A stretch of DNA of 58,585 nucleotides from Alphaproteobacteria bacterium (GTDB taxonomy: Bacteria > Pseudomonadota > Alphaproteobacteria > ATCC43930 > CGMCC-115725): positions 1-58,585 of the forward strand of contig JASHOB010000181.1 in the NCBI GenBank assembly GCA_030041335.1, written 5' to 3'. Under the pieces are notes generated by a model. That model saw only the letters and a program-made list of their open reading frames with translations, had not been told where the DNA came from and did no database searches. The number at the start of each line of letters is the position of its first letter. The first letter of the stretch is position 1. The position numbers and the translations under genes were made by a program. Positions 1-58,585 of this stretch are shown here, piece by piece.

Positions 1-340
1 TTGTGAGTGAAACGCTCAGTTGCGAGCCGCTCATAGGCCAGCTCGTTCCGGTGTCGGCGAATTCTAGGATCGATGGCCCGTTGTTGGTGCGCTTGAATAC
101 GCCGCCAAGCAAAATCGCTACACGACGGAACCTCCCGGTTCGGGCCTCGATCCGTGATATGCCGCGGCGCGCCGAATAGGCGGTGGGGCTGCGGCAATCG
201 TAAAGAAATTCAAAAGCGACGAGGCCGGCGGAACAAATGGGCAATACCGGACTTATTCGCTTGCGTTCATGATCGATGCTCGATGCTGCAAACGCTACGG
301 ATAGACCTAAGTCAGGGTGGGGGTTGGAGGCGCTTTCTTC
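1..340. other. Left-edge region, no recognisable gene
   Basis: This stretch lies downstream of the deaminase-like gene that ends at 341. A plus-strand frame is open from the window edge (position 3) to a TAG at 177-179, and an overlapping minus-strand frame is also open off the edge. Neither gives a protein I recognise, and both could be chance in GC-rich DNA. I see no T-run terminator, tRNA or repeat here. Confidence 0.3.
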
Positions 341-1936
341 TCACTGATGCCCGGCTTCGAATTTTGTCAGCGCGGCTTCGAGCTGCCATTGCAGACGCGC
401 CTTTAGGCTTGTTGCCAATAGCGCGGCGCAAGCGCCGCTTGGTTCGGCCGCGCCAATCGTGTCTGTCGCGCAGGCCGCATTGGGCACAAAATGGTCGACA
501 TCGGCCCACAGGTTGGCGCCGGGCGCGAACCCATAGGCCACGGCATTGCGCGACAACGTCACGAGTTGCCCGAAGCGCAAATGGTACTCGCGCGTCGCGC
601 GGACATATTCGTGGGTGAGATCGATACGCTCGACACCTTCATCGTCGGTGGACAGTGCAACCGGCACCCCGGCGGTCCAATAGGTCAGGAATGGATGTGC
701 CGCGCCGGTAATGCCCAGGATCTGCGCGTTACTGGTGAGATTGATCTCGACCAAAATGTGGCGTGCGGCCATATCGGCCATCAACTCCCGCCAATCGTTT
801 TCATGTTCGATGTCGACCCCATGACCGATTCGTCGCGCACCGGCGATTTCGACGGCCTCGCGGATATGGAAGCGCATGTCCTCGGGCCGAACGCGTCGCA
901 GGCCGCCGCGATGCCCCTCGACCAGCTCGCCGGCATGGAGCGACATCGCGACACGCGGATCGAGCCCGTGGAGATACTGAAACATGCGCATATGGAGCGA
1001 ATAATCGTGGAGGCTGATCGGGTCGTCTTCCGGCCCGACGATATTGAGCCCGACAAAGCGCGGATCCGCCTCGACCAGGCGGAAGGCGAGGACGTCTTGG
1101 GCGAACACCTCGGCCGGCGGGAAGACCCGTATGATCTGGGCAAGGTAGCGCACGGTTACGTCACATCCCGAGCGGCGTCTTGCCGGGTCGGCGCAATGAA
1201 GCAGGGCACGGGCCCGCGCCTCGCGTTGATCCACCTGTCGCCGCGCCACCGGAACAATCTGGTCGATTCCGGCCGCTATGAGCTTGTTTCTTACCCTTGC
1301 GAGGTCGCCGTCCCAGCCGACCTTCCTGGCGAGACGACGCGCCTCGGGCATGCCCGGCGACCACATCAGCTCAAGATAGACGGTATGATCGTTCGCCGCC
1401 TGCTGCAGCGCTTGCGCGAGCATGTCGCCTTCCCGGTCGGTCTCGGCGGCGGCAAACTTGTCGAAGGCGGCGAAGAAGTGATCGTGTCCGGTCTCGCCGT
1501 CGGGCCGGAAATACTTCATCGAGAATGCGCCGACCAGCGCGTCATAGAGCGGACGATTTTTGCGCAGGGCGCTGGCAGGGACGAGATTGCGCCCGCATGG
1601 CCCCTTTGTCAGCGCCAGCTCGTTCTCATCGATGCACAGCCCATCCGCGATCGCCCAGCCGATAAAGCTTTCGGCGTAAATCGCGCCGGAGAGGTGGTTG
1701 TGCAAATCGGCGCCTTTGGGGAAAGCCAGCAAAAAGGCATCGAGTTTCGCGGGATCGTTACGGATCCTGTCGAGATAGCGAGCCGTGGCCGCGGCCGGGT
1801 TGGGTGGGGTGGCGGTACAGGCCGATAGCGCGCCGAGCAAAGCTGCGGCCGCAAGCCGGAGGAGAAAATTCAGGAACCGACACCGCGGCGCGCCTGGACG
1901 GCGCCAATTCCGCCCGACGGCGCTTTGGTGCGCCAT
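341..1936 (-). CDS. Adenosine deaminase-family lipoprotein
   Basis: This is a metal-dependent amidohydrolase of the adenosine deaminase superfamily. Motifs seen are the metal-binding HxH in DLHNHLSGA, the active-site HAGE, RIGHGVDIE and the Asp pair in STDDEGV. An Arg-rich start, a hydrophobic stretch and the lipobox LSAC (Cys at about residue 40 of this start) predict a lipid-anchored extracytoplasmic enzyme, unlike cytosolic Add. That arrangement recalls secreted ADGF/ADA2 deaminases; the substrate, adenosine or another purine, is inferred. The start is uncertain: ATG at 1936 or 1954 overlaps msrQ by 67 or 85 bp. A CTG at 1873 that overlaps the msrQ stop would give an ideal short signal peptide. 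It follows msrQ on the same strand. Confidence 0.8.
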   Translation of the reverse strand: MAHQSAVGRNWRRPGAPRCRFLNFLLRLAAAALLGALSACTATPPNPAAATARYLDRIRNDPAKLDAFLLAFPKGADLHNHLSGAIYAESFIGWAIADGLCIDENELALTKGPCGRNLVPASALRKNRPLYDALVGAFSMKYFRPDGETGHDHFFAAFDKFAAAETDREGDMLAQALQQAANDHTVYLELMWSPGMPEARRLARKVGWDGDLARVRNKLIAAGIDQIVPVARRQVDQREARARALLHCADPARRRSGCDVTVRYLAQIIRVFPPAEVFAQDVLAFRLVEADPRFVGLNIVGPEDDPISLHDYSLHMRMFQYLHGLDPRVAMSLHAGELVEGHRGGLRRVRPEDMRFHIREAVEIAGARRIGHGVDIEHENDWRELMADMAARHILVEINLTSNAQILGITGAAHPFLTYWTAGVPVALSTDDEGVERIDLTHEYVRATREYHLRFGQLVTLSRNAVAYGFAPGANLWADVDHFVPNAACATDTIGAAEPSGACAALLATSLKARLQWQLEAALTKFEAGHQ

Positions 1937-2781
1937 TTCTCCGACAGCCTCCATAAGGTTGCCAGAATGGTTACGCCAATTCCTACCGCCATGACAATCC
2001 AGCCCGGGCGCAAACCGGCGGCCAAGCCGAAATTAGCCTGCCAGACGCGCCCGGCACGCACCCCCGTGAAGATGGCGTAATAGCCATACTCGCCGAGCGC
2101 GGTCAGAATCCCGGTGCCGATGCTGAGGAAAGCCAGCGTCCCGGTCGCGCTTGCGCGTCGCACCCCGAGCCGCAGCGCCAACAGGCGATAAATCAGGAGC
2201 CAGCCGATCAATCCCGCAAACCAGGTTGGCTCGAAGACATTGAGCTTTACCTGAATGAAATAATGGATCGTGCCGATTATGGCCGCCACATAAACGATGC
2301 GGTGCAGGATCTGCCAGTTGCGGCGCATTCGTCGCATCATCCCGTCGGTCGACGTCACCGCCAGGGCCGTCAACATAGACAACGCCGAAAACCCAAGCGT
2401 CAGGTAAAAGCGCCTGGCGATTTCCGATGCGACCGTGCCGAGGGCATATTTCTCATCGACGATATAGAAAGAGAAGTGGATGACAAGATAGCTGAAGGCC
2501 GCGACGCCGATCATGCGCCGGAGCAGAACGATGCGCGGCTGGTTGAAAATCTGGCGATACGGCGTGATCGCCAGAGTGATCGCGAGCAATCGGATACCCC
2601 AAAGGCCGGTTTCGTGTATCGTTTCCGTGATCGGCCGCGCGCCGAGTTGACGCGTTTCGAACCAATAGAGCGTGGTCAGCCCCGGCATGAAGAGCGCGGC
2701 AAAAACCGGTGCCTTCAGCGTCGAAAAACGGCCCGAATAATCGAGCCACGGTAGCCTTTTGTAGAATGGAAGGGATGCCAC
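1870..2781 (-). CDS. msrQ: MsrQ-like haem-binding membrane subunit (ferric reductase-like)
   Basis: This is an inner-membrane b-type haem protein of the ferric-reductase-like transmembrane family. MsrQ passes quinone-pool electrons to the periplasmic methionine sulfoxide reductase MsrP. The protein has the PWLDYSGRFS start typical of the family, five to six hydrophobic segments, and conserved His residues in LVIHFSFYI, LHRIVYVAA and IHYFIQVK that fit haem ligation. Length (303 residues with a GTG start) is somewhat above usual because of a C-terminal extension. No msrP gene is adjacent; the next gene is the lipoprotein deaminase. Family assignment is good, but the redox partner is unknown here. 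Confidence 0.82.
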   Translation of the reverse strand: MASLPFYKRLPWLDYSGRFSTLKAPVFAALFMPGLTTLYWFETRQLGARPITETIHETGLWGIRLLAITLAITPYRQIFNQPRIVLLRRMIGVAAFSYLVIHFSFYIVDEKYALGTVASEIARRFYLTLGFSALSMLTALAVTSTDGMMRRMRRNWQILHRIVYVAAIIGTIHYFIQVKLNVFEPTWFAGLIGWLLIYRLLALRLGVRRASATGTLAFLSIGTGILTALGEYGYYAIFTGVRAGRVWQANFGLAAGLRPGWIVMAVGIGVTILATLWRLSEKWRTKAPSGGIGAVQARRGVGS

Positions 2782-2932
2782 GCGCCAACCGGTCGAGATT
2801 GCCTTGGCCTAAAATGAAGCGGTTTCGCCGCAGGCGCAACTCACGGCGCGATCATATGTCGTTCACATGCTGGCGACCATGTCGTGAGGCGGGGCTAGGA
2901 TCGCCGCAAGACCAAAGGGTGGGAGGAATGGC

Positions 2933-3651
2933 ATGAAGCAAATTTGGGCTTTTGCCCTCGCGGCGCTCGTCGCGACGCTGGCGTCAATGCCGTCGCCGGC
3001 GACGCGATCGTGACGGGGCTCTTTCATGGCGTCCCGGAGCGTCATCCGCGGTTGGCGCCCGGCGGATTTGGCTTCGATCCGACTCTCGACAACTACCGCT
3101 ACGATCCGGCGCTGGCGAAGAGATTGCTGGCCGAGGCCGGATACGCCAATGGTTTTGTGATGCCGCTTTATTCGGCGGGTGCCAATTTCTACGGTTTTCC
3201 ACAGACGACTGAGGCGGTCATCCTCTATCTCAAGGCCGTCGGTATCGATGCGCAACTCAAGACCATTGAAGGCTCAAACGGGTTCGAATTCGTGCGCAAG
3301 GTACAGAATAATCCCGGCATCGAGTTCGTCGCGGTCTCGGGTATGCCGGTGGCGAATTCGGGCCTGCCCTCGCTCGATGCGCTGACGCCGTCGTATTTTT
3401 CTCGGTCGCCCTAGGTGCTCTGCAAATTTCCCGAGATCGACAACGGCATCCCGGAGGCGCTGTCGCAACTTGACGATAAGAAACGCGCCGACATGATCAA
3501 AAAAATGGAGAGATTTCTCTATGACCAGGTGGCATCAATCTCATTGTGGGACGGCATGTCCGTATTCGCGATGAAGAAAACCGTCGACTACCGGCCGATC
3601 GAGCACCGCATGCCTGTTGTGACCCTGCGGAATGTGACGGTGGCGGGGTAG
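2933..3651 (+). pseudogene. Remnant of a peptide/nickel ABC transporter binding protein (SBP family 5)
   Basis: An ATG at 2933 with a good upstream GGGAGGA encodes a signal peptide (MKQIWAFALAALVATLASMP), but its frame hits TGA at 3011-3013. Another frame then carries the C-terminal part of a family 5 solute-binding protein: YDPALAKRLLAEAGYANGF is the classic DppA/OppA-type motif. That frame is cut by TAG at 3412-3414 and continues in the same frame to 3651. A family 5 protein is about 500 residues, so most of the N-terminal lobe is missing. At least one large internal deletion or frameshift plus a nonsense mutation are needed. No permease or ATPase genes adjoin. It converges with the next gene, with 1 bp between stops. 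Confidence 0.8.
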
Positions 3652-3652
3652 G

Positions 3653-4969
3653 TTAGCGCTTTGCCACTCGCCGCGGCTTGGGCGGTATGATCAGGACCCG
3701 ATCGACGCGGCGCCCGTCCATGACCACGACCTCAAAGCTATAGCCAGCAACCGCGGTCCTGTCGCCGACCTTGGGGATGCGATTGACGCGTGCCATGATA
3801 AACCCGCCAAGCGTGTGGAAGTCGCCTTCGCCCTCGCCGGGCAACGACGCTAGTCCAATCGTGTCCCGCACCGTATCGATTGGCACCATGCCGTCGATCA
3901 GCCACGAGCCGTCGTCGCGCTTCACCACCGACGGATCGCCGGGCTCTTCCGGCGAAGCGATCTCACCGACCAGCGACGTCAGGATGTCGTGCAAGGTCAC
4001 GATGCCTTCGAGCTCGCCATACTCGTCGACGACGAGCGCCATCGGCGCTCCCGAGGCCTTGAAGATTTCAAGGGCGCGCAGAGCGGTGACGCTGGCCGGC
4101 ACGTAAAGGGGCGGGCGCAACACCGCACGCAGATCGAAGGCCTGGCCGCTGAGCGCCGCCGCTAGCATTCTTTTGCCTTCGACGATGCCAAGCACCTGCG
4201 GCGGTGTGCCTTCGACGACAGGAAACCGGGTGTGTGCGCTCTCGATGATCGTGCGCCGGTTGGTGTCTTCCGAATCCCCAAGATCAAGGAACTCGACCTG
4301 GGTACGGGGCGTCATGACGGCATTGACCGGGCGGTCGTCGAGCCGGAGCGCCATTTGCACGATCGCCGACTCGGTCCGCTCAAAAAAGCCAAGCGCGGTG
4401 CCCTCGCGCAGCATGATGGCAATTTCTTCGTCAGTGATGGCCTGTGTCTCGTTGGCATGCAGCGGTACCAGCCGCAATACCAGAGAACTTGTCCGTTCCA
4501 GGACCCATTCCGCCGGCCGCGCCGTCCGCGAAGCGAGGCGCAGGATGCGCGACAACATGCTGGCGATTGCCTCCGGTCGGCTCAACGCGATCCGTTTTGG
4601 GACGAGTTCGCCGAAGATCAGGGTCAGGTAGGAAATTACGGCGACGACGGCAAGAAAGCTGATTGCGGTGGCGTTGCGGGCCGACCAGCCGCCCAGCTCA
4701 ATCAGCCAACGATCGACGATGTCGGCCAGTGTCGCACCGCCGAGCACGCTCGCCAGCACGCTAATGGCGGTCATGCCGATCTGCACCGTCGACAGGAACC
4801 GGCCGGCATCCTGCTTCAGTTCAAGCGCGATACGCGCGCCCTCGCGGCCGTTGTCGGCGGCATACTGGAGTCGCGCTTTGCGCGCCGAAATAATCGCCAT
4901 CTCCGCCATGGAAAAAAATCCATTGACCAGGATCAGCAGCAGGATGATGGCGAACTTGACCCACGGCAT
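3653..4969 (-). CDS. CorC/HlyC-family membrane protein (DUF21-CBS-CorC_HlyC)
   Basis: The domain order is an N-terminal DUF21 membrane domain (hydrophobic segments near residues 5-25, 60-85 and 100-130), a tandem CBS pair (about 205-330, including EYGELEGIVTLHDIL) and a CorC_HlyC domain (about 345-430, with GGFIMARVNRIPKVGD). Such proteins are proposed to take part in magnesium or cobalt efflux or membrane integrity; the old name hemolysin is misleading. Length (438) is normal. It lies 23 bp downstream of rpsD on the same strand and may be read through from it. Confidence 0.88.
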   Translation of the reverse strand: MPWVKFAIILLLILVNGFFSMAEMAIISARKARLQYAADNGREGARIALELKQDAGRFLSTVQIGMTAISVLASVLGGATLADIVDRWLIELGGWSARNATAISFLAVVAVISYLTLIFGELVPKRIALSRPEAIASMLSRILRLASRTARPAEWVLERTSSLVLRLVPLHANETQAITDEEIAIMLREGTALGFFERTESAIVQMALRLDDRPVNAVMTPRTQVEFLDLGDSEDTNRRTIIESAHTRFPVVEGTPPQVLGIVEGKRMLAAALSGQAFDLRAVLRPPLYVPASVTALRALEIFKASGAPMALVVDEYGELEGIVTLHDILTSLVGEIASPEEPGDPSVVKRDDGSWLIDGMVPIDTVRDTIGLASLPGEGEGDFHTLGGFIMARVNRIPKVGDRTAVAGYSFEVVVMDGRRVDRVLIIPPKPRRVAKR

Positions 4970-4992
4970 CTCTGGTGCGCCGCGGGCAATAC

Positions 4993-5607
4993 CTATCGGG
5001 AATAGAACTCGATGACCAGGTTTGGCTCCATCCGTACCGGATAGGGCACGTCGGCGAGTTTGGGCGCGCGCACAAAGCTACCCTTCATTTGGTCATGATT
5101 GACTTGGAGATAGTCCGGCACGTCACGCTCGACCGACTTGGTGGCCTCGAGGACCAGCGCCATGGTCTTGCTCTTGGTGCGCAGCTCGATCTGATCGCCG
5201 TCCTTCAACAAATAGGAGCCGATATTGACGCGCTTTCCGTTGACCTGGATATGGCCATGATTGACCAACTGGCGTGCCGAAAACACGGTAGGCGCGAACT
5301 TGAGACGATAGACGACTGTCTCGAGCCGGCGCTCCAACAGCTCGATCAGATTCTCGCCGTTGTCGCCGCGGCGTCGCATCGCCTCGTCGTAGAAGCGGCG
5401 GAACTGCCGCTCGCCGATATTGCCGTAATAACCCTTGAGCTTTTGCTTTGCCATCAGCTGCGTGCCGAAGTCCGACGGCTTCTTGCGGCGCTGACCATGC
5501 TGGCCAGGACCGTATTCACGCTTGTTGAGGGGGCTTTTGCTGCGCCCCCAGAGATTGACGCCGAGGCGCCGGTTTATCTTGTACTTCGATTCCGCACGTT
5601 TGCTCAT
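4993..5607 (-). CDS. rpsD: 30S ribosomal protein S4
   Basis: Ribosomal protein S4 binds 16S rRNA early in small-subunit assembly. [20 protein letters not shown] begins the protein. The S4 N-terminal domain is followed by the S4 RNA-binding domain from about residue 94 ([21 protein letters not shown], then [12 protein letters not shown]-like sequence), and it ends in EFYSR. I chose the ATG at 5607 because the family starts at MSKR; an upstream in-frame extension has no homology. Length is 204 residues, as expected. As is usual in alphaproteobacteria it stands alone rather than in the alpha operon. A strong promoter sits in the end of trmJ. Confidence 0.97.
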
Positions 5608-5700
5608 GTCATCCGTTAGCGATGTTGTTGTTGGCCCGATAGGTCGCACCCGTCAGGGGGGACGGGGCATCTCTGCCCACTTTCTCGGGAATGGGCGGCG

Positions 5701-5728
5701 ACTATAGCGGCGAAAGCGGCCATGTCAA
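5701..5728 (-). promoter_or_regulatory. Sigma-70-type promoter of rpsD
   Basis: On the minus strand TTGACA (5728-5723) is followed after 16 bp by TATAGT (5706-5701), close to consensus in both boxes. It overlaps the last codons and stop of trmJ, so rpsD has its own start of transcription and a leader of roughly 90 nt. The leader contains a small hairpin, CCCGTC/GACGGG, that could be regulatory. Confidence 0.75.
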
Positions 5729-6501
5729 CGCGCCCCACCGCGCTTTTCGCGCACACCGACGAAGGCGGTGATTATGCCGTGAAGGGTGCGCAGCTCCTGT
5801 TCGGTGCATTCGGCGCGTTGGAATAGATTACGCAGATTGCGTACCATGCCAGGGCGCTTCTCGGCGGTGCGCAGAAAGCCGCTTCGCGCCAGCGCCTCCT
5901 CGAAATGGTCGAAGAAGCGAACCAGCTCCTGCTTGGTTGCCGGGCGCGAGTGGCCGGTCACCAGCTCGTCGGTCGGTGTCTGGTCGCCCGCCTGGAACCA
6001 CTCGTAGCCGATCAGGAGAACCGCCTGGGCGAGATTGAGTGAAGCAAAAGCGGGATTGAGCGGCACCCGAATGACGTGATCGCCCAAAGCAATCGCGTCG
6101 TTGAACAGGCCTGTCCGCTCCGGACCGAAGAGAACGCCGCAGGCCATACCACCCGCCATCGCCGCACGCATCTGGGCAGCCGCGGCGCGTGGCGTCAGCA
6201 CGCGCTTGACCATGTGGCGGTCTCGCGCGGTGGTAACATAGACATGACGGAGATCGGCGATCGCGTCCTCGGCACGGCCGTAGAGACGCACCCTCTCGAG
6301 CACCGCGTCGGCACCGCTCGCCGCCGCCACCGCCTTATCGTTGGGCCAGCCGTCACGCGGCGCCACCAGGCGCAAATCGGTCAGGCCGCAATTGAACATG
6401 GCCCGCGCCGCAGTGCCGATATTCTCGCCGAGCTGCGGCTCGACCAGGACAATGGCCGGGCCTTCGCGGAGCGCTTGGCGGCCGCGGTTGGTGCCGGCCA
6501 C
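5725..6501 (-). CDS. trmJ: tRNA (cytidine/uridine-2'-O-)-methyltransferase TrmJ
   Basis: This SPOUT-class enzyme uses S-adenosylmethionine to methylate the 2'-O of nucleotide 32 in tRNAs. The three SpoU knot motifs are present: EPQLGENIGTAARAM near residue 21, GVLFGPERTGL in the middle, and NPAFASLNLAQAVLLIGYE. A C-terminal helical extension of the TrmJ kind follows. I place the start at GTG 6501, 2 nt after the cimA stop, because GAGG lies six bases upstream; a GTG at 6528 would overlap cimA. Length is 258 residues, normal for TrmJ. Exact nucleotide specificity is inferred from the family. Confidence 0.85.
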   Translation of the reverse strand: MAGTNRGRQALREGPAIVLVEPQLGENIGTAARAMFNCGLTDLRLVAPRDGWPNDKAVAAASGADAVLERVRLYGRAEDAIADLRHVYVTTARDRHMVKRVLTPRAAAAQMRAAMAGGMACGVLFGPERTGLFNDAIALGDHVIRVPLNPAFASLNLAQAVLLIGYEWFQAGDQTPTDELVTGHSRPATKQELVRFFDHFEEALARSGFLRTAEKRPGMVRNLRNLFQRAECTEQELRTLHGIITAFVGVREKRGGAR

Positions 6502-6503
6502 CG

Positions 6504-8111
6504 TCAGCCTCGGCGGCCCAACCGCCACAGTCTGTAAGTGATGCTATCGATCAGGGCGTTGTACGAAGCGTTGATGATGTCGGACGACACGCCGACCGTC
6601 GACCAGCTTTCATGCTTGTCGCTGGTCTCGATCATCACACGCGTCACCGCCTTGGTGCCGGCCTGAGGCGTCAGGATGCGCACCTTGAAGTCGGTCAACT
6701 TGATTGATTGGAGTTCGGGATAGGCCGGGGTCAATGCTTTGCGCAATGCGGTGTTGAGAGCATCGACCGGACCGTCATGGCTCTCGGCCACTTCGAGGAA
6801 TGGCTGGCCGTTCAGAGCACCGTGGACCGTCGCCTCCGATATCGTGACGAGCTCACCTTTCGCATTCCAGCGCCGTTCGTCCATGACGCGATAGCGATGG
6901 ACGCGGAAATACTCCGGTACGGTCTCGATCATGCGTCGTGCCAACAGTTCAAAGCTGGCCTCGGCGCCGTCATAAGCATAGCCGTTGAATTCCCGCTCCT
7001 TCACCTCGTCGAGCAACACGCCGAGCTTTGGATGTTGGGGATCGACCTCGAATCCCGCGTCACGCAGACGAGACAGGATGTTGGAGCGTCCCGCCTGGTC
7101 CGATATCAGGATATGGCGCCGATTACCCACCCTTTCCGGCGGCACGTGCTCATAGGTGCGTGGGTCCTTCTCGACGGCCGAGACGTGCAGGCCGCCCTTA
7201 TGGGCGAAGGCGGCGTCGCCGACATAGGCGGCATGTCGGTTAGGCGCGCGGTTCAAGAGCTCATCGAGCAGCCGCGACACATGGGTAATCTGCTTAAGCC
7301 CATCCGGCGCGATCCCGGTCTCGAAACGGGCAGCGTAGCCATCCTTAAGCATCAACGTCGGGATCAGCGACACGAGATTGGCGTTGCCGCAGCGCTCGCC
7401 CAGCCCATTCAGGGTGCCTTGCACCTGGCGTGCGCCGGCGCCAATGGCGGCAAGCGTGTTGGCGACCGCGTTTTCCGTGTCATTGTGGGCGTGGATGCCA
7501 AGCCGGTCCCCCGGCACATGCTTGGCAATTTCGGCAACGATACGCTCGACCTCGTGCGGCAGGCTGCCGCCGTTCGTGTCGCACAGCACGACCCAACGCG
7601 CGCCTGCCTCGAGCGCGGTCTTGGCGCAGGCCAGGGCATAGTCGGGATTGGCCTTATAGCCATCGAAAAAATGCTCGGCGTCAAACATGGCCTCGCCCTG
7701 TTTGGCGGCGGCCGCGAGCGACTCCTTGATGAGGGCAAGATTCTCCTGGAGCGAAATGCCGAGCGCGACATCGACGTGAAAATCCCAGCTCTTGCCGACG
7801 ATACACGTGCCCGATGCGCGCGCGCCGAGCACGGCGGCAAGGCCGGGATCATTGGCCGTGCTGCGGCCGGCACGCTTGGTCATGCCGAAGGCGACGAGTT
7901 TGGCGTGTTTGAGCACCGGTGGATCGGCAAAAAATGCGGTGTCTGTCGGGTTGGCGCCAGGCCAGCCGCCCTCAACATAGTCGATGCCGACACTGTCGAG
8001 CGCGGCCGCGATCTGGCGCTTGTCGTGGACGCTGAAATCGACGCCTTGCGTCTGCGCGCCGTCGCGCAGCGTCGTATCAAAGAGATAGAGACGTTCGCGG
8101 ACCATTGCCAT
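6504..8111 (-). CDS. cimA: (R)-citramalate synthase
   Basis: It condenses pyruvate and acetyl-CoA to citramalate, opening a threonine-independent route to 2-oxobutyrate for isoleucine. The HMGL-like TIM barrel starts with LFDTTLRDGAQT (residues 9-20) and includes HAHNDTENA and GTLNGLGERCGN, which supply metal and acyl-CoA contacts. A LeuA-type dimerisation/allosteric domain occupies about residues 400-525. Length (535) and the GGWPGANPTD segment match the CimA branch rather than isopropylmalate or homocitrate synthase. Its ATG follows the cysS stop directly (TAAATG), so the two are probably co-translated. Confidence 0.92.
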   Translation of the reverse strand: MAMVRERLYLFDTTLRDGAQTQGVDFSVHDKRQIAAALDSVGIDYVEGGWPGANPTDTAFFADPPVLKHAKLVAFGMTKRAGRSTANDPGLAAVLGARASGTCIVGKSWDFHVDVALGISLQENLALIKESLAAAAKQGEAMFDAEHFFDGYKANPDYALACAKTALEAGARWVVLCDTNGGSLPHEVERIVAEIAKHVPGDRLGIHAHNDTENAVANTLAAIGAGARQVQGTLNGLGERCGNANLVSLIPTLMLKDGYAARFETGIAPDGLKQITHVSRLLDELLNRAPNRHAAYVGDAAFAHKGGLHVSAVEKDPRTYEHVPPERVGNRRHILISDQAGRSNILSRLRDAGFEVDPQHPKLGVLLDEVKEREFNGYAYDGAEASFELLARRMIETVPEYFRVHRYRVMDERRWNAKGELVTISEATVHGALNGQPFLEVAESHDGPVDALNTALRKALTPAYPELQSIKLTDFKVRILTPQAGTKAVTRVMIETSDKHESWSTVGVSSDIINASYNALIDSITYRLWRLGRRG

Positions 8112-9482
8112 TTATACCGCGCGGCGCCATTCCGTCTTGCCGCCCGGCTTGTCCTCAAGAAGGATGCCACGGACGGCCAGTTCCGCGCGAATGCGGTCGG
8201 CCTCGGCAAAATTCTTGGCCTGGCGGGCTCTGAGCCGCGCATCGATCAAGGCATCGATATCGGCGGTCTCGCCGGTGGCGCCCTTGAGCCAGACTTCCGG
8301 CGCTTGCTGCAACACGCCCAAGAGGGCGCCGCTTGCACGCAACTCGCTGGCCAGCCTGGTTTTTTCGGCGGTACCGGTGGCCTTGTTCAGATCGTTCAGC
8401 ATTTCGTGGAGCGCCGCCTGCGCCTGCGGCGTGTTGAGATCGTCTTCGAGGGCCGTCAGGAACTCAGGTGACACATCGCCCGATGTTCCATCGGGCGCAT
8501 GGCGCAGCGCCAGGTAGTAACGGTCGAGAGCGTGCTTCGCTTGAATCAGCCGCTCGTCGTTCCAATCGAGCGGGTCGCGATAGTGGCTCATCAGCACGGC
8601 GTATCGTGCGACTTCACCGGGGACCTCGGCCAGCACCTCACGAATGGTGCGAACGTTGCCGACCGACTTCGCCATCTTCTCGCCGTCGACGGTGACGAAG
8701 CCGTTGTGCAGCCAATACCGGGCGAAAGGCCGGCCATTATGGGCAGAAACACTCTGCGCGATTTCGTTCTCGTGGTGCGGGAAGATCAGATCAAGACCCC
8801 CGCCATGGATGTCGAAGGTCCAGCCGAGATGGGTCTCGCTCATGGCCGAGCATTCGATGTGCCAGCCCGGCCGGCCGCGTCCCCATGGACTGTCCCACCC
8901 GGGCAGGTCGGGTGGTGACGGTTTCCACAGCACAAAGTCTGCCGGATCCGCCTTGTAGGGCGCAACCTCGACCCGCGCGCCGGCAATCATCTCATCGCGC
9001 GATCTGCCGGAAAGTTTGCCGTAGTCTGGATCGCTGGCGACCCTGAACAAGACATGGCCATCGGCGCGATAGGCGTGCTGCGATGCGATCAATGCCTCGA
9101 TCATGCGGATGATCTGCGGAATATGTTCGGTCGCCCGCGGCTCCACGGTCGGCGGCAAGCAGCCTAAGGCCGCGACATCCTCATGAAACGCCCGCGCCGT
9201 GCGTGTGGTCAGGTCGCGAATGCTTTCGCGGTTTGCCGTGGCTGCAGCATTGATCTTGTCATCGATGTCCGTGATATTGCGGGCATAGCGCACGTGGCCT
9301 TCGCCGTAACGATGGCGCAAGAGCCGGAACAGCACATCGAACACGATCTCCGGCCGCGCATTGCCGATGTGAGCGAAGTCGTAGACCGTCGGGCCGCAAA
9401 CATACATGCGAACGTCGTTGGGATCGATCGGCTCGAACCGTTCTTTGCGGCGCGTCGCCGTATTATAGAGATAGAGCGGCAT
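8112..9482 (-). CDS. cysS: Cysteine--tRNA ligase
   Basis: This class I aminoacyl-tRNA synthetase charges tRNA-Cys. The HIGH-type signature is FAHIGNARP (His at residue 38) and the KMSKS loop is KMAKSVGN. The zinc site is indicated by Cys29 in MYVCGPTVYD, by ECSAM and by HHENE. The DALR domain and C-terminal tail complete 456 residues, a normal length. The ATG at 9482 matches the family start MPLYLYNT, and upstream in-frame codons are extraneous. OsmC ends 5 bp upstream and cimA begins immediately downstream. Confidence 0.97.
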   Translation of the reverse strand: MPLYLYNTATRRKERFEPIDPNDVRMYVCGPTVYDFAHIGNARPEIVFDVLFRLLRHRYGEGHVRYARNITDIDDKINAAATANRESIRDLTTRTARAFHEDVAALGCLPPTVEPRATEHIPQIIRMIEALIASQHAYRADGHVLFRVASDPDYGKLSGRSRDEMIAGARVEVAPYKADPADFVLWKPSPPDLPGWDSPWGRGRPGWHIECSAMSETHLGWTFDIHGGGLDLIFPHHENEIAQSVSAHNGRPFARYWLHNGFVTVDGEKMAKSVGNVRTIREVLAEVPGEVARYAVLMSHYRDPLDWNDERLIQAKHALDRYYLALRHAPDGTSGDVSPEFLTALEDDLNTPQAQAALHEMLNDLNKATGTAEKTRLASELRASGALLGVLQQAPEVWLKGATGETADIDALIDARLRARQAKNFAEADRIRAELAVRGILLEDKPGGKTEWRRAV

Positions 9483-9487
9483 GGTCC

Positions 9488-9937
9488 TTAGCGCACGATC
9501 GTCGCTTCGTGGCGCACGGGAAAGTTGACCGAGCTGGCGATGAAGCACTCGTCGTGGGCCACTTCGTGCGCCGCCCGCGCTCGTGCCAAGTCAGCCCCGG
9601 GCGCCACGGTCACGTGCGGTCGTAGCGTCACTTCGGTGAAGCGCATGCGGCGATCCTTGATCGCCATGGTTCCCTCCGCAGCATCCTCATAGGCGAGTAC
9701 CACGATACCGCTGCGAGCGCATACCGCGAGATAGCTCAGCATGTGGCAAGCCGCGAGCGAGATCAGGAGCAGGTCCTCGGGATTGTAGAGCAGCGGGTCG
9801 CCCTTGAAAGCGGCATCCGCAGAACCGCGGGTGGCGGCTTTGCCGGGCACGGCGATGCGATACTCCCGCGCGTAGCTGTCATAATCGCGGGTCTCGCCGC
9901 GCCACGAAATCGTCGCCCGATAGGAATGATTGGCCAT
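9488..9937 (-). CDS. OsmC/Ohr-family peroxiredoxin-like protein
   Basis: This is a small OsmC-fold protein. The family reduces organic hydroperoxides with two cysteines. Candidates are the Cys in SLAACHMLSYL and the Cys in HDECFIASSVNFP, both in the expected places. Start ATG 9937 (MANHSYRATISW) gives 149 residues, standard for the family; a longer frame exists but lacks homology. It heads the OsmC-cysS-cimA-trmJ run. Physiological substrate is not known. Confidence 0.85.
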   Translation of the reverse strand: MANHSYRATISWRGETRDYDSYAREYRIAVPGKAATRGSADAAFKGDPLLYNPEDLLLISLAACHMLSYLAVCARSGIVVLAYEDAAEGTMAIKDRRMRFTEVTLRPHVTVAPGADLARARAAHEVAHDECFIASSVNFPVRHEATIVR

Positions 9938-10082
9938 TGCTCTACCTTCGCGGTGGGCCGCTTGGCTTGTCAACCCACCGGTCTCACGAGGCACAATTGC
10001 TCGGATGAGTTGACGGCAGACGGAAATGCTATTCTAGCTATTGGTGTAGCACGCTTTCGCCGCGGCCGGCAGGCCCGGCATC

Positions 10083-11750
10083 TCAGGCTTTGCTATAAGA
10101 GTCGCGCAAGGCGACGGTGCGGTTGAAGACGAGCCGGCCAGGGACAGAGCTGCTATCGCGGCAGAAATAGCCCTGCCGTTCGAACTGGACGGCCTCCGTC
10201 GCGTTCGATCGCGCAAGCGCCCGCTCGACCCGGGCATCGCTCAGCACTTCGAGCGAATTGGGATTGAGATCGGCCAACACGTCACCTTCGGCGCCGGGAT
10301 CGGGACGGTCAAAAAGCCGGTGATAGAGCCGGACCTCGGCGGCCGCCGCGTGCTCGGCCGAAACCCAGTGGATGGTGGCCGCCACTTTGCGGCCGTCAGG
10401 CGCGTTGCCGCCGCGGGTCGCCGGGTCATAGGTGCAGCGCAACTCGACAATTTCGCCCGCGGCATCCTTCACCGCTTCCCGGCAGGTGAGGAAATAGGCA
10501 TAGCGCAACCGCACCTCGCGTCCCGGCGCAAGGCGGAAGAATTTCTTGGGCGGATGCTCCATGAAATCGTCGCGCTCGATATAGAGTTGGCGGCCAAACG
10601 GGATCTTGCGGGTGCCTTGCGATGGATCGTCCGGATGGTTGGCCGCATCGAGCTCTTCGCCGCTGCCGTCGTAATTCTCGATCACGACCTTGAGCGGCCG
10701 CAGTACGGCCATGCGGCGCGGCGCGACCTTGTTGAGATGCTCGCGCACCGCGAAATCGAACATCGCGATGTCGACGACGCTATTGGCGCGGGCAACGCCG
10801 ACGCGGCGGACGAAATCGCGAATGGCTTGGGGCGGAACGCCGCGTCGCCGCAGCCCCGCCAGGGTTGGCATCCGCGGATCGTCCCAGCCATCGACGTGGC
10901 GGTCGCGCACGAGTGTGGTCAGCGCACGCTTCGATAACACGGTATAGCCGATGTTCAGTCGCGCGAACTCATACTGGTGAGGCCGCGACGGCACGGGCAA
11001 GTGTTCGAGCAGCCAGTCATAAAGCGGGCGATGGTCCTCGAACTCAAGCGTGCACAGCGAATGGGTCACTCCCTCGATCGCGTCCGACTGGCCGTGAGCA
11101 AAATCGTAAGTCGGATAGATGCACCATTGGTCACCGGTGCGCGGGTGATTGGCGTGGAGGATGCGATAAAGTATCGGATCGCGCAGATTGATATTGCCTG
11201 ACGCCATGTCGATACGTGCGCGCAGCGTCCGCGCGCCGTTCGGATATTCGCCCGCCCGCATGCGACGGAACAGGTCGAGGTTTTCGGCAATGGCGCGCCC
11301 GCGAAACGGGCTGTCGCGTCCGGGCTCGGTCAGCGAGCCGCGATTGGCGCGAATTTCCCCTGCGGTCTGATCGTCGACATAAGCAAAACCGGTCTGAATG
11401 AGGTGCTCGGCCCAGCGATAAAGCTGCTCGAAATAATCCGAGGCATGATGAAGGTGACGGCCCCAATCGAATCCCAGCCAGCGCACGTCGCGCATGATCG
11501 CGTCGATAAATTCCTGCTCTTCCTTCGCAGGGTTGGTATCGTCGAAACGCAGCGCGCAATGGCCGCCATATTCTTGGGCGATGCCGAAATTGAGACAGAT
11601 CGACTTGGCGTGGCCGATATGGAGATAACCGTTCGGCTCCGGCGGAAACCGTGTGACGATGACCGCCGTGCGTCCCGCTGCGCGATCGTCGTCGATGATG
11701 TCGCGAATGAAGTCGCGCCCAGCCTCGCTAACACGGCTATCGGCAGACAT
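10083..11750 (-). CDS. glnS: Glutamine--tRNA ligase
   Basis: This class I synthetase charges tRNA-Gln directly. The HIGH motif is in [15 protein letters not shown] near residue 40, and the KMSKS-like motif is VLSKRAL. Two C-terminal beta-barrel anticodon-binding domains follow, including [13 protein letters not shown] and the usual C-terminal RTVALRDS. Length is 555 residues, as in E. coli GlnS. GlnRS is patchy in alphaproteobacteria, many of which use GatCAB amidation instead; gatCAB is not in this window. It lies 38 bp downstream of nadE on the same strand. Confidence 0.96.
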
Positions 11751-11788
11751 CTGCTCGGCCTCCCGGAATCGGATTCTTCTCGCCTTGG

Positions 11789-13513
11789 CTACGGTGCAAC
11801 CGGCGTCGGCGCGCGGGGTAGGCCGCCCGGCTCGTCCATCGGCGTCGCGCGGGGCAGCCAGTCTTGGAAGGCGTTGGTGATCGGATAGCGGCGGTCGCGG
11901 CCGAAAGCGCGGCGGGTGATCTTGACCCCCGGCGGCGCTTGCCGGCGCTTGTACTCGGCGCGGTCAAGCATTCGCCATACGCGACGCACCGTCTCCATGT
12001 CGTGGCCGCGCGCCACGATCTCATCCACCGGCATTTCATGCTCGATCAGGCATTCGAGGATATCATCGAGTTTCTCATAGGGCGGCAGCGTGTCCTGATC
12101 GGTCTGATCGGCCTTGAGCTCGGCCGTCGGCGGCTTGGCGATGACGCGGTCAGGCATGACTCGGCCCTTCGGGCCGAGCAGGCCCTCGCCGTGGTTGGCG
12201 TTTCGCCACCGCGACAAAGCAAACACCGTCATTTTGTAGACATCCTTCAACACCGCGAAACCGCCACACATATCGCCGTAAAGCGTGGCATAGCCCACCG
12301 ACATCTCTGACTTGTTGCCGGTCGAGAGCACCATCCAGCCGAACTTGTTGGAGAGCGCCATCAGCGTGATGCCTCGCGCCCGCGATTGCAGATTCTCCTC
12401 GGTGATGTCGGCATCGCGCCCGGCGAACGCCGGCGCGAGCATGCCGCCGAACGCGGCGACCGCCGGCTCAATATCGATGGTGCGCAGGTCGACGCCAAGG
12501 AGGCGCGCGACTTCGGTTGCGTCTTCGAGACTGGCGCCCGAGGTATAGCGCGATGGCATCATCACACAATGCACCTTGTCTGCGCCGAGCGCATCGACCG
12601 CGATCGCCGCCGAAAGCGCCGAATCGATGCCGCCCGAAAGACCCAGCACGACGCCGGGGAACCGGTTCTTCCGTACGTAATCGCCGAGGCCCAGTACCAT
12701 GGCGCGATAGATCGCCGCCAGCTCTTCCGTGGGCGGCACCATCGTCCCCTTTTGAGGCAGCCAGCCTCCGTCGCCGCCGCGCCGCCACTCGGTCTTGACC
12801 AGCGCTTCGCGCCAATCGGGTGCCTGGACTTTCAAGTTGCAATCGACACCGAGCACGAAGGACGCGCCGTCAAACACCAGCTCGTCCTGGCCGCAGACCT
12901 GATTGACGTAAGCGACAGGAAGTCCGCTTTCGCGGACTCGCATCAGCGCAAGCGACACTCGCTCGTCACGCTTGTCCCGCTCATAGGGCGAGCCGTTGAT
13001 GACCAGCAGGAGCTCGGCGCCGCTTTCGGCCAGCCCCTCCGTCACGTCCGGCGTCCACATGTCTTCGCAGATCATCAGGCCAATGCGGACGCCCTTGACG
13101 ACGATTGGGCCCGGGACGGGGCCAGGCGCAAATACGCGCTTTTCGTCGAATACCCCGTAGTTCGGCAGCTGGTGCTTGAAGCGCAGCGCCGTCACGCGGC
13201 CGTTATCGAGCAGAGCGGCCGCATTGTAGAGCTTGCCGTCCTGACGCCAGGGCGTGCCGACGATCACCGCCGGGCCCGGGCCCATCGTCTGCGCGAAATG
13301 CCTCACCGCCGCCTCGCAGGCGGTGGTAAAAGCCGGCTTCAGCACCAGGTCTTCGGGTGGATACCCGGCGACGAACAATTCCGTCGAGACGATAAGATCG
13401 GCGCCGAGTTTGGCAGCCTCGGCGCGCGCCCTGGTGAATTTGGCGAGATTGCCATCAATGTCGCCGACCGTGGGGTCGAGTTGTGCCAGAACGACGGTAA
13501 GTGCGTCTGTCAT
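11789..13513 (-). CDS. nadE: Glutamine-dependent NAD(+) synthase
   Basis: It amidates nicotinic acid adenine dinucleotide to NAD with ATP and glutamine. The N-terminal nitrilase-type glutaminase domain (about 1-260) has the Glu-Lys-Cys triad: Glu45 in [10 protein letters not shown], Lys in [10 protein letters not shown] and Cys in LMICEDMW. The C-terminal synthetase domain has the PP-loop [10 protein letters not shown] near residue 293. Length (574) fits the two-domain type. The ATG overlaps the pncB stop by 4 bp (ATGA), indicating translational coupling with the preceding step of the NAD salvage route. Confidence 0.95.
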
Positions 13514-14646
13514 GGCGTGGTTCCCGCGCGGCGCTCCAGAAGGAACTCGCGCCCTTTTTTCACCATCGGTTTATCGTCGTAGGCCACGATATCCGCCGTT
13601 GCATAGGTTTCGGTCCAGTGCTCCGGCAAATAGGAGCCGGTACCGATCACGTCAATCGGGGCGACGGCCGCCGCCATCATACGGCATTTCGCCGGCGAGA
13701 AACCCGAGCTGGCGACGATTTTTACCGTCGCATAGCCCGCGGCGTCGAGCGACTGCCGCAGATGCCAGATCGCGGCCGCGCTGACGCCAGTGCCGACCAG
13801 GTGGCGAAGATCGGTCTCCGAGCGATAGCCGCGAATTGATTGGGGTGCCGCGCGCGCCAGGACTTCGTAGGAACGGTCGAGGTCGAGGCCTTCGATGTAG
13901 CGGCCGCCATGCGTGTCGATTCTGAGCGACAATTGGCGCGCGGCCGCGAGGTCGGGAAATGCCCGTGCGACCGCGAGAGCATCGGTGATTTCGCGGCCGA
14001 AATAATCGATCAGCACGGTAAGCGGCTCGTCGGGGAAGGTGGCGCGGAACATTTGCGCCGCTCGCAGCGTCGAGCCGGCGTAGCCGATCAGGGCATGAGG
14101 CATGGTGCCGCGTCCGCGCTCGTTGCCGAACCAGTGTGCGGTCGCGTCCGTGGCATTGGCGATAAAGCCGACGGCGCCGGCGTCGCGTTTGGCTGCCGCC
14201 GAGCCGACCGATGCCGCGTAGGCCATCTGCTCCGCCATCTCGGTTCCGGCACAGTGCCGGGCGTCCATCGCGAGGAACGCCGTCTTGGGCAAGTCGACGC
14301 ACATGGCATGGGCATTGTAGGCGGCGACGCAAGGCGGCCCGAGTTTCTGCAGATAGACGGTCTCGAGATCGACGAGATGGTAGAGCGAGCCGGAGAGATA
14401 GATCATCGGCTCGCCGGCGCCGACCCAGTCGCCCTCGCGGTAAAGCAGCTCGATCTCGAACTTGGTGCCGCGCGCGGCGGCCATCGTTTCGAGAAATTCG
14501 ATGGCGAAGCGAGGTGCCGCGATCACGGGGCGACGCATGAAGATGGCGTAGGTCGCGCGGCAATCGCCGAACTTGTCGACGATCGTCTTGGTGCGCAGGA
14601 AATAACTGTCAGTGAGGCGCGAGAGATCGGCCAGCGCGTCGGGCAA
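13510..14646 (-). CDS. pncB: Nicotinate phosphoribosyltransferase
   Basis: It joins nicotinate and PRPP to nicotinate mononucleotide in the Preiss-Handler salvage route. Family features are LTDSYFLRTK at the start, a DTHGGRYIEG segment, SSGFSPAKC and GTGSYLPEH, which form the type II phosphoribosyltransferase barrel. The open frame continues far upstream inside the DAHP synthase gene. I set the start at TTG 14646, just after that gene's stop, because GAGGA lies 5 bases before it. This gives 378 residues, on the short side for PncB but typical of one bacterial subgroup. It overlaps nadE by 4 bp. Confidence 0.85.
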   Translation of the reverse strand: MPDALADLSRLTDSYFLRTKTIVDKFGDCRATYAIFMRRPVIAAPRFAIEFLETMAAARGTKFEIELLYREGDWVGAGEPMIYLSGSLYHLVDLETVYLQKLGPPCVAAYNAHAMCVDLPKTAFLAMDARHCAGTEMAEQMAYAASVGSAAAKRDAGAVGFIANATDATAHWFGNERGRGTMPHALIGYAGSTLRAAQMFRATFPDEPLTVLIDYFGREITDALAVARAFPDLAAARQLSLRIDTHGGRYIEGLDLDRSYEVLARAAPQSIRGYRSETDLRHLVGTGVSAAAIWHLRQSLDAAGYATVKIVASSGFSPAKCRMMAAAVAPIDVIGTGSYLPEHWTETYATADIVAYDDKPMVKKGREFLLERRAGTTP

Positions 14647-14654
14647 TGCAGTCC

Positions 14655-16040
14655 TCAGAAAGCGGCCACGGCCCGGCGGCTGACCTCGCCGGTGCGCTTT
14701 TTTTTCAGCGCTTCTGCGATCAGGAAGGCAAGCTCCAGCGCCTGGCTCGCGTTCAGTCGCGGGTCGCAGTGAGTGTGGTAGCGGTCGGAAAGACTGGACT
14801 CGGTGATCGCCTGGGCACCCCCGATGCATTCCGTCACGTCCTGGCCGGTCATTTCGAAATGTACGCCTCCGGCATAGGAGCCTTCGGCCTCGTGCACCGC
14901 AAAAAAGCCGCGCACCTCGGCGAGAATGCGATCGACCTGTCTCGTCTTGTAGCCGATGCTCGAGATGATGGTATTGCCATGCATCGGGTCGCAACACCAC
15001 ACCACCTTACGACCCTCGCGGGCGACCGCGCGTATCAGCGGCGGCAGTTTTGCTTCGACCTTGTCGGCGCCCATGCGCGCGATCAGCGTCAGCCTGCCCG
15101 GCTCGTTCTCGGGATTGAGTGTCTCGATCAACCGCAGGAGCTCGCCTGGTTCCAGCGTCGGCCCGCATTTGAGGCCGATCGGATTCTTGACGCCGCGCAC
15201 GAACTCGACGTGCGCACCGTCAGGCTGGCGTGTACGGTCGCCGACCCACAGCATGTGCGCGGAGCAGTCGTACCAATCGCCGCTGGTCGAATCGATACGG
15301 GTTAACGCTTCTTCATACGGCAGCAACAACGCTTCATGCGAGGTGTAGAAGTCGGTTTCGCGAATTTGCGGCGTCGTCTCGGAGGTCAGTCCGACGGCCG
15401 CCATGAAGTCCAGCGTCTCCGAAAGCCGGTCCGCCATTTCCTGATAGCGCGCGCCGGCGGGACTCGAGGCGACGAAACCCTGGTTCCAGCTATGGACGCG
15501 GTGCAGGTCGGCGTAGCCGCCCTGTGCGAAGGCTCGCAGCAGGTTGAGCGTCGCCGCTGCCTGGCTGTAGGCGCGCAGCATGCGCTGCGGATCGGGTGTG
15601 CGCGAGGCGGGATCGAAATCCATGCCGTTGACGATGTCGCCGCGATAAGCGGGCAGGGTCACGCCGTTCTGCGTCTCGGCGTCGGCGGTGCGCGGTTTAG
15701 CGAATTGGCCCGCCATGCGACTGACCTTCACCACCGGGCATGCAGCGCCGTAAGTCAGAACCACGGCCATTTGCAAGAGGACACGAAATGTATCGCGGAT
15801 ATTGTTGGGGTGAAACTCGGCGAAGCTTTCGGCACAATCGCCGCCTTGCAGCAGGAACGCGTTGCCCTCAGCGACCGCGCCCAGGCCGGCTTTGAGCCGC
15901 CGCGCTTCACCCGCAAACACGAGCGGGGGGAAATTGCGCAACGTCGTCTCGACCGACGACAGCGCCGCGGTGTCCGGATAATCGGGGACCTGCTTGATCG
16001 GCATGCCCCGCCACGTTTCAGGGCGCCATTTCGTCACCAT
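14655..16040 (-). CDS. aroG: 3-deoxy-7-phosphoheptulonate synthase, class II (plant type)
   Basis: This first enzyme of the shikimate pathway condenses phosphoenolpyruvate and erythrose 4-phosphate. The class II family is clear from [13 protein letters not shown] (metal-ligand Cys), [45 protein letters not shown] and [12 protein letters not shown]. Length is about 461 residues, normal. ATG 16040 has GAGGAG four bases upstream and is preferred over the GTG at 16043. Downstream genes for NAD salvage (pncB, nadE) follow with almost no gap. The symbol is by analogy with mycobacterial AroG; aroF is also used. Confidence 0.93.
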
Positions 16041-16122
16041 CACTCTCTCCTCGGCCCAAGCCTATCACGGATTTTGGCCTCCGTAACAATTCTTGCACCT
16101 CATTTCGGCTCGGGCGAAACTG

Positions 16123-16134
16123 GTTCTCGAGAAC
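16123..16134. promoter_or_regulatory. Perfect 12-bp palindrome in the aroG / liv operon divergent region
   Basis: GTTCTCGAGAAC is self-complementary over all 12 bases and sits 21 bp before the binding-protein ATG, in the 114-bp gap between divergent aroG and the ABC operon. It may be an operator for a dimeric regulator. No regulator gene is adjacent, and chance cannot be excluded. Confidence 0.4.
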
Positions 16135-16154
16135 AATATTGGGGGGCGCCTCTC

Positions 16155-17579
16155 ATGAACATGCGTGCTTGGTCCGCCGTCACGGCTTTAGCGATGAGCC
16201 TGGCGCTACCCGCTCTTGCGCAGGACAACCGGGAGCCGGTCAAGATCGCGGTCATTCAGGATTCGACCGGACCGCTACAGCCTTACGCCGAGCAGATGAT
16301 TACCGGATTCAAGCTCGGGCTCGAATACGGCACCAAAGGCACCGGGGTGGCGGGCGGCCGCAAGATCGAGGTCATCTACAAGGATAGCCAGACCAAGCCG
16401 GACGTAGGCCGCAACCTATTGAACGAAGCCTACAACGACGATCATGTCGATCTCGCGGTCGGTGGCACCAACTCGGCCGTGGCGCTGGCCATGCTGCCGG
16501 TGGCGCAGGAGAACAAGAAGATCCTGATCGTCGAGCCGGCGGTGGCGGATTCGATCACCGGCGACAAGTGGAACCGCTACATATTCCGGACCGGACGCAA
16601 CTCTTCGCAAGACGCGATCTCGAACGCGATCGCCATTGGCAAGCCGGGCACCGCGATCGCAACGCTGGCGCAGGACTACGCCTTCGGCCGCGACGGTGTT
16701 GCCGCCTTCAAGAAGGCACTCGCCTCGACAGGGGCGCAGTTGGTTTATGAAGAATATGCGCCACCTGCGACCACCGATTTCACCGCGCCGGCGCAGCGCA
16801 TTTTCGACGCCCTCGGCAAGGTCAAGGCGGACCGGAAGATCATTTGGGTGATCTGGGCCGGTGCCGGTAATCCGCTCGGCAAGCTCAAGGAGCTCGACCC
16901 GAGCCGGTTCGGCATCGACATTTCGACCGGCGGCAACATTCTGCCGGCACTGGTATTCTATAAGCTGTTCCCCGGCATGGAGGGGGCTACCTACTACTAT
17001 TACGACGCCGCCAAGAATCCGGTGAACGATTGGCTCGTCAAGGAGCACGAGAAGCGCTTCAACGGTCTGCCGCCGGATTTCTTTACCTGCGGCGGGTTCG
17101 CGGCAGCGATGGCGGTGGTGACCGCCCTCAATGCCACGCACGGCAATACCGATACCGAAACACTGATCGCGGCGATGGAAGGCATGAAGTTCGACACGCC
17201 CAAGGGAGAAATGATCTTCCGCAAGGAAGACCATCAGGCGTTGCAAGAGATGTATGCCTTCAAAATTAAGGTCGACCCCAACGTCAAATGGGCCATCCCT
17301 GAATTGACGCGGGTCATCAAGATCAGCGACATGAATGTGCCGATCCTCAACGGCAACGCGATGAAGACGGCGCAGGCGACGCCGCCGGCCGCACCCGGGG
17401 CGGTTGCGCCGGCAGCCCCGAAGCCGGGCGCCGCACCGCCTGCGAAAGCCGAGACGCCGCCGGCGCCGACGTCGCCACCCCCGGCAGCGTCATCGAACAA
17501 CACTACCATCATTGTCGTAATCGCCGTGGTGGTCGTGATCGTCATTGGCGCGCTCCTAATATTCCGCCGCAGGGCGTAG
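16155..17579 (+). CDS. Branched-chain amino acid-type ABC transporter binding protein with C-terminal membrane anchor
   Basis: This is a type I periplasmic binding protein of the LivK class, the substrate receptor of the operon that follows. A signal peptide (ALAMSLALPALAQ) precedes KIAVIQDSTGPLQPYAEQM and the two-lobed fold to about residue 400. The C-terminus is unusual: about 45 residues rich in Pro and Ala (from about 405) lead to roughly 21 strongly hydrophobic residues (about 450-470) ending in RRRA. This predicts a binding protein tethered to the inner membrane by its C-terminus. ATG 16155 is chosen because the long in-frame upstream extension lies opposite aroG and hides the signal peptide. 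The ligand is unknown: amino acid, amide or aromatic acid are all possible. Confidence 0.9.
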   Translation: MNMRAWSAVTALAMSLALPALAQDNREPVKIAVIQDSTGPLQPYAEQMITGFKLGLEYGTKGTGVAGGRKIEVIYKDSQTKPDVGRNLLNEAYNDDHVDLAVGGTNSAVALAMLPVAQENKKILIVEPAVADSITGDKWNRYIFRTGRNSSQDAISNAIAIGKPGTAIATLAQDYAFGRDGVAAFKKALASTGAQLVYEEYAPPATTDFTAPAQRIFDALGKVKADRKIIWVIWAGAGNPLGKLKELDPSRFGIDISTGGNILPALVFYKLFPGMEGATYYYYDAAKNPVNDWLVKEHEKRFNGLPPDFFTCGGFAAAMAVVTALNATHGNTDTETLIAAMEGMKFDTPKGEMIFRKEDHQALQEMYAFKIKVDPNVKWAIPELTRVIKISDMNVPILNGNAMKTAQATPPAAPGAVAPAAPKPGAAPPAKAETPPAPTSPPPAASSNNTTIIVVIAVVVVIVIGALLIFRRRA

Positions 17580-17719
17580 CGCCGGCGACAGCTGCTTGGT
17601 TCCGCGGCCTTCGAGATCCGGCCTGGCACCGCTCCCCGCACGGAGGTACGTTGGAAAGCCGTCCTTGTGCCGACGCGCCAAGCTTCACAACGCATCGACG
17701 ATGCCGACCTGGGCGCCTC

Positions 17720-18475
17720 ATGTCTATCGTGCTTGAGACCCGAGATCTCTCGGTCCATTTCGGTGGTCATGTCGCGGTCGACGGCGTCAGCTGCGCCTTC
17801 GACCGCGGCATCCTGACCGCGATCGTCGGACCCAACGGCGCCGGCAAGTCCACCTACTTCAACCTGATCTCGGGCCAGTTGCGGGCGACGGCGGGCGCGG
17901 TACTGCTGGAGGGCCGCGATCTGACCGCGCTATCCGCGCCGAAGCGAACGCAGCTCGGCCTCGGCCGGGCGTTTCAGCTCACCAACCTGTTTCCGAGCCT
18001 GACGGTGCTGGAGAACGTCCGTCTCGCATTTCAGGCGCGGCTCGGACCCGGGCTCGATTTCCTGACCATGGCGATCAGCCATAGCGAGCTGCACGACCGG
18101 GCCGTCGCGTGCCTCGAGCGCGTCAAGTTGCAGACGCGCGCGACATTCCCGGCGGCGGCGCTGCCCCACGGCGATCAACGCAAGCTCGAGGTGGCAATCC
18201 TTCTGGCGTTGGATCCTCTCGTCTTCATGTTCGATGAGCCGACCGCAGGCATGAGCGTCGACGAAGTGCCGACCATTCTCGATTTGATCGAGGAGATCCG
18301 CGAGCAGCGCGACAAGACCATCCTCCTTGTCGAGCACAAGATGGAGGTGGTGCGGCGCCTCGCCGATCGCGTCATCGTGCTGCATCAGGGCAAACTCGTG
18401 GCCGACGGCGCGCCGGCCGCGGTGGTCGCGTCGACGATCGTGCAGGAAGCCTATCTCGGTGTTGCACATGTCTGA
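17720..18475 (+). CDS. livG: Branched-chain amino acid-type ABC transporter ATP-binding protein LivG
   Basis: This cytoplasmic ATPase subunit powers the LivHM-type permease. The Walker A motif is GPNGAGKSTYF and the Walker B region is VFMFDEPTAGMS. The Q-loop and the Liv-type segment LGLGRAFQLTNLFPSLTVLENV are clear. The signature is degenerate, LPHGDQRKLEVA, as is usual for LivG (LSYGEQRxLEIA). ATG 17720 matches the family start. It lies 140 bp after the binding protein and overlaps livF by 8 bp. Confidence 0.93.
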   Translation: MSIVLETRDLSVHFGGHVAVDGVSCAFDRGILTAIVGPNGAGKSTYFNLISGQLRATAGAVLLEGRDLTALSAPKRTQLGLGRAFQLTNLFPSLTVLENVRLAFQARLGPGLDFLTMAISHSELHDRAVACLERVKLQTRATFPAAALPHGDQRKLEVAILLALDPLVFMFDEPTAGMSVDEVPTILDLIEEIREQRDKTILLVEHKMEVVRRLADRVIVLHQGKLVADGAPAAVVASTIVQEAYLGVAHV

Positions 18476-19193
18476 GGTGCTGTTGGAATTGCGCGGTGTC
18501 GAGACGCGCGTCGGCCGCTATCAGATCCTCCATGGCGTTGATTTCGCGGCGCGGCGCGGCCGCGTGACCATGCTGCTCGGGCGCAACGGCGCCGGTAAGA
18601 CGACGACGCTCCGCACCATTATGGGCCTGTGGCGGGCTGGTGCCGGCAGCATCACGTTCGCGGGCAGACGGATTGAGGCGCTAGGGACGCCCGAGATTGC
18701 CCGGCTCGGCATCGCCTACGTCCCGGAGACCATGGGTATCTTCTCCCAGCTGACCGTCCGCGAGAATCTGCTGCTGGCGACCGGCCGCGATGGTCTGGCA
18801 TCTGACCGGCTTGATCGCCTGTTTGCGCTGTTTCCCGCACTGCGAGAGCGGTACTCGGTGCCAGCGGGCGTGCTATCGGGTGGCCAGAAGCAGATGCTCG
18901 CCATCGGCCGCGCCATCATCGAGCCCCGCAGCCTTCTCGTGGTGGACGAGCCGACCAAGGGGCTTGCCCCGCACGTCATTGAGGTGCTGATCGAGGTATT
19001 TCGGCGCTTGAAGCAAAGCGAGACCACGATCCTTTTGGTTGAGCAGAATTTCCGCATGGCGGTCTCGGTCGGCGACGACGTCGCGGTGATGGATGACGGG
19101 CGCATTGTCCATGCCGGGTCGATGGCCGATTTGGCCGCTGACGAGGCGTTGCAGCATCGGCTTCTCGGCTTGAGCCTCGCGGTGCATCAATGA
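18468..19193 (+). CDS. livF: Branched-chain amino acid-type ABC transporter ATP-binding protein LivF
   Basis: This is the second ATPase subunit. Walker A is GRNGAGKTTTL, the signature is LSGGQKQMLAIGRA, and Walker B is LLVVDEPTKGLAP, with the His switch replaced by Gln in LLVEQNF, as in LivF proteins. The ATG at 18468 overlaps the livG stop by 8 bp, so translation is probably coupled. Length is 241 residues, normal. A 150-bp gap with a palindromic repeat separates it from livH. Confidence 0.93.
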   Translation: MSEVLLELRGVETRVGRYQILHGVDFAARRGRVTMLLGRNGAGKTTTLRTIMGLWRAGAGSITFAGRRIEALGTPEIARLGIAYVPETMGIFSQLTVRENLLLATGRDGLASDRLDRLFALFPALRERYSVPAGVLSGGQKQMLAIGRAIIEPRSLLVVDEPTKGLAPHVIEVLIEVFRRLKQSETTILLVEQNFRMAVSVGDDVAVMDDGRIVHAGSMADLAADEALQHRLLGLSLAVHQ

Positions 19194-19231
19194 GGCCCGT
19201 GACAGCCACCAGACGGCGCGCTTTAAGGCGG

Positions 19232-19331
19232 CCCCGTCGTCATGTCTTGGCTTGGCCGCGTCATCTGCGAATGCATGTGGCCGCTGGGCAAAAGCCATGC
19301 CCGACTTCGCGGGCCGGCATGACGGGCGGGG
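19232..19331. repeat. Palindromic intergenic repeat, about 100 bp
   Basis: Near-complementary ends, CCCCGTCGTCATG (19232-19244) and CATGACGGGCGGGG (19318-19331), bracket two inner hairpins: GGCCGCGTCAT/ATGCATGTGGCC, and CATGCC/GGCATG near 19296-19320. The GTCATG...CATGAC ends resemble the dispersed GTCATG-type palindromic elements found between genes in many alphaproteobacteria. Other copies in the genome would confirm this. Its place between ATPase and permease genes could alter mRNA stability. Confidence 0.55.
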
Positions 19332-19343
19332 TTCGAGAGCGCG

Positions 19344-20324
19344 ATGAGGGTTAGCCTCGAAAATCTCGCTCCCAAGTTGGTACTGCCGGCGATCGTGCTG
19401 GCCGCGCTGCCGATCATCGGCGTGTCCAACTGGTTGGTGCTGACGGTCGCCGGCTTGGCGATGGGCGCGATGTTGTTCTTGATGGCCGCCGGATTGACGC
19501 TGATCTTCGGCCTGATGGACGTGATGAACTTTGCCCACGGCGCTTTCATCACGCTCGGCGCCTATATCGGAATCACCGTCCTAGCTCCGCTCGCTGGCTG
19601 GAGCACGGGGCATTCCTGGACGCTCAATCTCGCTGCGTTCGCGGTGGCGCTGCTGGCCGCGCTGGTGGTTAGCGGTGCGGTTGGCTGGGGTTTCGAGCGC
19701 TTGATCGTGCGCGGCGTCTATGGCGCGCCGCTGCGCCAGATCCTGGTGACGACCGGCGGGCTCATTGTGGCGCAGCAGTTGTTCATTGTGCTGTGGGGGC
19801 CGAACGCAATTCCCCTGGTCAAGCCGCCGACGTTTAGCGGCAGCATCCTGATCGGCAGCGCCGCTATCGAGAAATACCGGCTGATCGCGCTGGCGCTGGG
19901 CATGGGCGCCTTCGCGGCGCTCACTCTCTTGTTGAACCGTACTCGCATCGGATTGTTGGTCAGAGCCGGGGTCGAGAACCGCGAAATGGTCGAGGTGTTG
20001 GGCTACCGCGTCCGCCGGCTGTTCATCGGGGTGTTCATCATCGGCACGGCGCTCGCCGGCACCGGAGGCGTAATCTGGGCGCTCTATCAGGAACTCGTCA
20101 CCCCGCAGCTGGGCACCGAGATGTTTGTGCTGGTGCTGATCATCCTGATCATCGGCGGGTTGGGATCGATCGGCGGCTCCTTGATCGGCGCGATGCTGGT
20201 CGGCCTTACCACCAACTATGTCGGATTTTTGGCGCCCACGATATCACTCGGCTCCAACATCCTGCTGATGGTCCTGATCCTGTTGTGGCGACCGCAGGGC
20301 CTCTTTCCGGTGGCCAAATCGTGA
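19344..20324 (+). CDS. livH: Branched-chain amino acid-type ABC transporter permease LivH
   Basis: This inner-membrane channel subunit has about eight hydrophobic segments. Family hallmarks are AAGLTLIFGLMDVMNFAHGA near residue 50 and the C-terminal LIIGGLGSIGGSLIGAMLVG. Length is 326 residues; LivH proteins are often about 290-310, and the extra residues are at the N-terminus. The stop overlaps the GTG start of livM (GTGA), so the two permeases are probably made together. Confidence 0.93.
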   Translation: MRVSLENLAPKLVLPAIVLAALPIIGVSNWLVLTVAGLAMGAMLFLMAAGLTLIFGLMDVMNFAHGAFITLGAYIGITVLAPLAGWSTGHSWTLNLAAFAVALLAALVVSGAVGWGFERLIVRGVYGAPLRQILVTTGGLIVAQQLFIVLWGPNAIPLVKPPTFSGSILIGSAAIEKYRLIALALGMGAFAALTLLLNRTRIGLLVRAGVENREMVEVLGYRVRRLFIGVFIIGTALAGTGGVIWALYQELVTPQLGTEMFVLVLIILIIGGLGSIGGSLIGAMLVGLTTNYVGFLAPTISLGSNILLMVLILLWRPQGLFPVAKS

Positions 20325-21364
20325 GCCTTGGAGCAGTGCTGCTTTCGGGCGATCCGCCCCGCGGCCGCATCCTGTCGGCGATGCTGGCGACTATCGTGGC
20401 GGTGCTTGCCGTGGCGCCATTCCTGTTCCCGAGCACGCGCGCGCTCGCGGTGGCCGAGCGCATCGCTATTCTGATCGTGCTGACGGCCAGCTACGACATG
20501 CTGCTGGGCTATACCGGCATCGTCTCGTTCGCCCACACCATGTTCTTCGGCATGGGCGCCTATGGCGTGGCGATCGCGCTGACGCGCTTCGGCGCCGGCT
20601 GGGGACAGGTCGTGATCGGAGCGCTTGCGGGCATGCTGCTGGCGATCGTGGTCGCCGCGATTGTTGGTCTCTTAAGTTTGCGGGTTCGCGCCATCTTCTT
20701 CGCAATGATCACGCTTGCGGTCGCGAGCTTCGCGCAGATTTTGGCCTCGACCATGCGCGACTGGACCGGTGGCGAAGACGGGCTGACTTTCGAGGTGCCC
20801 AAGACGTTGACTTCGGCCTTCAGGCTGGGCGGCGGGTACAACGGCAATCTTGTCACCTACTACCTGATTTTCACTGTGGCCGCGGTGCTGTTTTTGTTTT
20901 TGCTGCGCGTCGTCAACTCGCCCATGGGTCGCGTGCTGCAGGCGATCCGCGAGAACGAGTTCCGCGCCGAGGCGCTGGGCCTGCGCACGCTGTGGTACCG
21001 GACACTGGCGGGGGCGATTGCGGCAGCCGCGGCGTCGCTGGCCGGCTCCCTCCTGGCGCTGCAGCTACGCTATACGGGGCCCGACGCGACATTGTCATTT
21101 TCACTGATGGTCGACATCCTGCTGATCGTGGTGATCGGCGGCATGGGGACGCTCTATGGCGCGATCGTCGGTGCCACGATCATGACCATGGCACAATATT
21201 ATCTGCAGCCCGCGATGGGCGGTCTCGCCAACGCTTTTAGCGGCGTGCCGTTGATGCAGGCGGTGTTGGATCCCGACCGCTGGCTGTTATGGCTCGGGCT
21301 GCTCTTCATCGCGATCGTCTACTTCTTTCCGACGGGCATCGTCGGCCGGTTGCGCACGCCGTAG
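20321..21364 (+). CDS. livM: Branched-chain amino acid-type ABC transporter permease LivM
   Basis: This second permease subunit is typical: ASYDMLLGYTGIVSFAHTMF, FFAMITLAVASFAQI, and a C-terminal VVIGGMGTLYGAIVGA with several transmembrane stretches. The GTG at 20321 is chosen because it overlaps the livH stop by 4 bp and avoids an out-of-family extension; this gives 347 residues. It ends the operon. The order binding protein-livG-livF-livH-livM differs from the common livKHMGF order. Confidence 0.92.
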   Translation: MSLGAVLLSGDPPRGRILSAMLATIVAVLAVAPFLFPSTRALAVAERIAILIVLTASYDMLLGYTGIVSFAHTMFFGMGAYGVAIALTRFGAGWGQVVIGALAGMLLAIVVAAIVGLLSLRVRAIFFAMITLAVASFAQILASTMRDWTGGEDGLTFEVPKTLTSAFRLGGGYNGNLVTYYLIFTVAAVLFLFLLRVVNSPMGRVLQAIRENEFRAEALGLRTLWYRTLAGAIAAAAASLAGSLLALQLRYTGPDATLSFSLMVDILLIVVIGGMGTLYGAIVGATIMTMAQYYLQPAMGGLANAFSGVPLMQAVLDPDRWLLWLGLLFIAIVYFFPTGIVGRLRTP

Positions 21365-21378
21365 TATCGCGAAACGGC

Positions 21379-22788
21379 TTAGTCGCCGGCGGCTGTCGCG
21401 ATGTCCGCGGCGGCGGCGCCGCCGGTCTCATGTTCACGCCGCATCACGCGGTTGTGGAGGATGCCGACAACCAGAATGCAAACGACGAAGACGGCGGGGC
21501 AAATCGCCATGACGGCGAAGATCTGCTGGCGTGGAATGCTCGATGCCAGAATGAAGCCGCCAACCCAAGGCCCGATGATCGAGCCGATTTTCGCGACCGA
21601 GGTGGCCCAGCCCGTGCCGTTGGAGCGATAGGCGGACGGATAGAAAATGCCGGCGATGCTGTGCAGGCCGAAATGGCCGCCGATCAGGAACAGTGTCGAG
21701 ATGAAGCTCAGGGTGAAGAATAGGCTGAAGCCGAGGAACATCGGCGCCGCGACCGAGCCGAACGCGATCCACAGCAGAAACGGGATTGCCAGGAACGGCA
21801 TGAAGGTAATAGCGATCGAGCCCCTATTGTCAGTGAAGCGCATCAACAAGAGGCCGCCGAGGGCGCCGCCGATCGAATTGGCGGTGCCAGACCAGTTCGC
21901 CGCGGCGGAGCTGAAACCGAGCGATTGCACGACGATCGGGCCCCAATTGGCGCCAAAAAACGCCGTCATCGAGCTGAAGATGTAGGCGATCCACAACATC
22001 GGCGTGATCCACTTGAGTTCCCCCCGGAACAGCACCGACGGGGTGAAGTCGCTGGTCTTGGCGCCCTCGTCCGCCAGTATGAAATTGGGGTTGGCCGGGA
22101 GTGGCCGCTCGGGCGCGATGCGCCGCAGGATGGCGGCGATGCGGGCGGGGTCTCGCTTCTTGGTGGTCAGGAACCGTGCCGATTCCGGCAGCATCAGCAT
22201 CAACGCGATCGAAGCCAAGATCGACAATATGCCGCCGAATATGAACACCGCCGGCCAGCCATGCGTCGGCACCAGCCAGTTCGCCACCGGGCCGCCCATC
22301 GCGGCGCCGACCGAATAGCCGATCATGATCACGGTCACGATCGTGGAGCGATAGCGCTTCGGCGCGTACTCAATGTTCAGTGCCCAGGCCACCGGCAGCA
22401 TCCCGCCGATGGCGATGCCATCAATGAAACGGAGGACCAGCAGCTGGCCGTAGCTGTTGGCGAGGCCTAGGAGGATGGTCAAAACGCCGAACGCGAAGGT
22501 CGCCCACATGACCGCCGGTCGCCGGCCGACGCGGTCGGCTATCCAGCCGAGGCCGAACCCGCCGATCAGCGTTCCGATCAGGCCAATGCTAAAAACATTG
22601 CCCAATTGGACCGGCGTTAGTCTGAACTGCATCATGATCGGCCTGGCGATGAAGCCGATGGAAATCATGTCGAAGCCGTCGAAGAAAGTGATGAACCAGG
22701 AAATGACGACGAGGCCGATCAGAAACCCGGATAGTTTTTGATTCTCGATAATTTCCGAAACATCGACAGTATTGCTTTGGCTAGCCAT
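21379..22788 (-). CDS. MFS transporter, aromatic acid:H+ symporter type
   Basis: This twelve-helix major facilitator protein has the loop 2-3 signature GWIADRVGRRPAVMW and the N-terminal FFDGFDMISIGFIARPIM, a DGxD motif shared with the AAHS family (PcaK, BenK, MhpT). Loop 8-9 carries LLMRFTDNRG. Start ATG 22788 has GAGGAA seven bases upstream. Substrate is probably an aromatic or other organic acid, but no catabolic gene adjoins to name it. It converges with livM, with 14 bp between them. Confidence 0.85.
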   Translation of the reverse strand: MASQSNTVDVSEIIENQKLSGFLIGLVVISWFITFFDGFDMISIGFIARPIMMQFRLTPVQLGNVFSIGLIGTLIGGFGLGWIADRVGRRPAVMWATFAFGVLTILLGLANSYGQLLVLRFIDGIAIGGMLPVAWALNIEYAPKRYRSTIVTVIMIGYSVGAAMGGPVANWLVPTHGWPAVFIFGGILSILASIALMLMLPESARFLTTKKRDPARIAAILRRIAPERPLPANPNFILADEGAKTSDFTPSVLFRGELKWITPMLWIAYIFSSMTAFFGANWGPIVVQSLGFSSAAANWSGTANSIGGALGGLLLMRFTDNRGSIAITFMPFLAIPFLLWIAFGSVAAPMFLGFSLFFTLSFISTLFLIGGHFGLHSIAGIFYPSAYRSNGTGWATSVAKIGSIIGPWVGGFILASSIPRQQIFAVMAICPAVFVVCILVVGILHNRVMRREHETGGAAAADIATAAGD

Positions 22789-22829
22789 AACGCGTTCCTC
22801 GCGCAAACCTTTCTCGTTTCTGGGAAAAA

Positions 22830-22858
22830 AGTATAGCTTGGCGGTTGCGATGCGTCAT
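22830..22858 (-). promoter_or_regulatory. Candidate promoter of the MFS gene
   Basis: On the minus strand ATGACG (22858-22853) and TATACT (22835-22830) are separated by 17 bp, about 40 nt before the ATG of the transporter. The -10 box is good and the -35 box is partial. Confidence 0.5.
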
Positions 22859-22869
22859 CTGCGTGAAAT

Positions 22870-23652
22870 ATGAGCGGAAGGGAGCCGCGCTTCGCCTTTG
22901 ACGAGATCGCGGCGCTTTATGATCAAGCGCGGCCACATTATCCGGATGCGCTCTTTGCCGACGTTTGTGCAGCGGCGCGGGTCACGCCGGGCGACCCGAT
23001 GCTCGACGTCGGCTGCGGCAGCGGTCAGGCGACCATGGGCTTCGTCCGGTGCGGTCTGGTCGTGACCGCGCTTGATCCCGGCGGAGAATTACTGGCGTTG
23101 GCGCGACGCCGCTTGGGCGGCGTCGCCACAGTCGCATTCATTCAGAGCACCTTCGAGGTGGCGCCGCTTCCGCTCATGTCATTCAAGTTGATCGCGTCGG
23201 CCCAGGCTTGGCACTGGGTCGCTCCCGACACCAGCTATGGCAAGGCGGCGTCTCTTTTGACTCCCGGCGGCACATTGGCGGTGTTCGGCAATGTTCCCTT
23301 GGGCGTCGCGCCGCCACTCGACCTCAAGTTGGCGGAAATCTATCACGCGGAACTCGGCGTGCCTTTGGGACCGCCGCCGGAGCTGTGGTACACCCCCCGG
23401 GGCGCGTTGCCCTCGCTCATGAACGGGTCGGGTCATTTCGCGCCGCCGCTTCACAAAAGCTATGCCTGGAGCCAGCCGCACACGGCGGAGAGCTTCATCG
23501 ACTTCCTGCGGACGCGCACGGACCATCGGCGCCTGCCAGACTCCGTGCGCCAAAAATTACTCACGGCCATCTCCGAAGCGATCGCATCAGAAGGCGACCG
23601 GGTCGAGCTCCGCTTTGAGACGCACCTTCACCTCGCGCCTCGCAAAGATTAG
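22870..23652 (+). CDS. Class I SAM-dependent methyltransferase
   Basis: This soluble Rossmann-fold methyltransferase has the SAM-binding motif I MLDVGCGSGQAT (about residues 38-49), an acidic residue after strand 2 (TALDPGGELL), and motif IV-like AQAWHWVAPDTSYGK. The N-terminal FDEIAALYDQARPHYPD is typical of the UbiE/Tgs-like methyltransferase 11 group. Length is 260 residues. The acceptor is unknown. It is divergent from the MFS transporter across 81 bp and convergent with gltD. Confidence 0.82.
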   Translation: MSGREPRFAFDEIAALYDQARPHYPDALFADVCAAARVTPGDPMLDVGCGSGQATMGFVRCGLVVTALDPGGELLALARRRLGGVATVAFIQSTFEVAPLPLMSFKLIASAQAWHWVAPDTSYGKAASLLTPGGTLAVFGNVPLGVAPPLDLKLAEIYHAELGVPLGPPPELWYTPRGALPSLMNGSGHFAPPLHKSYAWSQPHTAESFIDFLRTRTDHRRLPDSVRQKLLTAISEAIASEGDRVELRFETHLHLAPRKD

Positions 23653-23772
23653 CTGCCGGGCGTGCGTGGGCGAATTTGGCCGCCGCGCAAGCGTTAACCC
23701 GGGACAGGCTCGTCTTTCTGTAGCGAAGTTTTCGAATGCGACGAGTTTGAATCGGCCAGCGAAGCCCACCGG

Positions 23773-25224
23773 TCATCGCGGCAAGGAGCTTTGCCCCATC
23801 AGGTATTCGTCGACGGCGCGGGCACATTGGCGACCCTCGCGTATCGCCCAGACCACCAGCGACTGCCCGCGCCGCATGTCGCCCGCGGCGAAAATCCTGT
23901 CGACGGAGGTGCGATAATCGCGTGTGTCGGCCTTGACATTGCCGCGTGGGTCGAGCGCGACGCCTGACTGATGCAGCAGACCGCCACGTACCGGGCCGAG
24001 GAAGCCCATAGCCAGCAGCACGAGATCGGCCCTGAGCTCGAACCTGCTGCCTTCGATTTCGGTCATTTGCATGCGGCCATCGCCGCCGCGGGACCAATCG
24101 ATGCGCACGCAATCGAGCGCCTTGACCTCGCCGTTTTCACCGATGGCCCGCTTCGTGACCACCGACCAATCGCGATCGACACCTTCCTCTTGCGAGGACG
24201 AGGTGCGCAGCTTCAACGGCCAGTCGGGCCAGGTCAGACCCTTGTTCTCGTGCTCCGGTGGCTGCGGCAGTATTTCGAGCTGCACGATTGATGCGGCGTC
24301 CTGACGCGTCGAAGTGCCGATGCAGTCCGAGCCGGTGTCGCCGCCGCCGATCACCACAACATGTTTGCCTTTCGCGGAGATGGCGCCTTTGGGAGCCGCC
24401 ACGTGTTCCTCGTTGCCGGCATTGCGTTTGTTTTGCTGGACCAGAAAATCCATGGCGTAGTGGATTCCATCGAGGTCGCGGCCAGGAATTTCGAGGTTGC
24501 GTGGCCATTCGGCGCCGCCGGTCAGAGCGATCGCGTCGTAGTCGCGCAGCAATTCATCGACGCTGACATCGACGCCGACATGGACGGATGTGCGGAACCC
24601 GACACCTTCCGCCGCCATCTGAGCCATGCGCCGATCGATGAGATGCTTGTCCATCTTGAAATCGGGAATGCCGTAGCGCAACAGCCCGCCGATGCGATCC
24701 GATTTCTCGAACAACGTCACGCCGTGCCCGACGCGCGCCAGTTGTTGGGCACAAGCCATGCCTGCGGGGCCGGAGCCGACCACGGCGACGCGCTTGCCGG
24801 TGCGCTGACCGGGTATGAGCGGCTTGAGCCAGCCCTCAGCCCAGGCGCGGTCAACGATCGCGCACTCGATCGTCTTGATCGTGACGGGATTGTCGTCGAT
24901 GTTGAGGGTGCACGACGCCTCGCACGGCGCGGGACAGATGCGACCGGTAAACTCCGGGAAATTGTTGGTCGAATGCAGCGCAGTTGATGCCGCCTGCCAT
25001 TGCTCGCGATAGACCAGATTGTTCCAGTCAGGGATCAGATTGTTGACCGGGCAACCCTGGTGGCAGAAGGGGATGCCGCAGTCCATGCAGCGTGCCGCCT
25101 GCCGGTTGAGTTCGGACTCCGGCAACGACTTGACGAATTCGCGCCAATGGTGGACGCGCATTTCGGCTTTTTCATAGCCGCGGTCGCGCCGCTCGAATTC
25201 GAGGAAGCCGGTCGGCTTACCCAT
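23773..25224 (-). CDS. gltD: Glutamate synthase (NADPH) small subunit
   Basis: This beta subunit of glutamate synthase passes NADPH electrons through FAD to the large subunit. N-terminal Cys clusters for [4Fe-4S] centres are [16 protein letters not shown] and [12 protein letters not shown]. The FAD site is [16 protein letters not shown] and the NADPH site is [13 protein letters not shown]. Length 483 is normal. It is 24 bp downstream of gltB, and together they form the GOGAT step of ammonia assimilation. Confidence 0.96.
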
Positions 25225-25248
25225 GACGGGATTCCCCAGCCAACAAGG

Positions 25249-29907
<4,659 letters not shown>

Positions 29908-29946
29908 GCCGAACTACTCTATAGGCTCCAAAAGTGACGAATTGGG

Positions 29947-29969
29947 TGACACGTCCCCGTAATGTGTCA
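29947..29969. promoter_or_regulatory. Inverted repeat upstream of gltB
   Basis: TGACAC (29947-29952) and GTGTCA (29964-29969) are exact inverted arms 11 bp apart, 40 bp before the gltB ATG. The position suits an operator or leader element. I do not recognise a known regulator's site. Confidence 0.4.
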
Positions 29970-30050
29970 GCATCACTTACATATTATGCAATAAGGCACG
30001 TGCAAACGCGAGGCCAGAAAATCCCCCAAGCCCTGTCAAAAGCAAAAAAA

Positions 30051-30509
30051 CTAGCGGTGGCGCTCTTGGTGGCTCTTCTTAGTCACTTCGACAACGCCAT
30101 GATCCGCATCCACTTTTACCCAATCACCAGTTTCGATCACTTGCAACGGGTCGCGATCAAAATCGGTCATCGTCGGGATCCGCATCACCACGGCGCCGAG
30201 GGCGATTTTGGTCGTCATCACGGTGAATAGCATGGCTCTTGGCGCGGTTTTGGTCAGACGCGTGGTGTGGAAAGCCGCTGACCAGCCCGACGAACCCTTG
30301 GCACCCGGATAGACCAGGATCTTGTCCTTGAAGCTGACGCCGCGCAGCTCGTGGCGCGTCTCGATCACGGTTCCCGTCATCGAGTTGATGCCACCCCAGC
30401 CGGAGATGGTCTGGTGCGTCACGAGCGCCTCGCCTTCGGCCACGCCGGGCGTCACTTTGCGCCCATGGAGCACGATGACATCGTTGCGCGGCGGCGCTTC
30501 GACGCTCAT
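30051..30509 (-). CDS. Aconitase X small (swivel) subunit, DUF126
   Basis: This is the separate swivelling domain of an aconitase-X enzyme. VIVLHGRKVTPGVAEGEALVT, GTVIETRHELRG and KILVYPGAKGSSG with the active-site-type Gly/Ser-rich loop are characteristic of DUF126. Start ATG 30509 gives 152 residues and overlaps the large-subunit stop by 4 bp (ATGA). Together the two subunits form a hydro-lyase. Characterised relatives act on cis-3-hydroxy-L-proline (bacteria) or mevalonate 5-phosphate (archaea). Confidence 0.88.
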   Translation of the reverse strand: MSVEAPPRNDVIVLHGRKVTPGVAEGEALVTHQTISGWGGINSMTGTVIETRHELRGVSFKDKILVYPGAKGSSGWSAAFHTTRLTKTAPRAMLFTVMTTKIALGAVVMRIPTMTDFDRDPLQVIETGDWVKVDADHGVVEVTKKSHQERHR

Positions 30510-31798
30510 GGCAACTCCCCCCGCCACTTGCCGGTGATTGCCGCATCGATGCAGTCCTCGGTCGTGCCGAACCAGGCTTCGATGCCCATCATCGCCGGCA
30601 GGTAGTGCGCCTGCTTGGCGCTGTCGAGCGCCACGACCTTGGTGCCTTTCGGTACCGCGAGCCCGATTGCGGAACAAGTATCCGTCAGGACCACCCCGCC
30701 GGCGCTGCGGATCGCCTTGGTATAGCCGTTGGTGTCGGCCATGCTCTTCACCGAACGCGAGGTAAAAATCCACAATTTGGTGCTCGCTCCGATTTTCTTG
30801 CCCTCGAGCAGGTTGGCGACCTGCCAGATCTGTTCAATGGAAGCGTGGGGGCAGCCCAGCATGACGAAATCGACATTGTCGTCGCGGCCATTGCTATTCA
30901 GGATTTCGTACGTCTTGCGCCTTTCGGCCGCGCCGTATTCGATCGTCTCTGCGGGCTTATTGCCACCGAACGCAGCCTCAAGCGATGGTGCCTCGGGCGT
31001 GATCCCGACCATATGATAAAGTTCGACGCCGCCGGACGATGCCGCGGCCGCGCCAAAATGCTTGTGGCGGATGAGATTGGGCTGGTAGCTCACGCCGCTA
31101 ATGACCGGGATGTTTTCCTCGACCGCGTATCCGGTGAAATAACCGAGCATGCCCCAGTCGATCATGCTTTCGATCGGTACCGCGACCTCGATGGCATGGG
31201 TGCCGCGGCGGAACTCGTCCCGGTGGAAACCCCAATCGGGAATCCTGCCAGTGAGCATGGCGGCGCTGGTGCTCTCGCGCCCCTCGGTGTTGGTGCGACC
31301 GCCGATTACGGAATTGCAGAAAACCACCGCCGAGGATTCCATCCAGGCGCAATGTTCACCTTTCACGGGCACATTGCCGGCGAGATAGGGCGTGCAGGTT
31401 TTCATGATCTGGATGCCGTGATCGGCGACCGCGGCCTCGTCCTCCATCTGATGTTCGAAAGCCTCGCGCGTCTTGCCCAGTGTCTGCCATTCGTTTGGGT
31501 CGAGACCGCCCTGCAGGTGGCACGAATAGGCGCTGACCCTCGGCACCGGCACGACGGTGTCGCTGTCGAGATCGAACAGGGAGAAGATCGCCTCGTAACT
31601 GCCGCCGTCGAAATCCTTGTAGTAATCCTTCAGAAACAAGGTCGACGACCCCGGCACACCGGCAATGTTATTGGTTGCGACGAAACGCTCGCAGTTCAAC
31701 GCCTCGGCATACTTTACCAGAAGCTCCATGGCTTTCTGCCTGGCCGGCCCGCTCTTGCCGTCCAGCATCGCCTTTTCATCATCGGCCAGCTTGACCAT
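30506..31798 (-). CDS. Aconitase X large (catalytic) subunit, DUF521
   Basis: This is the catalytic subunit of a two-subunit aconitase X. Family landmarks are NNIAGVPGSSTLFL, the Cys in SAYSCHLQGGLDP, FCNSVIGGRTNTEGRES, MLGCPHASIEQIW and the C-terminal DTCSAIGL. The last two carry candidate Fe-S cysteines. Length 430 fits the type II separate subunit. The reaction is dehydration or hydration of a hydroxy acid. In bacteria cis-3-hydroxyproline dehydratase is the best-known role, but no proline racemase or imine reductase gene adjoins. Its first 20 bp overlap the upstream DUF882 gene. Confidence 0.88.
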   Translation of the reverse strand: MVKLADDEKAMLDGKSGPARQKAMELLVKYAEALNCERFVATNNIAGVPGSSTLFLKDYYKDFDGGSYEAIFSLFDLDSDTVVPVPRVSAYSCHLQGGLDPNEWQTLGKTREAFEHQMEDEAAVADHGIQIMKTCTPYLAGNVPVKGEHCAWMESSAVVFCNSVIGGRTNTEGRESTSAAMLTGRIPDWGFHRDEFRRGTHAIEVAVPIESMIDWGMLGYFTGYAVEENIPVISGVSYQPNLIRHKHFGAAAASSGGVELYHMVGITPEAPSLEAAFGGNKPAETIEYGAAERRKTYEILNSNGRDDNVDFVMLGCPHASIEQIWQVANLLEGKKIGASTKLWIFTSRSVKSMADTNGYTKAIRSAGGVVLTDTCSAIGLAVPKGTKVVALDSAKQAHYLPAMMGIEAWFGTTEDCIDAAITGKWRGELP

Positions 31799-32504
31799 GT
31801 GACTTCCCGATCAAAAGGTGGTCGCCGTCGAGGACAATATCGCCTTTGTGCCGGTGCCGCAGCATAAACTCGCGCCGCGCATAAGCACGATAGCGCGCCA
31901 TCATCTCGCGCTGCGTCAGAATGTGGTGGTTCGGCAGGTGGTCCAACAGCATGGTATCAACCCCGGTATAATCGAGCTCCCAATGCCGTACCGGCCCGGT
32001 GTCAATATGGATGAAATGCGAGTTCGGATACCAGCCGACGCCGCCGCGCTTCAGCGTCAAGGCGGCCCGCTCCGCTTTTGCGACGCTGCCGTCGAAGGTG
32101 ACGTCGAGCGCCTTGCCGAGAAGATGCTGGCTTTTTTCGGCGACGCCGAAATAGCGCTCGCGCAACATCCGGTTGGTCTCCGGCGTGCGGTAGGCAGAGA
32201 GGATGGTAGCCTTGGGCTGGCCGACCGCATCCATCACGTCGGCGAGAAAATCGAGCGTCGGGATGCTGACCGGCCCTTCCTTGTCGGCGTGATGGTCGCG
32301 CAGAAAATGGGCCAGGTCGGTGACCGCCGACGGGATCGGCCCGTCCCTGTCGCGATAAGGGCCGACGAAACTCTCGCCGGTATTGGCGTTCCTCAGGTCG
32401 AGCCGGCGCGGCAGGCTCGGCAAACGCGGGAGCGCCGCGGCCGGCCTTGGCAGCGACAGCAACACGCCTGTAGCGATGAGGAGCTCGCGGCGGCGAAATT
32501 CCAT
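31779..32504 (-). CDS. DUF882 / peptidase M15-like exported protein
   Basis: The mature part resembles DUF882 proteins (E. coli MepK/YcbK), which are zinc peptidases acting on peptidoglycan cross-links. LSAYRTPETNRML, SQHLLGKALDVTFDG and SHFIHIDTGPVRHW carry the expected His/Asp metal ligands. The N-terminus MEFRRRELLIATGVLL, with an Arg cluster before a hydrophobic stretch, suggests Tat or Sec export. ATG 32504 or 32522 may be used. An extra C-terminal region of about 60 residues follows the domain. The stop overlaps the aconitase-X large subunit by 20 bp, which implies co-transcription of unrelated functions. Confidence 0.78.
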   Translation of the reverse strand: MEFRRRELLIATGVLLSLPRPAAALPRLPSLPRRLDLRNANTGESFVGPYRDRDGPIPSAVTDLAHFLRDHHADKEGPVSIPTLDFLADVMDAVGQPKATILSAYRTPETNRMLRERYFGVAEKSQHLLGKALDVTFDGSVAKAERAALTLKRGGVGWYPNSHFIHIDTGPVRHWELDYTGVDTMLLDHLPNHHILTQREMMARYRAYARREFMLRHRHKGDIVLDGDHLLIGKSHGQAGR

Positions 32505-32602
32505 GAGGGAGGAATATGGCATACCCCGCCGAGATTGCGAGCGGAGTCATTTTGCCGGATAAATAGCGGGACGAGGGAGTGTCTTGGCGCGGGAGGACAT
32601 CA

Positions 32603-33118
32603 ATGAAGGCGGAGCAGGCTGGTATTGTCCCGGTATCTTCGGGTGTTGGCTTTGACGAGCTGCGGGCGCGTTGGGCGAAAATGCCGACCACGGTGAGGTT
32701 CAGCAGTGCCGCCGACAGCCCCGAGGTCGGCACGCCCTTCGGACCGATCTTCATTCTCTTGCGAGGCGAGGAGACCGCTGGCCAGCTCGGCCTTTATGAG
32801 CAGTTCGTCGCCGCCGGCACCGGCGCCGGGCCGCATCACCAGACGACGGAAGACGAGGTTTTCTATATCCTCGAAGGCGAGTGGGAATTTACCGCAGGCA
32901 CCGAGGTTCGCCGCTGCGGGCCAGGCACGTTGATCTACGCACCGGCCGACGTGAGCCACGCGTTCAAATCGGTTTCTCCGGACAAGCCGGGCCGCATGTT
33001 GAGCTGGAATGCGCCGGCGGGGCATGAACGCTTCTACGTCGGCATGGCAGCCGCGCGGCACAGTGGACGCGACCCCCATGAGGTCGCCAAAGACGATTAC
33101 CACGTCGTATTCGCCTGA
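32603..33118 (+). CDS. Cupin-domain protein
   Basis: This is a single cupin barrel of 171 residues. Motif 1 is seen as GPHHQTTEDEVFYILEGEWEF, with two His and a Glu for metal, and motif 2 as YAPADVSHAFKS with the third His. Start ATG 32603 follows GGAGGAC. It is the first gene of a six-gene plus-strand operon, 11 bp before a second cupin. Function could be dioxygenase, isomerase or sensor; only the fold and likely metal binding are supported. Confidence 0.82.
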   Translation: MKAEQAGIVPVSSGVGFDELRARWAKMPTTVRFSSAADSPEVGTPFGPIFILLRGEETAGQLGLYEQFVAAGTGAGPHHQTTEDEVFYILEGEWEFTAGTEVRRCGPGTLIYAPADVSHAFKSVSPDKPGRMLSWNAPAGHERFYVGMAAARHSGRDPHEVAKDDYHVVFA

Positions 33119-33129
33119 GCGGACCGGCG

Positions 33130-33489
33130 ATGGCGTATCAAAAGCCCATTGGCAAGTTCGTCCGTCGCGACGAGGCCGGGGTCATCGAAAACGGCGGCAA
33201 CACCATCGCGACGCTGTTGGCCGAGGCCGAGACGGCTGGCCGGTTCGCGGTGCGCGAGCTGACCGCGGCACCGGGCGCTGCGCCCGTGCCGCAACTGCCG
33301 CTCTCCGACAATCGCTACGTCTTTGTCGTGGCCGGCGAGTGGGAGATCCAGGCCGGAAGCGAGAGCCGCACCGTGCGCGACGGGGTGGCGATATTCGTTC
33401 CGGCCGGGGCGGTCTATGCCGCGCGCCTCACCGGCACGAGCGAAGGCAGGCTTCTCGAAATCACTGCACCGGTTGCGCGAAACGGCTGA
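33130..33489 (+). CDS. Small cupin-domain protein, metal site degenerate
   Basis: This 119-residue single-domain cupin has the pattern NRYVFVVAGEWEIQAGSESRTVRDGVAIFVPAGAVYA. The His residues expected in both cupin motifs are absent: the HxH position reads LPLSDNRY and the second reads GAVYAARL. It may therefore not bind metal. It lies between the first cupin (11 bp) and the flavoprotein (5 bp). A partner role for the first cupin or the flavoprotein is inference. Confidence 0.75.
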   Translation: MAYQKPIGKFVRRDEAGVIENGGNTIATLLAEAETAGRFAVRELTAAPGAAPVPQLPLSDNRYVFVVAGEWEIQAGSESRTVRDGVAIFVPAGAVYAARLTGTSEGRLLEITAPVARNG

Positions 33490-33494
33490 AGCGC

Positions 33495-34643
33495 ATGCCG
33501 CTCGATCGAAACGAAGCGCTGGCGCGGGCGCGCAGACTGGTGCCGGTCCTGCGCGAACGGGCGCCACAGGGCGAAACGCTACGGCGTATGCCCGACGAGA
33601 CCGTTGCCGACCTGATCGATTCCCAATTGCTGCGCCTGTGCCAGCCGGCAAGGTTCGGCGGATCGGAGCTCGGATGGGACGTGCTGTGCGAATCCTCGAT
33701 CGAGCTCGGGCAGGGCGACGGCTCCCAGGCATGGGTCGCGAACATCTACGGCGAGCATCCAATGTTTGTTGCGTTGTTCGAAGACGAAGCGCAGCACGAA
33801 GTATGGGATGGTGATGCAAATGCACTGATCTGCGCCTCGATCATTCCGCCGCGCAACAGGGTTGAGCCCGTCAGCGGCGGTTTTCGGCTCGGCGGCCGCT
33901 GGTCTTTTGCCAGCGGTGTCCATCATGCGGCGTGGATCATTCTCGGCGATTTGGTCGCCGGCGATGTGGCGGATCATCGCCTGTTCCTCGTGCCGCGTGC
34001 CGAATATCGGATCGACGACGATTGGCACACCGTCGGCATGCTCGGTACCGGGAGCGCTAGCGTGGTGGTCGACGCGTTCGTGCCGGCGCACCGTGTGGTG
34101 GCGATGCGCGACATCACCGCCGGCAAGGCGCCGGGCGCACGCGTCAACAGCGCACCGCTTTATCGCATGCCGCTCCTAGGTTTTGCCCAATTGGCGCTGG
34201 CCGCGGTGCCGATCGGCATTGCGATCGGCATGATTGAGGATTTTCGCCGTTTCATCGCGGACCGCTCGAGCGGCGCGACACTGCCCACAGGCACAGAGCT
34301 GCTGCACGAGCGGTTCGCCGAAGCGGCGGCGGAAACGCGTGCCGCACAATTGCTGGTGATGGACGCGGCGAGGAAGAACACGGAGTTGCTGGAGGCTGGG
34401 GTGCCATTGGGAGAGGGCGACGCCGCTCGCACCATGCGCGATGGCGGCTATGCCGTAACGCTGGCGCGCCGAGCGGCCATGCACCTCTTCGAGGTGACGG
34501 GTGGCCGCGGGCTCTACCTGACGGCACCGTTGCAACGCGGCTTTCGTGACGTGCTTGGCGCCTCCGCCCACGGCAGCTTGGGCTGGCAACGCAATGCGCT
34601 GCGCTATGCGCAGTATGCGCTGAGCACAAGTCATGAATTTTAA
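33495..34643 (+). CDS. Acyl-CoA dehydrogenase-fold flavoprotein, DszC/HsaA monooxygenase type
   Basis: The protein has the acyl-CoA dehydrogenase fold with a type 2 C-terminal domain, as in flavin-dependent monooxygenases HsaA, HpaH-like oxygenases and Dsz[33 protein letters not shown] and [20 protein letters not shown] are typical of that group. I see no catalytic Glu or acyl-CoA signature of true dehydrogenases. Such enzymes need a reduced-flavin supplier; none is encoded nearby. ATG 33495 gives 382 residues. It overlaps the next dehydrogenase gene by 11 bp. Substrate is unknown. Confidence 0.75.
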
Positions 34644-35775
34644 GCTCTCGGACGAGCAGCGCGCGTTTCAGGAAGCGGCGCGCGCCTTCGCGGCTCGTGA
34701 AATGGCGCCGCAGGCACGGCGCTGGGACGAGGAGAAGATTTTTCCGGTTGAAACATTGCGCGCGGCCGCGGCGCTGGGTTTCGGCGGGCTCTATGTCAAA
34801 GAGGATGTCGGCGGCAGCGGACTTTCGCGCCTCGATGGCGCGATCATTTTCGAAGAGCTCGCGGCCGGCTGTGCTTCCACCGCGGCCTTCATCTCGATTC
34901 ACAATATGGCAAGCTGGATGATCGACCGGTTCGGCGACGCGGCGCAACGGCGCAAATTTCTGCCGTCGCTCTGCTCGATGGCGAGATTTGCCAGCTATTG
35001 CCTGACGGAGCCCGACGCCGGCTCGGATGCCGCCTCTCTCATGACGCGGGCAATCCGGGACGGCGACCATTACGTTGTTAATGGCGCTAAGGCGTTTATT
35101 TCCGGTGGCGGCCAGTCCGATCTTTATGTTGCGATGGTGCGCACCGGCGGTGCCGGCGCCCGCGGAATTTCCTGCATCGTCGTTGAAAAGGACACGCCCG
35201 GCTTGATGTTCGGCGCGCAGGAGAAAAAGCTGGGTTGGAACTCGCAGCCGACCGCCATGGTGATATTTGAGGATTGCCGGGTGCCGCTCGCCAACCGCAT
35301 CGGCGCCGAAGGCGAAGGTTTCAAGATCGCCATGCAGGGTCTCGACGGCGGACGCATCAACATTGGTGCCTGTTCACTCGGTGGCGCGCGGGCCTGCCTA
35401 GAATGCGCGCGCGAGCACGTCCTGACGCGCCGTCAGTTCGGCCAGCAGCTTGCCCGTTTTCAATCGGTTCAGTTCAAGCTGGCCGACATGGCCACCGAAC
35501 TCGAGGCGGCGCGCCTCATGATCCGTCATGCGGCGGCCAGACTCGACGCCGACGATCCCGAGGCAACGCAATTTTGCGCGATGGCCAAACGCTACGCCAC
35601 CGACGCCGGCTTTACCGTTTGCAACGAGGCGCTGCAATTGCATGGCGGCTATGGCTACCTGAAGGACCTGCCGATCGAGCGGTTTCTGCGCGACTTGCGC
35701 GTGCATCAGATCCTCGAAGGCACCAACGAGATCATGCGCGTGATCGTCGCGCGGCGCCTTCTCGGCGATGACTGA
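34633..35775 (+). CDS. Acyl-CoA dehydrogenase, probable isobutyryl-CoA dehydrogenase
   Basis: This FAD enzyme oxidises a short branched acyl-CoA. It has [14 protein letters not shown] (flavin/substrate loop), [21 protein letters not shown] and the C-terminal [20 protein letters not shown] of true acyl-CoA dehydrogenases. Similarity to mammalian ACAD8 ([16 protein letters not shown]) and the next two genes point to isobutyryl-CoA to methacrylyl-CoA in valine breakdown. Length is 380 residues. It overlaps the flavoprotein upstream (11 bp) and the hydrolase downstream (8 bp). Activity on 2-methylbutyryl-CoA is also possible. Confidence 0.88.
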
Positions 35776-36778
35776 CATCGTGGTCGACAGGCGCGACGGC
35801 GTTGCGCGCGTGGTTCTTAACCGGCCCGATGCCCTCAACGCGCTGACCCTGGACATGTGCCTTGCCCTCCACGCCTGGCTCGGTGAATGGCAGCACGATC
35901 CGAGCGTCGATGCAGTCCAGGTACGTGGGCAGGGCAGTCGCGCCTTTTGCGCCGGCGGCGACATTCGCCGCCTCTACGAGGAGCGCAGCGGCGACTATCC
36001 GCGACAATTCTACCGCGCAGAATACCGTCTCAACGCACGGCTGCACCGTTTTTCGAAGCCATACATCGCCTTCCTTGACGGCATCGTTATGGGCGGCGGC
36101 GTCGGGGTTTCGGTCCATGGCAGTCACCGTATTGCGACCGAGCATACGCTGTTCGCAATGCCAGAAACGGGAATCGGGCTTTTCCCCGATGTCGGCGGCA
36201 GCTATTTCCTTAGCCGCTGCCCTGGCGCGCTCGGCATGTATCTCGGTTTGACGGGCGCGCGGCTTGCGGCCGCCGATGCGCTCTATTGCGGCATCGCCCA
36301 ATTTGTTGCGCCGTCGCAGAGCTGGGCGGCACTCAGCGGCACGGCCAGCGTTTCGCGCATTGCGCAACCAGCAGCGCCAGCGCAATTGGCACGCCACCGC
36401 GCGCTGATTGATCGATGCTTCGATAAAGACAGCGTCGAAGCGATCTTGGCGGCACTCGAAGCGGAACAGGATCGGTTCGCATCTGAAGCCCTCGTCGCCC
36501 TCGACGCTAAATCGCCGACGAGCCTCAAGATCACGCATCGCCAGATCCGCTTGGGATGCGATCTCGACTTTGACAGCTGCATGCGAATGGAATGGCGCAT
36601 GGTCAACCGCGTCATCGCGGGTCACGATTTCTACGAGGGCACACGTGCGGCGATCATTGACAAGGACCGCAAGCCGCGCTGGCAGCCGGCGCGGCTCGAA
36701 GAGGTGACGGAGGCGGAGGTGGCGCGGTATTTCGCGCCGCTACCCGGCGATGAACTGCGCTTCGACTGGGAGCAATGA
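35768..36778 (+). CDS. 3-hydroxyisobutyryl-CoA hydrolase (enoyl-CoA hydratase family)
   Basis: This crotonase-fold enzyme probably releases 3-hydroxyisobutyrate from its CoA ester. [15 protein letters not shown] and [14 protein letters not shown] begin the fold; [14 protein letters not shown] forms the oxyanion hole, and [18 protein letters not shown] is the HIBYL-CoA hydrolase pattern with its Glu and Asp. The C-terminal region ([21 protein letters not shown]) is also specific to HIBCH. Length 336 is close to the family's usual 350. It sits between the dehydrogenase and mmsB in pathway order. A few relatives are hydratases, but the context supports hydrolase. Confidence 0.9.
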
Positions 36779-36779
36779 G

Positions 36780-37673
36780 ATGGCGGCCATCGGCTTTATC
36801 GGTGTCGGCAACATGGGCGGGCCAATGGTCCGCAACCTCTTGAAGGCACGTCATCGCGTCACCGTGTTCGACCTTGCGCCCGCTGCGATCGAGCGATGCG
36901 TCGAGGCCGGCGCAGACGCGGCTCGCTCGATTCAGCAGGCCGCACACGACAACGATATTGTCATCACCATGTTGCCCGCGGGAAAGCAGGTGCGCGAGGT
37001 GTATCTCGGACAGCAGGGCATCCTCGGCGTGGCCCGGCCGGGGACGCTGCTGATCGATTCATCGACGATCGACGTTGCAACAGCGCGCGACGTCGGCGCC
37101 GCCGCTCAGAACGCGAACTTGCCGATGATCGACGCACCGGTCTCGGGCGGAGTCGGCGGGGCGCAGGCTGCGACCCTGACCTTCATGGTCGGCGGTCCGG
37201 AGGCTGCCTTTGTCAGCGCCAAGCCGATACTCGCGACGATGGGCAAGACCATTGTTCATGCCGGCAACTCGGGCAGCGGCCAGGCGGCGAAAATCTGTAA
37301 CAACATGATCCTCGGCATCTCGATGATCGGCGTTTGCGAGGCGTTCGTTCTGGCCGAGAGACTGGGCCTCGACCGGCAGAAGCTGTTTGACATCGCGAGC
37401 ACTTCCTCTGGTCAGTGCTGGTCGCTGACCAGCTATTGCCCGGTGCCCGGACCGGTGCCGACCTCGCCGGCGAATCGGGATTACGCCGCCGGGTTTACCG
37501 CCGATATGATGCTGAAAGATCTTCGCCTGTCCCAGGACGCGGCCGCTGCGACCCAGGCAAAGACCGCACTCGGCGCCCTCGCGGCACGGCTCTTTGAGGC
37601 ATTCGCCTCGGCTGGGATGGGCGGCAAGGATTTTTCCGGGATCATCGAGCTGATCCGGAGCAGCGCCGGGTAA
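36780..37673 (+). CDS. mmsB: 3-hydroxyisobutyrate dehydrogenase
   Basis: It oxidises 3-hydroxyisobutyrate to methylmalonate semialdehyde with NAD. The N-terminal Rossmann motif is GFIGVGNMGGPMV, the substrate loop is DAPVSGGVGGA, and the catalytic Lys is in GSGQAAKICNNM. Length 297 is normal. The ATG is 1 bp after the hydrolase stop. It ends the operon; the next valine-pathway enzyme (methylmalonate-semialdehyde dehydrogenase, mmsA) is not in the window. Confidence 0.93.
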   Translation: MAAIGFIGVGNMGGPMVRNLLKARHRVTVFDLAPAAIERCVEAGADAARSIQQAAHDNDIVITMLPAGKQVREVYLGQQGILGVARPGTLLIDSSTIDVATARDVGAAAQNANLPMIDAPVSGGVGGAQAATLTFMVGGPEAAFVSAKPILATMGKTIVHAGNSGSGQAAKICNNMILGISMIGVCEAFVLAERLGLDRQKLFDIASTSSGQCWSLTSYCPVPGPVPTSPANRDYAAGFTADMMLKDLRLSQDAAAATQAKTALGALAARLFEAFASAGMGGKDFSGIIELIRSSAG

Positions 37674-37731
37674 GGCGGGCAGCGCCTCGGTCGAGGAACA
37701 AAAGGCGGCGGCAGACCGGGGGTCGCGCAAT

Positions 37732-37776
37732 CGACACGGCTCGTCCGCGGCGGGCCATTCCGGTCGCGCCGTGTCG
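37732..37776. repeat. Inverted repeat between mmsB and the orphan binding protein
   Basis: CGACACGGC (37732-37740) and GCCGTGTCG (37768-37776) are exact 9-bp inverted arms with a 27-nt GC-rich loop, placed between two convergent genes. It may act as a shared terminator or mRNA-end structure. No T-run follows on either strand. Confidence 0.4.
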
Positions 37777-37783
37777 CGGTCGA

Positions 37784-38983
37784 CTATTGCCCGGCCATCA
37801 CGTCGCCGAACAACTCCCACTTTTGGCCGTTGAAGCGCTCGAGCGCGGCTTCGACGATCGGATGGTACTGGCGAGGGCTCGTGAAAAAGCTGACGCCGGG
37901 CAGCAAACCGATCGGGTGGAAGTCCTTGAGATTGGCGGCCTGGCGCATGATGTTGCTGCGCGACAGGTCGTCGCCGCATTGTATCAGCACCTGCACCATA
38001 GCCTGCGCTTCGATATAGCCGTAGAGGAGGTAGGCGTTGGCCGGGTTTTCGCCGCGCAAGTATTTGGCGACGAAGGTGTTGTAGGGCTTCAGAGTGCCAT
38101 CCTCGGTCCAGCGCGGATCACCCGGATCGAGGTAGCTGGTTGCGGTAATCAGCCCTTTCGCCTTGTCGAGCCCGGCGGGCGCGAGCACGGCCGGCACCGA
38201 ATTCGCGGTGAAAGATATGAAATGCGTCGGGTGCCAGCCGAGGTCGTAAACCCCCTCGATCGCGTGGATGGCGTGCTTTGCCGTGGCCGCCGATATCAAG
38301 ACGTTCGCTCCGGAAGCATGCAGCGCCTTCAACTGCGCCGCAATTGACGTATCGTTTTCCTCGTAGCTTGCGATCTTGACGACATGTTGATCGAAGCTGT
38401 CACCGAATACCTGACGTAAACCGGTCAGGTAGGACTTGCCAAAATCGTCATTGCGGTAGAGCACGGCGACCTTGGCCTGGGGCATGTCGATGAGGATCTT
38501 CCGGCCGTAGATCTGCGCCTCGATGCGATAGAGCGGGGTGCCGCCTATCGTCCACGGATAGTGCCGGAAATCGCCCGCGACATCGGCCCCGGTGAAGGTG
38601 AAGAGCTGCGGTATCCCGTTTTGGTTGAGGTAGTCACGGATTTCCAGGTTCGGGCTGGCGCCCTGAACCGAGAAGATCGCGGCGACTTTGTCGCGATCGA
38701 TGAGCTCCTTCGTGAGCGCCACCGTCTTTTTGGGATCATAGGTATCGTCGCGGCTCACGAGCACGAGCTTGCGGCCGTTCACGCCGCCCTGATCGTCGAT
38801 CATTTTAAAGTAGGCGGCTTCTGCCCGCCCGACCGCGCCGAGGATCGCCGCCGGACCCGAATAGGGTTGGGTCTGACCGATCCGGACTTCCCCGTCGGTC
38901 ACGCCAGGCGCGTTCTCGGCCCAGGCCGCTGGCGCGACAAGGCACCAGCTGCCGATGAGTGCGGCGGCGATTTTTCGCGGCAT
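37784..38983 (-). CDS. Orphan branched-chain amino acid-type ABC binding protein
   Basis: This is a LivK-class periplasmic binding protein of 399 residues. A signal peptide (AALIGSWCLVAPAAWA) is followed by GEVRIGQTQPYSGPAAILG, YFKMIDDQGGVNGRKL and LVSRDDTYDPKKT, all typical. Start ATG 38983 fits the signal peptide. No permease or ATPase gene is next to it. It is a different subtype from the anchored binding protein at 16 kb and lacks a C-terminal anchor. It converges with mmsB. Ligand unknown. Confidence 0.87.
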   Translation of the reverse strand: MPRKIAAALIGSWCLVAPAAWAENAPGVTDGEVRIGQTQPYSGPAAILGAVGRAEAAYFKMIDDQGGVNGRKLVLVSRDDTYDPKKTVALTKELIDRDKVAAIFSVQGASPNLEIRDYLNQNGIPQLFTFTGADVAGDFRHYPWTIGGTPLYRIEAQIYGRKILIDMPQAKVAVLYRNDDFGKSYLTGLRQVFGDSFDQHVVKIASYEENDTSIAAQLKALHASGANVLISAATAKHAIHAIEGVYDLGWHPTHFISFTANSVPAVLAPAGLDKAKGLITATSYLDPGDPRWTEDGTLKPYNTFVAKYLRGENPANAYLLYGYIEAQAMVQVLIQCGDDLSRSNIMRQAANLKDFHPIGLLPGVSFFTSPRQYHPIVEAALERFNGQKWELFGDVMAGQ

Positions 38984-39103
38984 GTTTGGCGTTCCCACAG
39001 TGGTCCTATCACTTAAGGCATGACGCGGCCATTGCCAATCGTCGATCATCCTTCCGTCACGGCGGCGCCTGCGATATGGAAAGGCGCCGCGCAGGGGACC
39101 GAC

Positions 39104-39676
39104 ATGGATGACAGTATCGAGATACCTGAAGGCCATCTGGAACACATGGCTCGCGCCACACATCAAAGCGGCGGGCTGGTACGGTGGATCGCGATCTTTA
39201 CGGCGGTAATTTCGACAATCGGCGCTTTGATCGGGCGCCAGGCCGAAGAGATCGCCAACTCGGCGATCCTCCTCAAAAACGAGGCGGCGCTCAAAAAGAC
39301 CGAGGCCGCCGACCAGTGGAACTATTACCAGGCGGTCAGCACGAAGGGCCATTTGGCGGAATTGGCGATGGCGCTGGTACCGCCCGAACAGCGTCCGCCC
39401 TTCGCCGAGAGGATCAAGAAGTATGAAGCGCAAAAGACCGATATCAGGCGGCAAGCGGACAAGCTCGAGGCGCTATCCGCCAAGGCCAATGCCGACAGCG
39501 CCGCGCTGTCGGGCCCGCGTGGCAATTACATGTACGCGTTGGCGCTCTTGCAGGTGGCGATCAGCGTCGTCTCGGTCACGGTCTTGACCCGGCAGCGATG
39601 GCTCTTTGGCGTCGCCATCGTGCTGAGCGTGGTCGGGCTCGTCACCGCCGGCATCGCCTATCTGGGCACTCCCTGA
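39104..39676 (+). CDS. DUF4337-type membrane protein
   Basis: This 190-residue protein resembles the DUF4337 family. One transmembrane helix lies near residues 25-45 (WIAIFTAVISTIGALIG). A charged, mostly helical middle follows (LLKNEAALKKTEAADQWNYY, likely coiled coil), then two C-terminal helices (about 140-185). ATG 39104 with GGGGA upstream is preferred over ATG 39020. Function is unknown for the whole family. It is divergent from the orphan binding protein. Confidence 0.75.
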   Translation: MDDSIEIPEGHLEHMARATHQSGGLVRWIAIFTAVISTIGALIGRQAEEIANSAILLKNEAALKKTEAADQWNYYQAVSTKGHLAELAMALVPPEQRPPFAERIKKYEAQKTDIRRQADKLEALSAKANADSAALSGPRGNYMYALALLQVAISVVSVTVLTRQRWLFGVAIVLSVVGLVTAGIAYLGTP

Positions 39677-39694
39677 CGCGTTAGACGGCGCGGC

Positions 39695-40696
39695 ATGACG
39701 CGGCTTTTCCCCGAGCGGTTCGACCATCTCGCCGCCACCTATTGGCTGCCGCCCGAGCGGACGCCCGGCGGCGACGCTGCCGATCTGACGGTGGTCACAG
39801 GCTATTTCGACATCGGTCGCGGCGGCTGGCGCGGTAGGGTGAAGGGCCATGAGATCCCTCCTTGGATCGCCCGCACCAATCAAGACTATCTGGCCCATTT
39901 TCGCCTGCTTGCGCGCCTCAGGAACGAGATGATCGTGTTCACCGAGCCACGGTTTGCCGGTGAGGTTCTCGCGGCGCGCAAAGACAGCGGTCTCGAGGCC
40001 TCGACCGTGGTGATAACCCTGGACCGGCCCTTCGAGCGCGACCCGATCCTGGCCGCGACCCGGGCACGCATCGACGCGGCGATGCGCAACCGGATGCTCG
40101 ACTTTGTAGAGCTGCCCAACAAACCCGAGGCCTTCTCGGCGGACTACGTCCTGGTAACGGCGCTGAAACCCGTGCTGACCACCGCGGCACTCGATCTCGG
40201 CCTGGTGACGAGGCGGCAATTGGCCTGGCTTGATTTTTCCTATTGCCGCGAGCCGCAGAGCTTCAACCCCGATTTTCCCTGGCGTTATGACTGCGGCGAC
40301 CGGCTCCACGTCTTTACCATCGAGACGCCGGACGGTCGCACCGCCAGCGAGATGGTTCGTACCGCCTATTGCCCGTTTCATGGCGCGCAGGTGTTTGGTC
40401 CGCGGGCGCTGTGGCCGCGCTTGCGCGGGCTGTTCGAGGCGACCTTGACCGAGCTGCTGGCCGCCGATCTCGCCGATGACGATCAGGGCTTGTTGCTCAT
40501 GGCATGGCGCGCCGAGCCGCACTTGTTTGCGGTGCATGCGGTGCCGAGACGCGATCGCTTCTGTGCGCTGCGCCTCTATAACGACGCGGTACCGCCGGAC
40601 CAAATACCACCGCCCGCGCGCGGCAGCGCGCGCACGCCGAAACAGCGCCTGCTCAACGAGGTTGAACGATTGAAGCGGCGCCTTCGCGTGTCGTGA
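39695..40696 (+). CDS. HtrL/YibB-type (WlaTC) putative glycosyltransferase
   Basis: It resembles the HtrL_YibB family, which is linked to lipopolysaccharide and capsule loci in enterics and to WlaTC in Campylobacter. The opening TVVTGYFDIGRGGWRG, later LARLRNEMIVFTEPRF, and the Asp/Trp-rich LAWLDFSYCREPQ are characteristic. The protein is 333 residues with a basic C-terminus and no signal peptide. Enzymatic activity is inferred only. It follows the DUF4337 gene by 18 bp and is convergent with the FemAB-like gene. Confidence 0.75.
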   Translation: MTRLFPERFDHLAATYWLPPERTPGGDAADLTVVTGYFDIGRGGWRGRVKGHEIPPWIARTNQDYLAHFRLLARLRNEMIVFTEPRFAGEVLAARKDSGLEASTVVITLDRPFERDPILAATRARIDAAMRNRMLDFVELPNKPEAFSADYVLVTALKPVLTTAALDLGLVTRRQLAWLDFSYCREPQSFNPDFPWRYDCGDRLHVFTIETPDGRTASEMVRTAYCPFHGAQVFGPRALWPRLRGLFEATLTELLAADLADDDQGLLLMAWRAEPHLFAVHAVPRRDRFCALRLYNDAVPPDQIPPPARGSARTPKQRLLNEVERLKRRLRVS

Positions 40697-40751
40697 TCGC
40701 GTCCGCCTCGAGCTGAATAAGGCAAAAACGCGTCGCCGCGAAGAGGCCGCC

Positions 40752-40773
40752 GCCGCGACCGCGCGGTCGCGGC
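40752..40773. terminator. GC-rich hairpin between convergent genes
   Basis: GCCGCGACC and GGTCGCGGC form a perfect 9-bp stem with a GCGC loop, midway between the ends of the HtrL-type and FemAB-like genes. It may serve both strands. There is no adjacent T-run, so intrinsic termination is uncertain. Confidence 0.4.
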
Positions 40774-40804
40774 GCCAACGGAGCGATGGTGATGACAGTC
40801 TCGG

Positions 40805-41968
40805 TCAATCGCCCAGCGTTTTGAAGGGCGACAGCTCGGCTTCGAGCTCCGTCATATTGTGCTCAAGCGCGCGCGTCTCCCGTTTGAGGAAATCGCCGAC
40901 CGCGGCGGCGAAATTCGCGTCGCGGATCCAGTGCGCGCTATAGGTATGGCAGGGCAGGTACCCGCGCTGGATCTTGTGCTGACCCTGCGCACCGGCCTCG
41001 ACGCGCTGCAGGCCGCGTTCGATCGCGAACTCGATGGCGCGGTAGTAGCACGCCTCGAAATGCAGAAACGGGACATCGACCACGCACCCCCAATTCCGGC
41101 CATAAAGCGTGTCGGAGCCAATGAGATTGAGCGCGCCCGCGACATAACGCGCTCCCTTTTTTGCCATCACCAACAGCACGCGATCGGGAATCCGCTTGCC
41201 AATGAGGTCGAAGAATTCGCGCGTGAGGTAGGCCGAGCCCCATTTGCGGTCCGAGGTCGACATGTAGAAGCGAAAGAACACGTCCCAATGCCGAGGCTCG
41301 ATGGCGTCGCCTGTCAGCATTTCGATCTCGATGCCGTTGGCGTTGGCTTCCCGGCGCTCGCGCCGTATCTGCTTACGCTTCCGGGAATTGAGCGCTTCAA
41401 GAAACGAGTCGAAGCTCTCGTAGCCGTCATTCTGCCAATGGAATTGCTGGCCGACGCGTTGCAGGAAGCCGGCATCGCCCAGCTGCCGCCATTCTCCCTC
41501 CGTCGGAAAAGTGACATGGAGCGACGACACTTTGTGCCGCCTCGCCAGCCCGACCATGGCGGCGATCAGAGCCTCGGCGGCGCCATCGGGCGCGTCCGGA
41601 CGCAGCAGCAGGCGCCGGCCCGTCACCGGTGTGAACGGTACGGCGCATTGCAGCTTCGGATAATAGCGCCCGCCGGCGCGCTCGTAGGCTGCGGCCCAGC
41701 CATGATCGAAGACATATTCGCCATAGGAATGGCTTTTGAGATAGAGCGGTGCGACACCGATGATGCAGCCGTTCGCATCCTCGAGAGCGAGGTGCTGCGG
41801 CAGCCAGCCGCTCTCGGCCGTTGCCGAGCCGCTGGCTTCGAGTGCTTGAAGAAAGGCATAGGACAGAAACGGATTGTCGGTGCCGGCGCAGGCATCCCAG
41901 GCGCCGCCGCCGATCGTGTCGACGGCGCGGTGGGCCTTGACGGTTAACTGATCGCCGCCGTCCGGCAT
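40805..41968 (-). CDS. FemAB-like / GNAT N-acyltransferase (DUF482)
   Basis: This 387-residue double-GNAT protein is of the FemAB_like (DUF482) family. Recognisable segments are NPFLSYAFLQALEASGS, the PLYLKSHSYGEYVFDH loop, RKRKQIRRERREA, and EAGAQGQHKIQRGYLPC near the C-terminus. The family's substrate is unknown; transfer of an amino-acyl or acyl group to a peptide or surface polymer is plausible. It is 2 bp downstream of the RidA gene on the same strand, so the two are likely co-expressed. Confidence 0.83.
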   Translation of the reverse strand: MPDGGDQLTVKAHRAVDTIGGGAWDACAGTDNPFLSYAFLQALEASGSATAESGWLPQHLALEDANGCIIGVAPLYLKSHSYGEYVFDHGWAAAYERAGGRYYPKLQCAVPFTPVTGRRLLLRPDAPDGAAEALIAAMVGLARRHKVSSLHVTFPTEGEWRQLGDAGFLQRVGQQFHWQNDGYESFDSFLEALNSRKRKQIRRERREANANGIEIEMLTGDAIEPRHWDVFFRFYMSTSDRKWGSAYLTREFFDLIGKRIPDRVLLVMAKKGARYVAGALNLIGSDTLYGRNWGCVVDVPFLHFEACYYRAIEFAIERGLQRVEAGAQGQHKIQRGYLPCHTYSAHWIRDANFAAAVGDFLKRETRALEHNMTELEAELSPFKTLGD

Positions 41969-41970
41969 GG

Positions 41971-42438
41971 CTATTTCACCTGAAAGAGACCTTCGACCTC
42001 GACCGCGGCGCCCCCCGGCAGGGCATTGACCCCGACCGCAACCCGTGCGTGCTTGCCGCGGTCTCCGAACACTTCGACCATCAGATCGGAGCAGCCGTTC
42101 ATCACCCGTGGCTGGTCGGTGAACGCCGGCGCCGAATTAACGTAGCCGCAGAGCCGCACGCAGCGGACGACCCGGTCGAGCTCGCCATCGAGGGCTTGGC
42201 GCAGCTGTGCGATAAGATTGAGGCCGCAAAGCCGCGCCGCGAGCCCGCCCTGCTCGAAATCCAGCTCCTGGCCGCATTTGCCGCGAAAGCGGATCTCGCC
42301 ATTCCACTGGCAGATCTGGCCGGCAATGTAGATGAGTTCGCCGATTTGCACCGTCGGCAGATAATTGGCCACCGGCGGCGCGGCGCGTGGCAGTTCGATA
42401 GCGCGCGCGGCGAGGCGGGCTTCGATTTTTCCGGCCAT
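41971..42438 (-). CDS. RidA (YjgF/YER057c/UK114) family protein
   Basis: It belongs to the RidA-like enamine/imine deaminase superfamily. YLPTVQIGELIYIAGQICQ in the N-terminal half and ARVAVGVNALPGGAAVEVEG at the C-terminus, with the substrate-binding Arg, place it in a subgroup of 150-160 residues rather than the short archetypal RidA. That subgroup's substrates are unproven. It heads the pair with the FemAB-like gene. Confidence 0.87.
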   Translation of the reverse strand: MAGKIEARLAARAIELPRAAPPVANYLPTVQIGELIYIAGQICQWNGEIRFRGKCGQELDFEQGGLAARLCGLNLIAQLRQALDGELDRVVRCVRLCGYVNSAPAFTDQPRVMNGCSDLMVEVFGDRGKHARVAVGVNALPGGAAVEVEGLFQVK

Positions 42439-42500
42439 TTAGGGATGGTCCTTCCACTGCATCCGTACCAGGATAGCGCGCCGCGCGGCTGAGTGAAACC

Positions 42501-43157
42501 ATGACGGGCCAGGAACGAGCGAATTCGGTGTCATATCGATGGGTTTTGCCGGTACTTGCGGCTGTGGCATTCATCGCGCCGGCGCAGGCACGGGCCGCCA
42601 TCGTCGGCGATACCGCGGTGCCTTACAGCGCCACGCGTATCGTCACTGTCGACGGCAAGGAGTATCGGGGCAAGGTCTTCGCCGTCCCCGGCAAGCAGCG
42701 CCACGATGTCGATATCAATGGGTTGGCGCTCAGTCTCGTCTTGGATATTGCCGGTGGCGCCGGCGTTGTTGCCGTGCCGGCATTGCATTCGTATGTCGAT
42801 TTTCCGCTGCCGCCGCTGCTGGCGGAGCTCGACCGGCGACGGCTCGAGGGCCACGCGGCCGGCGAGGAGCGGATCGCGGGGTTGCCGGCCGTCAAATATC
42901 GAATCGAGTATACCGCCAGCGACGGTTCGCGCGGCATCGGCTTCATCTGGCTGACGCGCGACAATATTCTGTTGCGCATTGACGGACGAATCGAGCGGCC
43001 CGGGCACCGGCCGATGACCGTCACGATGCGGCTCGACGACCTTCGCTTGGGTCCACAGGACGATGAATTGTTTGACATCACGAACGGCTTGAAGGAGCTG
43101 CCTTACCAGGCGCTTGAGATGCTGTTGAATCTAAGGCTGAAAGCGCATCGCCACTGA
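42501..43157 (+). CDS. Exported protein of unknown function
   Basis: I do not recognise this 218-residue protein. It has a signal peptide (WVLPVLAAVAFIAPAQARA) and then a beta-rich region with ATRIVTVDGKEYRGKVFAVP, GLPAVKYRIEYTA and FIWLTRDNILLRIDGRI. This resembles the lipid-binding-like layout of DUF4412 proteins, in which a precursor value is tested by a strand of this kind, but the match is weak. It likely resides in the periplasm. Its end overlaps the convergent methyltransferase gene by 27 bp. Confidence 0.6.
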   Translation: MTGQERANSVSYRWVLPVLAAVAFIAPAQARAAIVGDTAVPYSATRIVTVDGKEYRGKVFAVPGKQRHDVDINGLALSLVLDIAGGAGVVAVPALHSYVDFPLPPLLAELDRRRLEGHAAGEERIAGLPAVKYRIEYTASDGSRGIGFIWLTRDNILLRIDGRIERPGHRPMTVTMRLDDLRLGPQDDELFDITNGLKELPYQALEMLLNLRLKAHRH

Positions 43158-43877
43158 ATGTTGTTCAATCCAGTCACGGCCCGCGCTCCAGTCAAGGGTC
43201 GGCAAATCGGCGATATTGGCGAAAAAATAGTCGAACCGCTTATCCGCCAGTTCGGCTTGCCGATCGGCGAGCCGCGCACCGTCCTTAAGCACGCGCACGA
43301 TTCCGACGCCGTGATCGATCTTGAGAAGCTTGAACTCGAGTTCCGGCGATTGCGCCAGCTCGAACGCGACCTTCCACACATCGCCGGTCCAGCCCAGCGA
43401 AATGCGCGGCACATGCTCTTCGAGCCAGTCGAGGGGCCACATATCGTGCAGCACGATCCAGCCGGTGCGGCCGACGCAGCCCAAGGCATTAACGACATCG
43501 CGCCTGGTCTGCGGGTAGGTGTGCAAGCCGTCAATAAAGACCAGGTCGTACCGCGCCTCATTGAGCGCAAAAAAAGCGTCGCTCGTCATGCGATGGGTCC
43601 CGCCGCGTTGCGGGTCGATTCCGACCTTGTCCTTGGCGATTACCGCGTCGAACAATTCATTGTCATCGCAGCCGATTTCGAGATAGCGCATCGCCGGCCG
43701 GTGCGCGAGCAAAAGGTTCACGACCGCGATGCGGTTGAAGTTTATGGCGCGCCAGTCGATGTCGAACCGGCGCGCATCGGCGAGGCCCTGATATCGTGCC
43801 TGAAGCCGCTGATATTCACGTTGTTTCCGCTGGTCGCGAGAACGGCGGAGCAGCCGGTCTGAAAGGGACTTTGGCAT
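43131..43877 (-). CDS. Class I SAM-dependent methyltransferase (Methyltransf_24-like)
   Basis: This 248-residue methyltransferase has the SAM motif YLEIGCDDNELFDAV, the acidic VGIDPQRGG and the FIDGLHTYPQTRRDV segment typical of sugar or surface-polymer methyltransferases of the Methyltransf_24 group. The start at ATG 43877 (MPKSLSDRLL) is preferred over an extended frame to 43943. It is divergent from the first RgpF-type gene by 88 bp, so a role in modifying a surface glycan is possible but unproven. Confidence 0.8.
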   Translation of the reverse strand: MPKSLSDRLLRRSRDQRKQREYQRLQARYQGLADARRFDIDWRAINFNRIAVVNLLLAHRPAMRYLEIGCDDNELFDAVIAKDKVGIDPQRGGTHRMTSDAFFALNEARYDLVFIDGLHTYPQTRRDVVNALGCVGRTGWIVLHDMWPLDWLEEHVPRISLGWTGDVWKVAFELAQSPELEFKLLKIDHGVGIVRVLKDGARLADRQAELADKRFDYFFANIADLPTLDWSAGRDWIEQHSVAMRFQP

Positions 43878-43965
43878 CGTCTCGAGGCTAACGTAGCACC
43901 GGCGGTCGAGGCAACGGCGGCTGGACACCGCGATTGCGGTCACCTAGCCTCGGCCCTTGAGGCCC

Positions 43966-44898
43966 ATGAAGCGGATCGCGATTTTCGCGCACTATGATGG
44001 CGACGCCGTCATCGACGAATATGTTCTCTATTATCTCCGTGGCCTGCGCGCCGTGGCGGATCGCGTGCTGTTCGTCTCGGATGGAGCGCTGCCGCCGGCA
44101 GAAACGGCCAAACTCGGCGGTCTCGCCGAGTTGGTCGCGACCGGACGCCATGGCGAATATGATTACGGGAGCTGGAAACGGGGCCTCGCCTTTATCGGCG
44201 ACGGGATCGGTTCCTGGGATGAAATCATCCTCGCCAACGACTCTTGCTATGCGCCGGTATTTCCCTTTGAGGATGCGTTCGCCCGCATGGCGGGCGAGCC
44301 ATGCGACGTTTGGGGCCCGACCGGCTACCGCGACCGGGACGGACTAAAATTCCTCAACAGTTATTTTCTTGTGTTTCGCCGCACTGTCCTCAACGGCGCC
44401 GATTTTTGGGAATTCTGGTCGGGGATAAGGCCGCGTGCCAGCAAGGACGAGGTCGTTGGCGACTATGAGATGGGTCTCAGCCGCATGCTGTTGGCACGCG
44501 GTTACCGGCTCGGCACGCTGGTGCCACCCGATCAGGTCGATCTGCCAGTCCACGGCGATTACGCGCGCCGCCTGATGGTGATGCACCGCTCGTCCTGGCT
44601 GAAGGTAAGCCTGTTCCGCGACAATCCCACACGTGTGCCTCGTCTCGGGGATGTGCTAACCGCGATCGACCGCTTCTATCCCCGGCGCTTGATCGACGCC
44701 CATCAGCTTCGCCTGACCCAGACAGACGATCCCTGCCATTATCACTTTTGGCTCGGTGCTTTTCGTTGGTCGTGGCGGGACGGCCGGACCTTGCGAATCA
44801 TCGGGCGGACGCGACGCGACCGGTGGTGGAAGCTTTATGTGCAGCTGTTTGGCTTGACGGTCTTTGCTTTTGTCCTGCCGTTAGCGCGGCGACAATGA
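43966..44898 (+). CDS. RgpF-type (rhamnan synthesis F) protein, copy 1
   Basis: This RgpF-domain protein has the family start RIAIFAHYDGDAVIDEYVL, then HGEYDYGSWKRG, ILANDSCYAP and FLNSYFLVFRR, a putative glycosyltransferase pattern. The family builds rhamnose-rich polysaccharide in streptococci and occurs in many capsule and O-antigen loci. The C-terminus is basic with a hydrophobic tail (QLFGLTVFAFVLPLARRQ) that could touch the membrane. The ATG at 43966 gives 310 residues. It is followed 7 bp later by a paralogue. Confidence 0.83.
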   Translation: MKRIAIFAHYDGDAVIDEYVLYYLRGLRAVADRVLFVSDGALPPAETAKLGGLAELVATGRHGEYDYGSWKRGLAFIGDGIGSWDEIILANDSCYAPVFPFEDAFARMAGEPCDVWGPTGYRDRDGLKFLNSYFLVFRRTVLNGADFWEFWSGIRPRASKDEVVGDYEMGLSRMLLARGYRLGTLVPPDQVDLPVHGDYARRLMVMHRSSWLKVSLFRDNPTRVPRLGDVLTAIDRFYPRRLIDAHQLRLTQTDDPCHYHFWLGAFRWSWRDGRTLRIIGRTRRDRWWKLYVQLFGLTVFAFVLPLARRQ

Positions 44899-44905
44899 CC
44901 GCGCC

Positions 44906-45826
44906 ATGAACCGGATCGCGATTTTCGCGCACTACGACCGCGACGCCGTCATCGATGACTATGTGCTCTACTACCTGCGCGGCTTGAAGGAGGTGGTGGC
45001 ACGCCTCCTTTTCGTTTCGGACGCGCCGCTCGCCCGGCCCGAGACCGGCAAGCTCGAAGGACTGGCCGAGCTGGTTTCGGCGGCGCCTCACGGCGAGTAC
45101 GATTTTGGCAGCTGGAAGCGCGGCATCGGCTTTCTCGGATCCCAGCTCTGCCAGTGTGACGAGCTGGTCCTGGCCAATGATTCGTGTTATGCGCCCGTTG
45201 TTCCGTTCCAAGTCGTGTTTGCCCGGATGGCCGAGAGCGAATGCGACGCCTGGAGCGGTACCGCCACCGGCGACAAGGGCCAGGTCAGGCACCTCAACAG
45301 CTATTTCCTCGTCTTTCGCCGCCGCATTCTGGTCGATCCGGCATTCACCGCCTTTTGGCGGGGTGTGACGTCGCAGCCGACCAGCGAGGAGGTGGTCACC
45401 CATTACGAAAACCGACTGAGTGAAATGCTCGCCGGTCGCGGCTACCGGCTCGGCAGCTTTGCGGCACCCGATCGGCTGCCGCTGGTTCTGCTGGGCGATG
45501 CGGTCAAGGGTTTGCCCGGGGACCGCCTGCCGTGGCTCAAGGTGAAGTTATTTCGCGACAATCCGCTGCATGTTGCAGAGCTGGGCGCCGCTCTTCCCGC
45601 GATCGATCGCGACTATCCGCGCCGCTTGATTGACGCGCATCAGCGCCGCCTTATCGGCACGGCCGATCCCGCCCACTATCATTACCGGCTTGGACCGTTC
45701 CGCCGGCGGTGGCGATTTTTAGCGGTCATGGCGCGGACGCGGCGCCACCGGTGGTGGAAATTGCAAATCCAGCTCTTTGGCATTCGGGTCTTCGCCATGG
45801 CTCTGCCCCTGCGGCGACGGCACTAG
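44906..45826 (+). CDS. RgpF-type (rhamnan synthesis F) protein, copy 2
   Basis: This is a paralogue of the preceding gene, 306 residues long and colinear from NRIAIFAHYDRDAVIDDYVL to the tail QLFGIRVFAMALPLRRRH. The first 60 bp of the two genes are nearly identical at DNA level and later parts diverge, so this is an old tandem duplication with constraint. Shared blocks include HGEYDFGSWKRG, LANDSCYAPV and YPRRLIDAHQ. The two probably act as successive transferases on one glycan; the sugar is unknown. Confidence 0.83.
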   Translation: MNRIAIFAHYDRDAVIDDYVLYYLRGLKEVVARLLFVSDAPLARPETGKLEGLAELVSAAPHGEYDFGSWKRGIGFLGSQLCQCDELVLANDSCYAPVVPFQVVFARMAESECDAWSGTATGDKGQVRHLNSYFLVFRRRILVDPAFTAFWRGVTSQPTSEEVVTHYENRLSEMLAGRGYRLGSFAAPDRLPLVLLGDAVKGLPGDRLPWLKVKLFRDNPLHVAELGAALPAIDRDYPRRLIDAHQRRLIGTADPAHYHYRLGPFRRRWRFLAVMARTRRHRWWKLQIQLFGIRVFAMALPLRRRH

Positions 45827-46065
45827 AAATTTCTTTTATTATTAGTGATTTATTTAAATATTGTTTTGGGTGATCTGAGGGTGCGCCCGAGACCGACGAG
45901 AAACCGCTGATTGTGCTCGATGGAGCGCAAGATTGCGCCCGCATTTGCGCTGGTGTTTTGGTATTTTTGCAATAACATCAAGATAAAAGACAGCACGCTT
46001 GGTGTGCTGCATTAGCACGAGTGCCGTGATCGGGCCGGGAGCAGCTGGTATCGTGGCATCAAGGC

Positions 46066-46098
46066 GCCCCTCTCCGTCGTGAGAGGGGCGGTCTTTTT
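46066..46098 (+). terminator. Intrinsic terminator, plus strand
   Basis: GCCCCTCTC (46066-46074) pairs perfectly with GAGAGGGGC (46081-46089) around a 6-nt loop, and the T-run TCTTTTT follows at 46092-46098. It lies 240 bp beyond the second RgpF gene and may end that transcript or an unannotated small RNA. Confidence 0.8.
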
Positions 46099-46127
46099 GG
46101 GCGGCGAATCGCGCCGCGGTCATTGCG

Positions 46128-46160
46128 AAAAAAAGAGGGGCGCGGCGTGCGCCGCGCCCC
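46128..46160 (-). terminator. Intrinsic terminator of nrdJ
   Basis: On the minus strand GGGGCGCGGC and GCCGCGCCCC (46160-46137) form a 10-bp GC stem with a 4-nt loop, followed by TCTTTTTTT down to 46128. It begins 60 bp after the nrdJ stop. Confidence 0.88.
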
Positions 46161-46219
46161 AATTTCTGCCTCATTGCCATTGCACGGGCCGGGAGGCTTA
46201 AGCCGGTGTAATGCTGCGA

Positions 46220-49200
46220 CTAGCTGCAGCCGCTTGTGCTGCCGCATGTGTCGCATTTGAGGCAGGTTCCGTTCCTTACCAAGGTGAAATTACCGCACTC
46301 GCCGCAACTGTCGCCTTCGTAACCCTTGATCCGCGCGGCGCGAATCTGGGCCACCCGCGCCGTGACCGCCGGCGAATCGTCTTCGACCTGCGCCTCGGCC
46401 ACTGCCAGGCTGGTCTCAGGCATCGCGTTGAGGGCGAGGGCATTGTTGCCGTCGCGCGACGTTGCCGGCGTGGCGCCGTGGCTGACGCCGCCATGGAGCA
46501 GGGTGAGCTTGCTGCGCACATAACCGGCAACCACGCCGCGCGGCACGACATGGTCAACGCGGCCGCCGAGGCCGGGCAAGTTGGCTTCGGCATGTCCCTT
46601 GCCGACCGTGTCGGGTGTCAGATCCGCGGGCTGGACGTGCGCCAGGTCGTTCCGGCCCAAATACGAAATCGCGAGCTCGCGGAAGATGTAGTCGATCAGC
46701 GAGGTCGACATTTTGATGGTGTCGTTGCCTTCGACCAAGCCGGAGGGCTCGAAGCGGGTGAAGGTGAAGGCCTCGACAAATTCCTCGAGCGGCACGCCAT
46801 ATTGCAGACCGATCGAAATCGCGATGGCGAAATTGTTCATCAGCGAGCGAAAGGCCGAACCTTCCTTGTGCATGTCGATGAAAATTTCGGCGAGACTGCC
46901 GTCTTCGTACTCCCCGGTGCGCAGATAGACCTTATGGCCGCCCACCACCGCTTTCTGGGTATAACCCTTGCGGCGCTGCGGCAGGCGTTTGCGCTCGACC
47001 GTGCGTTCGGCAATGCGCGCCGCGATCTTCTCCGCCACCAGCGGGATGCGCTCGGCCGGCCCCTTGTCCATCAGCTCGGCGATGGCGTCGTCATCCTCGT
47101 CGCGATCGTTTTCCAACAGCGACGCTTGCAGAGGCTGCGACAATTTTGAGCCGTCTCGGTAGAGCGCGTTGGCCTTAAGACCCAGCTGCCAGGAGAGCTG
47201 ATAGGCTTTCTTGCAATCCTCGACGGTTGCGGCGTGCGCCATGTTGATGGTCTTGGAGATGGCACCCGAGATGAAGGGCTGTGCCGCCGCCATCATGCGG
47301 ATGTGGCTTTCCCACGACAGCAGCCGCCGGCCGTGGCGGCCGCAGGGATTGGCACAGTCGAACACCGGCAGGTGTTCCGGCTTCAGAAAGGGTGCGCCTT
47401 CAAGGGTCATGGCGCCACAGCAATAAGTGTTGGCCGCCTCGATCTCGGCTTTGGTGAAGCCGAGTGCCGTCAGCATATCGAAACCGGGGTCGTCGAGCTG
47501 CGCTTGACTGAAGCCAAATGCGGCTTTGCAGAACGCCTCGCCCAGCGTCCATTTGTTGAAGGCGAATTTGACATCGAACGCGGCGGCGAGAGAACCCTCC
47601 ACGGCGGCAAGCGCTTCGTCGTTGAAGCCTTTGGCCTGCAGGGTTTCGTGGTTGATCGCCGGCGCCTGTTCGAGGCTGCCGTGGCCGACGGCATGGCATG
47701 TGATGGCGGAGATCGCCGCAGGGTCGTAGCCGAGCGCTTTCAGCGCCAGCGGCACCATGCGGTTGATGATCTTGAAATAGCCGCCCCCGGCCAGCTTCTT
47801 GAACTTGACCAGCGCGAAATCTGGTTCAATGCCGGTCGTGTCACAATCCATGGCCAGGCCGATCGTGCCGGTCGGCGCGATCACGGTCGCCTGTGCGTTC
47901 CGATAGCCGTTCGGCTTGCCAAGCTCGAGCGCCCGATCCCAGGCGCGACGCGCCGCCGCGACCATACTGGGCTCGGGGCAATTGGCGGCGTCGAGCGGCA
48001 CGGGCAAAATGGTGAGGCCTTCATAACCGTCCGACGCGCCGTGTGCCGCACGGCGATGATTGCGGATCACCCGCAGCATCGCTTCACGATTGGCGGCGTA
48101 GCCGCGGAAAGCGCCGAGCTCGCCTGCCATCTCGGCCGAGGTTGCATAGCACACGCCGGTCATCAGCGCGGTGATGGCGGCACACAGCGCGCGGCCCGCA
48201 TCGCTGTCGTAGGGCAAGCCCATCGCCATCAACAAACCGCCGAGATTGGCGTAGCCCAAGCCGAGGGTCCGGTATTCGTAGGACAGGCGCGCGATCTCCT
48301 TGGAGGGGAACTGCGCCATCAGCACCGCGATCTCGAGCGCGATGGTCCAGAGCCTGGCCGCATGCTCGAAGGCCGGCGTGTCGAACGACCCTGGTTCACG
48401 GCGGAACGCGATGAGGTTGAGCGAGGCAAGATTGCACGCCGTGTCGTCGAGGAACATGTATTCCGAGCATGGGTTCGACGCATTGATGCGGCCGCTGGCG
48501 GCACAGGTGTGCCACTCATTGATCGTGGTATCGAATTGCACGCCGGGATCGGCACTAGCCCAGGCGGCGTAGGCGATCTTCTCCCACAATTCGCGCGCCT
48601 TCAGCGTCTTGTGTACCTTGTTGTCGGTGCGGCGGATCAGGCTCCATTCGCCATCACTCTGCACCTTGCGCAGAAAGTCGTTAGTGAGACGCACCGAGTT
48701 ATTGGAATTCTGGCCGGCCACCGTGAGATAGGCCTCCGAATCCCAGTCGGTGTCATAAGTCCTGAAGTCGATTTCGGTATAACCCTGCGCCGCGAACTGG
48801 ATAACGCGCTGGATGTAGTTCTCCGGAACCGTCGCGCGGCGCGCGAACCTGATTTCCTGTTTGAGCGTCGGGTTTTTGGCGGGATCAAAACGACCGGCAC
48901 CGAGCGACTTGGCCGCCTTGTCGTGGCAGGCCTGCATCACGCGGCGCAAATGCTTCTGCACCACCTTGGAACCGGTCACCAGAGCGGCGACCTTCTGCTC
49001 CTCGATCATTTTCCAGTCGATATAGGCTTCGATATCGGGATGATCGATGTCGACGGTCACCATCTTGGCGGCGCGTCGCGTGGTGCCGCCCGACTTGATG
49101 GCCCCGGCCGCCCGGTCGCCGATCTTGAGAAAGCTCATCAAGCCCGAGGAACGTCCGCCGCCTGACAGTTTCTCGCCGTCGCCGCGCAACTTGGAAAAGT

Positions 49201-49900
49201 TGCTGCCGGTGCCGGAACCGTATTTGAAGAGGCGCGCCTCGCGTACCCACAGTTCCATGATGCCGCCTTCATTGACGAGATCGTCGGCGACCGATTGGAT
49301 GAAGCAGGCGTGGGGCTGTGGATGTTCGTAGGCGCTCGTGGACACCGTCAGTTCGCCCGTCTCGAAATCGACGTAGTGATGCCCCTGCGCCGGGCCATCG
49401 ATGCCATAGGCCCAATGGAGGCCGGTATTGAACCATTGCGGCGAGTTCGGCGCCGCCATCTGCGTCGCCAGCATGAAGCGCATTTCGTCAAAGAAGGCGC
49501 GCGCATCCGCTTCGTGATCGAAATAGCCGCCCTTCCAGCCCCAGTAGGTCCAGGTGCCGGCCATGCGGTCGAAGACTTGTTTGGCGCTTTGTTCCAGACC
49601 GTGGCGATCGGCAGCGGGTAGATGGGCAAGCGCGGCCTCGTCCGCGGTCCTGCGCCACAGCCAATCGGGGACGCCGCTCTCGATCACCGGCTGCAGCCGT
49701 GCCGGCACCCCAGCCTTGCGAAAATATTTTTGCGCCAGCACGTCACACGCCACCTGGCTCCACGATGCCGGCACTTCGATGTCGGGCAACTGAAAGACGA
49801 GCGAACCGTCCGGGTTGCGGATTTCGCTGGTGGCTTGCCGGAATTCGATCCCTTCGTAGGGATCGTGGCCAGTTTGGGTAAAACGCCGCTCGATGCGCAT
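46220..49900 (-). CDS. nrdJ: Vitamin B12-dependent (class II) ribonucleoside-diphosphate reductase
   Basis: It reduces ribonucleotides to deoxyribonucleotides with adenosylcobalamin as radical source, so it works with or without oxygen. NrdJ landmarks include [17 protein letters not shown], the active-site region [35 protein letters not shown], and [19 protein letters not shown]. The C-terminus has the redox and zinc-ribbon type Cys motifs CGECGNF and [14 protein letters not shown]. Length is 1226 residues, normal for the alphaproteobacterial long form. ATG 49900 has GGGGGA five bases upstream. No B12 riboswitch is visible in the 166-bp leader region; an NrdR-like box is. No class I nrdAB is in this window. 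Confidence 0.95.
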
Positions 49901-50021
49901 CACAGTCCCCCGTACCAAGGTCGCGGGCTTTTTTTTCCAGCGCCGGAATTGATCGTCGTCGGACGATGCTCCGTCTTAAGGGGGGTCGGCGTCAACTAGA
50001 TTTTGTGCGTGCCGCGAAGAT

Positions 50022-50037
50022 TTTTCTATATGTGGTG
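50022..50037. promoter_or_regulatory. Candidate NrdR box upstream of nrdJ
   Basis: TTTCTATATGTGGTGT agrees with the NrdR consensus ACACWATATATWGTGT at 11 of 16 positions, with the right half nearly complete. It overlaps the -10 box and spacer of the predicted nrdJ promoter, as expected for a repressor site. NrdR usually needs two boxes; a second was not found. Confidence 0.4.
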
Positions 50038-50053
50038 TTTTAGAGACCTTCAA
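50024..50053 (-). promoter_or_regulatory. Candidate nrdJ promoter
   Basis: On the minus strand TTGAAG (50053-50048) and TATAGA (50029-50024) are 18 bp apart, about 125 nt before the nrdJ ATG. Both boxes are moderate matches. Confidence 0.45.
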
Positions 50054-50066
50054 ATCAGGGCAGCCG

Positions 50067-50705
50067 TCACGCGCCTGCCCGCTTGGAGCGGGCATAGTGG
50101 CGCTTTGCCTTGGCGCGGTTGCCGCACGAATTCATATCGCACCAGCGCCGCGTGCCGCCTTTGCTGTGGTCCATGAACAGCCACAGGCACTCTTCGTTGG
50201 CACAGCGCCTCAGGCGGCGGTTATCGGCATAAGTGAGCAAATCGGCGGCCGACCATAACACCGGCGCCAGCAGAGCAGGAATCGTCGGTACCGCGTCATG
50301 GGCCGCCCAACCAAATCCCTTCGCTCCGCGAATCAAGCGCAGGCGCGGCGGCGTCAGCGCCAAAGCGCGGTTCAGTTGCTCAAGGTCGCTTGCCATCACC
50401 GTCTCACCCGCCGCGATTGCGGTGAAGATGCGGTAGATCGTCTCGCGCAGGGCGATGGCTTCCTTGGCGGCCCGCGCCGTCGCGGCCGGATGTTCGCCCG
50501 CCCGCGCGCGAGCGCCTGATATGAGCGCCGGCGCCGAGCCCGAGTGCCGCTCCAGCCAAACCAGCAAATCATCGAAATTGCGCAGCGTTTCCGTCGGTTC
50601 CGCACGGCCGCGCCAATAGCGCGTGTTGATGAAGGCGAGGCACAGATCTTCCGCCGGCGCCGCCAGCGCGAGCCCATGGTTTCGCGAATGTTCGGCGGCG
50701 GCCAT
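50067..50705 (-). CDS. ABATE-CGNR zinc-finger transcriptional regulator
   Basis: This 212-residue protein has an N-terminal ABATE (putative stress-induced) domain with LAFINTRYWRG and DLLVWLERH, then a C-terminal CGNR zinc finger. The four Cys are seen in RRCANEECLWLF and RRWCDMNSCGNRAKAKRHY. Such proteins bind DNA and are thought to regulate adjacent genes. It is divergent from a VOC gene with a shared promoter region containing nested inverted repeats, so it probably controls itself and the VOC gene. The effector is unknown. Confidence 0.9.
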   Translation of the reverse strand: MAAAEHSRNHGLALAAPAEDLCLAFINTRYWRGRAEPTETLRNFDDLLVWLERHSGSAPALISGARARAGEHPAATARAAKEAIALRETIYRIFTAIAAGETVMASDLEQLNRALALTPPRLRLIRGAKGFGWAAHDAVPTIPALLAPVLWSAADLLTYADNRRLRRCANEECLWLFMDHSKGGTRRWCDMNSCGNRAKAKRHYARSKRAGA

Positions 50706-50715
50706 GAAACGACTT

Positions 50716-50782
50716 TCTAACCCTCCAGGTGGTTGACTCCGGGGCGTGCGCCCGGCTATATATAACCATCAACCAGGTTAGA
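50716..50782. promoter_or_regulatory. Bidirectional CGNR/VOC promoter with nested inverted-repeat operators
   Basis: Plus strand: TTGACT (50733-50738), 18-bp spacer, TATATA (50757-50762). Minus strand: TTGTCT (50785-50780), 17-bp spacer, the same palindromic TATATA. Exact inverted arms TCTAACC (50716-50722)/GGTTAGA (50776-50782) and TGGTTGA (50730-50736)/TCAACCA (50769-50775) lie nested around the shared -10 box and cover the plus-strand -35 and start region. This fits a repressor binding both sides, most simply the CGNR protein. Confidence 0.65.
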
Positions 50783-50811
50783 CAAGCGCTACCGTTCGAA
50801 GGAGGCACGTC

Positions 50812-51189
50812 ATGCTGGATCATGTCTCGATTGGGGTTCGCGATATTGCCCGTTCCAAGCGGTTCTACGACGCCACGCTGAAGCCGCTCGGCTTCGCCTG
50901 CAAAAGCGCCGACGCCGGCAGCCTCGGTTATGGTGCCACGGACACGATAGGTTTGTGGATCGGCGTGTCGGATCACCCGGTGCCGCCGCACGATCAATCC
51001 AACCTGCATTTCTGCTTCGCGGCTCCGAGCCCGCAAAGCGTCGATCAGTTTCATGCGGCCGCCCTGAGGCACGGCGGACGCGACAATGGCCGGCCCGGGC
51101 CCCGCGCCGATTACGGGCCAAATTACTATGCCGCCTTCGTCATCGATCCCGATGGCTACCGGCTCGAGGCGCATTGCGAGAAGGCCTGA
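50812..51189 (+). CDS. VOC-family (glyoxalase/bleomycin resistance-like) protein
   Basis: This single vicinal-oxygen-chelate domain protein has 125 residues. MLDHVSIGVRDIARSKRFYD starts the fold, and NYYAAFVIDPDGYRLEAHCE ends it with the metal-type Glu. A His in LDHVSIG and a His in NLHFCF are further candidate ligands. GGAGG stands 6 bases before the ATG. It is preceded by a strong sigma-70-type promoter controlled from the CGNR gene side. Substrate unknown: lactoylglutathione lyase, dioxygenase or resistance roles are all possible. Confidence 0.87.
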   Translation: MLDHVSIGVRDIARSKRFYDATLKPLGFACKSADAGSLGYGATDTIGLWIGVSDHPVPPHDQSNLHFCFAAPSPQSVDQFHAAALRHGGRDNGRPGPRADYGPNYYAAFVIDPDGYRLEAHCEKA

Positions 51190-51205
51190 TGTCAGGGGGC
51201 GCTTG

Positions 51206-51487
51206 ATGTCTGCGAGCCAGCGCCTGTTGCGGCGGATAGGCGATACCGATCGCCCGTCGCGGCGGCCGTTGATGGAAGCGTGTTTATCGCCACGCGTCGG
51301 CTTGGGTCCGGCGCCATCGCCTGCCGCCTCGGTGCCGGGGCGGGTGGTTGCCACGATCGGGCTGTGGCGCCGCCGCGCCTACGAGCGCCAGTTGCTGGCC
51401 CAGTTCGGCGAGCGCGAGCGCCACGATCTGGCATTGACCCTTGCCGATGTTATGAGGGAAGTGGCAAAGCCCTTTTGGCGTGGTTGA
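51206..51487 (+). CDS. Small DUF1127-domain protein
   Basis: This 93-residue, Arg-rich protein ends in the DUF1127 pattern WRRRAYERQLLAQFGERERHDL, followed by ADVMREVAKPFW. Small DUF1127 proteins of alphaproteobacteria affect phosphate, carbon or RNA metabolism, and some bind RNA. The N-terminal half is Pro/Arg-rich and unlike the family. The start at ATG 51206 has GGGGG upstream. It lies 16 bp after the VOC gene and 15 bp before the DNA glycosylase gene, so all three are likely one operon. Confidence 0.72.
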   Translation: MSASQRLLRRIGDTDRPSRRPLMEACLSPRVGLGPAPSPAASVPGRVVATIGLWRRRAYERQLLAQFGERERHDLALTLADVMREVAKPFWRG

Positions 51488-51502
51488 GTAGAGGCAAAGG
51501 AC

Positions 51503-52132
51503 ATGGCGTTTGATGCCCAGGTCGCGATCCGCGCGTTGACCAAAAGCGATCCCGTATTGGGGCGCGCCATCCGGCAGCATGGGGTGTTCGCACTCAAGCT
51601 CAGACATGGACGGACACCGTTCTCGTTGTTGACGCGAGCGGTGATCAATCAGCAGCTCTCGAACAAGGCGGCGGCGACGATCGAAGCGCGGCTGGTCGCG
51701 ACCCTGGGCGGCGGATTGACGCCGCAAGGCGTCCTTGCTGCCGGCTTGGACCGGCTGCGCGGCGTCGGCCTGTCGCGCGCCAAATCATTGGCCTTGCAGG
51801 ATCTCGCCGGCCGGACCTTGGACGGCACCATTCCCAGCTTTCGCAAATTGAGTCGCATGAGCGACGACACGATCGTCGAACACCTGACGCAAGTGCGGGG
51901 TATCGGTCTGTGGACCGCACAGATGTTTCTGATATTTTCGCTGGCGAGGCCCGACGTGATGCCGGCGCAGGATCTGGGCGTGCGAAAAGGCTTTCAGCTG
52001 CTCTATGGCCACCGTGAATTGCCGTCGGCGCAGTCCGTGCTCTCCCATGCCGAGATTTGGCGACCTTGGCGGACCGTGGCTACCTGGTATTTGTGGCGCG
52101 CCGCCGACGGTACCGGGAAGCCGATCACTTGA
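51503..52132 (+). CDS. DNA-3-methyladenine glycosylase II-like protein (HhH-GPD)
   Basis: This base-excision repair glycosylase has the HhH-GPD fold. A helix-hairpin-helix pattern is LRGVGLSRAKSLALQDLA, and a second is LTQVRGIGLWTAQMFLIFSL. The catalytic Asp follows in MPAQDLGVRKGF. At 209 residues it lacks the N-terminal domain of E. coli AlkA, like many short AlkA homologues. Removal of alkylated bases is inferred. It closes the VOC-DUF1127-glycosylase run. Confidence 0.88.
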   Translation: MAFDAQVAIRALTKSDPVLGRAIRQHGVFALKLRHGRTPFSLLTRAVINQQLSNKAAATIEARLVATLGGGLTPQGVLAAGLDRLRGVGLSRAKSLALQDLAGRTLDGTIPSFRKLSRMSDDTIVEHLTQVRGIGLWTAQMFLIFSLARPDVMPAQDLGVRKGFQLLYGHRELPSAQSVLSHAEIWRPWRTVATWYLWRAADGTGKPIT

Positions 52133-52367
52133 GGCCCCCTCGTCCTTCGTTGCTGCGGGATCGGCACCGGGAGGTTCGCAGGCACTATCTGGCGCGGGCG
52201 CCCAGACTGCACCCGAGAAGGGCGCGTGCCGTGCCCGCCGCTTCCGGGCAATCTCGTGCGCAACCGCGATTTGGCGGCACCGCGCATAGCTGCGGCATCG
52301 TCCCGAGATTGACGCGACAATGCAGCGCCCGCACAATGAGCGCCAATGACGCGGGTGGAGCCACCAC

Positions 52368-53066
52368 ATGCATAAGATCGCCATTCCGGAAAGCATCATC
52401 GCCGGCGCATTGCAGCAGCGCGGCAAGCTCAATCGCTACGAGCGCATCGTCGGACCACAAACGGCGTTGGTTGTCATCGATTTGCAGAACGTGTTCATGC
52501 TTCCGGGCGCAGCAGTCGAGGTACCGACCGCGCGCGAGATCATTCCCAATGTCAATCGGCTCGCTGCGGCAACGCGCCATGCCGGCGGCAAGGTGGTGTG
52601 GGTGCAGATGACCCTCAACGACCAGGAGGAAAGCTGGAGCGTGTTCTTCGAAGGGGATCGCCGGCGGGAGGCATTCAGGGAACTGCAACGTGGCAGCCAT
52701 GGTCATGCGCTCCACGGCGCTCTCGACGTCAAAGCGGACGATCTCGTCATCGAGAAGCGCCGCTATAGCGCGTTCATTCAAGGTTCGTCGGCCATCGACA
52801 AGATTCTGCGGGGCTTTGGGATCGACACGGTGATCATCGTTGGTACGCTAACCAATGTATGTTGCGAATCCTCGGCGCGTGACGCGATGATGTTGAATTA
52901 CAAGCTTGTGTTCGTTGCCGACGCCAACGCGGCACTGAGCGATGCCGAGCATAATGCCACACTCGGCACGATCCTGCGTGTGTTTGGCGATGTCGCGACG
53001 ACCGACGAGACGATTGCTCGCTTGGTACCGACGCATCGATTCTCAGTTGCCGCGGCGGGAGACTAA
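52368..53066 (+). CDS. Isochorismatase-family cysteine hydrolase
   Basis: This 232-residue amidohydrolase of the isochorismatase/nicotinamidase fold has its Asp-Lys-Cys triad in VVIDLQNVFM, VIEKRRYSAF and GTLTNVCCESSARDA. The N-terminal extension (to residue 30) and the cis-peptide region before the Cys resemble ureidoacrylate, biuret or peroxyureidoacrylate hydrolases more than PncA. The actual amide or ester substrate is unknown. A 235-bp gap without any recognisable feature precedes it, and sppA converges 11 bp downstream. Confidence 0.87.
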   Translation: MHKIAIPESIIAGALQQRGKLNRYERIVGPQTALVVIDLQNVFMLPGAAVEVPTAREIIPNVNRLAAATRHAGGKVVWVQMTLNDQEESWSVFFEGDRRREAFRELQRGSHGHALHGALDVKADDLVIEKRRYSAFIQGSSAIDKILRGFGIDTVIIVGTLTNVCCESSARDAMMLNYKLVFVADANAALSDAEHNATLGTILRVFGDVATTDETIARLVPTHRFSVAAAGD

Positions 53067-53077
53067 GCGCCCGTTTC

Positions 53078-54823
53078 CTATCTAATGAGGAGGGGCGCGA
53101 TCGCGAACGCGCCCGGGGGCGCGGTCATGAGCGTCAGCGCCTCCAGGTAGGGACGCACGAGGGCCACCACGTCGCTGGCGGGGCTGCGGTCGACGAGGCG
53201 CGACCACAATGTGCGGCGTGCTTTGGGAAACGGTTGCAGTGTCACGCCGCTGCCGAGATCGATGCCCGCTCTGTGCTTCGCCAGATCGAGGGCGACATCG
53301 AAACCGCCCATTGCATCCACCAATCCGTTTGCCCGCGCTTCTTCTCCAGTCCACACCCGGCCCTTGGCGACCGCTTCGACCTTGACGGCGTCAAACTTGC
53401 GGCCTTGAGCAACACGGCTTTTGAAGCCGGCGTAGGTGTCGTCGATCAGTTTACCGAGACGCGCATAACCCTCGGGCGTATAGTCCCGCGTGACGGCGGA
53501 GACGTCGGCATTGGCTCCGACCTGATCCGAATCCCAATTTATCCCGAGCTTTTCGGACATGGCGCCGATGGAGAACTTGCCGCCGACGACGCCGATTGAA
53601 CCGGTCAATGTCGCCGGCTCGGCGACGATCGCATCGGCGTTTGCGGCGATATAGTAGCCCCCCGACGCGCCGAGATCGCCCAGGCTTGCAACCAGGGGCT
53701 TGCCGGCTTTCTTCGCTGGCAGGGTTGCCTCCCAGATCGTCTCCGACGCAACGGCTGAACCGCCCGGGCTGTTGATACGGAGCAGGATCGCGCGCACGCT
53801 CGGGTCGGCGGCCGCCTCGCGCAAGCCGTCGGCGACGTCGTCGGCGCCGACGGCCGTTGCTGCGGCGAGCGGCGCGGGGCTGGTGCTGCCGGGCAGAATC
53901 AGTCCGTCGACATCAATGACGGCGATGACGGGACCGCTCCGGTGCGGCGATCCCGCCGCTCTAAGATAGTCTTGGATGCTGATCGTCCTGTTGCCGCCGC
54001 TGGCATTGATCCGAGCGGCCGCGTAGATATCGTCGCGACCGCCGATATGGTCGATGAGCCCAGCCTTGATCGCCTCGTCGGTCAAAAACGGTCCCTGATC
54101 GATCAGCTTACGGACGTCGCTTTCGACGAGATGGCGTCGCTCGGCGATACCGCGAACGATCTGCCCGACCAGCGAATTCAACAGGTCGTCGGTCTCTTCG
54201 CGCTGCGCCGGCGTCATTGTTTTGTCGGTGAACATGCTCATCGCCGTTTTGTATTGCTCGCGATGATCAAAGGTTGCCTTGATGCCGGCCTTATCGAGGA
54301 GGTCATGAAAAAAAGGTTGCTCGGCGCGCAATCCCACGAGGCCGAGCACGCCAAAAGGCTGCAGCCAAATCTCGTCGCAGCTGGTCGCGAGGTAGTAGCT
54401 GCCCGTGCCCCCGCCCATCTCGCCGAAACTTTCGGCGTAAGCGTAGGCGAATTTGCGGTTGGCTCGGAAGCCGGCGATGCTGTCGCGCAATTCCTGAATC
54501 TGCGCGAGTTGGAAACCTCCCGAGCCGAGATGGATGATCATGCCTTTGACGCGGCCGTCGCTCGCTGCCATCCCAATCGTCTCGATGGTCTGTCGCAACG
54601 ATGGTTTGGTGCCAAACAGCGCCTGTTCCCAGACTGATGTCGGTGGCCCGTCGGTCAGCGGCTCGGTGAGGTCGAGTGTCAGCACGCTGGTGTCGCCGAT
54701 GGCGGGACCCGTGGGCAAGAACCATAGCCGCAGGGCGATCCCGAGGACGATCATGAGGAACACGACGAAGCCGAACCAGGCGAAGAATCCGCCGACGATG
54801 CGGCGGAGCAGGGAGCGGTGCAT
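53078..54823 (-). CDS. sppA: Signal peptide peptidase SppA, 67K type
   Basis: This membrane-bound serine protease cleaves leftover signal peptides. It has an N-terminal transmembrane helix (about 10-35) and two tandem peptidase S49 domains. The Ser-Lys dyad is inferred as Lys192 (EQYKTAMSMF) and Ser387 (LGDLGASGGYYIA), the layout of E. coli SppA. SPGGSAVASE precedes the Ser. Length is 581, slightly below the E. coli protein. Its ATG overlaps the aroC stop by 1 bp (TGATG), so translation is likely coupled. Confidence 0.94.
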   Translation of the reverse strand: MHRSLLRRIVGGFFAWFGFVVFLMIVLGIALRLWFLPTGPAIGDTSVLTLDLTEPLTDGPPTSVWEQALFGTKPSLRQTIETIGMAASDGRVKGMIIHLGSGGFQLAQIQELRDSIAGFRANRKFAYAYAESFGEMGGGTGSYYLATSCDEIWLQPFGVLGLVGLRAEQPFFHDLLDKAGIKATFDHREQYKTAMSMFTDKTMTPAQREETDDLLNSLVGQIVRGIAERRHLVESDVRKLIDQGPFLTDEAIKAGLIDHIGGRDDIYAAARINASGGNRTISIQDYLRAAGSPHRSGPVIAVIDVDGLILPGSTSPAPLAAATAVGADDVADGLREAAADPSVRAILLRINSPGGSAVASETIWEATLPAKKAGKPLVASLGDLGASGGYYIAANADAIVAEPATLTGSIGVVGGKFSIGAMSEKLGINWDSDQVGANADVSAVTRDYTPEGYARLGKLIDDTYAGFKSRVAQGRKFDAVKVEAVAKGRVWTGEEARANGLVDAMGGFDVALDLAKHRAGIDLGSGVTLQPFPKARRTLWSRLVDRSPASDVVALVRPYLEALTLMTAPPGAFAIAPLLIR

Positions 54824-55902
54824 CAGGCAGTTCCGCTGCGGTAGGCGCGGTCGCGCAGCAGATGGTCCGCCAGGACGATTGCCATCATGGCTTCTCCTAC
54901 CGGCACAGCGCGAATGCCGACGCAGGGATCGTGACGACCTTTGGTCGCAATCTCGGTTTCACGACCCAGTGTGTCGATCGTCCGGCGCGGGATCAGGATT
55001 GAGCTTGTCGGCTTCACCGCGAAGCGGACGACGATATCTTGTCCGCTTGAAATGCCGCCGAGAATCCCGCCGGCATTGTTGGAGAGAAAGACCGGCTTGC
55101 CGTCGCGCATGCGGATCTCGTCGGCATTCTCCTCGCCCGAAAGTGCCGCCGCGGCGAAGCCGGCGCCGATCTCGACGCCTTTCACTGCATTGATGCTCAT
55201 CATCGCGCCGGCAATATCGGCATCGAGTTTCGAATAGATCGGGTCGCCCAATCCCGCGGGTACGCCGCTGGCGACGATTTCGATCACGGCGCCCGCGGAA
55301 GACCCGCGCTTGCGGACCTCGTCGAGATAGCCTTCCCACAATTGCACGGCCTGGCGGTCGGGCGACCAGAACGGGTTGTCGTCGATCGCGTCCCAGTCCC
55401 AGCGCGCGCGGTCGATCTTGTGGGGTCCGATCTGAACCAAGGCCCCGCGCACCGCGATGCCGGGCCCGAGGATTTTCCGGGCGATGGCCCCGGCGGCGAC
55501 GCGCACCGCGGTCTCGCGCGCCGAGGCGCGCCCGCCGCCGCGATGATCGCGGATGCCGTATTTCTTCCAATAGGTATAGTCGGCGTGGCCGGGGCGGAAC
55601 CTGTCCTTGAGCGCGTCATAATCCTTGCTTCGCGCGTCCTCGTTTCTGATGAGCAGCGAGATCGGCGCACCGGTGGTCTTGCCCTCAAACACGCCGGACA
55701 AGATCTCAACCGTGTCGCTCTCGCGACGCTGGGTCGCAAATCGGGACTGGCCCGGCTTGCGCTTGTCGAGCCAGGGCTGGATATCGGCTTCGCTTAGTGG
55801 CAGCAGCGGCGGCGTGCCGTCGACCACGCAGCCGATCGCGGGGCCGTGACTTTCTCCCCAGGAAGTGAAGCAGAACAGGGTGCCGAAAGTGTTGCCGCTC
55901 AA
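54823..55902 (-). CDS. aroC: Chorismate synthase
   Basis: This enzyme makes chorismate from EPSP with reduced FMN, the last shikimate step. Signatures are [31 protein letters not shown], and the C-terminal [17 protein letters not shown]. The start is set at TTG 55902, which overlaps the fabI stop (TTGA), because the family begins (M)S-NTFGTLF. An upstream in-frame ATG would lie inside fabI. Length is 359, normal. It lies between fabI and sppA with overlaps on both sides. Confidence 0.95.
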
Positions 55903-56723
55903 GGCTGGTTCACCACCACGGAAATATCCGGTGCGTCGACCGCCTTCATGCCGACGACATGATAGCCGCAATCGACGTGATGCACTTCACCAGTGACACC
56001 GGCGCCGAGATCGCTCAGCAGGTAGAGGCCGGCGCCGCCAACATCCTCGATCGAGACGTTGCGCTTCAGCGGTGAGTTGTACTGATTCCACTTAAGAATG
56101 TAACGGAAATCGCCGATGCCCGATGCCGCCAGCGTCTTGATCGGCCCGGCCGAAATTGCATTGACGCGAATGTTCTGGCCACCAAGATCGACCGCGAGAT
56201 AGCGTACGCTCGCTTCGAGCGCCGCCTTCGCCACACCCATGACGTTGTAGTTCGGCATCACGCGCTCTGCGCCGTAGTAGGTCAGCGTCAGCAGGCTGCC
56301 GCCGTCGGGCATTAAAGGCGCGGCGCGCCGTGCCAGGTCGGTGAACGAAAAACAGGATATATCGAGAGTCCGCAGAAAATTCGCCCGCGTCGTCTCGACG
56401 TATTTGCCGCGCAGCGCCGACGGATCGGTCGCACCGACGGCATGCACGGCAAAATCCAACCGCTGCCATCTGTCGGCGATTCCGGCAAACACACCGTCGA
56501 GGCTCCGTTCGTCGGTGACATCGCATTCCACCACGAAGTCGCTGTCGACGCTTCGAGCCAGCGGCTTGACGCGCTTGCCGAGCGCTTCGCCTTGAAAGGT
56601 GAAGGCCAGCTCGGCGCCGGCTTCCGCGACGGTTTTGGCAATGCCCCAGGCGATCGAGCGCTCGTTGGCGACGCCCATGATCAGGCCGCGTTTGCCCGCC
56701 ATGAGCGGCTTCGATTCGGTCAT
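55899..56723 (-). CDS. fabI: Enoyl-[acyl-carrier-protein] reductase (NADH)
   Basis: This short-chain dehydrogenase-fold enzyme completes each fatty-acid elongation round. The NAD motif is [17 protein letters not shown], and the YxxxxxxK catalytic pair sits in [13 protein letters not shown] with the upstream Tyr in [11 protein letters not shown]. Length is 274 residues. ATG 56723 has AGGAG eight bases upstream, better than a GTG at 56729 that leaves 2 bases. It starts the fabI-aroC-sppA operon. Confidence 0.96.
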
Positions 56724-57150
56724 TCGCACAGCTCCTGCGTCTCGATCAGAGAGGCGGGCATCCTACACGATGCCTGCCGGCAACGAAAAGCGAACTGCCG
56801 GGGCGCGACCACCGGGAGGTGCTCTGGCGAGCCAGTGCAATCACAATCGGGGTGAGTAGGCGCAATCGGGCCGCCATGACCGTCGTGACGGGGGCTCAGA
56901 ACGGCACCTGTCTTGGGCGTGTCATGGTCGAGAACCGGGCCCCATTTTGGCGGCGGTCAGGCAACAGGATATCGGCCTTGGACGAGGCGGGATCTCGCAT
57001 CTGGCCTCGGCTCGCGCGATGGTGGATCGCGCGGCCCGGGGGCTTCCGTCGGGCCGAAGGCCGCGGCGATGGCCGCCGATCTGCCCGCCTGTTGAGGCGT
57101 CGTGCCGGGCGCGTTTGAAACGCGCCCGGCGGCGAATTATTCTTGGGCCC
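56724..57150. other. Intergenic region between fabI and pdxH
   Basis: This 427-bp region separates divergent genes. The fabI Shine-Dalgarno sequence is at its left end, and a perfect 27-nt palindrome (57104-57130) lies at its right. An in-frame open extension of pdxH reaches 56947 but has no recognisable protein features. I see no tRNA, clear sigma-70 promoter or repeat elsewhere in it. Confidence 0.45.
57104..57130. promoter_or_regulatory. Strong hairpin before the pdxH GTG start
   Basis: GCCGGGCGCGTTT and AAACGCGCCCGGC are exact inverted arms around one G (13-bp stem, or about 11 bp with a wider loop). It ends 20 bp before the pdxH GTG, with no good Shine-Dalgarno sequence between. It could be a terminator-like or translation-control element. 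Confidence 0.5.
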
Positions 57151-57747
57151 GTGACTCAGAACCAAGTTCCGTTTGCCGAACCCTTCGCGCTCTTTGCCGA
57201 TTGGTTCGCCGCCGCCAAGGCGAGTGAGCCTCCGGAAGCCGAGGCGATGAACCTGGCAACGGCGACCCGCGACGGCAGCCCTTCTTCGCGCATCGTTTTG
57301 TTGCGCGGCAGCGACGAGCGCGGTTTTGTATTTTTCACCAATTTCGACAGCCGCAAGGGCGAGGAACTGTTCGCCAATCCGCGTGCGGCTCTGTGCTTTC
57401 ATTGGAAATCGCTCAAACGCCAAATCCGCATCGAGGGCAGTGTCGCGCCGGTCAGCGACGCCGAGAGCGACGCCTATTTTTCGCAGCGCGCACGCATGAG
57501 TCAGATTGGCGCCTGGGCCTCCGATCAGTCGCGCCCCCTTGACAGCCGTGCGACGTTCGAGCGGCGGCTGGTCGAAGCGGAAGCACGCTTTGAGAACCAG
57601 CCGGTACCGCGCCCGCCCCGGTGGTCGGGCTTTCGCCTTGTGCCGGTGCAGATCGAGTTTTGGGAAGATCGGCCGTTTCGTTTGCACGACCGGCTGGTCT
57701 ATCGCCGCGAGGGCAATGGCTGGACGATGACGAGGCTCTATCCGTGA
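57151..57747 (+). CDS. pdxH: Pyridoxamine/pyridoxine 5'-phosphate oxidase
   Basis: This FMN enzyme makes pyridoxal 5'-phosphate. [21 protein letters not shown], the FMN-site [27 protein letters not shown], and the C-terminal [13 protein letters not shown] with WTMTRLYP are all diagnostic. GTG 57151 gives 198 residues; longer in-frame starts exist but add a low-complexity Arg-rich tail. No clear Shine-Dalgarno sequence is seen, and a strong hairpin lies just upstream. It overlaps the SDR gene by 4 bp (GTGA). Confidence 0.95.
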
Positions 57748-58481
57748 TCGAACGCAAAAATTTACTGCTGACCGGTGCCAGCCGCGGGATCGGTCATGCC
57801 ACGGTGCGGCGTTTCAGCGAGGCGGGCTGGAATATCATCACCGTGTCGCGCGACGCGGTACCGGAGGAATGCCAGCGCGATCCGAACTGGTCGCATCACG
57901 TCACCGCCGATCTCGCCGAGCCGAGCGAAGTTGAGGTCGTGATTCGCGACACGCTCGCCTTGCTCGGCGCGGGCGGGCTCGATGCCCTTGTCAACAATGC
58001 CGGCATGTCGCCCAAGACGCCCTTCAAAGAACGGCTCGGCAGTCTCAATGGCGACCTCACCGAATGGCGTCGCGTTTTTGAACTCAACTTCTTCGCCCCG
58101 CTCGCTTTGGCGCGCGGCCTGGCCACGCCGTTGGCAAAAGCCAAGGGTGCCATCGTCAACGTGACCTCAATTGCCGGCCATGCCGTTCATCCGTTTGCCG
58201 GCTCGGCCTATTCCACCTCCAAGGCGGCGCTGTCGGCGCTGACGCGCGAGATGGCCGTGGAGTTCGCCGAGCTCGGTGTGCGCGTCAACGCCGTCGCGCC
58301 CGGCGAGATCGCCACCGCGATGCTGTCGCCCGAGACCGAAGTCCTGTTGCCGCGGATTCCGCTGCACCGTCTCGGCACGCCCGAAGATGTCGCTGCGACG
58401 ATTTTCTATCTTTGCGCCGCCGACGCCGGCTATGTCACCGGCACCGAAATTTTCGTCACCGGCGGCCAGCATCTGTACTAG
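57744..58481 (+). CDS. SDR-family oxidoreductase
   Basis: This classical short-chain dehydrogenase/reductase has 245 residues. The NAD(P) motif is [15 protein letters not shown] follows in the fourth strand, and the catalytic Ser and Tyr-x3-Lys are in NVTSIAG and [12 protein letters not shown]. The C-terminal [14 protein letters not shown] is typical. GTG 57744 overlaps the pdxH stop, implying coupled translation. The substrate cannot be read from the sequence. Confidence 0.9.
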
Positions 58482-58585
58482 CCGGCCATAGTCGGCGGAA
58501 AAGACCGAGCAATCCTCCTGACGGAGACGGCTTGGACGTACGCAGCCGATGCAGAAGCGGTACGACGGGATCATCATCGATTCGT

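Follow-up and report, generated by a model that had tools for sequence, protein, structure and literature searches.

A module of two cupin genes and a putative aromatic hydroxylase gene ahead of valine breakdown genes, so far seen in one alphaproteobacterial genus

In the window (the whole 58,585 nt stretch of alphaproteobacterial DNA analysed here), a module of three genes, encoding two cupins and a flavoprotein that looks like an aromatic hydroxylase, is placed directly in front of three housekeeping genes for valine breakdown (Table 1). The module perhaps supplies these with isobutyryl groups derived from a phenol that bears an isopropyl or isobutyryl substituent. We offer this reading tentatively, as a possibility that falls somewhat short of probable, and the link via the substrate is one that we infer from the neighbourhood and the protein families.

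Table 1. Positions in the window of the six genes and of the region preceding them
Feature	Position	Strand	Details and basis
Cupin1	32603..33118	+	171 aa; ORF and Pfam
Cupin2	33130..33489	+	119 aa; ORF and Pfam
Flavoprotein, putative HsaA/HPAH-C2-type group D monooxygenase, oxygenase component	33495..34643	+	382 aa; Pfam, NCBIfam, AF2 fold
Isobutyryl-CoA dehydrogenase (ACAD8 type)	34633..35775	+	380 aa; structure match 1rx0
3-Hydroxyisobutyryl-CoA hydrolase (HIBCH)	35768..36778	+	336 aa; PRK05617, 4hdt, 3bpt
3-Hydroxyisobutyrate dehydrogenase (mmsB type, HIBADH)	36780..37673	+	297 aa; TIGR01692
Presumed promoter region of the six-gene row	32523..32602		80 bp gap to divergent MepK-like gene (− strand)

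The original prediction had placed all six genes on one strand, separated by gaps of 11, 5 and 1 bp or overlapping by 11 and 8 bp, and the open reading frame calls agree exactly (+11, +5, −11, −8 and +1 bp in gene order). At the junction of the module with the valine genes, the flavoprotein and dehydrogenase frames overlap by 11 bp here and by 4 bp in a second species of the genus, G002, and overlap in both species suggests selection for joint expression. We infer that the six genes are co-transcribed as a single unit. No match to the sigma-70 consensus was found between positions 30500 and 39500, where shuffled sequences average 2.1 matches.

The dehydrogenase, HIBCH and HIBADH genes are ordinary housekeeping valine genes. 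Among chains of known structure, the dehydrogenase matched human ACAD8 (1rx0) at 555 bits and the next chain at 326 bits. The hydrolase scored 412.7 bits with PRK05617 (cut-off 274) and the HIBADH 431.6 bits with TIGR01692 (cut-off 291.6). The next copies in the same genome are no more than 41 % (dehydrogenase) and 40 % (HIBADH) identical. The same trio forms the known alphaproteobacterial valine cluster, from which the row differs in having the flavoprotein-cupin module in front and in belonging to a genome where mmsA does not score above cut-off. The three enzymes had been predicted to catalyse consecutive steps. Their families are confirmed, but the series has a gap: methacrylyl-CoA hydratase, which acts between isobutyryl-CoA dehydrogenase and HIBCH, was not found in the row with Pfam or NCBIfam models, the sole crotonase there being of the HIBCH type. 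An additional ECH_1 gene is carried by clusters L134 and L135.

The best score of any gene in the genome with the mmsA model (TIGR01722) was 294.9 bits, for a gene on contig C23, against a cut-off of 448.5. None of four genomes of the genus, three of them incomplete, has an mmsA gene above this cut-off, and none was found in G001, G004, G009, G012, G018 or G023, all of which have the dehydrogenase. These results, and the lack of a hydratase gene in the row, would fit a bypass of a missing valine step, with methylmalonate semialdehyde or methacrylyl-CoA being handled by the flavoprotein and cupins. However, the six genomes just named also lack close orthologues of both the flavoprotein and cupin1 (G001, G018 and G023 are 78–82 % complete), and the fold of the flavoprotein is that of phenol hydroxylases. 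We consider a bypass very unlikely. Replacement of mmsA by the flavoprotein was rejected, as mmsA was also not found in dehydrogenase-bearing genomes without a close flavoprotein or cupin1 orthologue.

By its predicted fold, the flavoprotein looks like the oxygenase component of a group D aromatic (phenol-type) hydroxylase. Its best NCBIfam model was the HsaA equivalog NF045629, at 266.3 bits and under the cut-off of 450. The HPAH-C2 model gave 173.7 bits (cut-off 650) and the DszC model NF043015 only 47.9 bits, far from its cut-off of 850. Hence, of the earlier designation 'DszC/HsaA-type', the HsaA part can be retained, while DszC is a far more distant relative. A fold search with the AF2 model (mean pLDDT 88.9) returned HsaA, the 3-HSA hydroxylase (HsaAB) of steroid degradation (2rfq, Z 52.2 and 33 % identity over 375 residues; 3afe, Z 51.4), and p-hydroxyphenylacetate hydroxylase C2, which has the same group D fold but is 25 % identical (2jbr, Z 49.4). 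The best acyl-CoA dehydrogenase reached Z 38.5 and ACAD8 Z 36.7; on these values and the NCBIfam scores, the idea that the flavoprotein is itself an acyl-CoA dehydrogenase serving valine breakdown was rejected. Rv3094c and XiaF also matched, at Z 45.8–47.1, so the common fold does not determine the substrate. Unlike the HsaAB system, the row includes no gene of the HsaB, HsaC or HsaD kind (reductase, ring-cleavage enzyme and hydrolase, respectively); two PF01613 flavin reductase genes are found elsewhere in the genome (contigs C165 and C68).

Amine N-hydroxylases of the isobutylamine type, such as VlmH of valanimycin, have the acyl-CoA dehydrogenase fold, and isobutylamine is a product of valine. 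Were the flavoprotein such an enzyme, the row would degrade isobutyl-nitrogen compounds to isobutyryl-CoA, and KijD3, which we take to be an N-oxygenase, is indeed among the fold matches. However, its Z of 36.9 is typical of the acyl-CoA dehydrogenases and lower than that of HsaA by about 15, and the nearest homologues of the flavoprotein adjoin ring-opening dioxygenase genes (see below). An N-hydroxylase is, in our view, extremely unlikely.

Outside the rows in the window and G002, the nearest homologues of the flavoprotein are encoded on another contig of the same genome, C164 (locus L041), and at locus L032 (60–61 % identity). In a midpoint-rooted tree with long branches (44 rows, the window and G002 proteins being repeated), the window and G002 flavoproteins cluster with these two with support of 100/99; the branch that sets the window and G002 flavoproteins together, separate from those of C164 and L032, is supported at only 89/72. 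In both C164 and L032, a LigB gene (PF02900; 121.5 and 122.3 bits, respectively) is directly upstream of the flavoprotein gene. Ahead of the LigB gene is a further small gene, LigA-like, which scores 34.7 bits with PF07746 in C164 and matches no Pfam model in L032. As in the row, the flavoprotein gene directly follows a two-gene dioxygenase-like cassette. However, the dioxygenase is of the LigB type and there are no valine genes, whereas the row has cupins and valine genes. The cupins in the row occupy the position taken by a LigB-type dioxygenase beside the nearest homologous flavoproteins.

Homologues of the flavoprotein, cupin1 and the dehydrogenase were collected with short flanks. At 37 loci of other flavoprotein homologues, excluding those in the window and G002, small home-made profiles with Pfam checks gave lower bounds of 15 loci with a flavin reductase gene (in L035 and L039, kilobases away from the flavoprotein gene), two with LigB (C164 and L032), one with a weak LigB-like gene and one with an intradiol dioxygenase gene. 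No cupin was found beside other flavoprotein homologues among the collected loci using the home-made profile, likewise a lower-bound search. Of 92 plasmid records that include a homologue of the flavoprotein, all are below 60 % identity, and the top-ranked among the best 20 of the 92 is 38.4 % identical.

Cupin1 consists of a single Cupin_2 domain (PF07883, 45.9 bits, cut-off 27.2). The canonical cupin metal site is made up of two His, a Glu and a further His, and cupin1 has a near-complete version (H78, Q80, E85 and H119) in which Gln replaces the second His. Cupin2, a homologue that shares about 31 % of its core with cupin1, just passes the same model (27.9 bits), but retains no metal ligands. 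The expectation that one cupin lacks metal-binding His residues was borne out in cupin2, and the copy in the window contains no His at all. Database matches were generic. For cupin1, only Cupin_2, Cupin_3 and AraC_binding passed the Pfam cut-offs, and no NCBIfam model did; for cupin2, the matches were Cupin_2 and ureidoglycine aminohydrolase, the latter at 21.5 bits where the cut-off is 200. Searched alone against solved structures, cupin1 recovered weak, mixed relatives headed by a DMSP lyase (E 3e-5). With a four-row cupin profile, the best match was an uncharacterised protein, and Bacillus quercetin 2,3-dioxygenase (E 8e-7) was found among mixed cupins. The AF2 model of cupin1 has a mean pLDDT of 49.8. 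The pair may resemble the two-subunit hydroquinone dioxygenases of the PnpCD type, a name absent among the cupin matches listed. None of 17 loci with cupin1-like genes includes a flavoprotein homologue, and inspection by eye of the neighbours in six of them (L137, L138, L140, L148, L149 and L151) revealed no common theme.

The two cupins are small, have one domain each and match generic models only, and cupin2 has no metal site. They could thus be non-catalytic, a pair that senses, stores or stabilises the small molecule made by the flavoprotein and leaves any ring cleavage to another enzyme. We regard this as improbable, since H78, E85 and H119 of cupin1 are kept in both species and its dN/dS of 0.085 shows it to be as strongly conserved as the enzymes.

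In the reading that we prefer, the flavoprotein would be the oxygenase of a two-component flavin hydroxylase and would hydroxylate a phenolic substrate, the reduced flavin being supplied by a reductase whose gene lies elsewhere. Cupin1 would serve as the metal-binding catalytic subunit and cupin2 as its metal-free partner in a putative heteromer. What the flavoprotein has hydroxylated would be the most likely substrate of the pair, which would thereby take the ring-opening role of LigB-type enzymes, with cupin1 as the candidate for ring cleavage. Provided that the substrate has an isopropyl or isobutyryl side group, opening of the ring followed by hydrolysis would set isobutyrate free, and this, once converted to its CoA ester, would pass through the dehydrogenase, HIBCH and HIBADH reactions. 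The original prediction had suggested an entry route that generates an isobutyryl-type acid from a larger substrate. Because the flavoprotein is hydroxylase-like and its nearest homologues adjoin LigB, an entry route oxygenating a larger, probably aromatic substrate is reasonable. An isobutyryl-type acid is a putative product. Neither a ring-fission hydrolase nor a CoA ligase, nor a flavin reductase, is among the six genes.

A comparable sequence of reactions is described in the main text of PMC12442392, in which the words cupin and valine are absent. In Rhodococcus sp. D-6, IppA1A2/IppB includes an HsaA-like (31.5 % identity) group D hydroxylase that acts on 2-isopropylphenol. As described there, the hydroxylation of an isopropyl-substituted phenol precedes a ring-opening dioxygenase, but the enzyme that opens the ring is an extradiol dioxygenase resembling BphC2, and the Ipp cluster includes a reductase gene (PMC12442392). 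The D-6 pathway yields 2,3-dimethylbutanoic acid, not isobutyrate; formation of isobutyric acid from 3-isopropylcatechol is known from another strain (PMC12442392). In the portions of the open-licence literature on this theme that were covered, no paper was found that mentions isobutyryl-CoA dehydrogenase or 'group D flavin'. A more far-reaching version is that a split cupin ring-opening dioxygenase, with one metal-binding and one metal-free subunit, replaces the LigB type beside an HsaA-type hydroxylase and forms with the valine enzymes one unit degrading an isopropyl- or isobutyryl-phenol via isobutyryl-CoA. This would be a new entry of branched aromatic side chains into valine catabolism, and we consider it unlikely.

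The oxidative module has so far been seen in one genus. In G002, the order cupin1-cupin2-flavoprotein and the order flavoprotein-dehydrogenase-hydrolase-HIBADH are each kept on separate contigs. The stretch from cupin2 to the dehydrogenase is not covered by any single contig, and the two contigs bear different flavoprotein alleles (86.9 % nucleotide identity over 573 bp). The G002 orthologues of cupin1 and cupin2 are 85 % and 69 % identical to those in the window. As both gene orders are kept at a dS of 0.7–1.2, with dN/dS of about 0.09–0.16 for five genes and 0.37 for cupin2, the row appears to be more than chance. In congener G001 (80 % complete), the module is not at the matching place, and one further congener gave no data on it. 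In loci from other genera, the module was absent upstream of the dehydrogenase in 17 of 18 (tblastn, E ≤1e-6); in the remaining one, L119, the sequence ahead of the dehydrogenase is only 252 bp long. Conservation of the cupin and flavoprotein genes beside valine genes, to which the original prediction had looked, was therefore found in one congener, on two contigs, but not in the other or in these 17 loci. Among 385 genomes of the class (evenly drawn, with only the best candidates per genome scored), none but the genome itself has a flavoprotein match at E ≤1e-95 or a cupin1 match at E ≤1e-18. A scan of 84,980 species with short exact peptide patterns, which can miss relatives, identified 10 loci; among these, cupins or valine genes occur on two contigs, both belonging to a single MAG (G002). 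A widespread module was rejected on the basis of these two scans.

This distribution bears on a further explanation, namely that there is no shared pathway, and that the module degrades a phenolic unrelated to isobutyryl units, landed upstream of the valine genes and shares their transcription. The trio is together without the module in 13 of the 18 loci from other genera (L119 has too little upstream DNA to tell). In G001, a different set of genes separates the MepK/AcnX genes from the dehydrogenase gene, indicating that this slot tolerates changes, and the LigB clusters with the nearest flavoprotein homologues are free of valine genes. However, the overlapping frames at the junction in both species speak against a mere accident of position. 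We consider an unrelated phenolic quite possible, though it too falls short of probable.

If the preferred reading, in which the module feeds isobutyryl groups to the valine enzymes, is correct, the row would provide a genetic handle on the use of isopropyl- or acyl-substituted phenols by some Alphaproteobacteria, and the cupins would represent a small two-subunit oxygenase with one dead subunit. In addition, mmsA, whose product normally completes valine breakdown, was not found in this genus. Should the connection to valine prove fortuitous, the row would still illustrate the capture of a module for aromatic hydroxylation by a housekeeping operon.

The six genes of the row lie on one strand with spacings of +11, +5, -11, -8 and +1 bp from the first to the last junction, exactly as the original prediction had it, and the row is a new combination of genes from known families. 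Upstream, a divergent MepK-like gene on the - strand (139.7 bits, under the model cut-off of 185) separates it from an AcnX (aconitase X) gene, which is overlapped by an ORF resembling, by eye, the AcnX small subunit. A consensus promoter scan of the region, a weak test in an alphaproteobacterium, gave no match.

Features of the gene row and its flanks (window coordinates)
Feature	Position	Strand	Remark
AcnX (aconitase X) with overlapping ORF	30051-31798	-	upstream of row, adjoins MepK-like peptidase gene
cupin1	32603-33118	+	
cupin2	33130-33489	+	
flavoprotein	33495-34643	+	
isobutyryl-CoA dehydrogenase	34633-35775	+	
3-hydroxyisobutyryl-CoA hydrolase	35768-36778	+	
3-hydroxyisobutyrate dehydrogenase (HIBADH)	36780-37673	+	
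periplasmic binding protein (Peripla_BP_6)	37784-38968	-	directly downstream of valine genes, opposite strand

The valine part of the row is ordinary. The fourth protein matches human isobutyryl-CoA dehydrogenase ACAD8 at 555 bits (next solved enzyme, 326 bits), and the fifth and sixth pass the NCBIfam models for 3-hydroxyisobutyryl-CoA hydrolase (412.7 bits, cut-off 274) and HIBADH (431.6 bits, cut-off 291.6). The original prediction had these three genes catalyse consecutive steps from isobutyryl-CoA to methylmalonate semialdehyde. However, the steps are not strictly consecutive, because the methacrylyl-CoA hydratase step falls within the pathway that they cover and its gene is absent from the row. 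An ECH_1 gene accompanies the trio at two other loci, L134 and L135. A dehydrogenase match at E <= 1e-90 was found in 25 of 41 genomes (own included), and the surroundings of 18 matches from other genera (at least 61 % identity) were fetched. The trio is gathered in 13 of these, the dehydrogenase is with HIBADH in two, and it is without both in three. No homologues of the cupins or flavoprotein were found in the 18 stretches (tblastn, E <= 1e-6). Upstream of the dehydrogenase the stretches run for 1 kb or more, except in L119, where the 252 bp present are too few to judge absence.

The methylmalonate-semialdehyde dehydrogenase gene, mmsA (TIGR01722), exceeds the cut-off of 448.5 bits in 24 of 41 genomes but in none of the four of this genus, three of which (all save the window's own) are only 61-80 % complete; the best score in the own genome is 294.9 bits. 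Despite this, isobutyryl-CoA dehydrogenase is present in all genomes of the genus except G003. mmsA was also not found in some other genera of the family.

The congener G002 (the MAG behind JASHUX01) was the only other genome to yield close orthologues of the module formed by the two cupins and the flavoprotein. On one of its contigs, cupin1 (85 %) and cupin2 (69 %) are followed by the N-terminal 184 residues of the flavoprotein (84 %), where the contig stops. The other opens with 115 bp of upstream sequence, then a flavoprotein gene (79 %), the dehydrogenase (85 %), the hydrolase (78 %) and a HIBADH gene (85 %) truncated at the contig end. The two flavoprotein pieces, at the ends of contigs C157 and C392, share 86.9 % nucleotide identity over 573 bp and are therefore two alleles or copies, which reflect either mixed strains in the MAG or a gene duplication. 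Before the start of the second, 20 of 25 bp agree with the cupin2 end on the first contig, a likeness that fades further upstream (46 of 115). Between the window and G002, dN/dS is 0.085 (cupin1), 0.37 (cupin2), 0.12-0.16 (flavoprotein) and 0.10-0.14 (valine genes).

In the congener G001, the dehydrogenase (83 %) is at the matching place near MepK-like and AcnX genes, and its locus has no cupins, flavoprotein, hydrolase or HIBADH; the hydrolase (71 % over the available piece) and HIBADH (70 %) are together on another contig. The slot between the G001 dehydrogenase and MepK-like genes (L118, 2886-5122) is occupied not by the module but by a small gene and one for a membrane protein that looks HTTM-like by eye. 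In the window, G002 and G001 alike, the AcnX-MepK block neighbours either the dehydrogenase or the module. G003, 61 % complete and lacking a dehydrogenase match at E <= 1e-90, is uninformative on the module. Of 385 genomes of the class, only the own one reached E <= 1e-95 for the flavoprotein or E <= 1e-18 for cupin1. Conservation of the module beside the valine genes thus holds for G002, on two contigs, and fails for G001 and 17 loci of other genera.

Pfam recognizes only acyl-CoA dehydrogenase C-terminal domains in the flavoprotein. The top NCBIfam model is HsaA (266.3 bits, below the cut-off of 450), then p-hydroxyphenylacetate hydroxylase (173.7), while DszC scores far lower (47.9); of the "DszC/HsaA-type" label, the HsaA half fits much better than the DszC half. 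The AF2 model (mean pLDDT 88.9) matches HsaA with Z scores of 52.2 and 51.4 and HPAH-C2 with 49.4. A second acyl-CoA dehydrogenase was rejected, as Z for these enzymes is at most 38.5 (ACAD8, 36.7). Rv3094c and XiaF are also good fold matches (Z 45.8 and 47.1), and the fold therefore gives the enzyme class, not the substrate. Judged by its predicted structure, the flavoprotein belongs to the group D hydroxylase type. Such enzymes require a reductase; the row has no reductase gene, and two flavin reductase genes (PF01613) are elsewhere in the genome. The 5.2 Mb genome has 15 flavoprotein matches versus only these two reductase genes.

A tree of 44 rows, which include repeats, clusters the window and G002 flavoproteins with homologues from own-genome contig C164 and locus L032 (support 100/99), with 89/72 for the branch parting the two pairs. 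In both C164 and L032 the gene directly upstream of the flavoprotein is LigB (121.5 and 122.3 bits), and ahead of it comes a small LigA-like gene, of which Pfam recognizes the C164 copy only. These nearest kin point to ring cleavage. Across 37 homologue loci outside the window and G002, searched with home-made profiles in mostly short flanks, a flavin reductase is present in 15, LigB in two (C164 and L032), an intradiol dioxygenase gene in one, and in one a gene only weakly LigB-like, whose 18.9 bits fall short of Pfam's 26.3. The C164 genes (L041, 7617-11147; LigA-like, LigB-like, HsaA-type flavoprotein 61 % identical to the window's, and cobalamin-independent methionine-synthase-like) adjoin amidohydrolase and, by eye, sugar-transport genes, and are probably a second phenolic-degradation cassette. 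Five of the remoter flavoprotein loci (L011, L014, L016, L020 and L021) have a beta-hydroxyacid dehydrogenase 26-32 % identical to the row's HIBADH in the short flank.

The cupins are mutually homologous (about 31 %). At the classical metal-binding positions, cupin1 carries H78, Q80, E85 and H119. The window copy of cupin2 contains no histidine anywhere and its G002 orthologue none at these positions, confirming that one cupin lacks metal-binding histidines. A profile of the four cupins finds mixed solved cupins, led by the uncharacterized 1v70 (E 2e-7), with the quercetin 2,3-dioxygenase of Bacillus next (E 8e-7) and others behind; cupin1 alone best matches DMSP lyase (E 3e-5). We infer a heteromer of one working and one dead subunit, in the place of a LigB-type enzyme.

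A substrate linking both halves would be a phenol with an isopropyl or isobutyryl group. Each half of this link has precedent in PMC12442392: Rhodococcus sp. D-6 has an HsaA-like hydroxylase, with 31.5 % identity to HsaA, that acts on 2-isopropylphenol, and in strain HBP1 Prp, cited there, cleavage and hydrolysis of 3-isopropylcatechol yield isobutyric acid. The D-6 product given there is 2,3-dimethylbutanoic acid, and simple transfer of that pathway is therefore disfavoured. An alternative of about equal likelihood is that a common promoter is all that connects the two halves. The original observation stands, and its interpretation as an entry route to an isobutyryl-type acid or as oxygenation of an intermediate is half supported. 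The most economical account is that an aromatic hydroxylase and a cupin pair were added, at genus level, before housekeeping isobutyryl-CoA genes, and that purifying selection has preserved this module, which adjoins those genes tightly in two species.
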